From contig NC_017668.1 in assembly GCF_000284515.1 (NCBI RefSeq), positions 1,240,001 to 1,304,000 of the forward strand: DNA of 64,000 nt, written 5' to 3'. Positions 1-64,000 of the stretch are shown here, in pieces (positions within the stretch are counted from its first letter, which is position 1; every line of letters begins with the position of its first letter). Made by a program: the position numbers and the translations under genes. This stretch comes from Halobacillus halophilus DSM 2266. Lineage in GTDB: Bacteria > Bacillota > Bacilli > Bacillales > Halobacillaceae. The notes under the pieces are model-generated. The model did not search any database. It worked only from the letters and a program-made list of their open reading frames with translations, and was not told the origin of the DNA.

Positions 1-62
1 TTCTGGCAGGAACCGCATTTATTATTATTTTTATCACACATCTATTGATGGTAAGGAAGTAA
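1..62 (+). CDS. C-terminal end of a DsbB/BdbC-like thiol oxidoreductase (partial)
   Basis: Only the last 19 codons are present, read in the third frame and stopping with TAA at 60-62. The visible tail is a hydrophobic membrane segment (AGTAFIIIFITHLLMV) ending in a short basic RK. That is how BdbC-type quinone-linked disulfide oxidoreductases end. The assignment rests mainly on context, because the next gene 13 bp downstream is a membrane-anchored thioredoxin-fold protein, the usual partner of BdbC. The rest lies outside the window, so the call is an inference from topology and neighbour. Confidence 0.5.
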   Translation, partial: LAGTAFIIIFITHLLMVRK

Positions 63-75
63 AGGGGAATTTAAT

Positions 76-573
76 ATGAAGAAAAAAATGGTCATTTTTG
101 GTACAGGCTTGGCTGTATTGATCGCTGTATTGATCTTTGTAGTGAACTACCAAAATAGTCAGAAGACAGCCGACAATCCTTATGGTAAGGACAACCTCAA
201 TCAAGCAACGATTGATCAGCTGGATAACGAGAATTATCAAAACCAAATTCAACCTGACGAACTAGAAGAACAAATAGAATCAGGCGAAGAAACAACCGTT
301 TATTTTTATAGCCCTACTTGTGTTCATTGTCAGCGTACGACCCCTGTCGTTGTGCCGATGACTCAGGAGCTTGGCGTTGATATGAAGAAAATGAATCTGC
401 TTGAGTTTGAAGATCAATGGGACAAATATGGCATTGAAGGAACGCCGACCATCGTTCATTTTGAGAATGGTGAAGAAGCGGCACGGATTTCAGGCGAACA
501 GCCCGTAACCACTTTTGATAACTTTTTCCGTCAAGAAGTTTTAGATGAGGAGTCCGGACAGGCAGGAGAATAA
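76..573 (+). CDS. Membrane-anchored thioredoxin-like protein (CVHC active site)
   Basis: A 165-residue extracytoplasmic thiol-disulfide protein. Residues 5-24 form an N-terminal membrane anchor, followed by an acidic linker and then a thioredoxin fold from about residue 55. The redox motif Cys82-Val-His-Cys85 is present, and so is the cis-proline signature GTPT near residue 124. It should exchange disulfides with proteins outside the membrane. The tight link to the preceding BdbC-like gene suggests that this membrane partner reoxidises it. It is shorter than BdbD and has CVHC rather than CPYC, so I call it thioredoxin-like rather than BdbD. ATG at 76 follows the ribosome site AAAGGGGAA. Confidence 0.85.
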   Translation: MKKKMVIFGTGLAVLIAVLIFVVNYQNSQKTADNPYGKDNLNQATIDQLDNENYQNQIQPDELEEQIESGEETTVYFYSPTCVHCQRTTPVVVPMTQELGVDMKKMNLLEFEDQWDKYGIEGTPTIVHFENGEEAARISGEQPVTTFDNFFRQEVLDEESGQAGE

Positions 574-604
574 AAAAAGTGAGCGGCACTGTCCGCTCAC
601 TTTT
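574..604. terminator. Bidirectional terminator
   Basis: AAAAAGTGAGCGG and CCGCTCACTTTT form a perfect stem around a 6-base loop, with A and T runs on the two sides. It sits between the convergent thioredoxin-like gene and hmoB. Confidence 0.85.
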
Positions 605-607
605 CGT

Positions 608-1111
608 TTATTCCTCTAACTGAAGCATTTGATACTTGGTAATGTAGGCCTCTCCATCAATAAATGAAGGTTTTTTCTCGTGCTTTGGTCCTGAATTTTT
701 GTGGGCTTGTTCGAAGGATTGAGAGTTCTTCCAATCTTCAAAGTCCTGAGCATTGCGCCATTGAGTCAGCACCACGTACGTATTGCCTTTGACAGGTCTC
801 AGAATTCGGATCGCTTGAAAGCCTTCCATATTCTCAACATTCCCTGCACGATTTTTGAAGCGGTCCTCAAATACAGGACGTCCTTCGTCAGCTACAGGAA
901 TATTATTCATAACGACGTATCCCTTAGGTTGAAGGCTGCCAACGGAGTCTACAATTTCGTACTCGCGTCCTTCTTCAAAAATTGAATTATCTCCTTCGTA
1001 ATAAGCCACTGTTTTATCCTGGTCCTGCATAAATAAGAGGTGAGCATCTGGGTGTTGTTTGTCTAATTTAGCTAAGTAATTCAAAGTGCCATTTGTCATC
1101 GAAACTTTCAT
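608..1111 (-). CDS. hmoB: Heme-degrading monooxygenase HmoB (ABM domain)
   Basis: A 167-residue protein matching the length and architecture of B. subtilis HmoB (YhgC): a divergent N-terminal half and a C-terminal antibiotic-biosynthesis-monooxygenase (IsdG-like) fold from about residue 75. The stretch NRAGNVENMEGFQAIRILRP and the later WRNAQDFEDWKNS are typical of that fold. The family opens the heme ring with release of iron. Its place directly upstream of pbpF-hemEHY, in divergent orientation, is the B. subtilis arrangement, so synteny supports the call. ATG at 1111 follows the ribosome site GGAGAC. Confidence 0.85.
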   Translation of the reverse strand: MKVSMTNGTLNYLAKLDKQHPDAHLLFMQDQDKTVAYYEGDNSIFEEGREYEIVDSVGSLQPKGYVVMNNIPVADEGRPVFEDRFKNRAGNVENMEGFQAIRILRPVKGNTYVVLTQWRNAQDFEDWKNSQSFEQAHKNSGPKHEKKPSFIDGEAYITKYQMLQLEE

Positions 1112-1208
1112 AATGGATGTCTCCTTTCCAACATTAATTTCAGTTTAGCAATTGAAATGGTGAACCCGCAAGTTTGAAAGAGATTGCACAAGAAAGGGTG
1201 CATATAAG

Positions 1209-3383
1209 TTGAAACAATATGATTATCTTAAGCCAATCCAGCGTGCGGCAAGACGTGTGCGATGGGCTGGCATAATCCTCGCTATCCTGGTCATGGCCGG
1301 TGTGTTAGGTTATATAACCATCTTGTTTGGAGGACGTTTAGTCGTTAGTGAAGAAGATCTGGTATTAGACGAAAAAACGTTTGTCGAAACAAAAGATGGA
1401 GAGGTCATTGAAGAGATTTACACGAAAAACAGGGAAATTATCGATCTATCCGATGTACCTGACCACGTGCAGCAAGCGTTTGTGGCGATTGAAGACAGTC
1501 GCTTCTACGAACATTCCGGAATTGATTTTAAATCGATTGTCCGGGCCGTCTATAAAGACATCATCGCTATGGCGAAGGTCGAAGGAGCCAGTACCATTAC
1601 ACAACAGCTGGCCAAAAATATATCTTTATCCAATGATAAGACGTGGATGAGAAAGACGAAAGAAGTTATGGCCGCTATTTATCTGGAGCGGAATTTTACA
1701 AAAGATGAAATTTTGGAACTTTACCTAAATCGGATCTATTTTGGAGAAGGTGTTTATGGAATTGAGGCCGCTGCCGAGCATTATTTTCAAAGTCCAGCTT
1801 CAGAACTTACAGTAGCTGAAGGCGCGCTGCTTGCTGGTATGCCGAAAGCTCCGAATTCTTATTCCCCTTTTGACAATCCGGAAGAAGCGAAAGAACGGCG
1901 CAACCTTGTTCTTTCGCGGATGAACGACACAGGAAGTATATCGGCTGCCGATATGAAGAGCTATCAGGGTGCGACTCTGGGAGCCGAAGAAGATGAATCT
2001 GAAAGCGAAACGTGGACGAATAGTTACGTTGATTTAGTAATCGCAGAAGCGGCAGAGAAATATGACATTTCCAGGGACGAGCTAAAACGCGGAGGTTACC
2101 GGGTGATTGTGGAAATGGATCCTGTCGCCCAGCGGATTGCCGCTGAGAATGTAAAAAACGGGGAATTTGTTCCCGGTACGAACGGGGAAGTTCAAGGGGC
2201 TTTAACGTTGATGGATCATGAAACAGGAGCCTTGCGCGCGGTGGTCGGCGGCAGAGATTTTAAACACGGTGATATCAACCGCGTATTAACCGCGCATCAG
2301 CCGGCGTCTGCCATCAAGCCTCTAGCCGTTTATGGACCAGCCCTTATGACTGAAGAGTACACCCCCTACACGGTTCTTCCTGATGAAAAACAGGAATTTG
2401 CGGATAATTATACTCCGGAAAATTACGACGGGGAGTATGATGGATCGGTTTCCCTTTATCAGGCGCTGAGTGAATCCAAAAACGTGGCCGCCGTATGGCT
2501 GTTGGATCAAATGGGTATTGATTATGTAAAAGGCTATTTAAAAGAGCTTGGACTTGAAACGAAAGATAAGGGTCTGGCGATTGCTCTCGGTGCGCTTTCA
2601 GAAGGATATACCCCTTTACAAATGGCGGAAGCCTATCGCAGTTTTGCTCAAAACGGAAAGGTCACAGACAGTTATACGATCACTCAAATCAAAGATCGAT
2701 CCGGTGTAGTCATTCATAAGCACCAAAGCGGAGAAGAAACGGAGGTATTCAGCCCACAGACAGCCTGGTACATGACGGAAATGCTGCAAAGCGCAGTGAG
2801 CGAGGGCACGGCTAGCGCCGGTGATTATCGAAAGGCACTGGCAGGAAAAACAGGAACCCAGCAGCACTTGGACGGTGATAATAAGGATGTATGGTTTGCC
2901 GGATATACCCCGGAGTATGTCGGGACATTGTGGATGGGCTATGACCAAGCCGGGGAGAATTTCCGCTTAGAAGGCGGGAGCAGCTATCCTACCAGACTGA
3001 TGAAGGACATATTATCGCAAATCGATGAGAAAAAGAACTTAAAGAAAAGCTTTGCACGTCCTGAGGGAGTAGAAGACTTGCCGGAACCGATTGAAATGCC
3101 TGATATCGAGGACGCATCAGGATCTTTAAGCTTATCTGGACTTGCGAGGTTCCGCGGAACCATCAACTGGACACCTGCGGACGACGATCGTCTCGTTTAC
3201 CGTATTTACAGAGAAGAAGAAGGAGAAGATGTAAAAGTGGGGGAAGTAACTGGAAAAGGCGAGTTTAAAGTCAATGCCTTTGGAATATTTGATCAGACCA
3301 CGTATTACATCGTTCCTTTTGATCCGTTGACTGGAAGAGAAGGAGAACCGTCCAATAAAGTAACCCTGAATTGGGACCTGTGA
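1209..3383 (+). CDS. pbpF: Class A penicillin-binding protein PbpF
   Basis: A bifunctional peptidoglycan synthase of 724 residues. Residues 1-17 are basic and cytoplasmic, and 18-40 form the membrane anchor. A GT51 glycosyltransferase domain follows, with catalytic Glu95 in EDSRFYEHSG and the motif GASTITQQLAKN near 126-137. The transpeptidase domain has Ser367-Ala-Ile-Lys370, Ser423-Lys-Asn425 and Lys547-Thr-Gly549. Residues from about 640 form a small fibronectin-like beta domain. All catalytic motifs are intact. The start is TTG at 1209, placed after AAAGGGTG; no nearby ATG fits better. It precedes hemE as in B. subtilis, where PbpF acts during sporulation and vegetative wall growth. Confidence 0.93.
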   Translation: MKQYDYLKPIQRAARRVRWAGIILAILVMAGVLGYITILFGGRLVVSEEDLVLDEKTFVETKDGEVIEEIYTKNREIIDLSDVPDHVQQAFVAIEDSRFYEHSGIDFKSIVRAVYKDIIAMAKVEGASTITQQLAKNISLSNDKTWMRKTKEVMAAIYLERNFTKDEILELYLNRIYFGEGVYGIEAAAEHYFQSPASELTVAEGALLAGMPKAPNSYSPFDNPEEAKERRNLVLSRMNDTGSISAADMKSYQGATLGAEEDESESETWTNSYVDLVIAEAAEKYDISRDELKRGGYRVIVEMDPVAQRIAAENVKNGEFVPGTNGEVQGALTLMDHETGALRAVVGGRDFKHGDINRVLTAHQPASAIKPLAVYGPALMTEEYTPYTVLPDEKQEFADNYTPENYDGEYDGSVSLYQALSESKNVAAVWLLDQMGIDYVKGYLKELGLETKDKGLAIALGALSEGYTPLQMAEAYRSFAQNGKVTDSYTITQIKDRSGVVIHKHQSGEETEVFSPQTAWYMTEMLQSAVSEGTASAGDYRKALAGKTGTQQHLDGDNKDVWFAGYTPEYVGTLWMGYDQAGENFRLEGGSSYPTRLMKDILSQIDEKKNLKKSFARPEGVEDLPEPIEMPDIEDASGSLSLSGLARFRGTINWTPADDDRLVYRIYREEEGEDVKVGEVTGKGEFKVNAFGIFDQTTYYIVPFDPLTGREGEPSNKVTLNWDL

Positions 3384-3494
3384 AAAAACGCACAATCTGG
3401 TGAAAATTAGTTCATTTTTCTATACAGAAGAAGGATATATCGTTATAGTGGAAATCGGATGAAAGATGAACGTGGATAAAGGAGCTAGGTGATT

Positions 3495-4532
3495 ATGAAT
3501 AAAATTGAAAACGATACGATCTTAAGAGCTTTTCAGGGAGAAAAGACGGAGCATACACCGGTTTGGTTTATGCGTCAGGCGGGCAGATCCCAGCCTGAAT
3601 ATCGTAAATTAAAAGAGAAATATTCGTTGTTTGAAATTACACACGAGCCGGAACTTTGCGCTTATGTAACCCGCCTTCCCGTGGAACAGTACGGAGTCGA
3701 TGCCGCCATTCTTTATAAAGATATTATGTCCCCCCTTCCTGCACTGGGCGTGGACGTGGAGATTAAGAAAGGCATCGGGCCGGTGATTCACAATCCAATC
3801 CGCTCCAAAGCCGATGTGGAAAATCTGGGAACCATCGATCCTGAATCCGATGTTCCTTACGTTCTGGATACGATCAGACTTCTCACACAAGAGCAGCTGA
3901 CGGTTCCTTTAATTGGCTTCAGCGGTGCACCGTTTACACTGGCGAGTTATATGGTGGAAGGTGGTCCTTCCAAGAACTATAATAAGACCAAATCCTTAAT
4001 GTACAGCGAACCCATGACTTGGTTTGCTTTAATGGACAAACTGGCTGATATGGTGATCACCTATGTCCGTGCTCAAGTGAAAGCAGGGGCAAAAGCTATT
4101 CAGATCTTTGATTCATGGGTCGGTGCTTTAAATGTAGAGGACTACCGAACGTATATTAAACCAGTTATGGAAAGAATCTTCAGCGAATTACGTTCCGAGG
4201 GTGTACCGCTTATCTTATTCGGTGTAGGTGCCCGCCATCTGGCTCTTGAGTGGAATGACCTTCCAGTAGATGTGATGGGACTTGATTGGAGAATGTCCAT
4301 TACCGAAGCAAGAAGTAATGGCATTACGAAACCATTACAGGGAAATCTGGATCCATCTCTATTGCTGGCCGATTGGGACGTGATTGAAGAGCGGACGAAG
4401 CGTATTATAGATGAAGGGCGCGAGCATCCGGCTCACATATTTAATCTCGGACACGGCGTCACACCTGATATCAAACCGGAAACATTGAAACGATTGACCA
4501 ATCTGGTACATGAGTATTCAAAATCTAAGTAA
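3495..4532 (+). CDS. hemE: Uroporphyrinogen decarboxylase
   Basis: A 345-residue URO-D that removes four carboxyl groups from uroporphyrinogen III to give coproporphyrinogen III. The N-terminal signature FMRQAGR near residue 27 and the [17 protein letters not shown] segment are clear. The C-terminal NLGHGVTPD is the conserved family ending. ATG at 3495 follows AAAGGAG at 3479; a GTG at 3489 is possible but lies too close to the ribosome site. It is the first gene of a tight hemE-hemH-hemY operon, with 12-bp and 2-bp gaps, that supplies the coproporphyrin-dependent heme route of Gram-positive bacteria. Confidence 0.96.
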
Positions 4533-4544
4533 GAGGTGACGATC

Positions 4545-5480
4545 ATGGGTAAAAAACAAATGGGACTGCTAGTAATGGCTTATGGTACGCCATACAAAGA
4601 AGAAGATTTGGAGCGCTATTACACACACATCCGGCGCGGACGCAAGCCGACGGATGAAATGCTTCAGGATCTTAGAGACCGTTATGACGCCATTGGAGGC
4701 ATTTCTCCTTTAGCAAGAATTACAGACAGCCAGGCGGAAGCTCTTCAAAATGACTTGAATGAAAATCAGGATGAAATTGAATTCAAACTATACATCGGGC
4801 TAAAACACATTGAACCTTTTGTAGAAGATGCAGTTCAACAGATGAAAGAAGACGGAATTGAAGAAGCTGTGTCCATTGTACTTGCTCCTCATTATTCCAC
4901 CTTTAGTGTGAAGTCTTATAATGGACGAGCTCAAGAGGAAGCTGAGAAGCACGGCATCACCATCCGTTCCGTGGAAAGCTGGTATGATGCTCCAGGCTTC
5001 ATCGACTTCTGGAAAGAAAAAATCCTCGCAGAATATTCGAAAATTGCAGAAGAAGAGAAGAAAAATACGTGCCTGATCGTATCGGCGCATAGTCTTCCAA
5101 TGAAAATTCTAGAAGGCGGTGATCCTTATCCGGATCAACTGAAAAAAACCGCTGAGATGATTAGTGAAGCGACTGGAATTACTCAGTACGAAATCGGCTG
5201 GCAAAGTGAAGGTAATACACCGGATCCTTGGATTGGACCGGATGTGCAGGATCTGACCAGAGATCTGTATCATGATAAAGGGTACACGTCCTTTATTTAT
5301 GCTCCCGTAGGCTTTGTATCCGATCACCTGGAAGTTCTTTATGATAATGATTACGAGTGTAAGGTAGTTTGTGATGAGGTAGGAGCGGATTACTACCGTC
5401 CAGAAATGCCTAACACTAACGATAAGTTTATTCATACGCTTGCTGGTGTCGTACTTGAAAAAGCTGAAGAGCAGCGATAA
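4545..5480 (+). CDS. hemH: Ferrochelatase (coproporphyrin type)
   Basis: A 311-residue cytoplasmic chelatase that inserts ferrous iron into the porphyrin. The start [17 protein letters not shown] and the SAHSLP motif, holding the iron-binding His, are the family hallmarks. The later Glu in [16 protein letters not shown] matches the second iron-site residue. In Gram-positive bacteria this enzyme works on coproporphyrin III. ATG at 4545 sits after AGAGGTGA; an in-frame GTG at 4536 overlaps that site and is unlikely. It lies between hemE and hemY. Confidence 0.95.
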
Positions 5481-5482
5481 AG

Positions 5483-6898
5483 ATGACAGAGCAAAAACGA
5501 GTACTTGTTGTTGGCGGAGGCATTTCAGGTTTAACAGCGGCTTATTATCTGCAAAAAGAACAAAAGCAGAAAAACTTACCTCTTGATGTTCAATTGATCG
5601 AAGCAAGTGATCAATTAGGAGGAAAAATTAAAACAGAAAAGAGAGATGGTTTTACGATTGAACGAGGACCTGATTCTTTTCTTGCCCGTAAAGAAAGTGC
5701 TGCAAGACTGGCTGAAGAAGTCGGTCTTGGCGATCAGCTTGTGCCAAATGGCACGGGGCAGTCTTACATTCTGGTCAATGGTAAACTTCATAAAATGCCA
5801 AGTGGTTCTTTTATGGGAATCCCGACCCGTATTCGGCCCTTCTTATTTTCCGGTCTTTTTACCCCTGCGGGAAAATTAAGAGCGTCCTTAGATTTAATAA
5901 AGCCTAAGAAACAGGTGGAAGGCGATCAGGGATTAGGTCTCTTTTTCCGCAGGCGACTTGGCAGTCAAGTGGTGGAGAATTTAATTGAACCCCTTCTTTC
6001 CGGCATTTATGCAGGAGACATTGATAAGCTGAGTCTTGAAGCAACCTTCCCTGATTTTTACCGTTTAGAGCAGGAATATGGAAGCTTAATTAAAGGGTTA
6101 CGCAAAACGCGTTCCATCAGTAAACCCAAAAAAGGGGAAAAGAAACCAAGCATGTTCCGTACACTCGAACATGGCCTTGAATCCCTGGTAGATGCTGTGG
6201 AAGATAAACTTGACCCCGGCTCTGTTAGAAAGAATACAAAAGTCGATCATATCGAGAGAAAGCCTCAAGGCTATCATGTACTGTTAAGTGATGGAACTGT
6301 AGAAGAAGCGGATGCTGTCATACTGGCTGTTCCTCACTTTCAGGCACAGCGTATGCTTTCTCAATTTGATTTTATGGATCCTTTTAAAGAAGTAAATGCG
6401 ACTTCTGTAGCCAATGTTGCGATGGCTTTTGACGAGTCAGCAATCAAAAAAGATATCGACGGTACAGGCTTTGTAGTATCACGGAACAGCAGCTTCAGAA
6501 TTACGGCTTGCACGTGGACGCATAAAAAATGGCCTCACTCGACCCCGGCCGGGAAAGTCATGCTTCGTTGCTACGTAGGGAAACCAGATGACCAGGACGT
6601 GGTGAACCTGCCGGATGAGGACATCGTTGAGATTGCCTTGAACGATTTAAATAAAACGATGAATATTACGGATAAGCCCGACTTTTCCATTGTGACCCGC
6701 TGGTATGATGCTATGCCTCAATATCAAGTTGGCCACAAAGACCGTTTAGCAGAAATCACTGAACAATTGGATCAGCATTTGCCTGGTGTCTGTTTAGCGG
6801 GTGGTTCGTACCGTGGAATTGGTCTTCCTGATTGTATCGATCAAGGGGAAGCGGCGGTAGAAAAAGTGCTTAGCTCTATAAAGGATAATCGTATTTAA
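5483..6898 (+). CDS. hemY: Coproporphyrinogen III / protoporphyrinogen oxidase
   Basis: A 471-residue FAD-dependent oxidase. The N-terminal dinucleotide-binding motif is GGGISGLTAAYYL (about 11-23), followed by an acidic end of the beta-alpha-beta unit and the RDGFTIERGPDSF segment. The C-terminal FAD motif is GGSYRGIGLPDCI near residue 447. It oxidises coproporphyrinogen III to coproporphyrin III with oxygen. The gene begins 2 bp after hemH and ends the heme operon at a strong terminator. Confidence 0.95.
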   Translation: MTEQKRVLVVGGGISGLTAAYYLQKEQKQKNLPLDVQLIEASDQLGGKIKTEKRDGFTIERGPDSFLARKESAARLAEEVGLGDQLVPNGTGQSYILVNGKLHKMPSGSFMGIPTRIRPFLFSGLFTPAGKLRASLDLIKPKKQVEGDQGLGLFFRRRLGSQVVENLIEPLLSGIYAGDIDKLSLEATFPDFYRLEQEYGSLIKGLRKTRSISKPKKGEKKPSMFRTLEHGLESLVDAVEDKLDPGSVRKNTKVDHIERKPQGYHVLLSDGTVEEADAVILAVPHFQAQRMLSQFDFMDPFKEVNATSVANVAMAFDESAIKKDIDGTGFVVSRNSSFRITACTWTHKKWPHSTPAGKVMLRCYVGKPDDQDVVNLPDEDIVEIALNDLNKTMNITDKPDFSIVTRWYDAMPQYQVGHKDRLAEITEQLDQHLPGVCLAGGSYRGIGLPDCIDQGEAAVEKVLSSIKDNRI

Positions 6899-6928
6899 AA
6901 CTGCTGCCCCCGGGCGGCAGTTTTTTTC
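6899..6928 (+). terminator. Terminator of the hem operon
   Basis: AACTGCTGCC pairs with GGGCGGCAGTT and is followed by seven T. It starts immediately after the hemY stop. Confidence 0.85.
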
Positions 6929-6947
6929 TCTTAAATTATGAAAGGGC

Positions 6948-6997
6948 TTGCAAGAAAACGGAAGGATTAGTATGATTTAAATTGGAAACGTTTTCAA
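6948..6997 (+). promoter_or_regulatory. Promoter with overlapping cre/LacI-type operator
   Basis: A sigma-A promoter, TTGCAA (6948-6953), 17 bp, TATGAT (6971-6976), reads into the LacI-family gene. The near-palindrome TTGGAAACGTTTTCAA (6982-6997) covers the expected start of transcription. Such an operator fits autoregulation by the LacI protein or control by CcpA. The sequence shows the site; which protein binds is inference. Confidence 0.7.
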
Positions 6998-7028
6998 GTT
7001 AGCGTAAACATCATCAGGGGGAGATCAA

Positions 7029-8042
7029 ATGGCTACGATAGAAGATGTAGCAAAGCTGGCTGGCTTATCCAGAACGACGGTATCCAGAGTCATTAATGAC
7101 CAGCCCTATGTAACAGATGAGAAAAAACAGCGCATCCTTCATGCAATGGACGAACTGGGGTATGTTCCTAATTCTTCTGCACGGCGCCTGCGCAGCCAGC
7201 GCACCGAAACCATTGCTGTATTGCTGCCACGTATAACGAATCCTTTTTTCGGAAATTTAATAGAGTCCATGGAGCAGAAAGCTTCCAAAGCAGGTTACCA
7301 AGTGATTGTGTGTCAAACCCATGATTCAAAGAAGAAAGAACTCGATTACCTGCAGTTATTAAAAACGAAGCAAGTCGATGGCATTATTATGACTTCTTTA
7401 GTAAATGATTGGGAACTGATCCACCCTTACCTGGAAAATGGCCCCATTGTGTTATGTAATGAATATATGGAAAATAACCCTGTACCGATGATTCATATGG
7501 ACCACCGGCGGGCGGCTTATGAAGCGGTGCAGCATTTAATTGAACAGGGATGTAAGCATTTAGCTTTTGTTCATGGGGGGCAGGAAGGGCATTTAACCTT
7601 AGAGCGGAAACGGGGATTTGAACAAGCCTTGCTGGACCACGGTCTTTCATCATCGGAGGATCAAGTGATCCAGGGGCCGATGGATGTAGGAGACGGGAGA
7701 CATTTGTTCACCTATATTAAAAAAGAAATGCCTCATATTGACGGAGTATTTACCGGTTCCGATGAAGTGGCGGCCGGGATTATCTATGAAGCTGCCCATT
7801 CTGATTGGAAGATTCCCGAAGACCTCTCGGTGGTCGGCTTTGACAATCAGATGCTTTCCCTTCTTATGGTGCCTTCCATCACAACGATTGAGCAGCCTGT
7901 GAAGAAGTTAGCTGATAAAACTGTAGAAGTCTTACTGAAACAGCTGCTTCATCCCGACCCAGTGCGTGGGAAGAGCCATGTATTTGACCACAAACTTGTA
8001 GTCAGAGGATCGACAAGGAAAGAAGAATTAATCATACATTAA
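7029..8042 (+). CDS. LacI-family transcriptional regulator
   Basis: A 337-residue regulator. The N-terminal helix-turn-helix reads ATIEDVAKLAGLSRTTVSRV (residues 2-21), with the hinge helix near SSARRLRSQ. A periplasmic-binding-protein-like effector domain follows, ending in VVGFDNQMLSLLMVPSITTI. No sugar genes lie next to it, so the effector and regulon cannot be told. ATG at 7029 follows AGGGGGAG. It is monocistronic, with its own promoter overlapped by a likely operator and its own terminator. Confidence 0.9.
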   Translation: MATIEDVAKLAGLSRTTVSRVINDQPYVTDEKKQRILHAMDELGYVPNSSARRLRSQRTETIAVLLPRITNPFFGNLIESMEQKASKAGYQVIVCQTHDSKKKELDYLQLLKTKQVDGIIMTSLVNDWELIHPYLENGPIVLCNEYMENNPVPMIHMDHRRAAYEAVQHLIEQGCKHLAFVHGGQEGHLTLERKRGFEQALLDHGLSSSEDQVIQGPMDVGDGRHLFTYIKKEMPHIDGVFTGSDEVAAGIIYEAAHSDWKIPEDLSVVGFDNQMLSLLMVPSITTIEQPVKKLADKTVEVLLKQLLHPDPVRGKSHVFDHKLVVRGSTRKEELIIH

Positions 8043-8066
8043 ACCCACTATTCTGTGGGTTTTTTC
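8039..8066 (+). terminator. Terminator after the LacI-family gene
   Basis: AAACCCAC, a 6-base loop and GTGGGTTTTTT, starting at the stop codon. Confidence 0.85.
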
Positions 8067-8100
8067 TTTTGATAAATTCATCGTGTAGATTTTAAGTTAA

Positions 8101-8240
8101 CAAGATATATTAAGGAGGAGATGGTGACCGGGAAAGCAAATCTCAGCCACAGCAACCCAGGTGTTGGATTGTGCTGTGCGCTGCTATAATTGTGTCCTCC
8201 GGCCCCGGAAAACCGCAGCTCCTAATTAAAGGGATCGAAA
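8101..8240 (+). other. Unassigned segment with strong ribosome site and hairpin
   Basis: This stretch lies between two convergent genes. It holds a near-perfect ribosome site, AAGGAGGAG at 8112-8120, with an ATG directly after it and a GTG 3 bases on. The ORF that follows is only about 22 codons and ends at 8187-8189. It contains a hairpin formed by CACAGCAACCCA (8148-8159) and TGGATTGTGCTGTG (8165-8178), with one mismatch. I recognise no riboswitch or RNA family here. It may be a decayed gene start or a small RNA. Confidence 0.25.
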
Positions 8241-8273
8241 CGACTCTTTGTTCCATTAGTTGAATTAGCTTTT

Positions 8274-8738
8274 TTAGGAGAGTCGTGCTAAGGGTTTCGC
8301 GGCTTTTATCACTTGGGAGAAATACCAATCGATAACGATAAGGCCTATGCCATAGATGATCACGGAGTATAAGATGTGCCAGCCCTGATCATAGATGATT
8401 TTACCTACGGATAAAGCATAAATTTCAAAGCCATTCAAGATCACCATAAATAAAGGATACATAATCCAGCGGCGAATTTGTTTATAGTAAAGAAAATAAA
8501 TAAACCATGCAGCAACAATGGGATTGTAACCAAAATCGATAAAGATGGTATTCATTAAATGAATTTTTCCTTCAGGAATTAAGAGCCAAAAGCCCAATTG
8601 CACTCCTAACTGATTACCTGCCATCGAAAATAAAGCAGTAAATGGAACAACGGTATATAATAACACCCGGGCGCGTTTAAAAAGAAAAACTCCGCTAATC
8701 CAGGGGAGAATAAATCCTAATATGATATTTATCAGCAA
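8274..8738 (-). CDS. CBO0543-family membrane protein
   Basis: About 154 residues with five or six hydrophobic helices and the conserved aromatic segment IFIDFGYNPIVAAWFIY. This resembles the CBO0543 family of small integral membrane proteins found across Firmicutes, whose function is unknown. I take the TTG at 8738 as the start because GAGGGGG lies 8 bases upstream. An ATG at 8774 would add 12 polar residues (MPQHVYSEGDST) that look untranslated. It is a single gene, converging on the LacI-family gene. Confidence 0.7.
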   Translation of the reverse strand: MLINIILGFILPWISGVFLFKRARVLLYTVVPFTALFSMAGNQLGVQLGFWLLIPEGKIHLMNTIFIDFGYNPIVAAWFIYFLYYKQIRRWIMYPLFMVILNGFEIYALSVGKIIYDQGWHILYSVIIYGIGLIVIDWYFSQVIKAAKPLARLS

Positions 8739-8991
8739 AGTTGAATCCCCCTCTGAATAGACATGCTGAGGCATTTGTCTTTTATTATTATGGGACGGTG
8801 CTTCTTTGTTATAAATGTTAATTTATGTAAATGTTTAGTAAGTACTTGGATTCTTAAATTTTTATTAGAGATTGCTCTTCTTATAATCTGAAGCGCTGTA
8901 ACTGGATAGTGACGTGAAGGAAAGCTGGTCTCAAGGGTTAAAACTGTAATGTAACAGTTCTGAAAAACAGGAAAGTGAAAAATAAAAAATT

Positions 8992-9023
8992 CCAAAAAAA
9001 AAGCAGCTTTTATACAGCTGCTC
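8992..9023 (-). terminator. Terminator of yhfH
   Basis: On the minus strand GCAGCTG and AGCTGC enclose a short loop and run into nine T. Confidence 0.8.
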
Positions 9024-9066
9024 CAAATTACATGTTCCAGATTCATTTTTTTGTGGAATACTAGAA

Positions 9067-9195
9067 TTAGTGAGCCGGGTGGTCGCATTCGTCGCAAACG
9101 TTACCGTAGCAATCAGCTTTTTCCTGGATAACATCACCGCACTTGGAGCATTGTTTCTCGGGCAAATTACGGAAGAATTCAATTACGCTCATCAT
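9067..9195 (-). CDS. yhfH: YhfH-family small zinc-finger-like protein
   Basis: A 42-residue protein, starting MMSVIEFFRNLPEKQCSKCG and ending CDECDHPAH. Four cysteines form CxxC...CxxC knuckles (Cys16, Cys19, Cys34, Cys37), and the FFRNLPEKQC and ADCYGN segments match the YhfH family. Its function is unknown; metal binding is likely. A strong ribosome site, GGAGG, lies 9 bases before ATG at 9195. As in B. subtilis, it is divergent from yhfI and followed on the other side by lplJ and lcfB. Confidence 0.88.
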   Translation of the reverse strand: MMSVIEFFRNLPEKQCSKCGDVIQEKADCYGNVCDECDHPAH

Positions 9196-9313
9196 GTTAC
9201 ATCGCCTCCAATTAATTTAGTGTAAAGTCATTGTATTATAACAATATGCAGAAATCAACAGTCTGTTATAAAACAATTAAAAAATAGGCAAAAAGATACA
9301 AGGAGTGGTAAAG

Positions 9314-10045
9314 ATGAAAGTGACAGTAATTGGTTATTGGGGAGCCTATCCTGAGGCAGGAAGCGCTACTTCAGGATATTTATATGAACAGGACGGGTTC
9401 AAAATGCTCGTTGATTGCGGAAGTGGTGTACTATCCCGGCTGCAGCAGTTTACCAATCTTACGGATCTTGATGCGGTGGTGCTGTCGCATTATCACCACG
9501 ACCATATAGCCGATATTGGTCCTTTACAGTACGCTTATCTTGTACAAAACTCTCTGAATGACACCAGTGAGGTGCTGCCTATCTACGGGCATAAGGAAGA
9601 TAAAGAAGCGTTTAAAGCACTAACTCACCAGTACACCAAAGGAGTAGAGTATGATCCTGAACAGAGTTTACAAGTAGGACCGTTTACAATTGATTTTCAA
9701 AAAACAGAGCATCCGGTTCCTTGCTATGGGATGAGCATTACGGATGGAAATAAAACAGTGGTTTATACAGCCGATACTAGTTACTTCACTGAATGGGGAG
9801 AATTTGCTAAGAATGCCGACCTTCTAATTACGGATACCAATTTCTTTAAAGGAATGGATGGAAAAGGACCTGGTCATATGACAAGTACAGAAGCGGCTTC
9901 AATTGCAGCTGAGGCTTCAGTTGGTACCCTATGGCTCAGCCATCTGCCTCACTTTGGTGTACAGGGACGGCTGCTGCAGGAAGCGCAGGATGTTTTTGAA
10001 GGAACTATTCAAGTAGCCTCGGAAGGTTTAACGTGGGGAGAATAG
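9314..10045 (+). CDS. yhfI: Metallo-beta-lactamase fold hydrolase YhfI
   Basis: A 243-residue RNase Z/MBL-fold protein. The zinc motif HYHHDH (within LSHYHHDHIADI, near residue 58) fits HxHxDH. Further ligands are likely His137 in KTEHPVPCYG, the Asp in YTADTSY and the His in WLSHLPHFG. It resembles YhfI of B. subtilis by sequence and place, upstream of lplJ. The substrate is unknown; the family includes phosphodiesterases. ATG at 9314 follows AAGGAG with 8 bases between, so the in-frame GTG at 9305 is rejected. Confidence 0.85.
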   Translation: MKVTVIGYWGAYPEAGSATSGYLYEQDGFKMLVDCGSGVLSRLQQFTNLTDLDAVVLSHYHHDHIADIGPLQYAYLVQNSLNDTSEVLPIYGHKEDKEAFKALTHQYTKGVEYDPEQSLQVGPFTIDFQKTEHPVPCYGMSITDGNKTVVYTADTSYFTEWGEFAKNADLLITDTNFFKGMDGKGPGHMTSTEAASIAAEASVGTLWLSHLPHFGVQGRLLQEAQDVFEGTIQVASEGLTWGE

Positions 10046-10113
10046 ATTGTCTAAACATGTCGAAACCATTACAATAGAGAATTAGAACAGTTTTAGTGGA
10101 AAGGATGAGAATG

Positions 10114-11115
10114 ATGCTATTTATTGATCACGAAGGAATCAATGACCCTACGATTAACCTTGCGATCGAGGAATACGCGTTGAAAAACCTCGATATTAAC
10201 GAAACGTACCTGCTTTTTTACGTAAATGAGCCATCCATCATTATTGGGAAAAACCAGAACACAGTGGAAGAAATTAATACCAATTACGTGGAGAAGAACG
10301 GTATTCACGTTGTACGCCGCTTATCTGGCGGAGGAGCCGTTTACCATGACCTTGGTAATTTAAATTTTAGTTTTATTACAAAGGATGATGGAGATAGCTT
10401 TCACGATTTCGCTAAATTCACAAAACCAGTAACCACCGCACTGAAACAGATCGGCGTAAATGCGGAATTGTCCGGCCGAAATGATGTAGTTGCTGAAGAC
10501 GGCCGTAAAATTTCAGGAAATGCTCAATTTTCAACCAAAGGCCGGATGTTCAGTCATGGAACGCTGATGCTGGATTCGGAAATTGAAAATGTGGTATCTG
10601 CTCTTAATGTAAAAACTGAAAAGATTAAATCCAAGGGCATCAAATCTATTCGCAGCCGCGTAGCGAATATTTCTGAGTTTCTTGAAGAAAAAATCTCTAT
10701 GCAGGAATTCAAAAACCTTATTCTGCGCCATATTTTCGACGTTGAAGATGTAAAAGATGTACCTCAATATAAATTAACGGAGAAAGATTGGGAGAATATC
10801 TATAAGCTTGCGGAAGAGAGATACCGCAACTGGGACTGGAACTATGGCAAATCTCCTAAATTCAACATTCAGCATACCGAACGCATTGAAGGTGCCGGCA
10901 GTTATGATGTACGTTTGGATGTAGCGAAAGGCTATATTAAAAATGCTAAAATTTATGGCGATTTCTTCGGTGTAGGGGACATTAATGATGTAGAAGAGAA
11001 GCTGATTGGCACGCAATACAACCGTCAGGCTATCGCAGAAGCTCTCGAAGATATTGATATTTCTCAGTATTTAGGGAAAATCAGTGTAGAGCAGTTTTTG
11101 GATATCGTATATTAA
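10114..11115 (+). CDS. lplJ: Lipoate-protein ligase LplJ
   Basis: A 333-residue enzyme that activates free lipoate with ATP and attaches it to lipoyl domains, in B. subtilis those of GcvH and the E2 subunits. The start MLFIDHEGINDPTINLAIEE and the RRLSGGGAVYHDLGNLNFSF core with the adenylate-binding loop are characteristic. KISGNAQF carries the catalytic lysine region. The C-terminal accessory domain (about 250-333) is intact. I chose ATG at 10114 because homologues begin at MLFID and AAAGGATGAG precedes it. It ends at a terminator and lies between yhfI and lcfB as in B. subtilis. Confidence 0.95.
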   Translation: MLFIDHEGINDPTINLAIEEYALKNLDINETYLLFYVNEPSIIIGKNQNTVEEINTNYVEKNGIHVVRRLSGGGAVYHDLGNLNFSFITKDDGDSFHDFAKFTKPVTTALKQIGVNAELSGRNDVVAEDGRKISGNAQFSTKGRMFSHGTLMLDSEIENVVSALNVKTEKIKSKGIKSIRSRVANISEFLEEKISMQEFKNLILRHIFDVEDVKDVPQYKLTEKDWENIYKLAEERYRNWDWNYGKSPKFNIQHTERIEGAGSYDVRLDVAKGYIKNAKIYGDFFGVGDINDVEEKLIGTQYNRQAIAEALEDIDISQYLGKISVEQFLDIVY

Positions 11116-11133
11116 ACTAACTTATAAAGATGA

Positions 11134-11168
11134 TAAAAGATTCCTCATGCGATGGGGGATCTTTTTTA
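11134..11168 (+). terminator. Terminator of lplJ
   Basis: AAAAGATTCCTC pairs, with one G-U, to GGGGGATCTTTTTT. Confidence 0.75.
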
Positions 11169-11185
11169 TACTTCTTTGACGAAAC

Positions 11186-11214
11186 TTGCTAATTAATTGT
11201 CAGTATTTTATAAT
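11186..11214 (+). promoter_or_regulatory. Promoter of lcfB
   Basis: TTGCTA (11186-11191), a 17-bp spacer and TATAAT (11209-11214). Confidence 0.7.
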
Positions 11215-11240
11215 TAGAATGAAAATTTAAAACAATGATA

Positions 11241-11258
11241 TGAATGAGTATTCATTCA
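11241..11258 (+). promoter_or_regulatory. FadR operator
   Basis: TGAATGAGTATTCATTCA is a palindrome matching the B. subtilis FadR (YsiA) consensus TGAATGAnTAnTCATTCA. It lies just downstream of the lcfB start of transcription. lcfB belongs to the FadR regulon in B. subtilis, so long-chain acyl-CoA should relieve repression here too. Confidence 0.88.
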
Positions 11259-11281
11259 GAATAAAAAAAGGGGAGTCATTC

Positions 11282-12820
11282 ATGAATTTAAGTGAACAGT
11301 TGTCCGTAACAGCTCAGCGTAACCCTTCTAAAGATGCTTACATATTTCAGGGACAAAAGGTGAGTTATCAAGAATTTGATGCGTCGGTTACGAAGTTTGC
11401 TTCCAGATTAACCGAATTAGGCTACGGGAGGCAGGACCACATTGCCCTTGTCAGTGGAAACAGTCCGTTGTTTATGATCGGCTTGTACGGAGCACTGCGC
11501 GCAGGGATTACGGTTATTCCCATCAATCCGACTTATACAGCCGATGAAATGAGCTACATCCTGAAGAATGGAGATGTGAAAGCTGTCATCACGATGGATG
11601 TATTACTTGAACTATTTGAGAAAATGGATGACCAGTTAGAGGTGTATCATTACTTTACGGCAGACACAGGTTCAGGTATTGATTTGAACAGCTCTCCGTT
11701 ATCCCAAAAAATGAAATCGTTTACAAACGTATTGTCGGAAGGGAAACTGGATTACGAACCTCCAAGTCTGGATTCTGAAGATACAGCCGTTATTCTCTAC
11801 ACTTCCGGCACAACGGGTAAACCCAAAGGAGCGATGCTCACGCACAAAAACCTGTATTCCAATGCGGTAGATGTCGCTAATTACTTGCAAATATCATCGG
11901 ATGATCGTGTCATAGCTACTTTACCTATGTTCCATGTATTCTGCTTAACGGTCGCTTTAAACGCTCCGATTATGAACGGAGGGACGGTCTTAATTGTGCC
12001 GAAATTCTCCCCGCAGAATGTATTTACCATAGCTGAGGAATATCAAGCTACCGTCTTTGCAGGTGTACCAACTATGTATAACTACCTGCAGCAAACCGGC
12101 AAGGATAAAGTTCACACATTCTCCAATATGAGACTCTGCATATCCGGCGGTTCTTCTCTTCCAGTTGCTCTGCTGGAGTCGTTTGAAAACCAATTTAATG
12201 TGCGAATCTCAGAAGGGTATGGTTTATCAGAGGCTTCTCCTGTTACGACCTTTAACCCTCTTGATCGCCCTCGAAAAGCTGGGTCTATTGGGGCTAATAT
12301 TCGTAACGTAGAAAATAAAGTGGTGGATGAACTGGGAGATGAGGTTCCAGTCGGAGAAGTAGGCGAATTGATCGTCCGTGGTCCGAACGTGATGAAAGGC
12401 TATTATAAGTTACCTGAAGAAACGGCTGTAACTATACGGGAAGGCTGGCTTTACACAGGAGATATGGCAAGGGTGGATGAGGAAGGGTATTTTTATATTG
12501 TGGATCGCAAAAAGGATATGATTCTTGTAGGCGGCTACAATGTTTATCCAAGAGAAGTAGAGGAAGTATTATATAATCATCCGGATATTACGGAAGTCGC
12601 TGTGGTCGGAGCCCCTGACCCAGAGCTTGGGGAGACCGTCATCAGCTTTGTAGTATCCAGCAATCCTTCCATTAATGAAGAGGCATTGCACGAGTACTGC
12701 CGGGAACATTTAGCTAAATATAAAGTTCCTTCCCGAATAGAGTTCATGGAAGAACTGCCTAAAAACACGACCGGTAAAATCCTTCGGAAGAATTTACGCG
12801 AAAAACTGGCTCAATCTTAA
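11282..12820 (+). CDS. lcfB: Long-chain fatty acid-CoA ligase LcfB
   Basis: A 512-residue ANL-superfamily enzyme that adenylates fatty acids and makes acyl-CoA for beta-oxidation. The P-loop-like motif is YTSGTTGKPKGAML near residue 177. The adenylate motif GYGLSEASPV, the hinge DRKKDMILVGGYNVYP and the C-terminal catalytic lysine in KNTTGKILRK are all present. ATG at 11282 follows GGGGAG; an earlier in-frame ATG at 11240 would lie inside the FadR operator. The length matches B. subtilis LcfB. Confidence 0.94.
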   Translation: MNLSEQLSVTAQRNPSKDAYIFQGQKVSYQEFDASVTKFASRLTELGYGRQDHIALVSGNSPLFMIGLYGALRAGITVIPINPTYTADEMSYILKNGDVKAVITMDVLLELFEKMDDQLEVYHYFTADTGSGIDLNSSPLSQKMKSFTNVLSEGKLDYEPPSLDSEDTAVILYTSGTTGKPKGAMLTHKNLYSNAVDVANYLQISSDDRVIATLPMFHVFCLTVALNAPIMNGGTVLIVPKFSPQNVFTIAEEYQATVFAGVPTMYNYLQQTGKDKVHTFSNMRLCISGGSSLPVALLESFENQFNVRISEGYGLSEASPVTTFNPLDRPRKAGSIGANIRNVENKVVDELGDEVPVGEVGELIVRGPNVMKGYYKLPEETAVTIREGWLYTGDMARVDEEGYFYIVDRKKDMILVGGYNVYPREVEEVLYNHPDITEVAVVGAPDPELGETVISFVVSSNPSINEEALHEYCREHLAKYKVPSRIEFMEELPKNTTGKILRKNLREKLAQS

Positions 12821-12886
12821 TGAGTTAAATTCTAAAACTGAGATGGTACAGCGATTATATAAGTAGATAAGGGTTTGTTAAAGTAT

Positions 12887-13884
12887 AGGGCCGGATTGTG
12901 GAAGACTTGTTTTCGAGATAAATGGGGTCCGTTACGATATATGGAAGAGGGCTGGTGGGGAAATAACTCGCTTTCCTATGGGGGAACGGGGAGCTTCCTC
13001 ACTCGTTTCACTCCCTGCGGGATCTCCCCTAGTTCCTTCTCCCATGGGAGTCTCGCCATTTCCCCACCAACTCCGCCGAGTAAGAATAACGGACTCTTTT
13101 ATAAGAGAGGATGCTCACCTTCTTAATCGGTCCTAAATGCTTTTATGAGAGGCTATTCCACACCGGTATAGCCTGAAAATAGCCTCATGATCACATGCTT
13201 TTTTCTCATGAACCCGTCGATGTCTTAAATGGTTTCGAGTTTCTGATTTGGCCAGGTCCGGATGGGGACGATGAAGACTCCTAGGTTAAAAGCGGAAGCA
13301 CCTTGCTCAGCGGCGTATGGACTGGACATAGGAAGTTCGACTAAGATCGCCACGTCGTGTGGCAACGTCGAACGACCCTGCGTCATGCAGGGCCAAATGT
13401 GGAGGTGCCTTGTCCAGGCTCGACAAGCTTAAGAACGAGCATGAAAGGAAGGGCTCTTCTTCCTATCATGCTCGTTCTTAAGACCTCGAGAGGCTAGGCA
13501 CCGAAACTAGCCTTGAGCTGGCGGAGATAAAGAAAACACGAAGAGCGGAGCGATTCGATGTTGCCTTATCGTACAGAAGTGAGGGAAGTCTCACTAGCCG
13601 CTAGGTGCTGGATCTGGAGAGCACTACATGTCGTTTAGGACATGATTGACGTTTGCAACTTCCTAAAGGGTAAGAGCGGGATAAACATGATCGGTGAGAC
13701 CCCGGAAAGCTTTAGCTTGAGGAGGCTCAGCACATATAAGAAGTTCGACTAAGATCGCCACGTCCTGTGGCAACGTCGAACGACCCTGCGTCGTGCAGGG
13801 CCGGAAAGCGAGTCGTTCCCCGCAGGACCTCTCTCTTACGAGATATCTCGAAATCAAGTCTTACACAAACGGGAGCTTATCTTT
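12887..13884. repeat. Palindromic composite element, copy A (type 1 end, Y, linker, X, type 2 end)
   Basis: The left end reads AGGGCCGGATTGTGGAAGAC and the right end AAGTCTTACACAAACGGGAG, inverted relative to each other. Module Y (about 12949-13068) is a long palindrome framed by CTGGTGGGGAAAT and ATTTCCCCACCA. The linker holds CATCGATGTCTTAAATGG-like sequence. Module X contains CGCCACGTC, GTGGCAACGTCGAACGACC and the CCCTGCG palindrome, and is present twice (13250-13393 and 13680-13830). Between the two X copies lies a separate structured segment. No gene is evident across 12821-14009. Confidence 0.8.
13394..13678 (+). ncRNA. Structured RNA-like insertion (possibly HEARO/OMEGA type)
   Basis: About 285 bp unlike any other repeat copy, sitting between two partial X modules. 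Stems seen: CTTGTC (13409) with GACAAG (13422); a perfect 17-bp stem from 13428-13444 to 13466-13482, extended by AGGAAG/CTTCCT; AGGCTAG (13491) with CTAGCCT (13507); AGTGAG (13578) with CTCACT (13590); CATGTC (13627) with GACATG (13639). GGTGC at 13404 can pair with GCACC at 13498, inside a hairpin loop, which makes a pseudoknot. Size, dense structure and its insertion-like setting recall HEARO RNAs of IscB elements, but I cannot verify that; no nuclease gene is near. Strand is uncertain. Confidence 0.4.
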
Positions 13885-13934
13885 AATAATCAACAGGGAG
13901 TTTGGCAGAGTTGATTTATAAATGCCTCCATTCT

Positions 13935-13979
13935 AAAAAGATTCCGGGAACATATTGTTCTCCGGAATCTTTTTTTATT
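13935..13979. terminator. Terminator next to the acetyltransferase gene
   Basis: AAAAAGATTCCGG and CCGGAATCTTTTTTT pair around a 14-base loop. It can serve either strand and probably ends the minus-strand GNAT gene. Confidence 0.75.
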
Positions 13980-14009
13980 CCTACGGGTCACTTTTTTTGA
14001 GGTTTTTAA

Positions 14010-14540
14010 TTAAATCTCGTCCATATATTTTTCCATGCGAATATCTTCCCACATCTGCCCCTGCCAATAAGTAAAATCAGGAATACGGCCAATCTCTTTA
14101 TATCCCAGGTTCTTGTACAGTTTCTGAGCAGGAAAGTTAAATTCAAATACTCCCAGCTCGATACGGTCAAGTCCTTTCGTCTTGATTTGCTTCTCCAAGA
14201 ATCGGATTGCTTTGTACCCCGCTCCTTTACCTCTCGCTTCCGGTTCGCCGATCGTAATCCCGATCCAGGCTGTTCCGGGTTCTTTTTTGTAAAGGTGTTC
14301 TGGATCCACCATGTAATTCATCGAGCCGACCAGTTGTTCATTCACATAGATAAGGTAAGTATAGTGATGAGCGAGGTTTTCTTGTAAGTCTTCCAGGGTC
14401 ATAAGAGACCGTTTCTCCAACTCAGACTGGTTTTGATTGGGTCGTGTGAGTGGAATCAGTTCAGGGTCGTTTTCCCATCGGTTAAATGTATCAACCAGAT
14501 GGCAGGCTGGTTCTTTTAATTCTACGAAATGAATTCTCAT
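14010..14540 (-). CDS. GNAT-family N-acetyltransferase
   Basis: A 176-residue RimJ/RimL-type acetyltransferase. The acetyl-CoA loop is EARGKGAGYKAIRFLEKQ near residue 100, preceded by WIGITIGEP and followed by GVFEFNFPAQKLYKNLGYKEIGR, the usual motif B strand-helix. The substrate is not evident; relatives acetylate protein N-termini or small amines. It stands alone between copy A and the region upstream of the DUF3939 gene, so context gives no hint. Confidence 0.88.
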   Translation of the reverse strand: MRIHFVELKEPACHLVDTFNRWENDPELIPLTRPNQNQSELEKRSLMTLEDLQENLAHHYTYLIYVNEQLVGSMNYMVDPEHLYKKEPGTAWIGITIGEPEARGKGAGYKAIRFLEKQIKTKGLDRIELGVFEFNFPAQKLYKNLGYKEIGRIPDFTYWQGQMWEDIRMEKYMDEI

Positions 14541-14884
14541 GGTTCGCTCCTTTCGTGTACAAAGTGGATCTTATCTTACAATATTATTGAATATATGTTT
14601 CGGAAGAGTGCAAGCAGCTGATGCGGCACCCCGCAATGATCCCTTTACATGTACAAAAATAAAAAAAGAAAATAAATTAATTTAAGAGTTTTTGTGTTTA
14701 AGTGCTGGAAAGGAAATGGAGATTATTTGAATGGGAAAGGCGCAAAAGAAGTTATATAGCCCAAATATAAGCGGTCAATTTGTAAAGTAATGGATGTAAG
14801 ATGTCATATCCTAGTAACTTCGCAATCGGTTGCGGTCTTCCGCAATATCTTTTCGGTGAATCTTGATTATTTGTATATTACAAT

Positions 14885-15083
14885 AAGAATAGATAAGCGA
14901 TGATGCTTATTGATTTTACTATTTATGATGTGGTGATCATAAATAGGTCAGTAACTTTGTTACTGATGAGTGTATTCTGTGAAGAAGTTTCCTTACAGAA
15001 ACTTTTTCAAATTTAATCCCTCACTCAAAAGTTAACCAGTCGTCTCTTTGGCCAATGCTTCCAATAGCATTGGTCCTTTTTTT
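14885..15083 (+). ncRNA. Possible small transcript ending at an orphan terminator
   Basis: There is no convincing gene from 14541 to 15119. A strong plus-strand terminator stands at 15050-15083 with nothing annotated in front of it. Upstream are small hairpins, CAGTAAC/TTACTG near 14950 and AAGTTTCC..AAACTT near 14986. An ORF of 38 codons from 14900 lacks a ribosome site. A small RNA or a tiny gene could explain the terminator. Promoter elements are not clear. Confidence 0.3.
15050..15083 (+). terminator. Orphan plus-strand terminator
   Basis: GGCCAATGCT, loop TCCAAT, AGCATTGGTCC and seven T. The T run is only on the plus strand, so it does not serve the minus-strand gene that follows. Confidence 0.75.
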
Positions 15084-15119
15084 GTATTTTTTTAAGAAAG
15101 CTTTTCTGTATAGATTCGC

Positions 15120-15584
15120 TTACTTTTTTTTCTTGTACGTAATCATAAATTCTTCCGTTGTCATATAAAAGTCTCTTTTTGGTCTTTCGGGTAACAGGTC
15201 GAGCTTTTCGAGCTTATAATAATTTATCCTCTTATAAGGATCATTATCGATCACGGGAACTTCCTGAGTTTGTTTCATGTATTCATCTACAGCCTGCTGC
15301 ACAGTATCAATATCTTTAGCTAGTTGTAAATCTTCCTCTTCAAACAGTTCATACGTTTTTCGTGACATGTAAAAGTTTTTTCTGGGAATAGCGTTTAAAT
15401 AGGGAGCAAGAAGTTCGTAATCAAGAGTTAAATCCTGATTGATCACGACACTAAGAGGAACTTCATTAGGTTTGTGATCAGCGAAAGCATGAACCGCTTT
15501 TCTGATTTCGTCGATGGAGAGATCACTGATTTCCAGAGGTTGATCATTATGCTTAGGTTTTTGCTTTTTTTTACGGTTCCACAC
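15120..15584 (-). CDS. Conserved hypothetical protein (DUF3939-like)
   Basis: About 154 residues, hydrophilic and charged, without signal peptide or membrane segments. The body contains SIDEIRKAVHAFADHKP, DYELLAPYLNAIPRKNFYMS and LLPERPKRDFYMTTEEF. These resemble DUF3939 proteins of bacilli, from memory only. The function is unknown. GTG at 15584 is chosen because GGAGG stands 7 bases upstream; the longer frame to 15620 has no ribosome site. It is divergent from the comK region. Confidence 0.7.
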   Translation of the reverse strand: MWNRKKKQKPKHNDQPLEISDLSIDEIRKAVHAFADHKPNEVPLSVVINQDLTLDYELLAPYLNAIPRKNFYMSRKTYELFEEEDLQLAKDIDTVQQAVDEYMKQTQEVPVIDNDPYKRINYYKLEKLDLLPERPKRDFYMTTEEFMITYKKKK

Positions 15585-15633
15585 GTATATTCCTCCTTTA
15601 GAATGATTGAAAAATGACATGGGGGTACGTCAA

Positions 15634-15756
15634 TTGAAAGATAAACCAAATCTTCAGCCAGAACTCGATTTTTTTACATTGCTGAATCCGGACTTCGGTC
15701 AAAGGGAGGCAGAAGGAGACAGAGAACAACAAGCCAGGCAAAAAGAGGAGGCATAA
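15634..15756 (+). CDS. Possible small hydrophilic protein
   Basis: A 40-codon frame beginning with TTG after GGGGGTACGTCAA. The peptide starts MKDKPNLQPELDFFTLL and ends in a charged, Glu/Gln-rich tail (EQQARQKEEA). It is not recognised. Its favour rests on a fair ribosome site, bacilli-like amino acid use and a position divergent from the DUF3939-like gene, 50 bp away. It could equally be chance. Confidence 0.4.
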   Translation: MKDKPNLQPELDFFTLLNPDFGQREAEGDREQQARQKEEA

Positions 15757-15898
15757 CCGTAGTATATCAGAATTGGTATAATTCCACATTTATTAAGAAT
15801 GTTTAGACTTTATACTCAGTATTATGGTAAATTTAAGAAGATAAGCGGCGGGGTCCAGGAAAACTACCGCCGGCTTAATAGAAAGGATGATTACTAGA

Positions 15899-16426
15899 AT
15901 GGAGTATCTTCAAAAAAAAGAATATGAGGTGAACCCTCAAACGATGGCCCTGATTGCTAAGTATGATCAGCAAGGGCAAGTAATTACACACGTGGTTGAG
16001 CAGCATGGAAGCTTTGAAGTGTTAAAATGTCCAAGCCAGGTGGTCGATGATTCCTGCCGTTATTTTGCAAGCAGTCTGGAAGGCCGTATTCTAGGCACAA
16101 AGCAAGTAACCAGCTATACCCACAAACCTCCTATTGTGATATCTGAAGCGATGGGTATATATTTCTTCCCAATTATTTCTCCTAAACGTAAAGAGTGCTC
16201 CTGGATCGCTTTAAAATACATCCAAACCCACAAGGGTGAAAGCGATCATACGACAACGATACAATTTTCCAATGGGACAAGCCTCAATCTTCCCGTATCG
16301 GTGGGGATGTTTGCCAACCAGCTTCACCGCACCGCTCATTTCAGATTTATTCTTGAGGATCGTCTTCACGCTTCTCAACCCCCGCTGGATGCTTCTCACG
16401 ATTTGAGGTTTGGGACCTCTTCATAA
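15899..16426 (+). CDS. comK: Competence transcription factor ComK
   Basis: A 175-residue ComK, the master activator of DNA uptake genes, which binds AT-rich K-boxes as a tetramer. Conserved stretches are YEVNPQTMA at the start, VVDDSCRYFASSLEGR, SYTHKPPIVI, SPKRKECSWIAL and FSNGTSLNLPVSVGMFANQLHRTAHFR. The C-terminus is shorter than B. subtilis ComK (192 residues), which may alter control by MecA/ClpCP. ATG at 15899 follows GAAAGGATGA; the earlier ATG at 15887 overlaps that site. Its last 80 bases overlap the 3' end of the convergent gene. Confidence 0.92.
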   Translation: MEYLQKKEYEVNPQTMALIAKYDQQGQVITHVVEQHGSFEVLKCPSQVVDDSCRYFASSLEGRILGTKQVTSYTHKPPIVISEAMGIYFFPIISPKRKECSWIALKYIQTHKGESDHTTTIQFSNGTSLNLPVSVGMFANQLHRTAHFRFILEDRLHASQPPLDASHDLRFGTSS

Positions 16427-16763
16427 GTTCTGATAGAATCACTTCTACTTTCTTGCGGATGGCCGGGTTAAAGTAGTTTCGTTTCTCTTCGTAGCCGTGA
16501 GCTAAGAATAAAAATGAGGTGAATGAATCATTTCTGCCGGTTTCAACGACTTGCAGCTTATGATGATCCATTTTCTGGCGGAGCTTTCTCCGTTCTTCGC
16601 GTGCTTCCAACTCCATCTTTCCCAACAGTTCTAAATAAGGTTCTTTTATTTTGAATTTCCCTAATTCAAAGTGCTTTCGATCCTGCTTGATGACAGCAAT
16701 CGCCATTGATAGAAATAAATAGCGTGAAGCCAGATCCAGCTCTTTTTGTTTTAAATAACGCAT
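16347..16763 (-). CDS. Conserved hypothetical protein (YhjD-like)
   Basis: 138 residues, charged and alpha-helical, no membrane segments. The central part reads KIKEPYLELLGKMELEAREERRKLRQKM and then DSFTSFLFLAHGYEEKRNYFNPAIRKKV. That pattern, with a GYEE..NYFNP stretch, resembles YhjD-type proteins of bacilli, encoded near comK-yhjE in B. subtilis; this is from memory and unproven. ATG at 16763 follows GGAGGAG. It converges on comK with an 80-bp overlap of coding ends, which could make antisense RNA. Confidence 0.65.
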   Translation of the reverse strand: MRYLKQKELDLASRYLFLSMAIAVIKQDRKHFELGKFKIKEPYLELLGKMELEAREERRKLRQKMDHHKLQVVETGRNDSFTSFLFLAHGYEEKRNYFNPAIRKKVEVILSELMKRSQTSNREKHPAGVEKREDDPQE

Positions 16764-16976
16764 ACTATTCTCCTCCAAAAGGGAACGTTTGTTCTGTTTT
16801 TATTATATCACGTGAAGGAACATATTATGCAAGTGAATTTCGGAAAAGGTTATAAATGGAAATGGATGGGGGAGCTAGGAATAAACAGATTTCTGGTAGG
16901 CATACGAGAAGGTTTCATATAAAATGGAGAAAAGAAGCACTGGTTTTCTCGGTGTGAATAAGGAGCAGCACCGTCC

Positions 16977-17624
16977 ATGTACTTATTTACTTTCTCACTA
17001 GAGCGTTACAAAAGAATGGCTGAAAACGATCAGCTTTTTGATTATGTGATCCAGCAGCTGGAGCAATTAGAAAGTTTTGGGCCACTGCCGGGAATTCTGC
17101 TTCCTTTGCTGGAAGCTTTTCTGCCGATCCTGCCCTTAGTGGCTTTTGTACTGGCAAACTCGGTCGTGTATGGCTTGTTTAAAGGGTTTTTGTATTCATG
17201 GATTGGTTCCGTAGCGGGCGCCCTCTGCGTTTTTCTTATTATTCGAAGACTTGGAAGAAAACGGTTCCTTCGCTTTATCACCCGTCATGAACAGGTGAAA
17301 AAAGTCATGACCTGGGTGGAAGAGCATGGGTTTGGTCCTTTGTTTCTTTTAATGTGCTTTCCATTTTCACCTTCATCCATTATTAATGTCGTCTCAGGTC
17401 TATCGAACGTGAGCCGGCAGCAGTTTATGCTGGCAGCGATTTTAGGGAAGTCGGTTATGATTTTTACGATTGCTTATGTGGGGTCAAGTATCGCTTCATT
17501 TGCTCAAAATCCGATGAAATCGGTCATTGTCGGAATCTGCATTCTATTATTCTGGACGGCAGGGAAATATATAGAAAAGCGGATTCAGAGAAGAGCAGAG
17601 AGGACGGGGCGCGTAAGTGATTAA
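16977..17624 (+). CDS. yhjE: VTT/TVP38-family membrane protein (YhjE-like)
   Basis: A 215-residue polytopic membrane protein of the DedA/TMEM64 (VTT) type. Five hydrophobic segments run between about residues 38 and 200. The signature GSVAGALCVFLIIRRLGRK and the FPFSPSSIINVVSGLSNVS re-entrant loop are clear. Members are tied to lipid transport or membrane homeostasis. It precedes the signal peptidase gene by 55 bp, as yhjE precedes sipV in B. subtilis, and probably shares its transcript. ATG at 16977 lies 11 bases after AAGGAG. Confidence 0.85.
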   Translation: MYLFTFSLERYKRMAENDQLFDYVIQQLEQLESFGPLPGILLPLLEAFLPILPLVAFVLANSVVYGLFKGFLYSWIGSVAGALCVFLIIRRLGRKRFLRFITRHEQVKKVMTWVEEHGFGPLFLLMCFPFSPSSIINVVSGLSNVSRQQFMLAAILGKSVMIFTIAYVGSSIASFAQNPMKSVIVGICILLFWTAGKYIEKRIQRRAERTGRVSD

Positions 17625-17679
17625 GTTTAATCCGGGAAGGGTAAAATAGGGGTAGAAAGAAGACCTGGAGGATTAAACT

Positions 17680-18216
17680 ATGAAAAAATATCGTAATCTT
17701 ATCCGGACTGTATTGCTTGCTTTATTGCTAGCTTTCGTTTTTCGTTCTTTCTTTTTCGCAAGCTATATCGTGGATGGCGAATCCATGGAGCCTACTTTGT
17801 ATGACGGAAACTTATTGATGGTCAATAAAGTCGTCTATGATTTACAGGACATTGGAAGACAGGACGTGATCGTTTTCCATGCAAACGAAAAGGAAGATTA
17901 TGTGAAGCGGGTGATCGGTGTAGGAGGAGATGAGATCGCTGTGCGGGAGGACGAGCTTTATGTAAATGGAAAGCGCGTGAAGGAGACGTATCTCGAAGCG
18001 TTGAGACCGCATGACGGTAAGGCTTTCACAAGCGACTTTACCTTAGAAGGTGTTATCGGTCAGATGCAGGTTCCTGAAGGCCACCTGTTTGTTTTAGGAG
18101 ATAATCGCAGAGACAGTCTGGACAGCCGTTATTTTGGTTTCGTGCCCATCGAAAAGGTGGTAGGAAAAGTGGATGTACGCTACTGGCCATTTTCCCAATT
18201 GGCTCTACAATTTTAG
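17680..18216 (+). CDS. sipV: Type I signal peptidase (SipV-like)
   Basis: A 178-residue membrane-bound serine protease that removes signal peptides of exported proteins. One N-terminal anchor (residues 8-28) precedes the catalytic site. The serine is in GESMEPT (about Ser37) and the lysine in DYVKRVIG (about Lys76). Box D is GDNRRDSLDSRYFG. All catalytic motifs are intact. ATG follows GGAGG. Length and place after yhjE match SipV; other bacilli paralogues (SipS/T) are similar, so the letter is by synteny. Confidence 0.9.
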   Translation: MKKYRNLIRTVLLALLLAFVFRSFFFASYIVDGESMEPTLYDGNLLMVNKVVYDLQDIGRQDVIVFHANEKEDYVKRVIGVGGDEIAVREDELYVNGKRVKETYLEALRPHDGKAFTSDFTLEGVIGQMQVPEGHLFVLGDNRRDSLDSRYFGFVPIEKVVGKVDVRYWPFSQLALQF

Positions 18217-18225
18217 AAGAGAATT

Positions 18226-18251
18226 CCAGCCGTCCGTTGGGCGGTTTTTTT
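18226..18251 (+). terminator. Terminator of sipV
   Basis: GCCGTCC, GTT, GGGCGGT and seven T. Confidence 0.75.
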
Positions 18252-18369
18252 ATGTAGATTTATAGATAACGAGTTCGTGAGCAGTTGGAAAAGAAATCAC
18301 ATTCGTCTGCAGACTACGAAAAAAATGATAAACTAGAAGGAAAGGAAATGGAAGGAAGGAGTGTGTTTT

Positions 18370-21300
18370 ATGGGGATGCGTTTATTGCTCGGCCGCTCAG
18401 GAGCAGGGAAAAGCACACGATGCTTAGAAGAAATTGAAGGCAGATTAAAAGAAGACCCTAAAGGGCCTCCTATTATCTATATTGTTCCAGAACAAATGAC
18501 GTTTCAGCAGGAATACGCGCTGCTGAAACGAGAGGGGATTGAAGGCTCGATCCGGGCGCAAGTGTTCAGCTTTTCACGCCTTGCCTGGAGGGTTCTACAG
18601 GAGACCGGGGGCGGTACGAAAAAGTTTTTGACGTCTACCGGTGTCCAGATGATGCTTCGTAAAATTGTGGAAGAGCGTACGTCCGACTGGAAAGTATTTC
18701 AGAAGGCGATTGAAAAGCAGGGGTTCATTGAACAGCTGGAAGGTATGATCACAGAATTCAAGCGATATCGGATTACTCCAGAAGACCTTCAGTCTCAAAT
18801 GGCTGGGCTCGACCGCTTTCAGCATACGACGACTCATGAAGAAGGATTAAGAGATAAACTTGATGATTTAAATTATATTTACGACCGCCTGGTGGATGCT
18901 TTACGTGAGCAGTACATAGACAGCGAAGATCAATTACAGCTGCTCGCCAGTAAAATTCCTGAAGCAGGTTTCTTGGAAGGCGCTGAAGTTTATATTGATG
19001 GCTTCCACAGTTTCACGCCACAGGAATGCGGTGTACTGGAGGAATTATTGAAAAAGGTGGACAAGGTTCACGTGACCCTTACGACGGAACGACCGGAAGG
19101 GGATGCAAATCCGGAACTTGATCTCTTCCACGAAACGAAAGAAACGTATTTGAATTTAAAGGAAATTACAAGGACAGCTGGCTCTCAGGTAGATGAGGTG
19201 GTCATTCTCGATCATACGAAAGGACGCATGAAGGATCAGCCGGCCTTTCAGCATCTGGAGAAATACTTTGATCAGCGCCCGGCTCCTGCTTTTGAAGGGC
19301 AGGCACCGATTCACATTGCGGAGGCTGTTCATCCCCGTGCCGAAGTGGAAGGCGCGGCCCAGGAAATTTTACGGCTGGTACGTGAAGAGGGCTATCGTTA
19401 TAAGGATATGGCGATTCTTATGCGGGAACCTGAGGTTTATCACAGCTTAATTGAAACCTTATTTAATGACTACGGAATTCCGGTGTTTATTGATGAAAAA
19501 AGGACGATGCTGAATCACCCTATGATTGAGCTCATCCGCTCAGGACTCGACGTGGTAGAAGGGAACTTTCGGTACGATGCGCTTTTCCGCCTGTTGAAAA
19601 CTGGGTTTATCCCGGCGACGGATCGGATGCATCCGCTGAATGAGAATGCGATCGATGAGCTGGAGAACTATGTTCTGGAATACGGCATCCGCTCGAGGAC
19701 TAAATGGTTCTCAAACCAGGATTGGATTTATCAGCGATTTAGAGGGTTTGAGCAAGCTTCTCAGACCGATGAGGAAAAGCAAAAACAACAGCGGATTAAT
19801 GCGTATCGGAAACAGGTACGCGAAGCGCTGGAAGAATTCGACGAACGGCTTCGCGCGGTAGATACGATTGAAGAGAAAGCCGTAGTTATTTACGAGTGGC
19901 TTGAACATCTGCAAGTACCCAGACAGCTGGAAGAGTGGCGTAACCGCTATGATGCTAGTGGTGAGATTGAGCGAGGCCGGGAACAAGAGCAGGTCTATGA
20001 TGCGTTCCTTCAGCTTCTTGACGAAATGGTGGAAATGGCAGGAGATGAAAAAATGTCTCTCCAGGTGTTCCGAAATACGATGGACAGTGGACTCGAATCT
20101 CTTAATTTCGCTCACGTGCCTCCGAGTATGGATCATGTAATTGTAGGAAGTGTGGACCGGTCCAGAATCACGGGCATTAAGGCCTCGTTTTTGTTAGGGG
20201 TCACCGATGGTCTGTGGCCGATGAAACCGCCTAGTGACGGGATGATCTCCGAACAGGAGCGTTCTCTATTGGCGGAGCACGGACTGCAGCTGGCAGACGG
20301 CAGCAATAGGCAATTGCTAGATGACCGCTTTTATGTGTATTTAGCCTTAACCATGCCTAAAAACCATTTGTGGGTCAGCTACCCTTTAAGCAATGAAGAA
20401 GGCAAATCAAAAGTTCCGGCATCGATTATTCAAAGACTGGAAGAATTGTTTCCTTCCTGTAAAGACCATATCCTGCTGCAGGATCCAGATGATCTTCATG
20501 AAGCGGAACGTTTTATTACGACACCGGTCAAAACGAGATCAGCCCTTACTTCACAGCTGGCCAGGTATTTAAAAGGATATGCCATGCAGCCTGTATGGTG
20601 GAGTGTGCTGAATTGGTATATCGAACGGGAAGATCCCAATGGATTAACACACCGCGTGCTGGAAAGTCTGTTTTACAATAATCAGCCAGTGGATCTCGGG
20701 GAAGAGACAACGGGGCAGCTGTTTGATAAGCAAGTGAAAACGAGTGTATCGAGACTTGAAACCTATCACAGCTGTTCCTATCAATATTTTGCAAGACACA
20801 GCTTGAACCTGGAAGAGCGCCGTACGTATAAACTGGATGCTCCAGATATCGGTCAGCTTTTCCATGAGGCGTTAAAGCAGATTACAGAGTGGATTCAAGG
20901 AGAAGGCCGGGATTTTGCCCAGCTGAACAAAGACGAAACGAATAGCTATGCCGCCAAAGCGACTGAGCAGCTGGCTCCGATCCTTCAAAATCAGATCCTG
21001 CACAGTTCCAATCGATATCAATATATCCAGAAGAAATTGCAGCAGGTCATCGCACGTGCCGCGTTTGTCCTGAGTGAGCAGGCGAGAAGCAGTGACTTTT
21101 CACCTGTGGGATTGGAATTAGGATTTGGAACGGGGAATGATGCAAAACTTCCGCCGCTCTCACTTGATTTACCTAATGGTTATGAACTGATGCTGCGCGG
21201 CCGGATTGACCGTGTGGATAAAGCCTTAACGGAAGAAGATCTTTACTTGAGAATTATAGATTATAAATCAAGTGCCAAGGGCTTGAGTTTGATGGACGTT

Positions 21301-21876
21301 TACTATGGTCTGTCCCTCCAGATGCTCGCTTATCTGGACGTGGTCCTCACCAATGCCGAGCACTGGCTTGGAACGGCAGCGTCACCGGCCGGGGTTCTAT
21401 ACTTCCACGTTCATAATCCGATGATTACAGGCAGCCGGATGCTTCAGGATGCGGCGATCGAAGAAGAGATTTTCAAGAAGTTCAAAATGCAGGGGCTGCT
21501 GCTTGAAAACGAGCGTATTATTCAAATGATGGATACAGGCCTTGAGAAAGGTCACAGCCAGATTGTTCCGGCAGGTCTGAAAGCTAAAGGCGGTTTTTAT
21601 AAAAACTCTAAAACCGCTGATGCCGAACGTTTCCAGCAGCTGAGTCACTACATCCGGGAGCTCATGAGCCGTGCGGGCACAAATATTACGGACGGAAAAG
21701 TGGATTTGAATCCTTACCAGCAGAAACAGCAGAGCGCCTGTAATTTCTGCCCGTACCGTTCCGTCTGTCAATTTGACCCTACCCTTGAGGAGAACAATTT
21801 CCGGAAGCTGAAAGAACTGAAAGATGAAGATGTATTGGAACGAATGATGAATAGAGAGGAGGGATCTGCTTGGTAA
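18370..21876 (+). CDS. addB: ATP-dependent helicase/nuclease subunit AddB
   Basis: A 1168-residue subunit of the AddAB helicase-nuclease, which resects double-strand breaks until it meets Chi. The N-terminal Walker A-like motif is LLGRSGAGKST. The C-terminal RecB-type nuclease motif is RIIDYKSS (about residue 960). Four iron-sulfur cysteines are visible, one in YHSCSYQYF (about 803) and three in CNFCPYRSVC (about 1125-1134), as in B. subtilis AddB. ATG at 18370 follows AAGGAG by 8 bases. Its end overlaps addA by 7 bp, so translation is coupled. Confidence 0.96.
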   Translation: MGMRLLLGRSGAGKSTRCLEEIEGRLKEDPKGPPIIYIVPEQMTFQQEYALLKREGIEGSIRAQVFSFSRLAWRVLQETGGGTKKFLTSTGVQMMLRKIVEERTSDWKVFQKAIEKQGFIEQLEGMITEFKRYRITPEDLQSQMAGLDRFQHTTTHEEGLRDKLDDLNYIYDRLVDALREQYIDSEDQLQLLASKIPEAGFLEGAEVYIDGFHSFTPQECGVLEELLKKVDKVHVTLTTERPEGDANPELDLFHETKETYLNLKEITRTAGSQVDEVVILDHTKGRMKDQPAFQHLEKYFDQRPAPAFEGQAPIHIAEAVHPRAEVEGAAQEILRLVREEGYRYKDMAILMREPEVYHSLIETLFNDYGIPVFIDEKRTMLNHPMIELIRSGLDVVEGNFRYDALFRLLKTGFIPATDRMHPLNENAIDELENYVLEYGIRSRTKWFSNQDWIYQRFRGFEQASQTDEEKQKQQRINAYRKQVREALEEFDERLRAVDTIEEKAVVIYEWLEHLQVPRQLEEWRNRYDASGEIERGREQEQVYDAFLQLLDEMVEMAGDEKMSLQVFRNTMDSGLESLNFAHVPPSMDHVIVGSVDRSRITGIKASFLLGVTDGLWPMKPPSDGMISEQERSLLAEHGLQLADGSNRQLLDDRFYVYLALTMPKNHLWVSYPLSNEEGKSKVPASIIQRLEELFPSCKDHILLQDPDDLHEAERFITTPVKTRSALTSQLARYLKGYAMQPVWWSVLNWYIEREDPNGLTHRVLESLFYNNQPVDLGEETTGQLFDKQVKTSVSRLETYHSCSYQYFARHSLNLEERRTYKLDAPDIGQLFHEALKQITEWIQGEGRDFAQLNKDETNSYAAKATEQLAPILQNQILHSSNRYQYIQKKLQQVIARAAFVLSEQARSSDFSPVGLELGFGTGNDAKLPPLSLDLPNGYELMLRGRIDRVDKALTEEDLYLRIIDYKSSAKGLSLMDVYYGLSLQMLAYLDVVLTNAEHWLGTAASPAGVLYFHVHNPMITGSRMLQDAAIEEEIFKKFKMQGLLLENERIIQMMDTGLEKGHSQIVPAGLKAKGGFYKNSKTADAERFQQLSHYIRELMSRAGTNITDGKVDLNPYQQKQQSACNFCPYRSVCQFDPTLEENNFRKLKELKDEDVLERMMNREEGSAW

Positions 21877-24800
21877 GTTGGACAGAAGAACAGGAGCGGG
21901 CGATTTATACGCATGGCTCGAATATTCTGGTAGCTGCTGCCGCTGGCTCTGGGAAGACGGCGGTTCTTGTTGAAAGGATCATTCAAAAACTGCTTCATGA
22001 AGAGGATCCAGCGGACATTGATTCTTTACTGGTCGTTACGTTTACGAATGCAGCAGCGCAGGAGATGAGAAATCGGGTGGGACAGGCGTTAAGTAAAGCG
22101 CTGGAAGCAAATCCAGGCTCCCATCATTTGAAGAAACAGCTGTCACTGCTACAGAATGCCTCGATTTCTACGCTGCACTCCTTTTGTATGGAAGTGGTGC
22201 GCAGGTATGCTTACCGGCTTGACCTTGATCCGGGCTTTCGAATTGCCGATACGGTAGAAGCCGATCTTATTCAGCAGGAAGTGCTGGAGGATCTGTTTGA
22301 GGACTGGTATGGAAAAGAAGGGGAAGAGCAGGAGAGATTCTTTGATATTGTTGACCGTTTCTCCAGTGATCGCAGTGACCTGGATGTAGAAAAGGTCATC
22401 CTTGAACTGTACACATTTGCTACGCAGAATCCATGGCCGGAAGTATGGCTGGATCAGATGGTGCAGATGTACAACGTACAGGAAGTGGATGGAGAAAAAC
22501 AGCTTCCATGGCTTCACCTATTGAAAGATGAAGTCAGCAGTCACTTAAAAGCGATGGAAGCGGAAGCTCATAAATTTTTGGATCTTACCAAAGAACCGGA
22601 TGGTCCTTATACGTACGGGGAAACCGCTGACTCCGACCTTGAGATGATTCAACAGGCTAAAGGGGCGATGGCCCACTCATGGGAAGAATTGCAATCGTAT
22701 ATTAGTGAACAGTCCTTCGCCACCCTTTCTAAGAAAAAGATGGAATGCAATGAAGAGAAGAAAGAGCAGGCCAAAAAAATCCGTGACCGCTATAAGAAGC
22801 GCTGGAATGAAATGCGGGATGAGTGGTTTTCAAGGTCTTTAAACAGTTATTTACAGGATATGCAGGAACTTTATCCGGTCATGGAACAACTGGCTGTAGT
22901 GGTGAAAGATTTCAAGCAGCGCTATGAGCAGTTAAAAAAAGAAAAAGCAATTGTGGACTTTTCCGACTTAGAGCACTACTGTTTGCAAATTCTGCTCGAT
23001 GAATCCTCGACGCCGGAACAGCCGGTCGCTTCCTCTGTAGCTGCCGGATTTCATCAGCAATTCAGTGAAGTACTAATTGATGAATATCAGGATACGAACC
23101 TGGTACAGGAGACACTGCTTCGTTTATTGACCGATGCTCCGGAAGCCGGGAACCTGTTTATGGTTGGGGATGTGAAACAGAGTATTTATCGTTTCCGTCA
23201 TGCTGAACCTTCCTTGTTTCTCCAAAAATATAAGGCTTACGGCTATCAAGAAAACTATGGGGAGCGGATTGACTTAGCGCGCAATTTCAGAAGCCGGAAG
23301 CAGGTGCTGGATGCGACCAACTACATTTTCCGTCAGGTGCTGGATGAAGAAGTCGGGGAAATGGAATATGAGAAAGAAGCCGAGCTTATCTACAGTAATC
23401 AAACGTATGATGAATGGGCGCCTTCAAGTCCAGAAGCTGAACTCTTTGTGATCGACCGGGAATCCAAAGATGATGAACAGGAAGAGAACGAAGAATATAA
23501 AGATCTGGAGAAAGCCCAGTTAGAAGCGAGAGCTTATGGACAGATGATTCGAAAATGGCTCGGTCATGACGACGAACCTCCGCTTGAAGTGATGGATAAG
23601 GAAACGGGAGCGAAGCGTCCGATTCAGTACCGGGATATTGTCCTGTTAATGCGGTCGATGACCTGGGCGCCGATGATTGTTGATGAATTGAAACAGCAGG
23701 GCATTCCGGTTTATGCGGAACTTTCGACCGGCTATTTTGAAGCGATTGAAATTAAGATCATGCTGAGCCTGTTAAAAGTCATTGATAATCCGATGCAGGA
23801 CATACCGCTTGCCTCTGTCCTGAAGTCCCCGATTGTCGGACTAAATGAGGACGAGCTCGCAAGGCTCAGACTCGCCAGAAAGCGGGTCAGCTATTACGAA
23901 GCTATGAAAGAGTATGCCGGAAATGATGAATTAGGACGGAAGGTAGAAAGCTTTTTTGATCTGCTTGAAAGCTTCAGGGAACGGGCCAGACAGGGAGCCT
24001 TATCGGAACTGATCTGGGATATCTTCCGAGAAACGGGTTATTATGATTTCGTGGGAGGCATGCCAGGCGGGCGCCAGCGTCAGGCCAACCTCCGTGCTCT
24101 TTATGACAGAGCGAGGTCCTATGAGTCCACATCCTTCCGGGGATTGTTCCGTTTTCTGAGGTTCATTGAACGAATGGAAGAGCGGGGCGATGATCTGGGA
24201 GCGGCACGTGCTCTTGGCGAACAGGAAGACGTGGTCCGGATTATGACCATTCACAAAAGTAAAGGTCTGGAGTTTCCCGTCGTCATATTAGGAGCGATGG
24301 ATAAACAGTTCAATATGATGGACTTGAAGGATCGGTACTTGCTTCATAAAGATTATGGTTTTGGTTCAAGATATATTAACCCCCATAAGCGGCTGATGTA
24401 TCCGACGCTTGCTTATCACGCTTTAAAGCAGGCGAAGCGAAGAGAGCTGCTGGCAGAGGAAATGCGAGTCTTGTATGTAGCGATGACCCGGGCCAAGGAA
24501 AAGCTGGTTATGGTCGGAAATGTTGCTTCTTTTGATAAAAAACAGGAAAAGTGGCAGACGTTCCTGGATTCACCGGAATGGGTACTGCCCCCTCACGACC
24601 GGCTTGATGCTAAATCCTACCTGGACTGGGTGGGACCGGCACTAATCCGTCATCAGCACGCCGAAGAGCTCCGCGGCAGCATTGAAGTGACCACATCCGA
24701 AGACATTTATGCAGATGCATCGGAGTGGAAGGTGAATATAGCGCACGGCAGTCAATTCGCTGTCCTTGATGAATCTCAGGAGAAAAGGGACGAGGAGCTG

Positions 24801-25571
24801 CGCACAGCGATTGAAGATTGGCAGCCCGCAGAAGACTATGCTCAAGGAAAAGATATGGTCGAGAAGCGGTTAAGCTTCGTTTATCTTCATCATAAAGCAG
24901 CCTACTCGCGGGCTAAACAGACCGTTACAGAAATTAAAAGGCAGCGCGAAACAAAAGATGAGTATTCAAGCGACCAGCTGCTGGTTCCTTATCAGGCTCC
25001 AATCCAGAAACGGCCAAGGTTTATGCAGGCGGATCAAAGATTGTCTGCGGCTGAAAAAGGAAGCGCTATGCATACCGTCATGCAGCATATTCCGTTGTCC
25101 CATAAACACAGTGCTGAAGAGGTGGAAGAGTTTGTCGAACATCTGGTCCTTAAAGACGTGCTTCGTCGAGAGGAAGCAGACGTTATCGATCCAGCAGCAG
25201 TGGCGGCTTTCTTTGAAACCTCTGTGGGGCAATTTGTACTCGAAGCGGAACATGTGGAACGCGAGGTGCCGTTCAGTCTGACGCTGCCGGCTCATGAAGT
25301 GTATCCTGATTGGGAGTCACCAGAAAATGAACAGGTTTTCATCCAGGGGGTTATTGACGCCATGATTCCTTATGAAGATGGTTGGATGATCCTGGATTAC
25401 AAATCTGATCAAATTGACCCTGAGAAGAAGTCGGTAGAAGAAACCATGAAAGACCGCTACCGCACCCAAATAGAGATGTACCGGTGTGCATTAGAAAAAA
25501 TTTGGAAAGAGCCGGTTCGTAAGAGTTGTCTGTACTTGTTTGAAGGGTCGGTACTTGTGGAGGTCGATTAA
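21870..25571 (+). CDS. addA: ATP-dependent helicase/nuclease subunit AddA
   Basis: A 1233-residue UvrD-like superfamily 1 helicase with a C-terminal nuclease. Walker A is AAAAGSGKTAVLVERI (about 23-38). Motif II is VLIDEYQDTN, motif IV lies in ARNFRSRKQVL, and motif VI is VLYVAMTRAKEKL. The nuclease motif is ILDYKSDQ near residue 1175. With AddB it forms the Gram-positive counterpart of RecBCD. The TTG start at 21870 follows GAGGAGGG and overlaps the addB stop. Length fits the family (B. subtilis 1232). Confidence 0.96.
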   Translation: MVSWTEEQERAIYTHGSNILVAAAAGSGKTAVLVERIIQKLLHEEDPADIDSLLVVTFTNAAAQEMRNRVGQALSKALEANPGSHHLKKQLSLLQNASISTLHSFCMEVVRRYAYRLDLDPGFRIADTVEADLIQQEVLEDLFEDWYGKEGEEQERFFDIVDRFSSDRSDLDVEKVILELYTFATQNPWPEVWLDQMVQMYNVQEVDGEKQLPWLHLLKDEVSSHLKAMEAEAHKFLDLTKEPDGPYTYGETADSDLEMIQQAKGAMAHSWEELQSYISEQSFATLSKKKMECNEEKKEQAKKIRDRYKKRWNEMRDEWFSRSLNSYLQDMQELYPVMEQLAVVVKDFKQRYEQLKKEKAIVDFSDLEHYCLQILLDESSTPEQPVASSVAAGFHQQFSEVLIDEYQDTNLVQETLLRLLTDAPEAGNLFMVGDVKQSIYRFRHAEPSLFLQKYKAYGYQENYGERIDLARNFRSRKQVLDATNYIFRQVLDEEVGEMEYEKEAELIYSNQTYDEWAPSSPEAELFVIDRESKDDEQEENEEYKDLEKAQLEARAYGQMIRKWLGHDDEPPLEVMDKETGAKRPIQYRDIVLLMRSMTWAPMIVDELKQQGIPVYAELSTGYFEAIEIKIMLSLLKVIDNPMQDIPLASVLKSPIVGLNEDELARLRLARKRVSYYEAMKEYAGNDELGRKVESFFDLLESFRERARQGALSELIWDIFRETGYYDFVGGMPGGRQRQANLRALYDRARSYESTSFRGLFRFLRFIERMEERGDDLGAARALGEQEDVVRIMTIHKSKGLEFPVVILGAMDKQFNMMDLKDRYLLHKDYGFGSRYINPHKRLMYPTLAYHALKQAKRRELLAEEMRVLYVAMTRAKEKLVMVGNVASFDKKQEKWQTFLDSPEWVLPPHDRLDAKSYLDWVGPALIRHQHAEELRGSIEVTTSEDIYADASEWKVNIAHGSQFAVLDESQEKRDEELRTAIEDWQPAEDYAQGKDMVEKRLSFVYLHHKAAYSRAKQTVTEIKRQRETKDEYSSDQLLVPYQAPIQKRPRFMQADQRLSAAEKGSAMHTVMQHIPLSHKHSAEEVEEFVEHLVLKDVLRREEADVIDPAAVAAFFETSVGQFVLEAEHVEREVPFSLTLPAHEVYPDWESPENEQVFIQGVIDAMIPYEDGWMILDYKSDQIDPEKKSVEETMKDRYRTQIEMYRCALEKIWKEPVRKSCLYLFEGSVLVEVD

Positions 25572-25859
25572 ATGGAAGGTACATGTGAATTGTGTTTTCG
25601 TACGCCTGTCAAAACGACGGAACACCACCTAATTCCAAGACAGCACGGCGGAGCCATGGGCGTGACAGTATGGCTGTGCGGTGCCTGTCACCGGCAAATT
25701 CATGCTCTTTTCACCAATGAAGAACTCGCGAACTTTTATCATACTCTTGAGCGTCTGCGTGAACATCCCGATATGGAAAAATATTTGAGCTGGATTAAAA
25801 AGCAGGATCCTCAAAAGGAAGTCACCACCAGAAAGTCCAACCGCAGACGCCGTAGATAA
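25572..25859 (+). CDS. yisB: HNH-type protein YisB
   Basis: A 95-residue HNH endonuclease-like protein. CELC at the N-terminus, EHHLIPRQHGG and CGACHRQIH make the two zinc knuckles and the His-rich metal site. A basic tail (RKSNRRRRR) suits nucleic acid binding. Function is unproven; a nicking nuclease is possible. It starts on the base after the addA stop and is surely co-transcribed. In B. subtilis sbcD and sbcC stand between addA and yisB; they are missing here. Confidence 0.88.
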   Translation: MEGTCELCFRTPVKTTEHHLIPRQHGGAMGVTVWLCGACHRQIHALFTNEELANFYHTLERLREHPDMEKYLSWIKKQDPQKEVTTRKSNRRRRR

Positions 25860-25888
25860 CCACACACCGTCCGAATTAAAGATCAATG

Positions 25889-25927
25889 AAAAAAGCCGCA
25901 TGGTTCTATTCTGAACCATGCGGCTTT
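25889..25927. terminator. Bidirectional terminator between yisB and the YczE-like gene
   Basis: AAAGCCGCATGGTTC, loop TATTCT and GAACCATGCGGCTTT, perfectly paired over 15 bp, with A and T flanks. Confidence 0.88.
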
Positions 25928-25941
25928 AACATGTTATCTCG

Positions 25942-26580
25942 TTATACAGCTTGTTGGTATACTCGCTCACCGTCAGGATGAATTTTATAATAAAGTGGAT
26001 AGGCCCTAGTATAACAATACTGGATCACAGGGCCGAGAAACAGCATTGGCGCAAGAGTTCCAAGTCCCACTGGGCCTCCAATGAGCAGGGCAAGAGACGT
26101 CATGGTTACCGCAACCAGGGTTTGACCTGTTTGAAGGCTCAAGTTAAACCGCGCACTGACTGCTAAGAACAATTGATCAACCGGCGCACGCGGAAACTGA
26201 GGAAGAATATAGATAGCTACTCCGAGCCCGATGATCGCTACGCCGGTGAACAGGGCTGCGATTTGCAGAATAAATGGAGCTGTCGATAGATCGACATTTG
26301 CGAATACAATCTCAAGCCAAAAGTCAAGAATCAGACTCTCCATAAACACTGGTACTACGGCTCTTACCTCGGGCAGATTCTTCATAAGTTTCGCATTAAT
26401 AAAAATAATCAGCAGTTGAAAAGCACCGTACCAGAATCCAACCGTGAAACCAAGATGATCAGAAACTCCAATAAAAAAGGATGTCCAAAATCCTGCCCCA
26501 AGTGTAGCATTAATCAACAGGGCGACTCCGAAGAAGTTGACAAGCATTCCGAATAGGTAAACCATGGATCGATAAAGCAT
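25942..26580 (-). CDS. YczE/YitT-type membrane protein
   Basis: A 212-residue integral membrane protein with five hydrophobic helices. The start SMVYLFGMLVNFFGVALLIN, the ATLGAGFWTSFFIGVSDHLG loop and the central IGLGVAIYI match the YczE/YyaS family of small bacilli membrane proteins. Their role is not established; YczE in B. subtilis affects post-translational steps of surfactin-like antibiotic synthesis. ATG at 26580 follows GGGAGGAG. It is monocistronic and ends at the shared terminator. Confidence 0.8.
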   Translation of the reverse strand: MLYRSMVYLFGMLVNFFGVALLINATLGAGFWTSFFIGVSDHLGFTVGFWYGAFQLLIIFINAKLMKNLPEVRAVVPVFMESLILDFWLEIVFANVDLSTAPFILQIAALFTGVAIIGLGVAIYILPQFPRAPVDQLFLAVSARFNLSLQTGQTLVAVTMTSLALLIGGPVGLGTLAPMLFLGPVIQYCYTRAYPLYYKIHPDGERVYQQAV

Positions 26581-26748
26581 GAGGTACTCCTCCCTTCCAA
26601 ATAGATTGACGTTAGAGATGTTTCTCTAAAATCGTGACCACATTCTATTAGCGATTATTTAGTGCGTCAATGCACAAAATTCTCCAGATAAGAATTGCTA
26701 TTTTTCCGTCTTTTTTAAGGATTTGCTAACCTCAGTGATGCTTTTAAG

Positions 26749-27685
26749 GTAAAGCTTCCGATACTGGAAGACTCAGTTTCGAGACATTGGAGGAGCGGAA
26801 GGTCCTCCGGGGACGATTTCGCTTTCCGGCCCTGCACGACGCAGGGTCGTTCGACGTTGCCACAAGACGTGGCAGTCTTAGTCGAACCTCCCATGTGCTG
26901 AGCCTCCTCAGGCTTTGCGCCTTCCTGGGTCTCACCGATCATGTTTATGAGGCCGCTGAAAAACTACTTTCTACCCAGGGGAGTTTTTGAAGTTTGTTGT
27001 TGCTTCTCACGACTCGCTTGTCGGTGGATGCTTGCCGCGGGCACGGCCTCAGCTAACTTGGTCAAGAAGATCACTTGACCAAGTGGATCTTCGGCTCGCG
27101 CTGTTCCCGCAGGCGTCACCACCGAACGCTCATCGTGGAATCAACGAAAATCCATCTAAAAAGAGGGGTTTTGTTGAACTTATAAAAGCAAAAGAAAAGC
27201 GGCTTGGATGGAATAAATCCATCCAGGTTGCTTTTTTTGGAGTCTACCTTTCATGAATTTTCAGTTTTTCAGCGACCTCATGTTTATCTCACAGGGAGTC
27301 TTCACCGTCCCCCTCCGGAGCTTGCGATATATGGAGCTCGAAATCTCTCTTCGAAACGCACCGGTTTATGATAGAGATAAACTTCTAACAATAAGCGTGC
27401 ATGTGTAGATAATTCCTGCCATAGAAGCATTTAAGGCGGGGCAAGCACCGTTTTATCGCCTATGGAAGGGTCCGTTCACTCTTCCATCATAGGGTGGCGA
27501 AGGAAACGACGAGACTCCCACGAGAGAAGGAGCTAGGCGAGACCCCACAGGGAGTGAAGCGACCGAGGATGCTTGCCAGTTCCCCCGTAGGAAAGCGAGT
27601 TGTTTCCGTAGCCACCCTCGTCGATTTTAGGTAACGGGCCCAAGGTATCTCGAAACTGATTCTTCAATTAAACGGCCCTATTGTG
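26749..27685. repeat. Palindromic composite element, copy B (type 2 end, X, linker, Y, type 1 end)
   Basis: The left end reads GTAAAGCTTCCGATACTGGA, and the right end ATTCTTCAATTAAACGGCCC is the type 1 end in reverse, so the whole copy lies in the opposite direction to copies A and D. Module X occupies about 26790-26940 and resumes after an inserted MITE. A linker with TATAGAAGCATTTAAGGC-like sequence leads to module Y at about 27493-27617, framed by GGTGGCGAAGGAAAC and GTTTCCGTAGCCACC. Removal of the MITE restores an element of about 600 bp. Confidence 0.78.
26949..27279. mobile_element. 331-bp MITE inserted in repeat copy B
   Basis: Ends: GAGGCCGCTGAAAAACT on the left, and on the right the reverse complement of GAGGTCGCTGAAAAACT, so 16 of 17 bases match. 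Both ends are flanked by ATGTTTAT (26941-26948 and 27280-27287), an 8-bp target duplication; the uninterrupted site matches the other repeat copies. No transposase is encoded. Inside are a hairpin TTGGTCAAG/CTTGACCAA near 27058-27082 and a terminator-like CTTGGATGGA/TCCATCCAGG followed by T at 27203-27238. Confidence 0.85.
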
Positions 27686-27786
27686 TAATAAGCCTTTTAT
27701 GGAAAATCAATAATAAGCTGTAGCAGAGCCTTTTAAAAAAATAATTATGCTCTGCTGGGGTGGAGGCACTTGCCTATAAGCACAAT

Positions 27787-27830
27787 AAAAAAACAAGCAG
27801 CGAAACCTGAGGAATCGCTGCTTGTTTTTT
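27787..27830. terminator. Terminator of the DUF4397 gene
   Basis: AAAAAAACAAGCAGCG and CGCTGCTTGTTTTTT pair around a 13-base loop, with runs on both sides. Confidence 0.85.
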
Positions 27831-27831
27831 A

Positions 27832-28596
27832 TTAAGGCTGAAGAAAAATAGCTTCAAGCGGAGGATCGCCACCAGCTAAGCCGACGGCCACAGCTGTATA
27901 AGCCTGATTAGGACTTAAGGTTACATTTGGAATAGTTAAAGCTGTCTGATTTGTTCCTGCCACGCGGACTTCAAGATTAGCGGTCGTCGGCGGCAGGGTC
28001 AAGTAACGGGTAGCTTTTCCGAATGGTACATTACGGAAGAGCACATCTCCACCCTGTACCGCAATATCTACGTTCGGTGCATTTGGTGATAAGTGCCAGA
28101 AGCGTACCTTGGCATTTCCAGACGAGATGCTGTCGTTGTCTGCGACGGCAATCAGCCGCAGGTTGTTTAGCCTGCCGGCAGCAGCCACCGTGTACATATT
28201 ACCTGCTTCGACCGAGACGTTTTGCGATAAGACCGGCTGATTCGTTTCTCCAGCAGGATAAATATCGATTCGATACTGGCCTGCAGGGACACTTAAATAT
28301 TCACTTTGCTGCTTATACGTAACGCCTTCGAGGACCTTCTGACCGTTTACATAAATATCTACGGCCGGAGCATCCGGTGAAGCGTGTAAGACACGGACCT
28401 TCGCTTCACTGTTCATCCCCATCATGCCGGAGTTTTCGCCGCGTTCCTGCATCATGATCCAGCGTTGCATACATTCTAAATGTCTTTGATAATAATAAAT
28501 GTGCTTCTGAGGATCGGAATACTTATAATAATTTGACAGCATATCGTACTTGGCAGCATTCCACGCTAATTGATCACAAGGGTCATAGTTATACAT
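27832..28596 (-). CDS. DUF4397-domain protein
   Basis: A 254-residue protein with an aromatic N-terminal part (residues 1-60, YYKYSDPQKHIYYYQRH) and two DUF4397 beta-sandwich units. Each has the same phrase: VRVLHASPDAPAVDIYVNGQ (about 68-87) and VRFWHLSPNAPNVDIAVQGG (about 164-183). DUF4397 modules are found in surface or spore-associated proteins of bacilli; no catalytic role is known. No signal peptide is seen, which with the Tyr-rich N-terminus may suggest a spore-coat location (inference). ATG at 28596 follows AAAGGAG. Confidence 0.85.
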   Translation of the reverse strand: MYNYDPCDQLAWNAAKYDMLSNYYKYSDPQKHIYYYQRHLECMQRWIMMQERGENSGMMGMNSEAKVRVLHASPDAPAVDIYVNGQKVLEGVTYKQQSEYLSVPAGQYRIDIYPAGETNQPVLSQNVSVEAGNMYTVAAAGRLNNLRLIAVADNDSISSGNAKVRFWHLSPNAPNVDIAVQGGDVLFRNVPFGKATRYLTLPPTTANLEVRVAGTNQTALTIPNVTLSPNQAYTAVAVGLAGGDPPLEAIFLQP

Positions 28597-28718
28597 GGGC
28601 AGGCTCCTTTCATAAAATAACTCCCCAAATAAGCTTATTCAAATTCTCAGAAATGAGACCCTCGTTTTTAAAATCCAGCCCTAAGACTTAATAGAATGAG
28701 GTAGATGATAGAGGTCTT

Positions 28719-28870
28719 GAACTACCCCCACTTACTCGCTGACACTCCTTGAAGTTGGGGGATTCCTAAGAGCACGAACCTAACGGTTCGTTCAAATGAT
28801 TAGGCTAGCCCCGTCGCACCGACGGTTGTAAGGATTCTTTGAATCTCCTTCAATATATTGAAGCTCGCAT
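28719..28870 (-). ncRNA. Probable TnpB guide RNA (omega RNA)
   Basis: In TnpB elements the guide RNA overlaps the 3' end of tnpB and runs off the right end, so that flanking DNA supplies the guide. The right-end hairpins described for this element lie exactly there. The RNA itself is inferred from the family; only its position and hairpins are seen. Confidence 0.4.
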
Positions 28871-29921
28871 TTAGGTCGCGGTCGTGGTGGCAGCCGCAAT
28901 CTGGGCAATCCCACGTTCGAACAGCGAGATTCTTTACCTCACTGTTTTGGTATCCGCACTTGGAACACAGCTGTGAACTCGCAAAAACTTTCGATACGGT
29001 TACCAACTGCTTCCCGTACCACTTTGCTTTGTATTCGAGCATAGACGTGAACATCGACCAGCTCACATCACTAATCGATTTGGATCGTTTTCGGTTTTTG
29101 AGCATATTGGAAATTTGGAGATTTTCTACACCGATCACATCGTGGTTTTTGATGATTTCGGTAGAAATCTTATGCAGATAATCTTTGCGGGAGTTCGCTA
29201 TCTTCTCGTGAAGTCTAGCTACTTTAATACGTTGCTTATGCCAATTCGAAGATCCCTTTTCCCTTCGGGAAAGGATACGTTGAGCTTTTGCTAGTTTCTT
29301 TTCGGTCTTACGTAGGTATCGTGGATTTTGATAGGTGGTGCCATTCGAGAGAGCAGCGAAGTCTTTCAATCCGAGATCAATGCCAACATAAGTGTTGGAT
29401 TTAGGAAGTTCCTGAATATCTGTTTTAACAAGAATGGATACAGAATATTTTCCGGTCGGATTGCGGCGAACCGTCGCACTCAAGATGCGACCTTTCACTT
29501 CACGGCTCTTGGCAAATCTCACAAGCCCCAGCTTAGGCAGCTTGATTTTGCGATCCTGGATGGCAATATTTCCGTTTGTGCATTTTGTGGTGTAGGACTG
29601 GACTCTGTTCTTCTTTGATTTGAACCGTGGAGCTTGGTTTTGCTTTTTGAAAAACCGTTCATAAGCGTCAGAAAGATGTTTGACCGACGTTTGGATGGCC
29701 GTGCTATCCACTTCCTTTAACCAAAGGAATTCTCTTTTAAGCTTGGGTAGTTGTTTGGAACAAGTAGAGTAACTCAAACCTTTTCCGGTTTCCTTGTAGG
29801 CACTGCTCCATTCGGAGAGGAAATGATTGAAGACAAAACGAGCGCAACCGATTGTCTTAGCGATGAGCGATTCTTGGGTTTTATTTGGATAGATACGAAA
29901 GTTATACGCTTTATGCTTCAA
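28800..29921 (-). CDS. tnpB: RNA-guided endonuclease TnpB (IS605 OrfB family)
   Basis: A 373-residue TnpB. It starts [16 protein letters not shown] with the N-terminal helix-turn-helix. The RuvC acids are Asp in [10 protein letters not shown], Glu in [10 protein letters not shown] and Asp in [10 protein letters not shown]. The zinc ribbon is CSKCGYQ followed by CPDCGC. All three catalytic acids and four cysteines are intact, so it may cut DNA matching its guide next to its target motif. TTG at 29921 lies 8 bases after AGGAGG. It has no tnpA partner. Confidence 0.93.
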
Positions 29922-30138
29922 CCTTTCCACCTCCTAATAAGGAACATACGTTCTTACTTTAGGATATCACGGAAGGGAGAATATTCAAAGGCATTCGCCT
30001 TACGGCGATGGCATTCATCTCCCCCTTGCCACCGGTCTTCGACACGGCGCTTGAAGAGGGAGTCTTCTGCCGATGAATGATAAAAACGAGATATGATACA
30101 ATGAATCATAATAACTATGTGTTAAAGTAGGTGAAGTT

Positions 30139-31116
30139 TTGGTTAATATGAAAGACGTAGCCAGGGAAGCTGGTGTAGGCCTTGGTACCGTTTCTAGAGT
30201 TCTGAATAAAAATGGTCCTGTGAAAGAAGCTACCCGTCTGAAAGTAGAAAGGGCGATTGAAACTTTAAAATATAAGCCGAATGAAGTCGCTCGAAACTTT
30301 AAAATGCAGCAGTCTCAATCGGTTGCACTCATTGTTCCTACGATTTGGCATCCTTTCTTCTCGAATTTCGCTTATCATCTGGAGAAGAAACTTTCCGAGA
30401 ACGGATATAAGATGATTCTTTGTAATTCGCAAAGTGATGTAGATAAAGAGATTAATTATATTTCTATGTTAGAGAAAAACAAAATTGATGGTCTGGTTGC
30501 CATTACGTACAGCTATGATCTGGACCAGTATATATCCAGCGATTTGCCGATTGTGAGCATCGACCGTCACTTTACAGAGGATGTAGTATATGTAACGAGT
30601 GATAATGAAAGCGGCGGCCGTATCGCTGCTGATGAATTGATGAAGCGAGGTTGTAAAGAAATTGCTTTTCTAGGCAGTCTCTCCAGCATTAAAAATGAAT
30701 CCATGAGACGACGCCAGGGATTTGAAAATGAAGTGAAAAAGCATAACTTTCCGCACCGTATTCTCGAACTGGAAGAACCTGTTCATGACATTGCAGGGAG
30801 TGTCCGTCAGTTTTTTGAGGAGTATCCTGAAGTAGACGGAGTTTTCGCGATGAACGATAAATGGGCGAGAATTATCATTGAAGAATTGAAAGCCAAAGGT
30901 AAAAAAGTTCCTGAGGATGTCCAGGTGATCGGCTACGACGGCGTAACCCCGAGTAAAGAAGAGGAATTAACATTCTCAACGATTAAACAGCCTGTGCCGC
31001 TTATGGCAGAGAAAGCAACACAAGCCTTGATGCAAATCATTCAGGACGAACCTGGGGAAGAAAAGATCATTCTGCCGGTCGAATTTTTTGCTGGAAATAG
31101 TACAAAAAAGTATTGA
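30139..31116 (+). CDS. LacI-family sucrose operon repressor (ScrR-like)
   Basis: A 325-residue LacI-type regulator. The DNA-binding part is NMKDVAREAGVGLGTVSRVL and the hinge is NEVARNFKMQQSQS. The effector domain ends GYDGVTPSKEEELTFSTIKQ. It stands upstream of a sucrose PTS gene and a GH32 hydrolase, with two identical 22-bp palindromes between, so it most likely represses them until sucrose (or sucrose-6-phosphate) is present. Start TTG at 30139 follows GTAGGTGA; ATG at 30148 is an alternative. The TnpB element ends just upstream. Confidence 0.87.
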   Translation: MVNMKDVAREAGVGLGTVSRVLNKNGPVKEATRLKVERAIETLKYKPNEVARNFKMQQSQSVALIVPTIWHPFFSNFAYHLEKKLSENGYKMILCNSQSDVDKEINYISMLEKNKIDGLVAITYSYDLDQYISSDLPIVSIDRHFTEDVVYVTSDNESGGRIAADELMKRGCKEIAFLGSLSSIKNESMRRRQGFENEVKKHNFPHRILELEEPVHDIAGSVRQFFEEYPEVDGVFAMNDKWARIIIEELKAKGKKVPEDVQVIGYDGVTPSKEEELTFSTIKQPVPLMAEKATQALMQIIQDEPGEEKIILPVEFFAGNSTKKY

Positions 31117-31151
31117 CATATGTTACTGAAAGCGATAACATTTGATGTATC

Positions 31152-31183
31152 AGAAAAAGCGATTTCTAGAGTCGCTTTTCTTT
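31152..31183 (+). terminator. Terminator of the repressor gene
   Basis: AAAAAGCGA and TCGCTTTTC around a 9-base loop, followed by T-rich sequence. Confidence 0.65.
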
Positions 31184-31189
31184 AAAACG

Positions 31190-31213
31190 AAAAGTGGAAA
31201 CGTTTCCACTTTT
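31190..31213 (+). promoter_or_regulatory. Operator O1 of the sucrose locus
   Basis: The perfect palindrome AAAGTGGAAACGTTTCCACT and its last two T extend to 24 bp with one more A/T pair. The CG-centred GGAAACGTTTCC core is typical of LacI-family sites. Confidence 0.85.
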
Positions 31214-31262
31214 TGCTCAGTCGTTTTGAATAGGCCGCAAACGTTGCTTTATTTTTTACCCT

Positions 31263-31284
31263 AAAGTGGAAACGTTTCCACTTT
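31263..31284 (+). promoter_or_regulatory. Operator O2 of the sucrose locus
   Basis: A 22-bp perfect palindrome identical to O1, centred 72 bp downstream and about 35 bp before the EIIBC start codon. The pair, about seven helical turns apart, would allow looping by a repressor tetramer (inference). Confidence 0.85.
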
Positions 31285-31318
31285 GTAGAATGACTTAGAA
31301 TTTTAGGAGGGGAATGGA

Positions 31319-32737
31319 ATGGCTAGAAACCCTAAAGCAGTTGCCGTTGCCGTACTGGAAGCTTTTGGCGGAAGAGAGAATATTTATAAGGTGTCTCACT
31401 GTGCCACCAGGTTGCGAGTAGAATTGCATGATGATAAGAAAATGAATAAACAGGCTTTTGATTCCATTGAAGGGGTGAATGGCTACTTTTTTCAAAGCGG
31501 CCAGCACCAGGTTATTCTGGGCACAGGTTTTGTAAATAAAGTATTTGCTGAATTTGAGAAGATGGGCATCGCTGAATCTCAAGGAGAGAAGGAAGAAGAA
31601 GAAAGCACTTCAAATAAAGGGAAAATGCAGCAGCTGACCAAAACATTCGCCGACATCTTTATTCCAGTTATTCCTGTACTAATCGCAACGGGTCTTTTAA
31701 TGGGCTTACGTGGATTATTAATTAATGGGTTTGGAATGGAAATGTCCGGTACGATTTTGAAATTATCCCAAGTTCTAACAGACACGGCCTTTACCTTTAT
31801 TCCTGTACTAGTCACTTGGTCGGCTATGAAAAAATTCGGAGGATCTCCGGTTATCGGTGTGGCTCTCGGGTTAATGCTTGTTGCCCCTCAGCTTCCCGAT
31901 AAATGGGCCGTATCTTTTGGAGAGGCCGAACCGCTCCTGCTGCCATTCTTAGGTTTCGATATTCCGATTACAGGAATGCAAAGTTCCATTCTTCCAGCTG
32001 TATTTATGGGCTGGTTAGCCGCTAAAATTGAAAAGAGCGCGAGAAAATACATTCCAGAAGTACTGGATTTAATATTAACACCGTTTGTCACCTTGCTTTT
32101 CTCGCTTATTCTAGGTCTGGTTATGGTCGGGCCACTGATCTTAGGAATTGAAAATCTAATTACTTCAGGCATCATGTACTTTTTCGAACTACCCTTTGGG
32201 TTAGGCGGGTTTATCTACGGAGGCGCCATTCAGTTCTTAGCCATCACGGGTATGCACCACACGATTGTACCAATTACCGTGAAGATGGTTGCCGAGACAG
32301 GCTATGACTTGATCAACCCGATAGGTACCGCGGCCATTGCCGGACAGGCTGGTGCTGCGCTTGCTGTGGTCCTCCAGCAGAAAAACCGGATTAAGCGATC
32401 CAATATGTTTGGTTCTGTCATTCCGGCATTCTTAGGAATCACGGAGCCCGTCATGTTCGCCATTAACCTGCCAAAAGTAAAACCGTTTTTATTCGGATGT
32501 TTAGGTGGAGCTGTCGGTGGCGGTCTGGCTTCGATTCTGGGAATTGCTGCTGCAGGAACAGGATCGACAATGCTTCCAGGACTTCTGTTATACATTGGAG
32601 GCGGCTTCTTCCAGTACATTTTAGTTATTCTTGTCGCTTTAGCCGTATCCTTCCTGGTAACATTCTTCGTCTATCGTGAAAAACAGGAGGAAGAAGTGGA
32701 GCATCCTGAGATGAACTATGATGTGAAACATGGTTAA
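31319..32737 (+). CDS. PTS sucrose-specific EIIBC component
   Basis: A 472-residue permease that takes up and phosphorylates a glucoside, most likely sucrose. The EIIB domain (1-85) has the phosphorylated cysteine in VSHCATRLR (Cys28). A charged linker (EKEEEESTSNKGK) leads to an EIIC domain with about ten membrane helices. The motif ITGMHHTIVPI and the substrate loop GITEPVMFAINLP are intact. It needs an EIIA from elsewhere. The sucrose-6-phosphate hydrolase downstream supports the substrate. ATG follows AGGAGGGG. Confidence 0.9.
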   Translation: MARNPKAVAVAVLEAFGGRENIYKVSHCATRLRVELHDDKKMNKQAFDSIEGVNGYFFQSGQHQVILGTGFVNKVFAEFEKMGIAESQGEKEEEESTSNKGKMQQLTKTFADIFIPVIPVLIATGLLMGLRGLLINGFGMEMSGTILKLSQVLTDTAFTFIPVLVTWSAMKKFGGSPVIGVALGLMLVAPQLPDKWAVSFGEAEPLLLPFLGFDIPITGMQSSILPAVFMGWLAAKIEKSARKYIPEVLDLILTPFVTLLFSLILGLVMVGPLILGIENLITSGIMYFFELPFGLGGFIYGGAIQFLAITGMHHTIVPITVKMVAETGYDLINPIGTAAIAGQAGAALAVVLQQKNRIKRSNMFGSVIPAFLGITEPVMFAINLPKVKPFLFGCLGGAVGGGLASILGIAAAGTGSTMLPGLLLYIGGGFFQYILVILVALAVSFLVTFFVYREKQEEEVEHPEMNYDVKHG

Positions 32738-32915
32738 TTGGTAAGTACACCAGTGAATTTACTAATTCTACGTGTGAGTTACGCTGACTAAATTCTAAAA
32801 CAGGTGGGTCGGGGAAAGGTGATTTTCCCTGCTCGCCCTTTGTCCATTGTGGATAATTGTGCACGCCATCATTCTTTTTCAACCCCCTAAATACAAAAAA
32901 AGGAAGGAGCCCCTT

Positions 32916-34370
32916 ATGACCCAGCTTATAGACTTTTCTAACCGTCAAAATCGATTTTTATCGCTGACGGATGTATCCAGCCAGTATTTGCAAATGATTG
33001 AAGGCAAAACCAAACAGGATCCTTACTATCCAACCTATCATGTGGCTCCTCACCATGGATTACTGAACGATCCGAACGGATTATCTTTTTTCAACGGGAA
33101 ACATCACATCTTTTATCAATGGTTCCCCCTCGGTCCAGTTCACGGCCTTAAGCACTGGTATCACGTATCTACGGAAGATTTCATCCATTTTGAGGACCAC
33201 GGCATCGCTCTTTATCCTGATTGTGAGTTTGATTCCCATGGATGCTTTTCTGGAGCGGCCTTTGCAGAAGGCGGAATGCTTCACCTTTTCTATACAGGAA
33301 ACCACGTGACAGAAGAGGGCATACCGAATCCAAGTCAAGTGTACGCCTCGATGGATAAGCATTTGAATATTACAAAAGGGCGTCCTATCGCTCATGCACC
33401 TGCTCCAGGATTCACCCATAACTTTCGCGATCCTGTCGTTTTTAAACGAGAGAATATTTACTATATGCTGGTAGGAGGAGAAAACAAAGACGGGGAGGGG
33501 GCGCTGGCTCTTTATCAAGGAGAAAGTATGCAGCAGTTATCTTTTCAAGGAAAAGTGACCACAGACCTGCCGGATGCCGGGTATATGTGGGAATGCCCCA
33601 ACTACTTTGAGCAGGACGGGCGCGGGGTGTTCATCTTTTCTCCTCAGGGAGAGTTAGAAACCGATAAATATAACTTCAATAATGTGTTTTCTGTCGCTTA
33701 TGTGCTCAGTGATCCGCTGGATGTTCGCAAGCTTCACTATGAAGGGAAGCAGTACATTGAACTTGATAAAGGATTCGACTTTTATGCTCCTCAAACGTAT
33801 GAGGATGAACGGGGAAGAAGGATTCTAATAGGATGGCTCGGTAACTCGAAAAGCGATTACCCAACGGATGAGAATATGTGGGCACACATGCTGACGATTC
33901 CCCGGCAAGTTACCCTTCAGAGGAACCGCCTCGTTCAACAGCCGCTGGAGGAATTGAAGAAATTGCGTCTAGGTGCAGAAACACTGGAACAGGAACATAA
34001 CTTAAGCTCGCGGGCGTTTGAGCTGGAGTTATCCGTAGATCCAGACTTTACTCTAACTTTCAGCAATCGTAAAGGTGAATCTGTCACCTTCTCCTCGAAT
34101 GGGGAGGAATATTGCCTGGATCGCTCTGACATGACTCATACGTTTGCAGAAACCTACGGAACGAAGCGATATGCTCTACGAAAATATAAAGAAAATCATC
34201 GCATCCGTTTGTTTATGGATTCTTCGAGTCTGGAAATCTTTTGTGATTATGGCGAAACCGTCTTTACCAGCCGTATATTCATAGAGGATCTGGAATACTT
34301 GAAGTCAGATGGGGCTTCCGGTACCCTATACAACCTCGGGTCTATTACACTTGAAGCGCAGAATGGATGA
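32916..34370 (+). CDS. Sucrose-6-phosphate hydrolase (GH32)
   Basis: A 484-residue cytoplasmic beta-fructosidase that splits sucrose-6-phosphate into glucose-6-phosphate and fructose. The nucleophile motif is LLNDPNGLSFFNG near residue 51, FRDPVVF carries the RDP motif and WECPNYF the acid/base glutamate. A C-terminal beta-sandwich (about 360-484) includes DSSSLEIFCDYGE. ATG at 32916 follows AAGGAAGGAG. The 178-bp gap behind the EIIBC gene holds a GC-rich inverted stretch (32805-32842) but no clear promoter, so it is probably in the same operon. Confidence 0.92.
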   Translation: MTQLIDFSNRQNRFLSLTDVSSQYLQMIEGKTKQDPYYPTYHVAPHHGLLNDPNGLSFFNGKHHIFYQWFPLGPVHGLKHWYHVSTEDFIHFEDHGIALYPDCEFDSHGCFSGAAFAEGGMLHLFYTGNHVTEEGIPNPSQVYASMDKHLNITKGRPIAHAPAPGFTHNFRDPVVFKRENIYYMLVGGENKDGEGALALYQGESMQQLSFQGKVTTDLPDAGYMWECPNYFEQDGRGVFIFSPQGELETDKYNFNNVFSVAYVLSDPLDVRKLHYEGKQYIELDKGFDFYAPQTYEDERGRRILIGWLGNSKSDYPTDENMWAHMLTIPRQVTLQRNRLVQQPLEELKKLRLGAETLEQEHNLSSRAFELELSVDPDFTLTFSNRKGESVTFSSNGEEYCLDRSDMTHTFAETYGTKRYALRKYKENHRIRLFMDSSSLEIFCDYGETVFTSRIFIEDLEYLKSDGASGTLYNLGSITLEAQNG

Positions 34371-34467
34371 TCAAGCCTCCTTGGATTTTCAACTGGAATG
34401 AAACCAAGCGGAGATCTGCTTTTTTAGAATGGTGTAGCTGAAAAACAAATGAGACGATCTCTTCACT

Positions 34468-34506
34468 CAAAAAAAGCGGAAGGACCAACCAGTCCTTCCG
34501 CTTTTG
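34468..34506 (+). terminator. Terminator of the sucrose operon
   Basis: AAAAGCGGAAGGAC, loop CAACCA and GTCCTTCCGCTTTT. Confidence 0.85.
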
Positions 34507-34540
34507 CTAATTGATTTTCATTTAATAGTTATTCAACAAA

Positions 34541-35015
34541 AGGGCCGGATTATTGAAGACTCAGTTTTTGTGGAGATAGGGGCTCCAGGGAACGGCTCGC
34601 TTTCCGCGGCTCTGCACGACGCAGGGTCGTTCGACGTTGCCACAGGACGTGGCGGGCTTAGTCGAACATCCCTTGCGCTGAGTCTCCTCAGGCTGGCGCC
34701 TTCCGGGGCCTCACCTGTCATGTTCATCTCGCAGGAGTCTTCGCCGTTCCCTTCCGCTCTTTGCGATCATGGAGCGCTCAAAAATCTCTGCATAATCGCC
34801 TTCCAATGAACATGGATCATCTATAATCCACCTTGGGTTTTTAATGTTTGTTTACGTGTGGGAACCCTGTTATAGAAGCATTTGAGGCAGATACAATATA
34901 GCTCCTTCTCCTATAGTAGGCTCCGTTTCACCAGATATCGTAGCCGTCCTCATCTATTGTTTGCAACGGCCCCAACTATCTCGAAACTGAGTCTTCCACA
35001 AACAGGAGTTTGTCT
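34541..35015. repeat. Palindromic composite element, copy C (type 1 end, X, linker, decayed Y, type 2 end)
   Basis: The left end is AGGGCCGGATTATTGAAGAC, the right end ATCTCGAAACTGAGTCTTCC followed by AAACAGGAG. X (34570-34770) carries GACGCAGGGTCGTTCGACGT and the CCACAGGACGTGG hairpin. The Y half has decayed: the framing GGTGGGG is lost. No gene is evident from 34507 to 35083. Confidence 0.75.
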
Positions 35016-35083
35016 TTAAGAATTATCATGGAGTTTTTTGGGTATATAATTGAAACAATCTGTAGATTTAGTTACGGGTTGTC

Positions 35084-35947
35084 TTATTTATGATCAGATG
35101 ATCGCAGTAGTGGAAGCGTGCAGCAGCGGAAGGATCCGCCTGATTTTATAATTTCAGAGAAATCAATGGGAATGATTTGGAAACCCTTTGAATGCAGCTC
35201 ATCGTTCAATCGTTGGTTCTGAGGAAGAGTAATGAGTTTTCCTTCATCAATGGAAAGAACATTCGGCCCCATATGGAATTGCTCCTCCCGAGTTACCGGA
35301 ATCAAATTGAACCTGGACTGAAGCTTATCCAATCCACTATCAGTAAAAGAAGGAGGATAAACGAGAGCTGTATGATCACTAATAATATTAAATACACAAT
35401 CAAGATGAAGAATATCATCCTCAAGGTCCAGCGGTTCAATCGTATAGGAAGGGAGTTGTTCACGTAACGTTTCGATCGACTCAGAGGAAGTACGCCCGCT
35501 TTTTCCAATCCAAATAGTCTTTCCGTCAATTAACACGTCCCCGCCCTCGATGGAAGAAAGAAACGGTTCCTGGAAAGGAATCGAATTTTCATAAAGCCAC
35601 TCTTTCAACAGCGAAGTTTCTTCAAGCCGCACTTCCTCATTCATTGAAGCCACGAAGAGTTGATCATGAATCACAAAGGCAATGTCTCTCGTGAAGACCT
35701 GCTCGTGTAATTCAGGGTGAGCAGAAAGTTCAACCACTTCAACACCATGCTCTTTCAGCACATGAACAAAAGTCTCGTGTTGATCAAGCGCTCGCGGAAT
35801 ATCGATATTGACGTCTTCATAATGTTTTTGCGTTTCATTAATAACAGTCGATATTTTCATAAAGGATGGTTTTGCAACCAGCACTTTTTTTAAAGCAGAA
35901 TATTCCGTTCTGCAATGAATTCTATTGCTCAGTGTGCATTCCTTCAT
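35084..35947 (-). CDS. Dimethylarginine dimethylaminohydrolase-like enzyme
   Basis: A 287-residue amidinotransferase-fold protein. The residues expected for DDAH are present: FTRDIAF with substrate-binding Asp, EGGDVLIDG, the catalytic His in LHLDCVFNI and the catalytic Cys in GGSFRCCTLPL near the C-terminus. Such enzymes release citrulline from (methyl)arginine; close relatives in bacilli include YkgA. The true substrate cannot be told. ATG at 35947 lies 8 bases after GGAGG, so two earlier in-frame ATGs are rejected. Confidence 0.88.
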   Translation of the reverse strand: MKECTLSNRIHCRTEYSALKKVLVAKPSFMKISTVINETQKHYEDVNIDIPRALDQHETFVHVLKEHGVEVVELSAHPELHEQVFTRDIAFVIHDQLFVASMNEEVRLEETSLLKEWLYENSIPFQEPFLSSIEGGDVLIDGKTIWIGKSGRTSSESIETLREQLPSYTIEPLDLEDDILHLDCVFNIISDHTALVYPPSFTDSGLDKLQSRFNLIPVTREEQFHMGPNVLSIDEGKLITLPQNQRLNDELHSKGFQIIPIDFSEIIKSGGSFRCCTLPLLRSSDHK

Positions 35948-36042
35948 CTTCATAACCTCCATCTTGCGCTTTCATGGTTAATTCCCCGGGTCATCCTTCC
36001 TAAAACCTTCAAAAATAAGGAAATGGACTCATTCTATGTAAG

Positions 36043-36073
36043 AAGCTCAAAGTTATAAAATACTTTGAGCTTC
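36043..36073 (-). terminator. Likely terminator of the gerP operon
   Basis: AAGCTCAAAGTA and TACTTTGAGCTT pair perfectly around a 6-base loop, after gerPF in the direction of transcription. The T run is poor. Confidence 0.55.
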
Positions 36074-36118
36074 TTCTATCCGTTTATACACTATTAGTTT
36101 AACTCAAAATAAAGCAGC

Positions 36119-36337
36119 TTAAGCATTAGCGGTAACATTCTGGTCGTTAACATCAGGATCAAAAGGATTCGTAGAACTGATACCGTTGTTGCAGACAATC
36201 CAGTTTCCTGTGTTGAGGGCACCTGAACCCGCGTTTGTCTTTGAAGTACTCTTAGGTGAAAGATAGAAGGAATCCCCGAAGTTTACGACCCCGCCGCCGA
36301 CACTATTTATACTGATGGGACCGACTATGGCCGGCAT
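36119..36337 (-). CDS. gerPF: Spore germination protein GerPF
   Basis: 72 residues, starting MPAIVGPISINSVGGGVVNF and containing GDSFYLSPKSTSKTNAGSGA and NNGISSTN. This is the conserved GerPF/GerPA small-protein family. GerP proteins are laid down in the inner coat and help germinants cross to the inner-membrane receptors. It is the last gene of the six-gene operon, 69 bp after gerPE. Confidence 0.95.
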   Translation of the reverse strand: MPAIVGPISINSVGGGVVNFGDSFYLSPKSTSKTNAGSGALNTGNWIVCNNGISSTNPFDPDVNDQNVTANA

Positions 36338-36406
36338 TTATGATCGCCTCCTTCTTATAATTAGTTCGATTCGACGATATAGTTACAACCTATGCGAAAC
36401 AGTGAC

Positions 36407-36775
36407 CTATTGTTCGTCTCTCAAGACTCGGAAATGCTTTGTTCTAGAAAGGGAATCAATGTGTTCAATGCCTCCTACCTGCACGATTCCAGCAGTGGAA
36501 ACCCCGGTAACATGGATATCATTTACATAGATTGCCTGGTTTTGGTAATGGAAGGAAGGAACGGTAATAGGAGGTAAAGGTCTGGTGGGATGTAGAGAGA
36601 AAATTGGAAAATCTTCAAAGTTGAGCGAATTTGAAATAAATTCTGCTCCTTCTTTTTGGACAGCCAGCACTTTGGACCAGGGAGACGCCCGGTGCACATC
36701 TCCGATCGAAATATGAGAGGCGATCAATGCAGAGGTAATGTCAATTCCATCAACGTACACCATGCGGTTATACAT
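36407..36775 (-). CDS. gerPE: Spore germination protein GerPE
   Basis: 122 residues from the start MYNRMVYVDGIDI. The ISIGD and QVGGIEHIDSLSR segments recur in the family, and a proline-rich middle (HPTRPLPPITVP) is seen. ATG at 36775 overlaps the gerPD stop (ATGTATAA), which suggests coupled translation; longer frames to 36835 would run deep into gerPD. It is part of the GerP coat-permeability set. Confidence 0.85.
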   Translation of the reverse strand: MYNRMVYVDGIDITSALIASHISIGDVHRASPWSKVLAVQKEGAEFISNSLNFEDFPIFSLHPTRPLPPITVPSFHYQNQAIYVNDIHVTGVSTAGIVQVGGIEHIDSLSRTKHFRVLRDEQ

Positions 36776-36980
36776 TTTCACCATCATCCATGACCGCGGC
36801 TTCTCCTTCCGTTTCCATTGGCACATATGGACCAATGATCAAGGATTCCGGAGGTGTATCGAAATAGGATTGTAAGCGAATGGTTTTATTGTCGCCGATC
36901 AGAAAGACAGAGGAGGAAGAGACCGCTGTAACGCGGATCCGTCCAACATGGAGACCATAGTTGTGAACGATGTGATTCAT
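36768..36980 (-). CDS. gerPD: Spore germination protein GerPD
   Basis: 70 residues, starting MNHIVHNYGLHVGRIRVTAV with the SSSVFLIGDNKTI motif shared by GerPB and GerPD. Its ATG overlaps the gerPC stop by four bases (ATGA). Likely inner-coat component with the other GerP proteins. Confidence 0.92.
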   Translation of the reverse strand: MNHIVHNYGLHVGRIRVTAVSSSSVFLIGDNKTIRLQSYFDTPPESLIIGPYVPMETEGEAAVMDDGENV

Positions 36981-37528
36981 GAGGTACCATCTCCTTGGAA
37001 AGAATCAAAGTATTGAGCTATGGAATGTCTGATTTCATTTTGAACCTGATTAACAAGACCAGCTTCATCCAAGTCTGGATTTTGGTTCTTATAGTGTTCT
37101 ACCCTTTGAGGAAGTTGTTTCCTTACATCGGCAATAATCTGCTCCTTATGGTGATCCGTGACAGGAATATCGTGATCGCGGGTATATTGATTCATCCACT
37201 GGGGAATGTCTGTGTTCATGTATTTTTGCAATTGGTGAAGGACGGGATCCTGCTGAGAAGTCATTTGACCCTGGTTTGCATAAAAGTCACCGATATCTGC
37301 CGCATCGCTTCCATTCGGAGTTAGTCCAATTTGCAAAGTTCCTTCCAACGTATCGATCTTCAACTGGTCAAAATGATACTCTATTTTTTCAATGACGGTC
37401 TTAGGGCTCTCATTCATTTGAAGCTGTTCGATTTTCTGCGTCAATTGATTGATCAGCTGCTGCTGGTTTTCCATGTGCTTCATAACCTGCTGAACCCAAG
37501 ACTGCCATGATTGGTAATTGTTGTTCAA
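36977..37528 (-). CDS. gerPC: Spore germination protein GerPC
   Basis: 183 residues. The N-terminal third is a coiled coil (VMKHMENQQQLINQLTQKIE and onwards), followed by the conserved KIEYHFDQLKIDTLEGTLQI and GLTPNG segments. It is the largest GerP member and probably the scaffold. It lies 42 bp after gerPB and overlaps gerPD. Confidence 0.92.
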   Translation of the reverse strand: MNNNYQSWQSWVQQVMKHMENQQQLINQLTQKIEQLQMNESPKTVIEKIEYHFDQLKIDTLEGTLQIGLTPNGSDAADIGDFYANQGQMTSQQDPVLHQLQKYMNTDIPQWMNQYTRDHDIPVTDHHKEQIIADVRKQLPQRVEHYKNQNPDLDEAGLVNQVQNEIRHSIAQYFDSFQGDGTS

Positions 37529-37570
37529 ATGAGATCACCCCCTGTTTAACTTTATGCACAATATACAAGA

Positions 37571-37798
37571 CTATGATATGGAAAGTGGAACGAGAGAAGG
37601 ACCTTCGGCTTCCGGAATGTCTACGGTGCCTTCTGCCGGCGTGGCAGCCGGCGCAGCGGATTGAAAAGCTCCTGTATTATATAGGTCAGCTTTGGCTTGA
37701 ATAACTCCTGAGCTGCCAATTTGAACAATGGAAGAATTAGCCACGGTGCCGATACGCAGTACATGAATGCAGATGGACTGGTGGACGGTAATGTTCAT
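37571..37798 (-). CDS. gerPB: Spore germination protein GerPB
   Basis: 75 residues: MNITVHQSICIHVLRIGTVA, then SSIVQIGSSGVIQAKADLYN and a Pro/Ala-rich tail. It matches GerPB. The gap to gerPA is 11 bp. Confidence 0.93.
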   Translation of the reverse strand: MNITVHQSICIHVLRIGTVANSSIVQIGSSGVIQAKADLYNTGAFQSAAPAATPAEGTVDIPEAEGPSLVPLSIS

Positions 37799-37809
37799 GA
37801 AGCATCCTC

Positions 37810-38031
37810 CTAGGAATCGTTAATTAAGGATTGGTCAATCATCTCCTGGTCATTGACATAGGTGTTGGAGTTGTTAATATCAATATTTATTCCACTCCCT
37901 GTGTTGAATGACCCGCCGCCAGCAAATGTTTTTACCCAGGCTTGTGGTGCCATATTATACACGTCGCCAATGTTGAATATACTGGAACTGGATAAGGACG
38001 TCACATTTACGGCTCCTACTTTTGCCGGCAT
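37810..38031 (-). CDS. gerPA: Spore germination protein GerPA
   Basis: 73 residues, starting MPAKVGAVNVTSLSSSSIFN with GDVYNMAPQ and a GGGSFNTGSG loop. It is related to GerPF at the other end of the operon. First gene of gerPA-PB-PC-PD-PE-PF; AAAGGAG precedes the ATG. Confidence 0.94.
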   Translation of the reverse strand: MPAKVGAVNVTSLSSSSIFNIGDVYNMAPQAWVKTFAGGGSFNTGSGINIDINNSNTYVNDQEMIDQSLINDS

Positions 38032-38048
38032 TTAAAAACTCCTTTCTT

Positions 38049-38057
38049 TATTTTATG
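38049..38057 (-). promoter_or_regulatory. Sigma-K-like -10 box of the gerP operon
   Basis: On the minus strand CATAAAATA fits the sigma-K -10 consensus CATAnnnTA, 18 bp before the gerPA start codon. The gerP operon is mother-cell expressed under sigma-K in bacilli. The -35 AC is not at the expected spacing and the site is very close to the ribosome site, so this is tentative. Confidence 0.35.
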
Positions 38058-38116
38058 AAACGCAATTGTCTAAATAACAGAATAAAAGTAAAATAAAGCT
38101 AACAGGGGGAATAAAC

Positions 38117-39307
38117 ATGAATTCGAAGGCATCGCCATTAGGTGAATCAGAACGATTAAACTGGATTGATGCTGCACGCGGGCTTGCCATTTTAGGAATC
38201 TTTATGGTGAATGTGCCAGCCTTTAATGCTCCCTATTTCTTATACGGGGGAGCAGCTCAAGCCTGGGATTCATCATTGAGTCATACTGTGCAGGCGATCA
38301 TTGATATCTTTTTTCAAGCAAGTTTTTATACATTATTTTCTTTTATGTTTGGATTTGGCATGCAGATGATGAAAGACAGGCTGGATGAGAAGAATCTCGA
38401 TTATCGCCCGATCATATTTAAAAGATTGGTGGTATTGATCGGCTTTGGGTTAGTCCACTCCTTTCTGATCTGGCATGGGGATATTCTGCTTTCTTATGGA
38501 ATACTCGGACTTACTTTATTCGCGTTTTTCCATCTATCGACAACTGGGCTTTTGGTCGTGGCTTATAGTATGCTTGCGTTTCTTGTCCTGCCAATGACTC
38601 TTGCCCTCTACTCGATTCGCGGACGGCTGCAGGGGATTGTTGAACAGGAATCGATTAATGAAGCTATAGCTAACTACGGCACAGGGAGTCTAACCGAAAT
38701 ATGGCAGCAGAATGCCTCTGACTGGCTGTATGCCAACCATGTTGCTAATCTGCCATTTTTGGCACTCAGCCTGCTTCCCATGTTTTTATTTGGTTTATAT
38801 GTGTGCCGTAAGCGCTGGCTCCACGAACCTGCTGCTCATTTGGGGAGTATTAAAAAAGTGTGGGCCATGACAGGCGTCCTGTTTCTCATTTTTAAGGCAG
38901 GTCCTCATCTCTATGGTAATCCTGAGTGGGTCGGAATTATGCAGGACAGCGTCGGGGGAACCGCCTCAGCCATATTTTATGTGCTGTCGGTTACGTTATT
39001 GTTCCGGACAAAGTCAGGAGCAAGGTTTTTGCATCCATTGACGTGGATTGGAAGAATGTCGTTATCCAATTATATTCTTCAGTCGCTTGTATGTTTTGTC
39101 CTTTTTTATTCGGTGGGCTTCGGTCTCTACGGACAGGTACCACCTATTATGAGCGTAATGATTGTGGTGGTGGTTTACACGTTGCAGATCTTCGCAAGCA
39201 GAGCATGGCTCAAAAGATACCGTTATGGTCCTCTTGAGTGGTTGTGGAGGACGTTAACTTATGGGAAGAGACAACCGCTGAAACGTAAACAGACAGCTGC
39301 TTCTTAA
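38117..39307 (+). CDS. DUF418-domain membrane protein
   Basis: A 396-residue polytopic membrane protein, about ten helices. The N-terminal LNWIDAARGLAILGIFMVN and the C-terminal GRMSLSNYILQSLVC are the signatures of the DUF418 (YeiB) family, distantly related to membrane acyltransferases. The function is unknown. It opens a three-gene operon with gaps of 17 bp and -4 bp. ATG follows AGGGGGAA. Confidence 0.9.
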   Translation: MNSKASPLGESERLNWIDAARGLAILGIFMVNVPAFNAPYFLYGGAAQAWDSSLSHTVQAIIDIFFQASFYTLFSFMFGFGMQMMKDRLDEKNLDYRPIIFKRLVVLIGFGLVHSFLIWHGDILLSYGILGLTLFAFFHLSTTGLLVVAYSMLAFLVLPMTLALYSIRGRLQGIVEQESINEAIANYGTGSLTEIWQQNASDWLYANHVANLPFLALSLLPMFLFGLYVCRKRWLHEPAAHLGSIKKVWAMTGVLFLIFKAGPHLYGNPEWVGIMQDSVGGTASAIFYVLSVTLLFRTKSGARFLHPLTWIGRMSLSNYILQSLVCFVLFYSVGFGLYGQVPPIMSVMIVVVVYTLQIFASRAWLKRYRYGPLEWLWRTLTYGKRQPLKRKQTAAS

Positions 39308-39324
39308 AAAGAGGGGGACACATC

Positions 39325-40524
39325 ATGAAACGTGAAGAGCTCATCAAAGAAAGCAAGGAATGGGTGGAAGAACGAATAATATCGGAAGAGCAGAGGGAGC
39401 AGCTGCTGGAGCGCTACCCGGCCCGTCAGCACAAACCTCTGCTGCTGACCTTTGCTGCCATCTTCATAGGCCTTGGATTTCTGACGTTTATAGCTTCCAA
39501 TTGGTCCGCGATCTCGGATATCTTTCGAATGGCCATTATTATCGGAAGTTTACTAGCCTTCTATATTTCAGGTGAGCAAATTTACAGGAAGCACTCCAAT
39601 CGCTTAGGAGAAAGTCTAATGCTCATTGCTCTTATGATATTTGGAGCAGGGATCTTTTTGACGGGGCAAATGTATCATTTTACTTCATTCAGTGCCCTGC
39701 CATTCTTTATTTGGTCCATTGCCGCATTCAGCTTGTATCTCTTATGTAAAGAAACGCCTTTCTTTATAGCTGCAGTTATTCTAACTACGGTGGGTCAGGT
39801 GTACAGTGGGGTCACTTTTGGTGAATTTCACATCTGGACTGGGTTGCTTTTCATCCTTGGTCTAGGGTGGTTTACGGCGCAGGGGCAGCGGACGGATTAT
39901 TCGGTCTGGTTCGGAGCGGGTTACTTGATTCAAAGTCTCGTCTTCGTTGTCAGCAGCGGTTTTCCTTATTACTGGCTCGTTAATCTGATTCTCTTTCTTT
40001 ATTTATTCGATGATGCAGCGGCTGGAAAAGGGCAGCTGCGTGTGCTCAAAACGTTCAGTGTTATTTCAGTCTTTTTGATTTTAGTATTTCAAGTCTTCTT
40101 TCTTGGAGAAGGTTTTATAGAAGTCCAGACGGAATCCTCTTTCTATTTCTTTATTGTATGGGCCGTCTTTTTCGTAGGAGCTGTGGTCCGGTCCGCGATG
40201 AGTTCAACGAATTACTATTGGATTGATCTGTTATTGTTTTTGCCGGTCTTCCGATTCGATTTCGCTGACGGGCTGTCGCTCGGTATTTTGTTTGTCTATT
40301 CTTTGCTGTGGCTAACTTCCGGCTATCAGCAGAGTGTGGCACGGTGGGTAAACAAAGGGACCGCTGCACTTCTGGCTACGACCTTTATAGCTTATTTCCA
40401 GCTAGCCTGGGACTTCATGAGCCGCTCTCTTTTCTTTTTTATTGGAGGAATTCTACTGTTTGCCTTGAGCTTCTTCCTTGAAAGGAAACGAAGACAAGTG
40501 AGCAAAGGGGAGGTAACGCCATGA
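39325..40524 (+). CDS. DUF2157-domain membrane protein
   Basis: 399 residues. A soluble N-terminal helical part (1-38, EELIKESKEWVEERIIS) precedes about ten to twelve membrane helices. The pattern PLLLTFAAIFIGLGFLTFIA followed by SNW is typical of DUF2157 proteins, which usually sit next to a GDYXXLXY protein, as here. The function is unknown; a role in the envelope is inferred. Confidence 0.87.
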   Translation: MKREELIKESKEWVEERIISEEQREQLLERYPARQHKPLLLTFAAIFIGLGFLTFIASNWSAISDIFRMAIIIGSLLAFYISGEQIYRKHSNRLGESLMLIALMIFGAGIFLTGQMYHFTSFSALPFFIWSIAAFSLYLLCKETPFFIAAVILTTVGQVYSGVTFGEFHIWTGLLFILGLGWFTAQGQRTDYSVWFGAGYLIQSLVFVVSSGFPYYWLVNLILFLYLFDDAAAGKGQLRVLKTFSVISVFLILVFQVFFLGEGFIEVQTESSFYFFIVWAVFFVGAVVRSAMSSTNYYWIDLLLFLPVFRFDFADGLSLGILFVYSLLWLTSGYQQSVARWVNKGTAALLATTFIAYFQLAWDFMSRSLFFFIGGILLFALSFFLERKRRQVSKGEVTP

Positions 40525-41033
40525 AGCGCATTTGGTTTTACGTCATTGTCTGCCTCCAGGCTCTGTTTCTCATTCTGATGTCCATGTCTTACTATACAAT
40601 GGATGAATGGGGCGAATCCATACGTTTAAAAACGGCTCCTGTAGATCCACGAGACCCTTTTTATGGTGATTATGTGACATTATCATACGAGGTGGAACTG
40701 GTTCCTACAGATAAATGGAATATTTCCTCTGATATAGCCTCTGGAGAAAAAGTTTATTTGCTGCTCGAACCTGGTGAAAATGATCTTTATACACTTGTTC
40801 AGGCTACCGTTGAGAAACCTGATGTGAGCGGGGCGGAGGTAGTCCTTCCTGCCCGTCTTGACTGGCATGATCCTCAAAGGGGAGTGTATATGGTGGATAT
40901 CGGTATGGAGCGTTATTTTATTGAGGAAGGCACAGGTCGGCAATATGAACAAAACAGGGAGGATCTGATTGTGGAAGTCATCGTGGCTCCCTGGGGACAG
41001 AAAAAGATTGATTCTGTAACGACGGCAGAGTAA
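40521..41033 (+). CDS. GDYXXLXY-domain membrane-anchored protein
   Basis: 170 residues with an N-terminal signal anchor (4-24). The naming motif is GDYVTLSYEV (about residue 48), preceded by DPRDPFY. The rest is a beta-rich extracytoplasmic domain. Its ATG overlaps the DUF2157 stop by four bases, so the pair is translationally coupled. These two families co-occur widely; the role is unknown. Confidence 0.9.
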   Translation: MKRIWFYVIVCLQALFLILMSMSYYTMDEWGESIRLKTAPVDPRDPFYGDYVTLSYEVELVPTDKWNISSDIASGEKVYLLLEPGENDLYTLVQATVEKPDVSGAEVVLPARLDWHDPQRGVYMVDIGMERYFIEEGTGRQYEQNREDLIVEVIVAPWGQKKIDSVTTAE

Positions 41034-41038
41034 ATAAT

Positions 41039-41073
41039 GAGCGCTTTTCCTAAAGGGAAGAGCGCTCTTTTTG
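41039..41073 (+). terminator. Terminator of the DUF418-DUF2157-GDYXXLXY operon
   Basis: GAGCGCTTTTCC, TAAA, GGGAAGAGCGCTC then T; a stable stem with one slip. Confidence 0.8.
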
Positions 41074-41178
41074 GTCAGTTGGCTGGATAAAATCTGAAGC
41101 GAGCAAAGTGGATTACCCGCCCACTAAATCCCAAAGATTTCACCGAGTCTCTATTAAGTAAGAGACTTATTCAACAAT

Positions 41179-41725
41179 AGGGCCGGATTGTTGAAGACTC
41201 AGTTTCGAGATAAATTGGGCCCGTTACGCTGTGAGGAGGGGGCTGGTGGGGAAATAACTCGCTTTCCTATGGGGGAACGGTGAGCTTCCTCGCTCGTTTC
41301 ACTCCCTGCGGGATCTCACCTAGTTCCTTCTCCCATGGGAGTCTCGCCATTTCCCCACCAACCCAGCTGAGTGAGAATAACGGACCCTTCCATAAAAGTG
41401 AATGCTCTCCTTCTAAATAGGCCTTGATTGCTTCTATGACAAGCTTTTTTACATCGTTCTAGCATGAAAATACACTCCTTATCCCATGCTTATTCTCACC
41501 AAGCAGACAGGGGATTTAGTGGTTTCGAGTTTCTGATTCGGCCAGGTCCGGAGGGGGACGATGTAGACTCCTGTGGGATGAACATGATCGGTAAGATCCC
41601 GCAGGGCTGTGAAGCCCGAGGAAGCTTACCACATGCCCACGGAAAGCGAAATCGTCCCCCTCCGGACCTAATTCTCTCAAAAGTCTCGAAACTGAGTCTT
41701 CAAGTAATGGGAGCTTTACTGTAAG
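41179..41725. repeat. Palindromic composite element, copy D (type 1 end, Y, linker, X, type 2 end)
   Basis: The cleanest copy in this phase. Left end AGGGCCGGATTGTTGAAGAC and TCAGTTTCGAGAT, right end GTCTCGAAACTGAGTCTTCA then AGTAATGGGAGCTTTAC. The outer left flank adds TTCAACAAT, which pairs with ATTGTTGAA inside the end. Y is 41242-41361, framed by CTGGTGGGGAAAT and ATTTCCCCACCA. X is 41545-41670, framed by GGTCCGGAGGGGGACGAT and ATCGTCCCCCTCCGGACC, a perfect 18-bp inverted pair. Confidence 0.85.
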
Positions 41726-41745
41726 ATTTCATCGGGCGAAGTAAG

Positions 41746-41783
41746 AAAAAAGCCTGGAGAGAAAGTTTTCTCTCCAGGCTTTT
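41746..41783. terminator. Terminator of rocD
   Basis: AAAAAGCCTGGAGAGAAA and TTTCTCTCCAGGCTTTT, nearly without loop, convergent with copy D. Confidence 0.85.
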
Positions 41784-41788
41784 GGGTT

Positions 41789-42985
41789 TTATTGACTAAG
41801 AACTTCTTTAATTTGAGTAATCGCCCATTCAAGATCCTCTTTTTCAATGATAAGAGGAGGACCGAAACGAATGACGTTTTCGTGTGTTTCCTTACAAAGC
41901 AGTCCTTTAGCTTTCAACTCTTCACAGTAGCCGCGCGCAGGTTCTGTCATTTCAACGCCAATGAACAGACCTTTACCACGTACTTCCTTGATCTTCGGAT
42001 TATCGATTGACTGCAGTTCTTTCTTCATGTATTCCCCGAGTTCAAGAGAACGTTCGGCCAGATTTTCTTCTTCAAGTACATCGAGAGAAGCAACAGATAC
42101 AGCGCAGGCTAATGGATTTCCGCCGAATGTAGATCCGTGAGAACCTGGGTTAAAGACGCCCAGTACTTCTTTGTTGGCTACTACGCAGGAAATAGGGAAG
42201 ACCCCGCCGCCAAGAGCTTTACCGAGAATTAACATGTCAGGACTTACATCTTCCCAGTCGCAGGCAAACATTTTACCGCTTCGGCCAAGACCTGCCTGGA
42301 TTTCATCAGCTATGAAAAGCACGTTGTTTTCCTGACAAACCTCATAAGCTTCTTTCAGAAATCCTTCTGGAGGGATAACAATACCCGCTTCACCCTGGAT
42401 CGGTTCAAACAAGAAGCCGGCTGTGTTTTCAGTGATGGCTTCTTTAAGAGCTTCTACATCACCGTAAGGAATCAATTTAATTCCTGGAAGCGTTGGACCG
42501 AATCCGCGCTTGTATTCTTCTTCTGAAGAGAGAGATACGGCTGTCATTGTTCTTCCGTGGAAGTTACCGGTACAGGCGATGATTTCGGCTTGATTGTCTT
42601 CTACTTTCTTCACATCATAAGCCCACCGTCTAGCTGCTTTAACAGCTGTTTCAACGGCCTCTGCTCCTGTATTCATTGGAAGAGCCATTTCCTTATTGGT
42701 AATTTTACAAATCTTCTCATACCAGGGTCCAAGCTGGTCGTTATGGAAAGCTCGGGAAGTTAAGGTGACCCGGTCTGCCTGGTCTTTTAATGCTTGAATA
42801 ATTCTTGGATGACGGTGCCCCTGATTCACTGCAGAGTAAGCGCTTAACATATCCATGTAGCGGTTACCTTCTGGATCCTCTACCCATACGCCTTCCGCTT
42901 TCGATACAACGATCGGAAGTGGATGATAGTTTTTGGCACCATATTCTTGTGTTTGATCAATGATTTCTTGACTGTTTACTGACAT
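41789..42985 (-). CDS. rocD: Ornithine aminotransferase
   Basis: A 398-residue class III PLP enzyme that moves the delta-amino group of ornithine to 2-oxoglutarate, giving glutamate semialdehyde, which leads to proline and glutamate. [30 protein letters not shown] and [13 protein letters not shown] are typical. The PLP lysine is in [18 protein letters not shown] at 42985 lies 5 bases after GGAGGG, giving the usual family length; 21 upstream in-frame codons are rejected. It stands alone, not in a roc operon. In a halophile it could feed proline synthesis (inference). Confidence 0.94.
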
Positions 42986-43130
42986 GATATCCCTCCAATT
43001 ACATTTCAATCTTTTATTATTATAACAGGTTTGTTTTATTATTCTCACCCTTCCAAGGTACTTATTGGTAGGAAATTTTGACGGACTCGTGCTATTATAT
43101 CCGTAGATTCATGTAAAAGGAGGAAGAACA

Positions 43131-43490
43131 TTGGCACATCTACATATTACCTCATGGGTAATCGCATTTGTTTTAGTGGGACTTGTTACAACATTTGCCC
43201 GGAGCGGTAATGATAAAGGGGCAAAAATATCCCATATGATTCTGCGGGCGGACTACTTATTGATTCTTTATTCAGGAGGATCGCTCTTTGCAAGTTACGC
43301 GAACTACGGCGGACTGATTATTTTCAAGGTTTTAGTCGGCTTGTGGACGATCGTGGCTATGGAAATGGCATGCGTGAAGTATAAGAAAAAGAAACCAGCT
43401 GCCATTTGGTGGGCGCAGCTGTTAATAGCAGGAGCCATCGCAATTATTTTAGGCTTTGGATTCCTTGGAGCAGGCATACTTCCTGCTTAA
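43131..43490 (+). CDS. yisL: YisL family membrane protein (UPF0344)
   Basis: 119 residues with four membrane helices. The start AHLHITSWVIAFVLV and the GAKISHMILRADYLLILYSG segment are the UPF0344/DUF1516 signature. Function unknown. The start is TTG at 43131, 7 bases after GGAGG. yisL is followed by asnO in this neighbourhood of B. subtilis as well. Confidence 0.92.
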   Translation: MAHLHITSWVIAFVLVGLVTTFARSGNDKGAKISHMILRADYLLILYSGGSLFASYANYGGLIIFKVLVGLWTIVAMEMACVKYKKKKPAAIWWAQLLIAGAIAIILGFGFLGAGILPA

Positions 43491-43491
43491 T

Positions 43492-43533
43492 AAAAAAAGC
43501 GGCAAGCCTTGTACAGGCTTTGCCGCTTTTTTT
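43492..43533 (+). terminator. Terminator of yisL
   Basis: AAAAAAAGCGGCAAGCC, loop TTGTACA, GGCTTTGCCGCTTTTTTTT. Confidence 0.88.
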
Positions 43534-43602
43534 GGGGGATTTTCTACTGTCCTAGAATGAGCTCCGCTACTTGGGGGGTAACGGGTGATATCCTTTATCA
43601 TT

Positions 43603-43622
43603 TATAATGATAATCATTCTCA
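43603..43622 (+). promoter_or_regulatory. Fur-box-like site upstream of asnO
   Basis: TGATAATCATTCTCA (43608-43622) matches the 7-1-7 Fur consensus TGATAATnATTATCA at 13 of 14 fixed positions. It overlaps the TATAAT at 43603-43608, a possible -10 box without a good -35. If real, iron would repress the downstream asparagine synthetase, which is not expected. Confidence 0.5.
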
Positions 43623-43729
43623 CTTATGTTGTCAAGCAGAACTTTTTAATAAGCGGCGAGTCACTGTCATATAGTAAGCTATGATGTGTTTTTTCTGATT
43701 CAGCTTACTTTAAAGGATGGTGAAGCTTA

Positions 43730-45571
43730 ATGTGCGGTATTGTGGGTTGGATTGATTACAAAAATAAAGTGCAGAATAAAACCCCTCTTTTAGAAAGGAT
43801 GGCCGATACCATCCGGCACCGTGGTCCAGACGATTATCAAACGTGGCTGGATGGGCCGGCAGCTTTCGGACACCAGCGTCTAATTGTTGTAGACCCGAAC
43901 GGCGGGAAACAGCCGATGGTACGGGAGGCACATGACGAACAGTATGTGCTTTGCTATAACGGTGAGTTATATAATACGGATGAAGTACGAGATACATTAA
44001 AAGCGAAAGGCTGGACGTTCCGCTCTCATTCGGATACGGAGGTTGTCCTTGTCAGTTTTATGGAGTGGGGCAGAGAATGCGTGGAGCGATTAAACGGTAT
44101 TTTCGCCTTCAGTATTTGGGAGAAAAAGAGAAAGCGTCTGTTTTTAGCTAGAGACCGGCTCGGGGTTAAGCCATTGTTTGTTCGTCATCAGCCGGATGGT
44201 CTGATGTTTGCTTCTGAGATGAAAGCCATCCTTGCCCATCCGGACGTAGAAGCAAGGGTTGGAGCGGAAGGAATTCAGGAAATTCTTACGCTTGGACCTT
44301 CGAGAACACCGGGGCACGGCATTTTTGAAACGTTGCAGGAACTTCGTCCAGGTCACCGGGCGTTTTGGGAAAAAGGAAAGCTTTCGATCGAGCGTTACTG
44401 GAATGTGAAGAGCGCCGAGCACACCGACACATGGGATGAGACCGTAGCACGTGTGAGGGAGTTATTTATTGATGCTTCCGAACGGCAGCTCGTTTCGGAT
44501 GTAACACTAGGTACTTTTTTATCGGGCGGGGTGGACTCAAGTGCCATTACGGCTGTAGCCGCTGAAAAATACAAAAATGAACAAAAGGGCGCGCTGCAGA
44601 CCTTTTCGATTGATTATAAAGATCAGGATAAATTCTTTAAGAAGAGCGCTTTTCAGCCGGACCGTGATGAAGCTTATATTAAGAAAGTCTCAAGCCAGCA
44701 TCAGACCCGTCATTACGTGATGGAAGCGACGCCTGAAGACCTAATATCAAGGCTGAAGCAGGCCGTAACACTACGGGATTTGCCAGGGATGGCAGATGTT
44801 GATTCCTCATTGCTGTGGTTTTGTGAACAAATTAAAAAACATGTAACGGTTGCGTTGTCAGGGGAATGCGCTGATGAAATATTTGGAGGCTATCCGTGGT
44901 TTTATAGAAAAGAAGATCAGGAGCGAAAAGGATTTCCTTGGATCCGGTCCTTAGATGAACGAATGAATTTAGTAAAAACGGATGTTAGTCAGAGTGTGAA
45001 TATGGAAGCGTACATGTTGAAACGTTATCAGGAGACGATCGATGAAACGCCGGTTCTTGCAGGAGAAGACGAAAAAGCGGTGAAACACCGACAGATGTCT
45101 TACCTCAATATGAACTGGTTTATGCAGACGCTCCTTGAGCGTAAGGACCGGATGAGTATGGGGGCAAGCCTTGAGGTTCGTGTACCTTTCAGCGATCATC
45201 GTCTGGTGGAATATGCGTGGAATATTCCGTGGAGCATGAAATTTCACGGGGATCAGGAAAAAGGTTTGCTTCGTGAAGCGTTGCGCGGCGTACTTCCTGA
45301 TGAAGTGCTGTTCCGAAAGAAAAATCCATATCCAAAAACGTTTCACCCCGCTTATACAAAAGCCGTCTGTACATGGATGAATGAAATAGTAGCCGATGCG
45401 AATGCTCCACTGTTCGATCTTTTCGACCGTAAAAAAGTGAGGAAGCTTAATGATTCAGAAGGTCAGGCGATCGGAGCCCCATGGTTTGGTCAGTTAATGA
45501 CAGGACCACAGCTAATCGCTCACCTCTGTCAAATTAATTATTGGCTCAAAACCTATCACGTACGTTTGTAA
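43730..45571 (+). CDS. asnO: Asparagine synthetase (glutamine-hydrolysing), AsnO-like
   Basis: A 613-residue enzyme. The N-terminal glutaminase begins MCGIVGWIDY, with Cys2 as nucleophile after Met removal, and includes RHRGPDDY and CYNGELYN. The synthetase domain has the PP-loop FLSGGVDSS (about 261-269) and SGECADEIFGGYPWFY. It makes asparagine from aspartate, ATP and glutamine. B. subtilis has three paralogues; AsnO (YisO), next to yisL, works in sporulation, and the shared position supports that name. GGATGGTG precedes ATG. Confidence 0.92.
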   Translation: MCGIVGWIDYKNKVQNKTPLLERMADTIRHRGPDDYQTWLDGPAAFGHQRLIVVDPNGGKQPMVREAHDEQYVLCYNGELYNTDEVRDTLKAKGWTFRSHSDTEVVLVSFMEWGRECVERLNGIFAFSIWEKKRKRLFLARDRLGVKPLFVRHQPDGLMFASEMKAILAHPDVEARVGAEGIQEILTLGPSRTPGHGIFETLQELRPGHRAFWEKGKLSIERYWNVKSAEHTDTWDETVARVRELFIDASERQLVSDVTLGTFLSGGVDSSAITAVAAEKYKNEQKGALQTFSIDYKDQDKFFKKSAFQPDRDEAYIKKVSSQHQTRHYVMEATPEDLISRLKQAVTLRDLPGMADVDSSLLWFCEQIKKHVTVALSGECADEIFGGYPWFYRKEDQERKGFPWIRSLDERMNLVKTDVSQSVNMEAYMLKRYQETIDETPVLAGEDEKAVKHRQMSYLNMNWFMQTLLERKDRMSMGASLEVRVPFSDHRLVEYAWNIPWSMKFHGDQEKGLLREALRGVLPDEVLFRKKNPYPKTFHPAYTKAVCTWMNEIVADANAPLFDLFDRKKVRKLNDSEGQAIGAPWFGQLMTGPQLIAHLCQINYWLKTYHVRL

Positions 45572-45600
45572 AAAGCTACAAAATCTCAGTTGTTCTTACA

Positions 45601-46140
45601 GTAAAGCTTCCAATACTTGAAGACTCATTTTCGAGATAAATGGGTCCGTTACGTTAGATGGATAAGGGTTGGTGGGGAAATAACTCGCTTTCCTGTGGGG
45701 GAACTGGTGAGCCTCCTCAGTCGTTTCACTCCCTGTGGGGTCTCACCTAGATCCTTCTCCCACGGGAGTCTCGCCATTTCCCACCAGCCCAGCCGAGTCA
45801 GAATAACGGACGCTATTATAAGAGAGGATGCTCTCCTTCTTAATCGGTCCTAAATGCTTTTGTGACAGTCTATTTCACATCGTTAAAGCATGAAATTAGC
45901 CTCTTGATCCCATGCTTTTTTTTCATGAACCCATCGATGTCTTAAATGATTTCGAGTTTCTGATTTTGGCCAGGTCCGAAGGGGGACGATGCAGACTCCT
46001 GCAGGATGAACATGATCGGTGAGATCCCGCAGGGCTGTTAAGCCCGAGGAAGCTCAGCACATGCCCGCGGAAAGCGAAATCGTCCCCCGCAGGACCTTTC
46101 CTCTCATAAAATATCTCGAAAAGAATTTTATACAGACTCA
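45601..46140. repeat. Palindromic composite element, copy E (type 2 end, Y, linker, X, worn type 1 end)
   Basis: The left end GTAAAGCTTCCAATACTTGA is the type 2 end seen at the right of copy D. Y is 45668-45789, framed by GGTTGGTGGGGAAAT and ATTTCCCACCAGCC. X is 45970-46090, starting at AGGTCCGAAGGGGGACGAT. The right end (ATCTCGAAAAGAATTTTATA) is worn. Read from its other side it has the same phase as copy G. No gene is evident from 45572 to 46311 apart from this element. Confidence 0.78.
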
Positions 46141-46311
46141 AATTTTACAACCGCATGGCTTTAGCAGCTGTGCGTTTTTTTATGTGGAGGCGCCTGTAAA
46201 TGTGACCATTGTATGTATTATTGAGAATTGATGCCGAGTACAATTGACGGGGAAGGCCTGGAAAGGATAATCTAAGAGAGTTACCTTTATTAGAAAGAAA
46301 GGAGAGCGGCC

Positions 46312-47775
46312 ATGAGAAAAGTAATAGCTGGGATTCTGTTTATTCCGTTATTTCTCTTTTTCGCTTCTCAAGCTGGAGCAGCAGAAACAGAAGAACGTCA
46401 ATGGCAGGATGAAAGCGTATACTATATATCGATTGATCGATTTATGAATGGCGATAATTCTAACGATAGGGAAGAAGATGAAGCCTATCACGGCGGTGAT
46501 TTAGAAGGAATTATCAAACAGCTGGATTATATTAAGGAGAAGGGATTTACAGCCATTGAGATCTCCCCAATGATGGCCAATCAAGATGGAGGGTATCATG
46601 GTCAATGGATCGACGATTTTCGATCGGTTGATGAACACTTCGGTACTATGAAGAAAGCCGAGCAGCTGGTCGAAGCAGCCCATGAACTGGACCTTAAGGT
46701 GATGTTTGATTTTGTGGTGTCCCATACCGGAAGCGATCATCCCTGGAAAGAGGATCCACAAAAAAATGATTGGTATGCGGAAGCTGACACTACCTATCCG
46801 GAAGCCTGGGCACAGAATATGTCCGTATTAAATCTGGACAATCCACAGGTACAGAGCTATTTCCTCGACACCGCTGAGTTCTGGATCAAGGAAACAGGAG
46901 TAGATGCGTTCCATTTACATAGTGCTGTTCCTTTACCCGATAAGTTTTATACAGATCTGGAGGCACGGGTTCAGTCCGTACAGGAAGGGTTTGGACTATT
47001 CACAGAAAATCTAAAAGGTGAAGACGATTCTTCCGTTTCCTTTCAGTCGGTGACGCGTGACACGTTTCAATCATCCGGAAAGAATCTTGATGATCTTTAT
47101 ACTGTTTGGGAGGATAACGTCGAACATAAAGGAAAACCTTACGAGACTCTTCGATATATCGATGACCCTTCAACCGGACGATTTACGCACTTGGCGGTAG
47201 AAGAAGGGCAGAATCCGATCACTCGCTGGAAGCTCGCTTTGACGTATCAGTTTACGATTCCAGGCATACCTGTCATGTACTTTGGTACGGAGCTGCCGCT
47301 TGATGATGGCGGCGATCCGTCAACCATTAAAATGATGAACTTCAAAGCAGGGGACGAGCAGCTGAAGCAGCGTATCGATAATTTAACTTCTATGAGAACG
47401 CAATTTTCTGCGCTCACACGCGGAGATTATGAAGAAATGTACAATGAAGAAGGTCTGGCTATTTTTAAACGGAGCTATGAAGACCAGACGATGATCGTTG
47501 CGATTAATAATGCAGAAGAAACGAAAGCCGCTGTACTTTCCGGTTTACCAGAAGGACAGCAGCTTAGAGGCCTTTTACATGATGGAATGGTACGACAGCA
47601 GGATAATGGGGACTACCGCCTTGGAATGGAAAGGGAAACCGCAGACGTTTTTGTGGTGGAACCTGACGAGGGCTATAATTGGCTGTTTATCGGTTTTGTC
47701 GGTGGTGTTCTTAGTTTATTTGTAATTGCCGTAACCGTGATCAGTCTTAAAAACCGGAAAACAGAACAAGCTTAA
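46312..47775 (+). CDS. Surface-anchored GH13 alpha-amylase homologue, probably inactive
   Basis: 487 residues: signal peptide (1-23, ending AGAAE), GH13 barrel, small C-terminal beta domain and a final membrane helix (about 455-478) with a short basic tail. Family landmarks are kept: QDESVYYISIDRFMNGD, YHGGDLEGIIKQLDYIKEKG, NPITRWKLALTYQFTIPGIP. The catalytic regions are changed. Region I is DFVVSH (Asn to Ser137). Region II is DAFHLHSA, so the Arg is His201 and the nucleophile Asp is His203. Region III keeps Glu232 (LFTEN). Region IV is YIDDPSTGRF, so the His-Asp pair is Pro286-Ser287. Normal hydrolysis seems impossible; binding of glycans or a structural role is inferred. Confidence 0.87.
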   Translation: MRKVIAGILFIPLFLFFASQAGAAETEERQWQDESVYYISIDRFMNGDNSNDREEDEAYHGGDLEGIIKQLDYIKEKGFTAIEISPMMANQDGGYHGQWIDDFRSVDEHFGTMKKAEQLVEAAHELDLKVMFDFVVSHTGSDHPWKEDPQKNDWYAEADTTYPEAWAQNMSVLNLDNPQVQSYFLDTAEFWIKETGVDAFHLHSAVPLPDKFYTDLEARVQSVQEGFGLFTENLKGEDDSSVSFQSVTRDTFQSSGKNLDDLYTVWEDNVEHKGKPYETLRYIDDPSTGRFTHLAVEEGQNPITRWKLALTYQFTIPGIPVMYFGTELPLDDGGDPSTIKMMNFKAGDEQLKQRIDNLTSMRTQFSALTRGDYEEMYNEEGLAIFKRSYEDQTMIVAINNAEETKAAVLSGLPEGQQLRGLLHDGMVRQQDNGDYRLGMERETADVFVVEPDEGYNWLFIGFVGGVLSLFVIAVTVISLKNRKTEQA

Positions 47776-47779
47776 TCTC

Positions 47780-47820
47780 AAACGCCCCTCTTTCCCTGCA
47801 GATGGAAAAGAGGGGCGTTT
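47780..47820. terminator. Bidirectional terminator between the GH13 and DUF4349 genes
   Basis: AAACGCCCCTCTTT and AAAGAGGGGCGTTT, 14 bp perfectly paired. Confidence 0.85.
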
Positions 47821-47823
47821 GAA

Positions 47824-48714
47824 TTAGGAGGATGACTTTTTCTTTTTTCTTCTGACCAGCCAAAAAAGCAGACCCACTCCGGCAATCAGCGCGAGAAATG
47901 GAGAGTAGCCCAGGAAGAATACAATGAGCCAGGAGAAGAATTGACCAACGTAATGCAACGAATTGATAAACGCCAGCTTGGTTTCTTCCCAGATGCTGCC
48001 CGGGGAGTTATTCAAATTTGCACCGGCCGCCGTTTCCTGGATGGAGACCGTGATCGTAGAAAAATCGCTCTGATTCTCTAAATACTTTATCTTCCCTTTT
48101 AATCCTTCAATTTCAGATTGAACGCGCTCGAGATCTTGAGAGATTTTTATTAAATCTTCGGTCGCTTCGGCTTGTTCCAAAAAGGTAAGCAGTCGCGATT
48201 CAATCTTTTCCTTAGCTTGCAGACGAGATTCTAAATCCACGTATTCTTCGGTAACATCGCGTCCGGATATATTTCTGGAGAGAACTTCACTGCTGATCTC
48301 TTCGATTTCTGTAAGCAGAGATTCAAAGTTCGGCTGAGGCACCCGGATGCGGATATGACCCTGCCGTCTGCCTTGCTCATTTTTGCTAATAGTGCTTTCG
48401 ACCATTTGAGCATCCTGCTGATTCATTCTTTCCTGAAGATGCTGGTGAAATTGATCGTAATTATTCGTTTCCACGTCGATATGAGCTTCATACACCATCA
48501 TGCGTTGTTCGCTACTTTGAGCGATACGGGCCGGGCCGTTTTCCTCACCGTTTTCCGCTTGAGAAGGAGTTTCTGACAATCCATTGGACTCGGCAGAATC
48601 GGACGAAGCTTCTTCGGATGTCTCCGCACTGTTGTCTTCATTTTGACTGCAGGCTGCTGAGACAGCAAGAAGCAGCATGATGCTTAAGGCAAGTTTCAGT
48701 ATCTTCGTCACCAT
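47824..48714 (-). CDS. DUF4349-domain lipoprotein
   Basis: 296 residues. The signal peptide ends in the lipobox VSAAC (Cys22), followed by a long Glu/Ser-rich linker (23-65). The DUF4349 domain (about 70-250) contains YEAHIDVETNNYDQF, RIRVPQPNFESLL and a coiled coil (EKIESRLLTFLEQAEATEDL and onwards). A C-terminal membrane helix (about 262-288) and KKKK tail follow. Tethered at both ends, it should lie on the outer face of the membrane. Role unknown. Confidence 0.9.
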   Translation of the reverse strand: MVTKILKLALSIMLLLAVSAACSQNEDNSAETSEEASSDSAESNGLSETPSQAENGEENGPARIAQSSEQRMMVYEAHIDVETNNYDQFHQHLQERMNQQDAQMVESTISKNEQGRRQGHIRIRVPQPNFESLLTEIEEISSEVLSRNISGRDVTEEYVDLESRLQAKEKIESRLLTFLEQAEATEDLIKISQDLERVQSEIEGLKGKIKYLENQSDFSTITVSIQETAAGANLNNSPGSIWEETKLAFINSLHYVGQFFSWLIVFFLGYSPFLALIAGVGLLFWLVRRKKKKSSS

Positions 48715-48775
48715 AAAAAATCCCCCTTTTTTAATATAGTCGTTAAAAAGAGGGAAAGGTTACAAAGAACCCATT

Positions 48776-49636
48776 CTATTGAGGTGTATCATTTAAGAAA
48801 AATAAGGCAATGGTTCCGGGACCTGCATGAGCACCGACAGCTGAGCCGACCATTTCAAAACGGATATCTTCGGTCTCAAACTCGGATCGGATCATATCCG
48901 CCAGCTGCTCCGCGGTTTCCAAATCATCGCCGTGGCTGATGCCAATACGCTGATGTTTTAAATCTTTGCCGCGTTCCTTCATAATTTCAATCATTCGCTT
49001 CCATACTTTTTTCGAACCGCGAATTTTTTCAAGCGGAATAAGCTTACCATTTTCCATATGAAGCAGCGGTTTAATTTTAAGCAGGCTCCCGACAAATGCA
49101 GAAGCTTTGCTTACGCGGCCGCCGCGATATAAGTATTCCAGATCCGCGACCGTGAAAATATGCTCCATATGAGCTGCCTGAAACTTTCCAGCTTCTAAAA
49201 TTTCTTCGAATGAATAGCCATCTTCCGCAAGTTCAGCAGCTCTTATGGCCACCAGCCCGCAACCCAGAGAGGCTGCTTTCGTATCGATAACTTCGAACTG
49301 AGCGTGAGGGTACTCTTCTTTAATTTCTTCCTCTACCATTTTTGCGCTTTGATATGTACCGGATAGTTCCGATGAAAAGGCAAAATAAATAAAGGGCTGA
49401 TCGTTCTTTACAAATTCTGTGAACGTTTCTCGAAAAGCCTGGGAGGAAACCTGAGAAGTTTTAGGGGTTTCTCCGTTTCGCATTTTGTCATAGACGTCAC
49501 TGGGGGATATGGTTTTCCCGTCTTCATACTCTTCTCCATTAATGGTCACTTTTAAGGGGACCATGGTTAACGAATAGCTTTCGAGAGTTTCAGGGGATAG
49601 ATCACTGGCTGAATCACATACAATTTGCACATTCAT
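48776..49636 (-). CDS. DegV family fatty-acid-binding protein
   Basis: 286 residues. DegV/FakB proteins hold a fatty acid for phosphorylation by FakA. The start MNVQIVCDSASDL with the family DSxSDL-type motif, KTSQVSSQAF, SSELSGTYQSA and the C-terminal GSAVGAHAGPGTIALFF are all present. ATG at 49636 follows AGGTGAT; a longer frame to 49651 is rejected. It is divergent from the yitT-like gene. Confidence 0.92.
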   Translation of the reverse strand: MNVQIVCDSASDLSPETLESYSLTMVPLKVTINGEEYEDGKTISPSDVYDKMRNGETPKTSQVSSQAFRETFTEFVKNDQPFIYFAFSSELSGTYQSAKMVEEEIKEEYPHAQFEVIDTKAASLGCGLVAIRAAELAEDGYSFEEILEAGKFQAAHMEHIFTVADLEYLYRGGRVSKASAFVGSLLKIKPLLHMENGKLIPLEKIRGSKKVWKRMIEIMKERGKDLKHQRIGISHGDDLETAEQLADMIRSEFETEDIRFEMVGSAVGAHAGPGTIALFFLNDTPQ

Positions 49637-49830
49637 AAGATCACCTGCCATTTATATTCTTTCTTTAAGTTTAGGCATAATAGGAAGGATAGTCAAAGCA
49701 ATTACAAGAAAACGTACGACAATTAATGGGGCATTTCGACGGAATCTTTCACAGCTTACTCATCTTTAACTTGATTTTGTCTCGTTACGGTGATAAAAAA
49801 GATAGTAGACTACTCGTAGGAGGTTGCGGA

Positions 49831-50682
49831 TTGTTCACAGTTGAACTAAGAAGAATTATTATTGTGTTGTTAGGGGCAGTATTTAATGCTATCTCCCTGA
49901 ACCTGTTTCTCATTGAAGCCAATGTTTACGCGAGCGGGTTCACCGGGGTTGCCCAGCTGCTTACCAGTATATTTAACGATTTTTTAGGTGTGCCAGGAAT
50001 TAGTACAGGTCTCATCTTATTCATACTTAATATTCCAGTAGTGATTTTAGGCTGGTTTAAAGTAGGGAAGGGGTTTACGGTTTATAGTGTTGTATCAGTC
50101 GCCTTCACTACCCTTTTTCTTGAATTAATCCCCGTGCTGCAGCTTTCAGAGGATATTATCCTGAATGCCGTATTTGGCGGTGTACTTGGTGGTATGGGTG
50201 TCGGAATTACGCTCAAATGGGGTGCGTCAACAGGTGGTTTGGACATCGTAGCTATGGTGCTTTCTCGTATGAAAGACCGTCCGATCGGTATTTACTTCCT
50301 TGTACTGAACAGTGCTATCATCGCGATTGCTGGTTTATTATATGAACCGGAAAACGCGTTGTACACATTATTGACGTTATACGTAACTACGCGTGTGATC
50401 GACGCTGTTCATACACGTCACGAAAAACTTACGGCTATGATTATCACGTCCAAAGCAGCCGATTTAGAAAAAGCGATCCATTCTCAAATGGTTCGCGGTA
50501 TTACAACTTTGCCGGCAAGAGGTGCTTTTACACAGCAGGATAAAAATATGATGATTATGGTTATTACCCGATATGAATTATATGACCTGCAGCATATTAT
50601 CCAGGATGTCGATCCTTCTGCGTTTACCAATATCGTTCAAACGACAGGTATTTTTGGTTTCTTCCGAAAAGATGACAAATAA
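49831..50682 (+). CDS. YitT family membrane protein (DUF2179)
   Basis: A 283-residue protein. Five to six helices (residues 8-170) include the repeated GAVFNAISLNLFLIEANVYA and GGVLGGMGVGITLKWGASTG segments, followed by a soluble DUF2179 domain with ITTLPARGAFTQQDKNMMIM. The family is widespread in Firmicutes and of unknown function. TTG at 49831 is chosen because AGGAGG lies 7 bases upstream; the longer frame from 49726 has no ribosome site. Confidence 0.88.
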   Translation: MFTVELRRIIIVLLGAVFNAISLNLFLIEANVYASGFTGVAQLLTSIFNDFLGVPGISTGLILFILNIPVVILGWFKVGKGFTVYSVVSVAFTTLFLELIPVLQLSEDIILNAVFGGVLGGMGVGITLKWGASTGGLDIVAMVLSRMKDRPIGIYFLVLNSAIIAIAGLLYEPENALYTLLTLYVTTRVIDAVHTRHEKLTAMIITSKAADLEKAIHSQMVRGITTLPARGAFTQQDKNMMIMVITRYELYDLQHIIQDVDPSAFTNIVQTTGIFGFFRKDDK

Positions 50683-50742
50683 TTTGTAACATTTCTGTAA
50701 TATGGTCGTCTAATCATGTAAATAGAAAAAAGGAGTGGCGTT

Positions 50743-52068
50743 ATGAAACATTTGTTAGCCATCTTAATGGGGGTCATGATGATTACCATGGCGGCCTGCG
50801 GAAATGAAGCAGATTCTGAGACTAAATCTAAGGAAGTTAAGGCAGAAGAACCACAAGCGGAAGAACAATCAGAGGAGAAAGCTGAAGAAGTGGAAGCATT
50901 TATTCAATCTTTGAATATGGAAGCGAACGTGGAAACATCGGAGGAGACAGCCGATTTTCAAATGTCGCTTGAAAACACGTCGGACGAGACTGTAACCTTA
51001 GGATTTACTTCCAGCCAGGAATATGAAATTCACGTAACGAATGCTGAAGGGGAAAGTGTTTACACATTTTCAGCTGATAAAATGTTTACCCAGGAAATGA
51101 TCAACAAAGATTTGGTAGCGGGTGAATCGTTAACGGCTGAAGAAACATGGACAGGCATTGAAGAGCCAGGGGACTACGAAGCCACTATAACGTTCCTGGT
51201 AAATTCAATCAATGAACAGCCATTAGAGGCTGAACCTTTCCAATTAACGAAATCATTTAGTGTTGAAGCTGCTGATCAAGAAACGGGGAACAGTCAGGAA
51301 GAAAATGAAGTACCATCTGAAGAACCTGAAAAAGAAAACCCGTTAGAATCTGATAAAGATAAAGAAACAAATGAAGAAGTAAAAACAGAAGAGAAGACTG
51401 TGAGTGTCGAGGAAGACGGGTTTCGTAATATTGAAGTAAGCGGTAAGGATGGAGCCTATACAGTCACGGGCGAAGCTCACGTATCGCACGGGGAATTTAC
51501 CTACCTCGTTGAAGATGGTCATCACGTGCTGATTGAACCTGAAACAATGGAAGTAGGAAATAAATCCGAATGGGCTCCTTTTACTCTTGAGCTTTCGATT
51601 CCAAATGAGGATTTACCTGATTTCGGTACGGTGACTCTTACGCTTGTAGTGAATTCTGAAGACAGTCAAGACGAAACCATAAAGAATGTTCCCTTAGAGG
51701 AAATTGCGCAGAGTGAGCCGGAGAATGATACGGAGTCAACGACGCGAGAGGTTGAAACTGAAGGCGAGGCATTCCGCAACGTAACCGTGTCTGGTGAGAA
51801 TGGTGCTTATACCATCGAGGGAGAAGCTCGTGTACACGAAGGCAGCTTTATTTATACAGTGGAAGATGGTCATTACGTACTGGTGGAACCAACATCTGTA
51901 CAAGTAGTCGAGGGTGCCCCTGCGTGGTCTTCATTCGAGATAGAGATTGATATTTCTGAGGAAGACCTGCCGACGTACGGTTCACTGACGTTGACTGTAT
52001 TTGAAGAAAGTGCTGAAGATGGAAGTCCTGTGCACGTTAACCATTTACTTCTACAGAAATTTAATTAA
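50743..52068 (+). CDS. Lipoprotein with BsuPI-like and two Gmad2-like domains
   Basis: 441 residues. The signal peptide ends in MAACGN (Cys19). An acidic linker is followed by a BsuPI-like beta domain (about 50-175; FQMSLENTSDETVTLGFTSS). Two copies of an Ig-like domain follow, each read as FRNIEVSGKDGAYTVTGEAH or FRNVTVSGENGAYTIEGEAR with VEDGHHVLIEP or VEDGHYVLVEP; this fits Gmad2. Linkers between are Glu-rich and disordered. It is a cell-surface protein with no evident enzyme activity, very acidic as expected in a halophile. Confidence 0.82.
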   Translation: MKHLLAILMGVMMITMAACGNEADSETKSKEVKAEEPQAEEQSEEKAEEVEAFIQSLNMEANVETSEETADFQMSLENTSDETVTLGFTSSQEYEIHVTNAEGESVYTFSADKMFTQEMINKDLVAGESLTAEETWTGIEEPGDYEATITFLVNSINEQPLEAEPFQLTKSFSVEAADQETGNSQEENEVPSEEPEKENPLESDKDKETNEEVKTEEKTVSVEEDGFRNIEVSGKDGAYTVTGEAHVSHGEFTYLVEDGHHVLIEPETMEVGNKSEWAPFTLELSIPNEDLPDFGTVTLTLVVNSEDSQDETIKNVPLEEIAQSEPENDTESTTREVETEGEAFRNVTVSGENGAYTIEGEARVHEGSFIYTVEDGHYVLVEPTSVQVVEGAPAWSSFEIEIDISEEDLPTYGSLTLTVFEESAEDGSPVHVNHLLLQKFN

Positions 52069-52105
52069 AAAGAAGCCGTCACAATCCTCGTGACGGCTTC
52101 TTTGA
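52068..52105 (+). terminator. Terminator of the lipoprotein gene
   Basis: AAAGAAGCCGTCAC and GTGACGGCTTCTTT around a 7-base loop. Confidence 0.85.
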
Positions 52106-52149
52106 TTATATTGGGTTATTCTTTTTAACAAGAAGATAATTCAACTAAC

Positions 52150-52716
52150 GCGCCGGATTGTGTAAGACTCGATTTCGAGATATTGGATGGAGAAAGGAGC
52201 TCCAGAGAATGGCTCGCTTTCCGCGGGCATGCGCTGAGTCTCCTCAGGCTGGCGCCTTCCGGGGCCTCACCTGTCATGTTCATCCCGCAGGAGTCTACGC
52301 CGTTCCCTTCCGCTCCTTTGCGATCATGAAGAGCTCGAAATCCTTTACGTAAATGCCTTCATATGAGGAAGAATAACCTATGTGATAAACGTAGTCTACC
52401 CAGGGTACAAACAGCGCTATAGAAGCATTTTAGACGATATAAACTTCCCACATTTTTCTACTGCCAGGGTCCGTTCACATGAAATGGCTGAGGTGACGGA
52501 GGAAACGACGAGACTCCCAAGATTAAAAGCGGAAGCACCTTGGTCAGCGTCGTATGGACTGGACGTAGGAAGTTCGACTAAGATCGCCACGTCCTGTGGC
52601 AACGTCGAACGACCCTGCGTCGTGTAGGGCCGGAAAGCGAAATCGTCCCCCGCAGGACCTTCCGCTCAACAAATGTCTCGAAATCAAGTCTTCAAGTAAT
52701 GGGAGCTTATATTTAA
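52150..52716. repeat. Palindromic composite element, copy F (type 1 end, X, linker, inverted X, type 2 end)
   Basis: The left end is GCCGGATTGTGTAAGACTCG, the right end TCAAGTCTTCAAGTAATGGG. The first module (52190-52325) is a shortened X. After a linker with TATAGAAGCATTTTAGACG comes a second module (52475-52665) in the other orientation, holding GGCAACGTCGAACGACCCTG and AAATCGTCCCCCGCAGGACC. So this copy has two X-type modules and no Y. Confidence 0.75.
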
Positions 52717-52744
52717 CATTCAACAATTCTCAAGCTTCTTCAAT

Positions 52745-52783
52745 AAAAAAGGCTGCCACAATACAAGTGGCAGCCTTTTTTTT
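52745..52783. terminator. Bidirectional terminator by the NifU-N gene
   Basis: AAAAAAGGCTGCCAC and GTGGCAGCCTTTTTTTTT around a 7-base loop. Confidence 0.88.
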
Positions 52784-52788
52784 AGCTA

Positions 52789-53052
52789 TTAATATCCGTA
52801 TTCAGCTAGCAATCCTTCGACTTTAGGAGTCAATGTTTCCCATTCAGCATTCGGTAATTTATTTACGGTAATAAAGTTTTGGAAGCCGAACACATTATCT
52901 ACTCCATCAAAGTTCATGAGATCATTTAAAATTTTATGGTCACTTGTCTGTCCAGGCATAACAGATACACTGCCATCCCCTTGGAAAATCATTGAATCCG
53001 TCGTAAATTTACGAGCATTCGGATTTGGTGTTTCTTCTACTTTTACTGCCAT
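52789..53052 (-). CDS. Nfu/NifU N-terminal domain protein
   Basis: 87 residues. The start VKVEETPNPNARKFTTDSMI is the Nfu-N signature (TPNPN), and the C-terminal FDGVDNVFGFQNFITVNK fits the fold. It lacks the C-terminal Fe-S domain with CxxC found in full Nfu, so it probably assists Fe-S cluster work without binding a cluster itself. ATG at 53052 follows GAGGAGG. Confidence 0.9.
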   Translation of the reverse strand: MAVKVEETPNPNARKFTTDSMIFQGDGSVSVMPGQTSDHKILNDLMNFDGVDNVFGFQNFITVNKLPNAEWETLTPKVEGLLAEYGY

Positions 53053-53181
53053 TTCGCATCCTCCTCTATAACATCTTTACCTATTTTATCAGATATTCTT
53101 CCAACTCTAAACTGAAAGCTAATATTCCATTAATTTCATAAAAATTGTGTTACAATGAAAACACTTTTTAGGAGGTGTTTT

Positions 53182-54009
53182 ATGGAAACGCGACTCATTG
53201 ATGTGTTGCAGCCCATTAAAGATAACGACTACCAACTGCCTGAAAACCAAAGCCTGCAGGAGCTGACAACGATGATGCTCCAGAAGATCGGTTCGGTTCA
53301 TCCGGTACTTAGGGACGATCTGATCCATACCATTTTTACAACGTTTATTGAACGTGGGCACTACAGTCACGAACAATTAAAAAATATATTACAATCCATT
53401 TTGAATAAAAACTATCTCTTTTACCGGATCGGTACGTCTAAAAGAGAGGAAGATGCGGTCTTTAAACGAAGTTTTTCTGTTTTATTAATTCCTCCCATAA
53501 TGAATAAACATCGGAGGACCCCCTTTTTAAAAGAAGCAGAGGTCCACAGGGTTTGGCATAATCTCAAAAAGTACATGCAGCAGGAATCAGATCACCGCGG
53601 GTATGTAAAAGGGAAGGGCTGGGCCCATGCAATGGCTCATGCAGCCGATGCTCTCTATCACGTGGCTTCCTGTGATGAAATTACAGAAGCGGAAATACGA
53701 GAAATGCTGCCGATTATTAAAGCTCAGTTTCTCATTGACCACCCCTATTTATTTGATGAAGAAGAACGGATGGTAACTGCGGTTATGATCATGTTTAAGA
53801 AAATTAAGCCGCAAGCGCGAATAGAGTGGCTGGAAACTCTGCTCTATGTGCGGGAAAGCTGGCAGGATCCTCGGGAGGATATTATAATAAATAACAGCAA
53901 GCACTTCCTGAGAGCCCTTTATTTCCGTATGCTGGAAGGAGATCATAGGGACCTTCGGCAGGTTTTAGAGAACTTGCTCCGTGAACTTAGAAAACAAGAA
54001 GCCTATTGA
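53182..54009 (+). CDS. DUF2785-domain protein
   Basis: 275 residues, alpha-helical and soluble. The central GYVKGKGWAHAMAHAADALYH is the core of the DUF2785 family, and VHRVWHNLKKYMQQESDHRG precedes it. The family is seen in bacilli and lactobacilli and has no known role; the His-rich core might bind metal (inference). ATG at 53182 follows AGGAGGTG. The next gene begins 19 bp on, so they form an operon. Confidence 0.87.
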   Translation: METRLIDVLQPIKDNDYQLPENQSLQELTTMMLQKIGSVHPVLRDDLIHTIFTTFIERGHYSHEQLKNILQSILNKNYLFYRIGTSKREEDAVFKRSFSVLLIPPIMNKHRRTPFLKEAEVHRVWHNLKKYMQQESDHRGYVKGKGWAHAMAHAADALYHVASCDEITEAEIREMLPIIKAQFLIDHPYLFDEEERMVTAVMIMFKKIKPQARIEWLETLLYVRESWQDPREDIIINNSKHFLRALYFRMLEGDHRDLRQVLENLLRELRKQEAY

Positions 54010-54028
54010 TAGATGTGGGGGAAAAGCT

Positions 54029-54451
54029 ATGATTCGCTGGGGATTTTGGATTGGTACGACTTCTGGACTCGTACTCGGTTTCTACATGTCGCTGGTCGAG
54101 CTAGTAACGGGTAAAAAAGTGTACACGTTGCTCATGAATGTTGATTTTATTCCCGTGATTGGAAGCATTGAATGGCCGGTTGCGATCGAATGGCTATTTC
54201 ATTTAATTATTTCCTGGATTATTGGGTTCCTATATGTGTATGCGTTCAGGCGCGTCCTGAAAGACACTAAACGTAATCGCTGGTCTCTTGCTTTGATCTT
54301 AAGTGCGTTTGCCGCTACCAGTTATGTGCCGCTTACGCTTCTCGCTATTAAGGAAATCCCGGCGTTAACCGATAGCGCAGCTATCTTATATTGGTTAATC
54401 GGGCATGTCCTGTATGCGGTCGTCTTAAAAATATCCTATTATCGTTCTTGA
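54029..54451 (+). CDS. Small membrane protein, unrecognised
   Basis: 140 residues with four hydrophobic helices (about 5-25, 48-75, 90-110, 118-136). The charged loop RRVLKDTKRNRW lies between helices 2 and 3. The layout resembles YagU-type DUF1440 proteins but I do not recognise a firm family. ATG at 54029 follows GTGGGGGAA. It is co-transcribed with the DUF2785 gene, its only clue. Confidence 0.75.
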   Translation: MIRWGFWIGTTSGLVLGFYMSLVELVTGKKVYTLLMNVDFIPVIGSIEWPVAIEWLFHLIISWIIGFLYVYAFRRVLKDTKRNRWSLALILSAFAATSYVPLTLLAIKEIPALTDSAAILYWLIGHVLYAVVLKISYYRS

Positions 54452-54454
54452 TCC

Positions 54455-55005
54455 ATGTTAAAGCCAGGGAAACCGGGCTTGTTTTGTGCGTCTCTCTCAC
54501 CTATGATTTAGAAAAACGGATCACCCTGGGAGACGGGTGGTGGCTTCCTTTTTCAATCGCGAGGCATTATGGCGTATCGGAAGAAGAAGTACGTGAATGT
54601 TACGGCCAAACGAAAGAATATATGGTTTCTGACCAGTTTTCGCTCACGAAAACAAAAGGGCTTAGAGACGCCTTGCTCAAATGGAGGAAAGAGAAGCGGT
54701 TAGTTTTAATTACCAATAGTGAAGCTCATGACGTTTTAAATCGTATAGACCTGACAGATATGTTTCATGAACGAATTCCTTCGGCAGCGAAACCGCTTCA
54801 CACGAACGAGTTGTTTTAAACCCTTTTAAGGAATGGTAAGTATACGGTCGGATCCGTCATCTCCATTGGAGATAATTGCATGAATGAGATTGCTCCAGCC
54901 CTTGCACTTGGAATGAAAGCTATATGGATTCACCCGGCCGGGTCTGAATGGAATTATAAGGATTTAAAAATTGTGAAGAGTTTTGAGGAGTGCACGAAGA
55001 CATAA
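54455..55005 (+). pseudogene. Broken HAD-family hydrolase gene
   Basis: Remnant of a phosphoglycolate-phosphatase-like HAD protein. The N-terminus is damaged: no DxDGT motif can be read, and ATG at 54455 leads to a stop after 18 codons in another frame. The middle is readable: HYGVSEEEVRECYGQTKEYM, then LVLITNSEAHDVLNRIDL (the Thr/Ser motif). At 54817-54819 an in-frame TAA interrupts, and the same frame goes on with GSVISIGDNCMNEIAPALAL (the GDN metal motif) to TAA at 55003-55005. Likely one frameshift or deletion near the start and one nonsense change. Confidence 0.8.
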
Positions 55006-55159
55006 AAAAGATACAGCCATTCATCCAGTGAAGCAAGATTCAAAAGGAAGAATGGCTGTATCAAATTCAGAAAAAATTAGGGGGTACATATAACATACCC
55101 CAAATCCAATAATTATAACTCCTGCTAAGGACACAGTTTTTTAATAATGAAAAGGGGTA

Positions 55160-55193
55160 AAAAAGACCAGCCTGGAAATCCAGACTGGTCTTT
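55160..55193 (-). terminator. Terminator of the DUF3813 gene
   Basis: On the minus strand CCAGTCTGG and CCAGGCTGGTCTTTTTT form a stem with a following T run. Confidence 0.8.
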
Positions 55194-55201
55194 CACATGG
55201 T

Positions 55202-55417
55202 TTATCGCAAACTTTGATGGTGGTTCTCAAGCTGTTGTTCCAACTGCTGTAGCTCTTGTTTCTCTTGTTGAGAACATTGGCTATATGCAGATTGAATCGC
55301 TTGTTTAGCCGCTTGCATGTCTTCTTGACTCATCTGTTGGCTGCCATTGCCATCACGGTTCTGTGTGAAACGGTTTACCGCATCACGTGCGTTTTCAAAA
55401 AGGTTTCTGCCCTTCAT
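55202..55417 (-). CDS. DUF3813 family protein
   Basis: 71 residues, starting KGRNLFENARDAVNRFTQN, with a helical Gln/Glu-rich C-terminus (QEKQELQQLEQQLENHHQS). Short soluble DUF3813 proteins occur in bacilli next to yitU, as here; unknown function. Its ATG directly follows the stop of the gene before it, whose tail holds the GGAGGG ribosome site. Confidence 0.82.
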   Translation of the reverse strand: MKGRNLFENARDAVNRFTQNRDGNGSQQMSQEDMQAAKQAIQSAYSQCSQQEKQELQQLEQQLENHHQSLR

Positions 55418-55564
55418 TTAAAACCCTCCTACCGTATGCTGGTCAGATTCGATTTCTTTTCGTTTAGCGTCTGAAAGCCTTTTAGGCTCCATCTTGCTTT
55501 CGTCAAACTGACGAACTTCTGTCCAGCGTTCTTCGTTGCGATCTTTCTGTTTTTGCTGTTCCAT
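55418..55564 (-). CDS. Small hydrophilic protein
   Basis: 48 residues, starting MEQQKQKDRNEERWTEVRQF and ending SDQHTVGGF; about half the residues are charged. I do not recognise it. Good support comes from GGAGGG 6 bases before ATG at 55564 and from the tight join with the DUF3813 gene. Longer frames upstream would run through the yitU terminator. Confidence 0.7.
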   Translation of the reverse strand: MEQQKQKDRNEERWTEVRQFDESKMEPKRLSDAKRKEIESDQHTVGGF

Positions 55565-55582
55565 GACAAGCCCTCCTGTCAT

Positions 55583-55616
55583 AAAAAAAGCCTGAACGTT
55601 TTTCACGTTCAAGCTT
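55583..55616 (-). terminator. Terminator of yitU
   Basis: AAGCTTGAACGT, GAAA, ACGTTCAGGCTTTTTTT on the minus strand. Confidence 0.82.
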
Positions 55617-55659
55617 AGTATGGAGAATTGCCTGTAATCTAATCTAGGAAAATGTTGAC

Positions 55660-56484
55660 TTACATGGCTTTTTTATTAAGTTTTAAATATTCGTTCAAGA
55701 ATTCTCCTATGCCGTTTTCTTCATTTGAATGCGTAACGTGTTTCGCGACACCTTTTAGTTCATCAATGGCGTTCCCCATAGCTACGCCGACACCGGCGTA
55801 ATCAATCATTTCCAGGTCGTTGTCTTCATCGCCAAACGCAATAATACGATCCTTTGGAATGTGGAAGTAGTGAGCGATTTTGTGAAGACCTACCGCCTTA
55901 TTCAGACCAGCTCGGACGATTTCAATCACATGCCAGGGCGCGCCCCATTTACGGTGATCTATTAAAGAAGCGTGCACATCCAGTTCTTCCCGAAGCCTCT
56001 GGATTTTATCTTCTTCCGGGTGGATTAGGATGGAGGTAGGATCATCTTTTAAGTTCGACTGCAAACGTCCAATACTGATTGGATTGTCATTTTTCGTTTG
56101 GAAAATGCTCATAATTTCTTCATCATGCTGATGTAAATACACTTGATCCATGACTTCTGCCAGAATATTTTTGACACCCAGTTCCTGACACGTATCGATA
56201 ATTTTATGAGCGGTGCGTATTGAAAGCGGGGAGTGAAGCGCATCCCACTTATGATCTGTAGGGTGGTGGATTAAAGCGCCATTAAAGTTAACCATTGGCG
56301 TCTTAAGTCCTAATTCATGATAGAAATCGATGCTTGCTCGATGTGGACGCCCTGTCGCAATCACCACGATGTGACCTTGATGTATGGCATTTAGCACCAC
56401 TTCTTTTGTTTGGGCATGGATGACCTTATCATCCGTCAGAAGTGTGCCGTCCAGATCCAGTGCTATTAAATGTTGTTTATCCAT
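55660..56484 (-). CDS. yitU: Cof-type HAD phosphatase YitU
   Basis: A 274-residue HAD IIB phosphatase. Motif I is IALDLDGTLLTDD (nucleophile Asp10 or so), motif II IATGRPHR, motif III the Lys in RAGLNKAVGL, and motif IV FGDEDNDLEMI. All are intact. B. subtilis YitU dephosphorylates small molecules, with reported activity on a flavin pathway intermediate. It is divergent from yitV, as in B. subtilis. Confidence 0.92.
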   Translation of the reverse strand: MDKQHLIALDLDGTLLTDDKVIHAQTKEVVLNAIHQGHIVVIATGRPHRASIDFYHELGLKTPMVNFNGALIHHPTDHKWDALHSPLSIRTAHKIIDTCQELGVKNILAEVMDQVYLHQHDEEIMSIFQTKNDNPISIGRLQSNLKDDPTSILIHPEEDKIQRLREELDVHASLIDHRKWGAPWHVIEIVRAGLNKAVGLHKIAHYFHIPKDRIIAFGDEDNDLEMIDYAGVGVAMGNAIDELKGVAKHVTHSNEENGIGEFLNEYLKLNKKAM

Positions 56485-56663
56485 ATCTTCACCTCATTTG
56501 TATGTATAGTGTAGCGGTAAGAAAGGTGAGTTGTAAAGAATTCCCGCCTGTATCACCTAACACTTCCCAATTCTATCGGGCAGTGTTACGATTATACTAT
56601 AACTCATTTTTGTAATAGCTATTTAAACAGGACGTAAAGTTTAGTTAGAAAGGAAACACGTTG

Positions 56664-57428
56664 ATGATCGGAATTCAAAGGAAAACCTTAAAAGGCGTAC
56701 CAACACTTACTGTAGTTGATTCAGCAAAACAAGAGGAGCCGATGCCTGTATTTATTTACTTCCACGGCTTTACATCAGCGAAGGAGCATAACCTTCCTCA
56801 GGCTTATTTACTGGCAGAAAGAGGCTACCGTGTCATTCTACCTGACAGTGCCTACCACGGCGAACGTGATCAGGATCTGTCCAAGGATGAGCTGAATTTT
56901 AAGTTCTGGGATATTGTATATCAAAACTTAAAAGAACTTCAAGATATAAAAGATGAACTTGATCGAGAGAACCTTATTAAAGACCGGCGAATCGGCGTCG
57001 GAGGTACATCCCTTGGAGGGATTACAACGAGCGCGGCTCTAACCATGTATCCGTGGATTCAGGCCAGCGCAGTCATGATGGGTTCTCCGAAACCAGTTGA
57101 TTTTGCTAAGCAATTGGTGGATGAAATCGAGTACTTCGGGCTTCAGATTCCATTGTCAGAAGAAAAAATGAATGAGCTCTTTGATTTTCTCGGAGCGATT
57201 GATCTATCCAAACAAATGGACAAACTATACGGAAGACCTCTTTTCTTCTGGCATGGCGATGCGGATCCTGTTGTTCCATTTGAACACTCATACGATTTTT
57301 ATAACGAAGCCATTAAATATTATAAAAATCCGGAGAATATCCGCTTCTTAAGAGAAGTCGGCCGGGACCATAAGGTTAGCCGCTTTGCTATCCTGGAAAT
57401 GGTTAACTGGCTTGAATTAGTTCTATGA
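56664..57428 (+). CDS. yitV: Alpha/beta-hydrolase YitV
   Basis: A 254-residue esterase-like enzyme. The oxyanion strand is VFIYFHGFTSAKEHN, the nucleophile elbow GVGGTSLGGITTSA (Ser in TSLGG), the acid Asp in WHGDADPVVPF and the His in GRDHKVSRF. All parts of the triad are present. The substrate is unknown. ATG at 56664 follows AAAGGAAA; TTG one codon earlier is possible. It precedes yitW. Confidence 0.9.
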   Translation: MIGIQRKTLKGVPTLTVVDSAKQEEPMPVFIYFHGFTSAKEHNLPQAYLLAERGYRVILPDSAYHGERDQDLSKDELNFKFWDIVYQNLKELQDIKDELDRENLIKDRRIGVGGTSLGGITTSAALTMYPWIQASAVMMGSPKPVDFAKQLVDEIEYFGLQIPLSEEKMNELFDFLGAIDLSKQMDKLYGRPLFFWHGDADPVVPFEHSYDFYNEAIKYYKNPENIRFLREVGRDHKVSRFAILEMVNWLELVL

Positions 57429-57503
57429 TGGAATCGATTGGTTTATTCTGAGCCGATTTTTGTTTATAATAAAATTTGAACACATGTGAAGGGGGAAAAT
57501 TTA

Positions 57504-57815
57504 ATGAGTACAGCAACTGAAGAAAATGCGTTAGGTGCCCTTGAGAATGTCATTGACCCTGAACTCGGTATTGATATCGTGAATCTTGGACTTGTCTATG
57601 GCGTCGATATAGATCCAGACGGCAATGCGACCGTAACAATGACGTTAACAGCGATGGGCTGCCCGCTCGCCGCTCACATTGAGCAGGATGTTAAAGGCTG
57701 CTTAGCTGACCTGCCGGAAATTAATCAGGTAGCGGTTAATATTGTCTGGAATCCACCTTGGACGAAAGATCGTATGAGCCGTTACGCTAAAATCGCATTA
57801 GGAATCCCAGATTAA
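57504..57815 (+). CDS. yitW: MIP18-family Fe-S assembly protein YitW
   Basis: 103 residues of the DUF59/MIP18 (PaaD, SufT-like) family: NVIDPELGIDIVNLGLVY, then TLTAMGCPLAAHIEQDV with the conserved Cys, and VNIVWNPPWTKDRMS. It probably aids maturation of Fe-S proteins. ATG at 57504 follows GAAGGGGGAA. Own terminator follows. Confidence 0.93.
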   Translation: MSTATEENALGALENVIDPELGIDIVNLGLVYGVDIDPDGNATVTMTLTAMGCPLAAHIEQDVKGCLADLPEINQVAVNIVWNPPWTKDRMSRYAKIALGIPD

Positions 57816-57824
57816 TGAACTTGG

Positions 57825-57854
57825 CCCCTGCCGTATAAATAGGCAGGGGTTTTT
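57825..57854 (+). terminator. Terminator of yitW
   Basis: CCCCTGCC, 9-base loop, GGCAGGGGTTTTT. Confidence 0.85.
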
Positions 57855-57884
57855 ACATAAATACACAGAGGAGAGGGAATCACA

Positions 57885-58400
57885 ATGAACCACGAGACCC
57901 CAGTATTTCAAGTAGTAGGATACAAAAATAGCGGAAAAACTTCCCTCTTATCTGAATTGATCGCCTATGGTGCGGAAAACGAGGAGCACGTAGCGGCTAT
58001 TAAACATCATGGTCATGATGAACCATTGAAAGTCATGCATCATGGCACAGACAGTTACCGTCTGCATGAGTCTGGTGCCTTTATGACAGGCGTGGATAGT
58101 CCGGGCCGTCTTCAACTGGAGCTTAATCATCCGGAAGGGTATCCGCTTGAAAGACTTGTCTCCTTATATCGTTTTTTTGCTCCGGATTTAATCGTTGTGG
58201 AAGGATTTAAGCAAGAAGCCTATCCGAAAGCGGTTATTATAAAAAGAGAAAAAGACTTAGAACTGCTCAAGCTTGAAAACATCCGTTTGGTAGTCACATG
58301 GGACGAGTCCCTCACAAGCCATCTGGATCTTCCTGTTTACAAGCTGGAACAATGGAAGGAACAATTGCCTAAAATCTACAAACTGGCGAAAGGAGCATAA
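57885..58400 (+). CDS. mobB: Molybdopterin-guanine dinucleotide biosynthesis protein MobB
   Basis: A 171-residue P-loop GTPase that helps make the guanine dinucleotide form of molybdenum cofactor. Walker A is GYKNSGKTSLL (about 12-22), then AAIKHHGHDE and DLIVVEGFKQEAYPK. First gene of a mobB-moaE-moaD operon. AGAGGAG stands well upstream of ATG at 57885. Confidence 0.93.
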   Translation: MNHETPVFQVVGYKNSGKTSLLSELIAYGAENEEHVAAIKHHGHDEPLKVMHHGTDSYRLHESGAFMTGVDSPGRLQLELNHPEGYPLERLVSLYRFFAPDLIVVEGFKQEAYPKAVIIKREKDLELLKLENIRLVVTWDESLTSHLDLPVYKLEQWKEQLPKIYKLAKGA

Positions 58401-58404
58401 GATT

Positions 58405-58866
58405 TTGGGGAAGTATTATTGGATCTCAGATAAACCTTTAGTTATACAAGAAGTAGTGGATCTCGTAACCAGGAGAAACGCGGGAGCGATTAACACCTTC
58501 ATTGGTACTGTAAGAGAATTTACAAAAGGAAAGCGTACCCTTTACCTGGAATATGAAGCCTACAAGGCGATGGCAGAGAAGAAATTAGAGGAAATTGGCC
58601 ATGAAATTAAGAAGAAGTGGCCAGAGGCAGAAACGGCTATTGTCCATCGGGTGGGCCGCCTGGAAATCACCGATATTGCGGTTGTTATCGCCGTTTCCAC
58701 ACCTCATCGTGCCGATTCTTACGAAGCAAGCCGTTATGCGATTGAGCGGATTAAAGAAATTGTGCCTATTTGGAAAAAGGAACATTGGGAAGATGGCGAG
58801 CAATGGATTGGTGATCAAAAAGAAACGAAACAGGGAATTCCTGCGAAGGGAGATGCATCAAAATGA
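58405..58866 (+). CDS. moaE: Molybdopterin synthase catalytic subunit MoaE
   Basis: 153 residues. GAINTFIGTVREFTKGK, LYLEYEAYKAMAEKKLEEI and IWKKEHWEDGEQWI are the family landmarks, the last holding the catalytic lysine. With MoaD it adds two sulfurs to precursor Z. TTG at 58405 follows AAAGGAG, 4 bp after mobB. Its end overlaps moaD. Confidence 0.93.
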   Translation: MGKYYWISDKPLVIQEVVDLVTRRNAGAINTFIGTVREFTKGKRTLYLEYEAYKAMAEKKLEEIGHEIKKKWPEAETAIVHRVGRLEITDIAVVIAVSTPHRADSYEASRYAIERIKEIVPIWKKEHWEDGEQWIGDQKETKQGIPAKGDASK

Positions 58867-59096
58867 ATCAAATTTTATTTTTTGCAGGTCTTAGAGAGCA
58901 GGCCGGGGAAGAAAGCATTGAACTGGATGTGAACGGTCGTTCTATCGGAGAGCTTAAAGAAACATTATCAAGCCGCTATGCTATAGATAAAGTAAAAGAA
59001 TCCATGACAGCTGTGAATGAGGAATTTGTCCAGGATGAAGAAATCATAAAAGAAGGAGATACCATTGCCTTTATCCCACCAGTTAGTGGTGGTTAA
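58863..59096 (+). CDS. moaD: Molybdopterin synthase sulfur carrier MoaD
   Basis: 77 residues with a ubiquitin-like fold and the C-terminal VSGG that is thiocarboxylated. Start ATG overlaps the moaE stop by four bases (ATGA). No moaA, moaB, moaC or moeA lies in this window, so the rest of the pathway must be encoded elsewhere. Confidence 0.93.
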   Translation: MNQILFFAGLREQAGEESIELDVNGRSIGELKETLSSRYAIDKVKESMTAVNEEFVQDEEIIKEGDTIAFIPPVSGG

Positions 59097-59135
59097 AAAA
59101 GTCAGCCCGCTACAGAAGCAGGGCTGACTTTTTTT
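59095..59135 (+). terminator. Terminator of the mobB-moaE-moaD operon
   Basis: AAAAAGTCAGCCC, 12-base loop, GGGCTGACTTTTTTT. Confidence 0.85.
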
Positions 59136-59175
59136 GCTATACGTGATGTTTTTCATTAAAGGATTAATACACTTT

Positions 59176-59736
59176 AGGGCCGGACACTGTAAGACACAGT
59201 TTCGAGATATTTATTGAGCGGAAGGTCCTGCGGGGGACGATTTCGCTTTCCGGCCCTGCATGACGCAGGGTCGTTCGACGTTGCCACAGGACGTGGCGAT
59301 CTTAGTCGAACATCCTTTGTGCTGAGCCTCCTCGAGCAAGCTCTGCGGGGTCTCACCGATCATGTGCATCCCGCAGGAGTCTACATCGTCCCCCTCCGGA
59401 CCTGGCAAAATCAGAAACTCGAAACCATTTAAGACATCGATGGGTTCATGATAAAAAACATGTGATCATAAGGCTATTTTAAGGCTATACCGATGTGGAA
59501 TAGCCCGTCATAAAAGCGTCTGTTATTCTGACTCGGCTGGGCTGGTGGGGAAATGGCGAGACTCCCATGGGAGAAGGAATCAGGTGAGATCCCGCAGGGA
59601 GTGAAACGAGTGAGGAAGCTCACCGTTCCCCCATAGGAAAGCGAGCTATTTCCCCACCAGCCCTCTTCCACCTAGAGTAACAAACCCTATTTATCTCGAA
59701 ACTGAGTCTTCAAGTAACGGGAGCTTTTCTGTTAGG
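59176..59736. repeat. Palindromic composite element, copy G (type 1 end, X, linker, Y, type 2 end)
   Basis: The left end AGGGCCGGACACTGTAAGAC and the right end ATCTCGAAACTGAGTCTTCA with AGTAACGGGAGC have the same order as in copies A and D. The inside is reversed: X (59222-59403) comes first and Y (59541-59664) last. The linker AACTCGAAACCATTTAAGAC is the reverse complement of that in copy A. This shows the core inverted between fixed ends. Confidence 0.85.
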
Positions 59737-59763
59737 TCGGCAAAGATGTTTAATGAAACTTTT

Positions 59764-60579
59764 TTAGAACCAGATGATGAGTAAGGTAATACCGCCCACG
59801 ATAAAGCAATAGAAGGCGAAGTACTTCAGGTTTCCACGCGCCATGATATTCATAAACCATTTTAAAGAAAGATAGGAAGCGACAATAGAAGCTAGAAAAG
59901 CTGCAATGTAGCCTATCCATAAATTATTTTGAGAGGCAGTAGCGATGACTTCTTCCGCTGATAATAGCATGGTACCTAAGCTTACGGGTATGTACAGAAG
60001 GAAAGAAAATCGCAGCGCGGTTTCCTGTTTCATCCCGAGATACATAGCAGCCACAATGGTCGCACCTGAGCGGCTGATACCAGGAATTAAGGCAATAGCC
60101 TGAGCAAACCCTACAATGGCAGCATCTTTCCAGTTCAGTTGTCCGTCACCTTTTCGACCGCGCATATTTCTGATCAGCCATAAAGCAACGCCGGTAATAA
60201 TCAACGTAATGCCGACCGTTTCTGGTGTGGATAATACCTCAATAGCATCTCCCAGTAGTATTCCTAAGACACCAGCTGGAATCGTTCCGATAATGAGATA
60301 AATGATGAAATCAAAATCATCTTTTTGTCGTTCGTCTTTGGTAAGCATGTAGCCGATTCCGTTTTTGACTAATCGGACTAAATCATGCCAATAGATGATA
60401 AAAACGGCGATTAAGGATCCGAAATTTACAAGCACCTCAAAATTTAATCCTTCAAAATCCATATCCAGGATGTTTTGGACAAGCACCAGATGTCCACTGG
60501 ACGAGATTGGAATCGGTTCTGTAAATCCTTGAAATATCCCCAAAAATAAATATTTAATCAATATCAAAATTTCTTCCAT
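59764..60579 (-). CDS. uppP: Undecaprenyl-diphosphatase UppP (BacA)
   Basis: A 271-residue membrane phosphatase that recycles the lipid carrier for cell wall synthesis; overproduction gives bacitracin resistance. Eight hydrophobic segments. The two active-site motifs are [16 protein letters not shown] (about 18-33) and [13 protein letters not shown] (about 165-177). TEPIPIS, where many have TEFLPIS, is a mild variant. RBS GGAGGAA precedes ATG at 60579. Confidence 0.93.
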
Positions 60580-60860
60580 TATTCTTCCTCCTTGATCCCT
60601 TTCCTTATAAAAGAGCTGTGTGAAGCGTTTTTGAATAAAATTAGAAAGTTTGTACAGGGCCTTTTAGTGAAGAAACTCGAGTCAGAGATACAGCTGATAA
60701 AAGCCCCGTGTTCAAGCAAAAGCAGTGAAACAGATCCTTACTCCATCCGAAGGTTATTTATAAATAACCAGCTATAAAAAAGCACTTCTCTACTATACGG
60801 TTACTTGATTTCTATGTGCAATAAGCCAAGTTATTCATTTGGAGCCGGTTTATGTACATG
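60580..60860. other. Intergenic stretch without evident gene
   Basis: I see no convincing coding frame. A small perfect hairpin, GGTTATTTATAAATAACC, lies at 60753-60770. The region probably contains the uppP promoter. Confidence 0.4.
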
Positions 60861-60892
60861 AAAAAACGCTGCTATCATTAGACAGCAACGTT
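60861..60892 (-). terminator. Terminator of yjzD
   Basis: On the minus strand AACGTTGCTGT and AGCAGCGTT pair around an 8-base loop and lead into six T. Confidence 0.75.
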
Positions 60893-60908
60893 CAATGATG
60901 ACCTATCT

Positions 60909-61082
60909 TTAAGCTTCGTCTTTAATGAGTCCTTCGCCAAGTATCACTGCCGCCCCAGTAAAAAGAAGCGTCATAACGAACACTTGTGTGAAACCAAAAC
61001 TTCCTCCAGCCATATTACTGACTACATAGGCCGTCATGAAGCTCAGCAGAAGGGCCCAAATCAACGTCCATACAAACTTCAT
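60909..61082 (-). CDS. yjzD: YjzD family membrane protein (DUF2929)
   Basis: 57 residues with two membrane helices, starting MKFVWTLIWALLLSFMTAYV and ending GLIKDEA. It matches the small YjzD/DUF2929 family. GAGGTGAG precedes the ATG at 61082. In B. subtilis yjzD stands upstream of yjaU-yjaV-med-fabH; the same order is kept here. Function unknown. Confidence 0.88.
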   Translation of the reverse strand: MKFVWTLIWALLLSFMTAYVVSNMAGGSFGFTQVFVMTLLFTGAAVILGEGLIKDEA

Positions 61083-61216
61083 TTAAACTCACCTCAATCA
61101 TACACATTCTATTTTAATACTATCAGAACTTCCTAAAAAAAGAAATAAGTATTCGCTGCCGTTCATGATTCAAAACAGTAGTGAATAAACTGAAATGATG
61201 AAGGAGGGGACGATCA

Positions 61217-61759
61217 ATGCTTATAACTGTACACCCATGTTTTCATTGGATCGGCTATCACATGAGCACTGGTTTTTTACAAGAAGGCAGGCAAGTGATT
61301 GGAATCGACCGCATGGACGCGTCTCTAAGTGAATATTTATATATGCACGTAGGAAGGAATAGTAACTTTCAGCATTTTTATTCCAAAGACGACAAAGAAA
61401 GGCACACCCAGCCAACAGATGATGAACTGTTTATTGAATATGCAGACCAATATTTAATGGTAGAGAGGAAACATGAGGATCGGATATTTGTACAAGTCGA
61501 GTTACCTAAGCTGTATGGAGAGTGGATGGATATCAGTCAAAAGGGGATCGAAGAGGAGGAAGAGCTATTAGAATGGGTCAGGGAGTCTAAAGCTGTTTAT
61601 ATTAGTGATTTTTTAAACGAATTTATTCCTTATGTCCTAACGTTGAAGGAAGAGAGACAACCGAAGCCTTTTGAAGATTTGTGCAGTCCAGAAGATCACA
61701 AAAAGCGTGTAGAGAGTGTATGGAAAGCTTACCAGACGATGAGAAAACTGTATTTGTAA
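61217..61759 (+). CDS. Hypothetical protein (YjaV-position)
   Basis: 180 residues. The N-terminus TVHPCFHWIGYHMSTGFLQEG and GRQVIGIDRMD looks like a worn dinucleotide-binding start of epimerase-type proteins, but the Gly-rich loop is missing and the protein is too short for that fold. The rest is acidic (EEEEELLEWV). By position it corresponds to yjaU/yjaV of B. subtilis, between yjzD and med. GGAGGGG precedes the ATG. Confidence 0.7.
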   Translation: MLITVHPCFHWIGYHMSTGFLQEGRQVIGIDRMDASLSEYLYMHVGRNSNFQHFYSKDDKERHTQPTDDELFIEYADQYLMVERKHEDRIFVQVELPKLYGEWMDISQKGIEEEEELLEWVRESKAVYISDFLNEFIPYVLTLKEERQPKPFEDLCSPEDHKKRVESVWKAYQTMRKLYL

Positions 61760-61849
61760 TGAAAGTTTCAAATATACACATTTACTTTATAGAGCCCACC
61801 CATGTAGAATAAGAGGAAATATAAGTAGTTTTTACTAGGAGTGCTTATT

Positions 61850-62809
61850 GTGAAGTGGGTATATACAGGATGTGTACTTTTATTACTGCTCACCGGATGT
61901 AATCATATTGCTGGAAAAGCCGATCATGCAGGGATGCTGGTAGAGACTACCATTGATGATCAAGCCTGGGGAGAGCAAGGATACCAGGGTTTGAAAGCGA
62001 TAGAGAAAGAGTACGGTGTTGATGTTTCTTATAAAGAGGGTATTAATAGTTATACAAAAACGGTTCAAGCGGTAGAAGAACTGGTGAATCAAGGGGCTAC
62101 GGTCATTTTGGGTCATAGTCATGTGTACGGAAATTATTTCCAACAATTGCATAAGCAGTATCCTGATATCCAGTTCATTTATTTTAATGGGGCCTTTACG
62201 GCGGACAATGTTACCAGTCTGAATTTCAGTGCTCAGGCCATGGGCTTTTTTGGAGGCATGGCAGCAGGACAGATGACAGAAAGCGATAAGGTTGGAATTA
62301 TCGCGGCATTTGAATGGCAGCCTGAAGTAGAAGGATTCTATGAAGGTGTCAATTTTCAGAACCCGCAGGCTGAAGTCGAGATCACGTTTACAAACAGCTG
62401 GGAAGATACAGATAAGGCCCTCAGCCAGTATGAACGGTTAGAGAAGCAGGGGGCTGATGTGTTTTATCCTGCCGGGGATGTATTCAACCAGGCGGTCATC
62501 AAACAGATAAAGCAGGATGACCACTATGCGGTCGGTTACGTGAACGATCAGTCCGATGTTGGCGGGAAGGCTGTTCTCACCAGTACGATACAAAAAGTAG
62601 ATGCTGTTTATAAAATTGCTATGGAAAAGTACTTAAACGATAACCTGCCCGGACGTCCGCTAATGTTTGATTTTGAAGAAGGGGCCATTGAAATGGGACC
62701 TTACAGCCCGGAGATCCCGAAGGAGTTTCAAAGGGAAATTGACCGTGCTGTAAAACAATATATCGAAACAGGGTATTTGCCCAATCATCAAAACTCTGAA
62801 GCCAGATGA
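61850..62809 (+). CDS. med: Positive regulator of comK, Med (BMP-type lipoprotein)
   Basis: 319 residues. The signal peptide ends in the lipobox LLTGC (Cys16 or so). The mature part is a Bmp/Med-type substrate-binding fold: GMLVETTIDDQAWGEQGYQG, VDVSYKEGINS, SAQAMGFFGGMAAGQM, ASFTWQPEV-like AAFEWQPEVEGFYEG and SDVGGKAVLTSTIQKVDAVY. In B. subtilis Med raises comK expression. GTG at 61850 lies 8 bases after TAGGAG. The stop codon lies inside the loop of the terminator hairpin. comZ, which follows med in B. subtilis, is absent. Confidence 0.9.
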   Translation: MKWVYTGCVLLLLLTGCNHIAGKADHAGMLVETTIDDQAWGEQGYQGLKAIEKEYGVDVSYKEGINSYTKTVQAVEELVNQGATVILGHSHVYGNYFQQLHKQYPDIQFIYFNGAFTADNVTSLNFSAQAMGFFGGMAAGQMTESDKVGIIAAFEWQPEVEGFYEGVNFQNPQAEVEITFTNSWEDTDKALSQYERLEKQGADVFYPAGDVFNQAVIKQIKQDDHYAVGYVNDQSDVGGKAVLTSTIQKVDAVYKIAMEKYLNDNLPGRPLMFDFEEGAIEMGPYSPEIPKEFQREIDRAVKQYIETGYLPNHQNSEAR

Positions 62810-62826
62810 GGCTTCAGAGTTTTTTT
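62791..62826 (+). terminator. Terminator of med, overlapping its last codons
   Basis: AAACTCTGAAGCC and GGCTTCAGAGTTTTTTT; the med stop TGA (62807-62809) is in the loop. Confidence 0.85.
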
Positions 62827-62867
62827 AGCAATCGGCAGGATGGTAAGAAAAATATAAAGCAATACCG

Positions 62868-63071
62868 CTACTTTTTAAATTTATTAACCATAGGTTTAAT
62901 CATCGGATAGATCGTCTTCCATGTTTTATTAACTTCTTCCCACACCGTTCCCCAGTCGGCCGGTGGCTGTTCTTCTTCTTTTTTTTCTTCTTCTTCTGGT
63001 TCTTCCGCTTGTTTACGATTATTGGGACCTTGCCAGAAATGATCGAATGGAGATTGAGGTCTTTTGGCCAT
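62868..63071 (-). CDS. Small acidic/basic protein, unrecognised
   Basis: 67 residues. N-terminal AKRPQSPFDHFWQGPNNRKQ, a Glu-rich middle (EEPEEEEKKEEEQPP) and a C-terminal WGTVWEEVNKTWKTIYPMIK. It recalls YppG/YqfQ-type short coat or cytosolic proteins only in composition; no firm family. ATG at 63071 follows GGGGGTGAA; upstream in-frame codons to 63164 are rejected. It lies between med and fabH on the other strand, where B. subtilis has comZ and yjzB. Confidence 0.7.
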   Translation of the reverse strand: MAKRPQSPFDHFWQGPNNRKQAEEPEEEEKKEEEQPPADWGTVWEEVNKTWKTIYPMIKPMVNKFKK

Positions 63072-63151
63072 GACATTCACCCCCTTATACGTACTGTATG
63101 TAAACGACGTTTCCTGTTTGTGGGCGGCCCTATTATTGGAAAAGCTTCTAC

Positions 63152-63180
63152 TTGCAGAAACCAAAGAGATGAATTAAAAT
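63152..63180 (+). promoter_or_regulatory. Promoter of fabH
   Basis: TTGCAG (63152-63157), 17 bp, TAAAAT (63175-63180). Confidence 0.7.
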
Positions 63181-63196
63181 TAGTACCAAGTCATAA
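63180..63196 (+). promoter_or_regulatory. FapR operator upstream of fabH
   Basis: TTAGTACCAAGTCATAA overlaps the end of the -10 box and the start of transcription. Its left half equals the FapR consensus TTAGTACC; the right half (TCATAA) is a looser match. FapR represses fabHA-fabF in B. subtilis and is released by malonyl-CoA. Confidence 0.75.
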
Positions 63197-63241
63197 GAAT
63201 TGATATAAGATATTAGACTTTACCTTTAAGGGGATGAATAT

Positions 63242-64000
63242 ATGAACGCAGGTATATTGGGTGTAGGTCACTACGCTCCAGAAAAAGTCCTTACCAACCA
63301 AGATTTAGAGAAAATGGTGGATACAAGTGATGAGTGGATCCGGTCCCGCACTGGAATAGAAGAACGCCGTATCGCGGCAGATGGGGAAGACACTTCCCAT
63401 ATGGCAGTAAATGCCGCCAGAAGTGCCCTTGAGGATGCCAACATGGATGCTGAAGAACTGGATATGATTTTAGTGGCTACCGTTACTCCTGATCAGCCGT
63501 TTCCATCGGTTGCAACGATGCTGCAAGAACAGCTTGGAGCTAGAAAAGTAGCGGCAATGGATTTAAGCGCGGCCTGCGCAGGCTTTATGTATGGTGTTAT
63601 TACAGCTAAGCAATTCATTGAAAGCGGCGGTTATAAAAATGTCCTGGTTGTCGGGGTTGAGAAATTATCCAAGATTACAAACTGGGAAGATCGAAACACA
63701 TGCGTCCTATTCGGAGACGGAGCAGGCGCAGCCGTGATCGGTCCAGTCAGTGACGATAGAGGGATTATGTCCTTTGAACTCGGCTCTGATGGAAGCGGCG
63801 GACCACATTTGTACCAGGATGAAACCTTGTTCATGAACGGTAGAGAAGTGTTTAAATTTGCCGTAAGACAAATGCCTGAGTCTTCTGTGAACGTGGTCAA
63901 GAAAATTGGCCTGAAAGAAGAAGATGTAGATTATTTAATCCCGCATCAGGCTAACATAAGAATTATGGAAGCTGCACGCGAACGCCTGGGTATTTCAGAG
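63242..64000 (+). CDS. fabH: 3-oxoacyl-ACP synthase III FabH (partial, runs off the window)
   Basis: The first 253 codons of FabH, which condenses acyl-CoA with malonyl-ACP to start fatty acid synthesis. The start [35 protein letters not shown], the catalytic Cys in [11 protein letters not shown] (about Cys112) and the His in [10 protein letters not shown] (about His240) are present. The catalytic Asn lies beyond the edge. GGGGATGA precedes ATG at 63242. By synteny this is fabHA, with fabF expected next. Confidence 0.95.

Follow-up and report, generated by a model that had tools for sequence, protein, structure and literature searches.

A GH13_45-derived, membrane-anchored protein of Halobacillus halophilus that has lost its canonical catalytic residues and probably serves in the cell envelope

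Organization of the locus

The window analyzed here is a stretch of 64,000 nucleotides covering 1.24-1.30 Mb of the 4,170,008-base genome of Halobacillus halophilus DSM 2266. It contains a 487-codon open reading frame that starts with ATG, has an AGGAG ribosome binding site directly 5', and is flanked by conserved genes on both sides (Table 1). The inverted repeat that follows it, judged from its sequence and its place, is probably a terminator common to the two convergent genes. No convincing Cre (CcpA) site was found 5' of the gene, the best candidates carrying 2-3 mismatches.

Table 1. Features of the pseudo-amylase gene and its surroundings (positions in the window).
Feature	Position	Strand	Basis
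DUF1516 (yisL) gene, conserved 5' neighbour	43131..43490	+	
Asparagine synthetase gene (asnO type), conserved 5' neighbour	43730..45571	+	
Sigma-A type promoter-like site, TTGACG - 16 nt - GATAAT	46244..46271	+	10/12 consensus matches, consensus scan only
Ribosome binding site AGGAG, immediately 5' of ATG	46300..46304	+	sequence
Pseudo-amylase ORF, GH13_45-derived, membrane-anchored, 487 aa	46312..47775	+	sequence, Pfam, structure model
Predicted signal peptide, about residues 1-24	46312..46383	+	basic start, hydrophobic core, AGA/AE
Domains A and B, TIM barrel, residues 28-371	46393..47424	+	Pfam, model, site rates
Ser137, replaces region I Asn	46720..46722	+	alignment
His201-Leu-His203, replaces Arg-x-Asp, region II nucleophile	46912..46920	+	alignment
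Glu232, sole remaining catalytic-triad residue	47005..47007	+	alignment
Pro286-Ser287, replaces His-Asp, region IV	47167..47172	+	alignment
Domain C, residues 372-451	47425..47664	+	PF22026 at 371-447, model, site rates
C-terminal helix assigned as transmembrane, WLFIGFVGGVLSLFVIAVTVISL, and basic tail	47680..47748	+	hydrophobicity, model, analogy
14-bp perfect inverted repeat AAACGCCCCTCTTT / AAAGAGGGGCGTTT, between convergent genes	47780..47820	.	sequence
DUF4349 gene, convergent neighbour	47824..48714	-	
DegV-family gene, conserved neighbour	48776..49651	-	

A 27-base sequence occurs twice in the window (41636-41662 and 46064-46090, 2 mismatches; chance expectation none), both times between genes and the second time just upstream of the pseudo-amylase gene, and it looks like a dispersed intergenic repeat.

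Fold and subfamily

Pfam detected the alpha-amylase catalytic domain (PF00128, 4.6e-40) and Alpha-amylase_C_2 (PF22026, 6.8e-28), and the closest solved proteins by sequence were the GH13_45 amylases TASKA (2e-115) and GTA (2e-103), separated from the next match (3e-40) by about 60 orders of magnitude. An AlphaFold2 model made with 73 orthologues (pLDDT 87.8, pTM 0.84) had 5a2a as its top structural match (Z 47.8, 2.2 A across 420 residues). The first-pass annotation had described an amylase scaffold with a signal peptide and a C-terminal anchor, and the model agrees with it: the (beta/alpha)8 barrel and domains B and C of a GH13 protein are intact, helix 2-18 lies within the predicted signal peptide, and a long helix spans residues 457-486. 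This last helix, which carries a GxxGG motif, was assigned as transmembrane from its hydrophobicity and by analogy with a recent description of GH13_45 features from 2024, in which BmaN1 has a transmembrane helix in its C-terminal region (PMC11448133). The C-terminal region of about 30 residues with aromatic residues that is typical of GH13_45 is also present (GYNWLFIGFVGGVLSLF) and is helical in the model.

The protein thus shares fold, domain order, signal peptide and C-terminal transmembrane segment with the GH13_45 alpha-amylases TASKA/ASKA, GTA and BaqA, and the tree nests its gene among canonical GH13_45-type genes. However, those enzymes keep the Asp-Glu-Asp triad, the WW pair and the LPDlx motif, whereas the window protein keeps only the Glu, has F190-W191 (AEFWIKE) in place of WW and lacks LPDlx in CSR-V (MSVLNLDNP versus LPDLAQENP); its gene, unlike theirs, lies outside a mal operon.

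Loss of the catalytic residues

The roles of the residues in regions I-IV were set by alignment to TASKA and GTA, and the residues that the first-pass annotation had named (S137, H201, H203, E232, P286, S287) proved right in numbering, identity and role. Where a GH13 enzyme has an Asp nucleophile, a Glu acid-base and an Asp stabiliser, the window protein has H203, E232 and S287, so that the Glu is indeed the only member of the triad left. Other residues of the -1 subsite are gone as well, the stacking Tyr being Q98 and the region VII Arg being I339. A catalytic Asp relocated to another place, for which the first reading had allowed, was absent from the alignment near regions II and IV, and region II (VDAFHLHSAV) has no following Asp.

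The canonical catalytic residues are therefore lost, and this strongly suggests loss of hydrolysis. Previous work described BmaN1, a GH13_45 protein with an aberrant triad that lacks two canonical residues and was nevertheless reported to hydrolyse starch (Sarian 2017, PMC5347038; PMC11448133), so the sequence alone is no proof of inactivity. BmaN1 has Lys-Asp at the nucleophile position and His294 at the stabiliser, whereas the window protein has two His in region II, with H203-S204 at the nucleophile and no neighbouring Asp, and Pro/Ser (S287) in region IV, which sets it outside the BmaN1 group. Sarian 2017 also noted a small group with irregular triad substitutions between BmaN1 and BaqA, which the window gene resembles as a GH13_45-like gene with an aberrant triad; Halobacillus is not named in the running text of that paper.

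Orthologues and variation of the altered triad

Matches were found in 43 of 44 genomes of the same family and in 21 of 22 Halobacillus genomes, the exception being a 1000-contig assembly, and the reading frame is conserved in all 21. Every one of these Halobacillus copies has an altered triad, which supports the earlier idea of a non-hydrolysing surface-anchored protein. Fixation of the exact replacements in related species, which the first-pass annotation had listed as a point to check, holds for the two nearest (93-94% identity; the orthologue of Halobacillus halophilus AcN7-4 is 93% identical), which share HHEPS at the positions R/D/E/H/D, but other Halobacillus differ by subclade: KVNPN, RQNGT, RANGT, RVEFG, RLEYE, RHEFK, RISYD, RIEFL, HVTPF and others. 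Fixation throughout the genus is thereby ruled out, and there is no alternative active site common to it. Across 26 canonical relatives the catalytic and -1 subsite residues do not vary at all, and in the 21 Halobacillus rows they are scrambled.

The canonical combination RDEHD was found in related genera. Orthologues with normal motifs, which the first-pass annotation had counted against itself if they existed beside a relaxed copy, thus do exist, in other genera only and mostly in mal operons. In the Planococcus family a match was found in 195 of 200 genomes and in 19 of 19 genera, and the yisL-linked members that were read are all altered (e.g., VDGIRLTN, VDSL..SRFT). In that family the gene behaves like a core gene. 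With the catalytic columns left out, the tree requires 6 state changes, and well-supported branches force 5 of these; the Cytobacillus plasmid copies and some long altered branches are uncertain in position. If lost residues are never regained, the altered genes would make up 8 separate clades. Two genes (L062 7594-9111 and L068 7632-9149) retain the triad carboxylates with the region IV His changed to Glu (LDYED), possibly an intermediate stage.

Selection and shift of constraint

The dN/dS of the gene against the closest species is about 0.09-0.12 (0.093 and 0.108 for the two nearest), within the range of its neighbours (0.017-0.182). The claim that selection keeps the 487-codon frame was thus borne out; frame conservation and dN/dS led us to reject a pseudogene, and the relaxed selection that would have accompanied a decaying copy was absent. 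The highest values of the neighbourhood, 0.16-0.18, belong to a gene with BsuPI and Gmad2 domains at 50743-52068.

The pattern of this purifying selection is different from that of active-type genes, with the constraint shifted away from the catalytic half and onto domain C and the membrane helix. By segment, dN/dS is 0.025-0.041 in domain C and the transmembrane helix and reaches 0.11-0.19 across the catalytic half (residues 136-243). Halobacillus sites in the catalytic half evolve at a relative rate of 1.61 and those in domain C plus the transmembrane helix at 0.62, versus 0.65 and 1.49 in the 26 canonical genes; domain C as such evolves at 0.69x versus 1.37x, and the transmembrane helix is among the most conserved segments within Halobacillus. 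The p-distances for catalytic half, domain C and transmembrane helix are 0.629 / 0.324 / 0.163 in Halobacillus and 0.185 / 0.463 / 0.471 in a same-family control of 5 canonical genes. As this control keeps the canonical pattern, the reversal is not due to taxonomic breadth. It means that the active site is no longer specially constrained and that the membrane-proximal half is newly constrained. Relative to the protein average, the rate of the -1 subsite positions is 1.22 in Halobacillus and 0.10 in active-type relatives, and because they evolve so fast, the glycan binding suggested in the first reading finds no support as far as it would use the old cleft.

Locus history and the maltodextrin operon

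Canonical genes occur in the order malE-malF-malG-AMY-(GH31)-malR beside a neopullulanase gene, often between asnO and DUF4349/degV, whereas the altered form, in Halobacillus and in the other genera that have it, is found by itself in the slot yisL-(asnO)-AMY-degV-yitT. Among 77 mapped loci, mal transporter genes are present at 22 of 23 canonical loci and absent at 53 of 54 altered ones (altered meaning not RDEHD, which takes in two genes with the triad kept but the His lost). By position, the window gene is orthologous to an active-type amylase gene that elsewhere belongs to a malEFG operon. Operon loss and triad loss agree at 75 of the 77 loci, but these represent only 4-5 independent changes (sign test p 0.25, underpowered), so the link cannot reach significance. 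Five loci retain a malR relic only, one canonical (G028) and four altered (G066, G067, G024, G063), and look like a decay series, in which the canonical locus of G028 (L071) was apparently caught between displacement and decay. The lone altered exception (G058, L117) still belongs to a complete malEFG operon despite its altered triad, and an extra neopullulanase-like gene is adjacent.

H. halophilus itself has a maltodextrin operon at about 3.07 Mb with malE, malF, a LacI regulator and a neopullulanase, a further 280-aa gene in the place of malG and no GH13_45 gene, and a separate 935-aa amylase is encoded at 3.057 Mb. Both other GH13 enzymes, the neopullulanase and the 935-aa amylase, keep the standard motifs (e.g., GFRLD, GEVW, DSHD).

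Second copies in metal-resistance islands

A GH13_45-like anchored copy was present on nine plasmid records (Planococcus 3, Cytobacillus 4, Priestia 1, Halobacillus amylolyticus 1), of which those from one genus are not independent. The regions read, in six to seven of the nine records, were all metal-resistance regions, and the six plasmid-encoded proteins that were aligned all had altered triads. Moreover, spare envelope genes accompany eight genomic second copies, which lie in metal-resistance or cytochrome/Dsb islands. The order CDF-AMY-M23-P-ATPase-ArsR-CopC-CopD recurs in seven Planococcus-type genomes that have a second copy, one of them cut at a contig end, and in G062b ccdA is adjacent and a Tn3 transposase gene is nearby.

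The islands contain varying selections of metal genes (CDF, ZIP, P-type ATPases, ArsR, CopC/CopD, FeoAB) together with varying second copies of qoxABCD, ctaA/ctaG, resAB/ccdA, dsbA and its partner, LTA synthase, lgt, D,D-carboxypeptidase and a PcsB-like M23 peptidase. LTA synthase of the island type is encoded on 32 of 72,556 plasmids, including 6 of the 9 with the amylase gene (background rates roughly checked). On the tree, four island origins have to be assumed separately, one each in Halobacillaceae, the Planococcus family, Priestia and Cytobacillus, the position of the Cytobacillus plasmid copies being uncertain. This repeated pickup of altered copies along with spare envelope machines is, as gene association, our best clue to function, and the first-pass suggestion of a cell-wall factor receives circumstantial support from the company of LTA synthase, M23 peptidase and other envelope genes.

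As a separate observation, four Bacillales plasmid metal islands (L175, L176, L177, L178) have spare quinol oxidase, heme A and cytochrome maturation genes as well as spare Dsb, Lgt, LTA synthase and peptidoglycan enzymes, as if these envelope genes replaced exported proteins poisoned by metal.

Proposed function

Taken together, the gene probably encodes a non-hydrolysing, membrane-anchored GH13_45 pseudoenzyme with an envelope role exerted via its membrane-proximal half. The ancestor would have been a surface alpha-amylase of the GH13_45 type in a maltodextrin operon; the malEFG operon may then have departed from the asnO-degV locus, leaving the amylase behind, whose active site would have decayed through different residues in each lineage while the protein was retained for another role. 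The product would be exported and held in the membrane by its C-terminal helix, acting as an envelope scaffold or ancillary protein that might use domain C, helix alpha-8 and the transmembrane helix to contact a membrane partner. The preserved membrane end and the spare copies in metal-resistance clusters point to a probably new job in the envelope, a role that gene association suggests.

It is unlikely that the protein is instead a surface glycan-binding one, whose dead barrel still binds starch or some other polysaccharide and offers it to transporters. Its descent from a maltodextrin-operon amylase, the help in raw-starch binding proposed for the C-terminal aromatic residues of GH13_45 (PMC11448133) and the altered gene still within the mal operon of G058 would fit, but the -1 subsite including the stacking Tyr position evolves at or above the protein average, the gene is apart from mal genes almost everywhere, and the island copies accompany metal and respiratory genes and no sugar genes. 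We give little credence to a role mainly in metal homeostasis or stress, for example as protector or chaperone of exported enzymes that are sensitive to metals. No metal genes occur at the chromosomal locus (yisL, asnO, DUF4349, degV, yitT), although in four separately placed lineages the second copies adjoin CDF, ZIP, P-type ATPase, CopC/CopD and ArsR genes; the presence of oxidase, Dsb, Lgt and LTA synthase copies in the islands as well speaks for the envelope at large. An enzyme that works through a rearranged catalytic apparatus, like the one claimed for BmaN1, which was reported active with only the Glu at its canonical place (PMC5347038), appears quite improbable: Glu232 is present, but the nucleophile position has no adjacent Asp, many close orthologues lack the Glu, and no replacement is common to Halobacillus. 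A gene decaying toward loss and without current function could account for the active-site drift and for the dN/dS of altered pairs being mostly higher (about 0.05-0.16) than that of canonical pairs (0.046-0.06), yet it is very improbable given an intact frame in 21 Halobacillus genomes, dN/dS far below 1, near-universal presence in the Planococcus family and a stronger conservation of the transmembrane helix and domain C than active-type relatives show.

For the envelope pseudoenzyme that we favour, a parallel is found in the mammalian SLC3 proteins rBAT and 4F2hc, which have GH13-fold ectodomains on a single transmembrane segment, are regarded as fake or orphan glucosidases and serve as ancillary subunits of transporters (PMC8537225). 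The window protein likewise combines a seemingly dead GH13 ectodomain with a single transmembrane helix, but in rBAT and 4F2hc the helix is at the N-terminal side, a covalent link to an SLC7 light chain exists and the setting is vertebrate, whereas here the helix is C-terminal; the likeness is thus one of working principle only. Neither protein is among the best 50 structural matches, places filled by enzymes, an absence which excludes nothing. As a tentative and rather doubtful extension, the window protein might be a bacterial counterpart of 4F2hc/rBAT: a dead amylase domain on a membrane helix that arose several times after loss of the maltodextrin operon and is now a core ancillary or chaperone subunit of an envelope membrane machine, metal-sensitive enough that resistance islands repeatedly carry a spare.

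Relation to previous work

Irregular triads in the GH13_45-like group have been known since 2017 (PMC5347038). Our searches found nothing on GH13 pseudoenzymes and nothing relevant on metal islands with such envelope genes or on amylase and metal resistance in Planococcus, and the literature searched, which leaves most subscription papers outside, contained no report of the operon decay, the constraint shift, the core status or the island copies. In Bacillales, many such genes carry the annotation 'alpha-amylase family glycosyl hydrolase', and for the aberrant-triad group one enzyme provides the whole case for activity. Our results suggest that many of these genes encode pseudoenzymes whose envelope function has gone unrecognised and which are near-universal in one family. 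The genes form a graded series from enzyme to pseudoenzyme: operon intact, regulator relic only, orphan, dead, and duplicated into metal islands.
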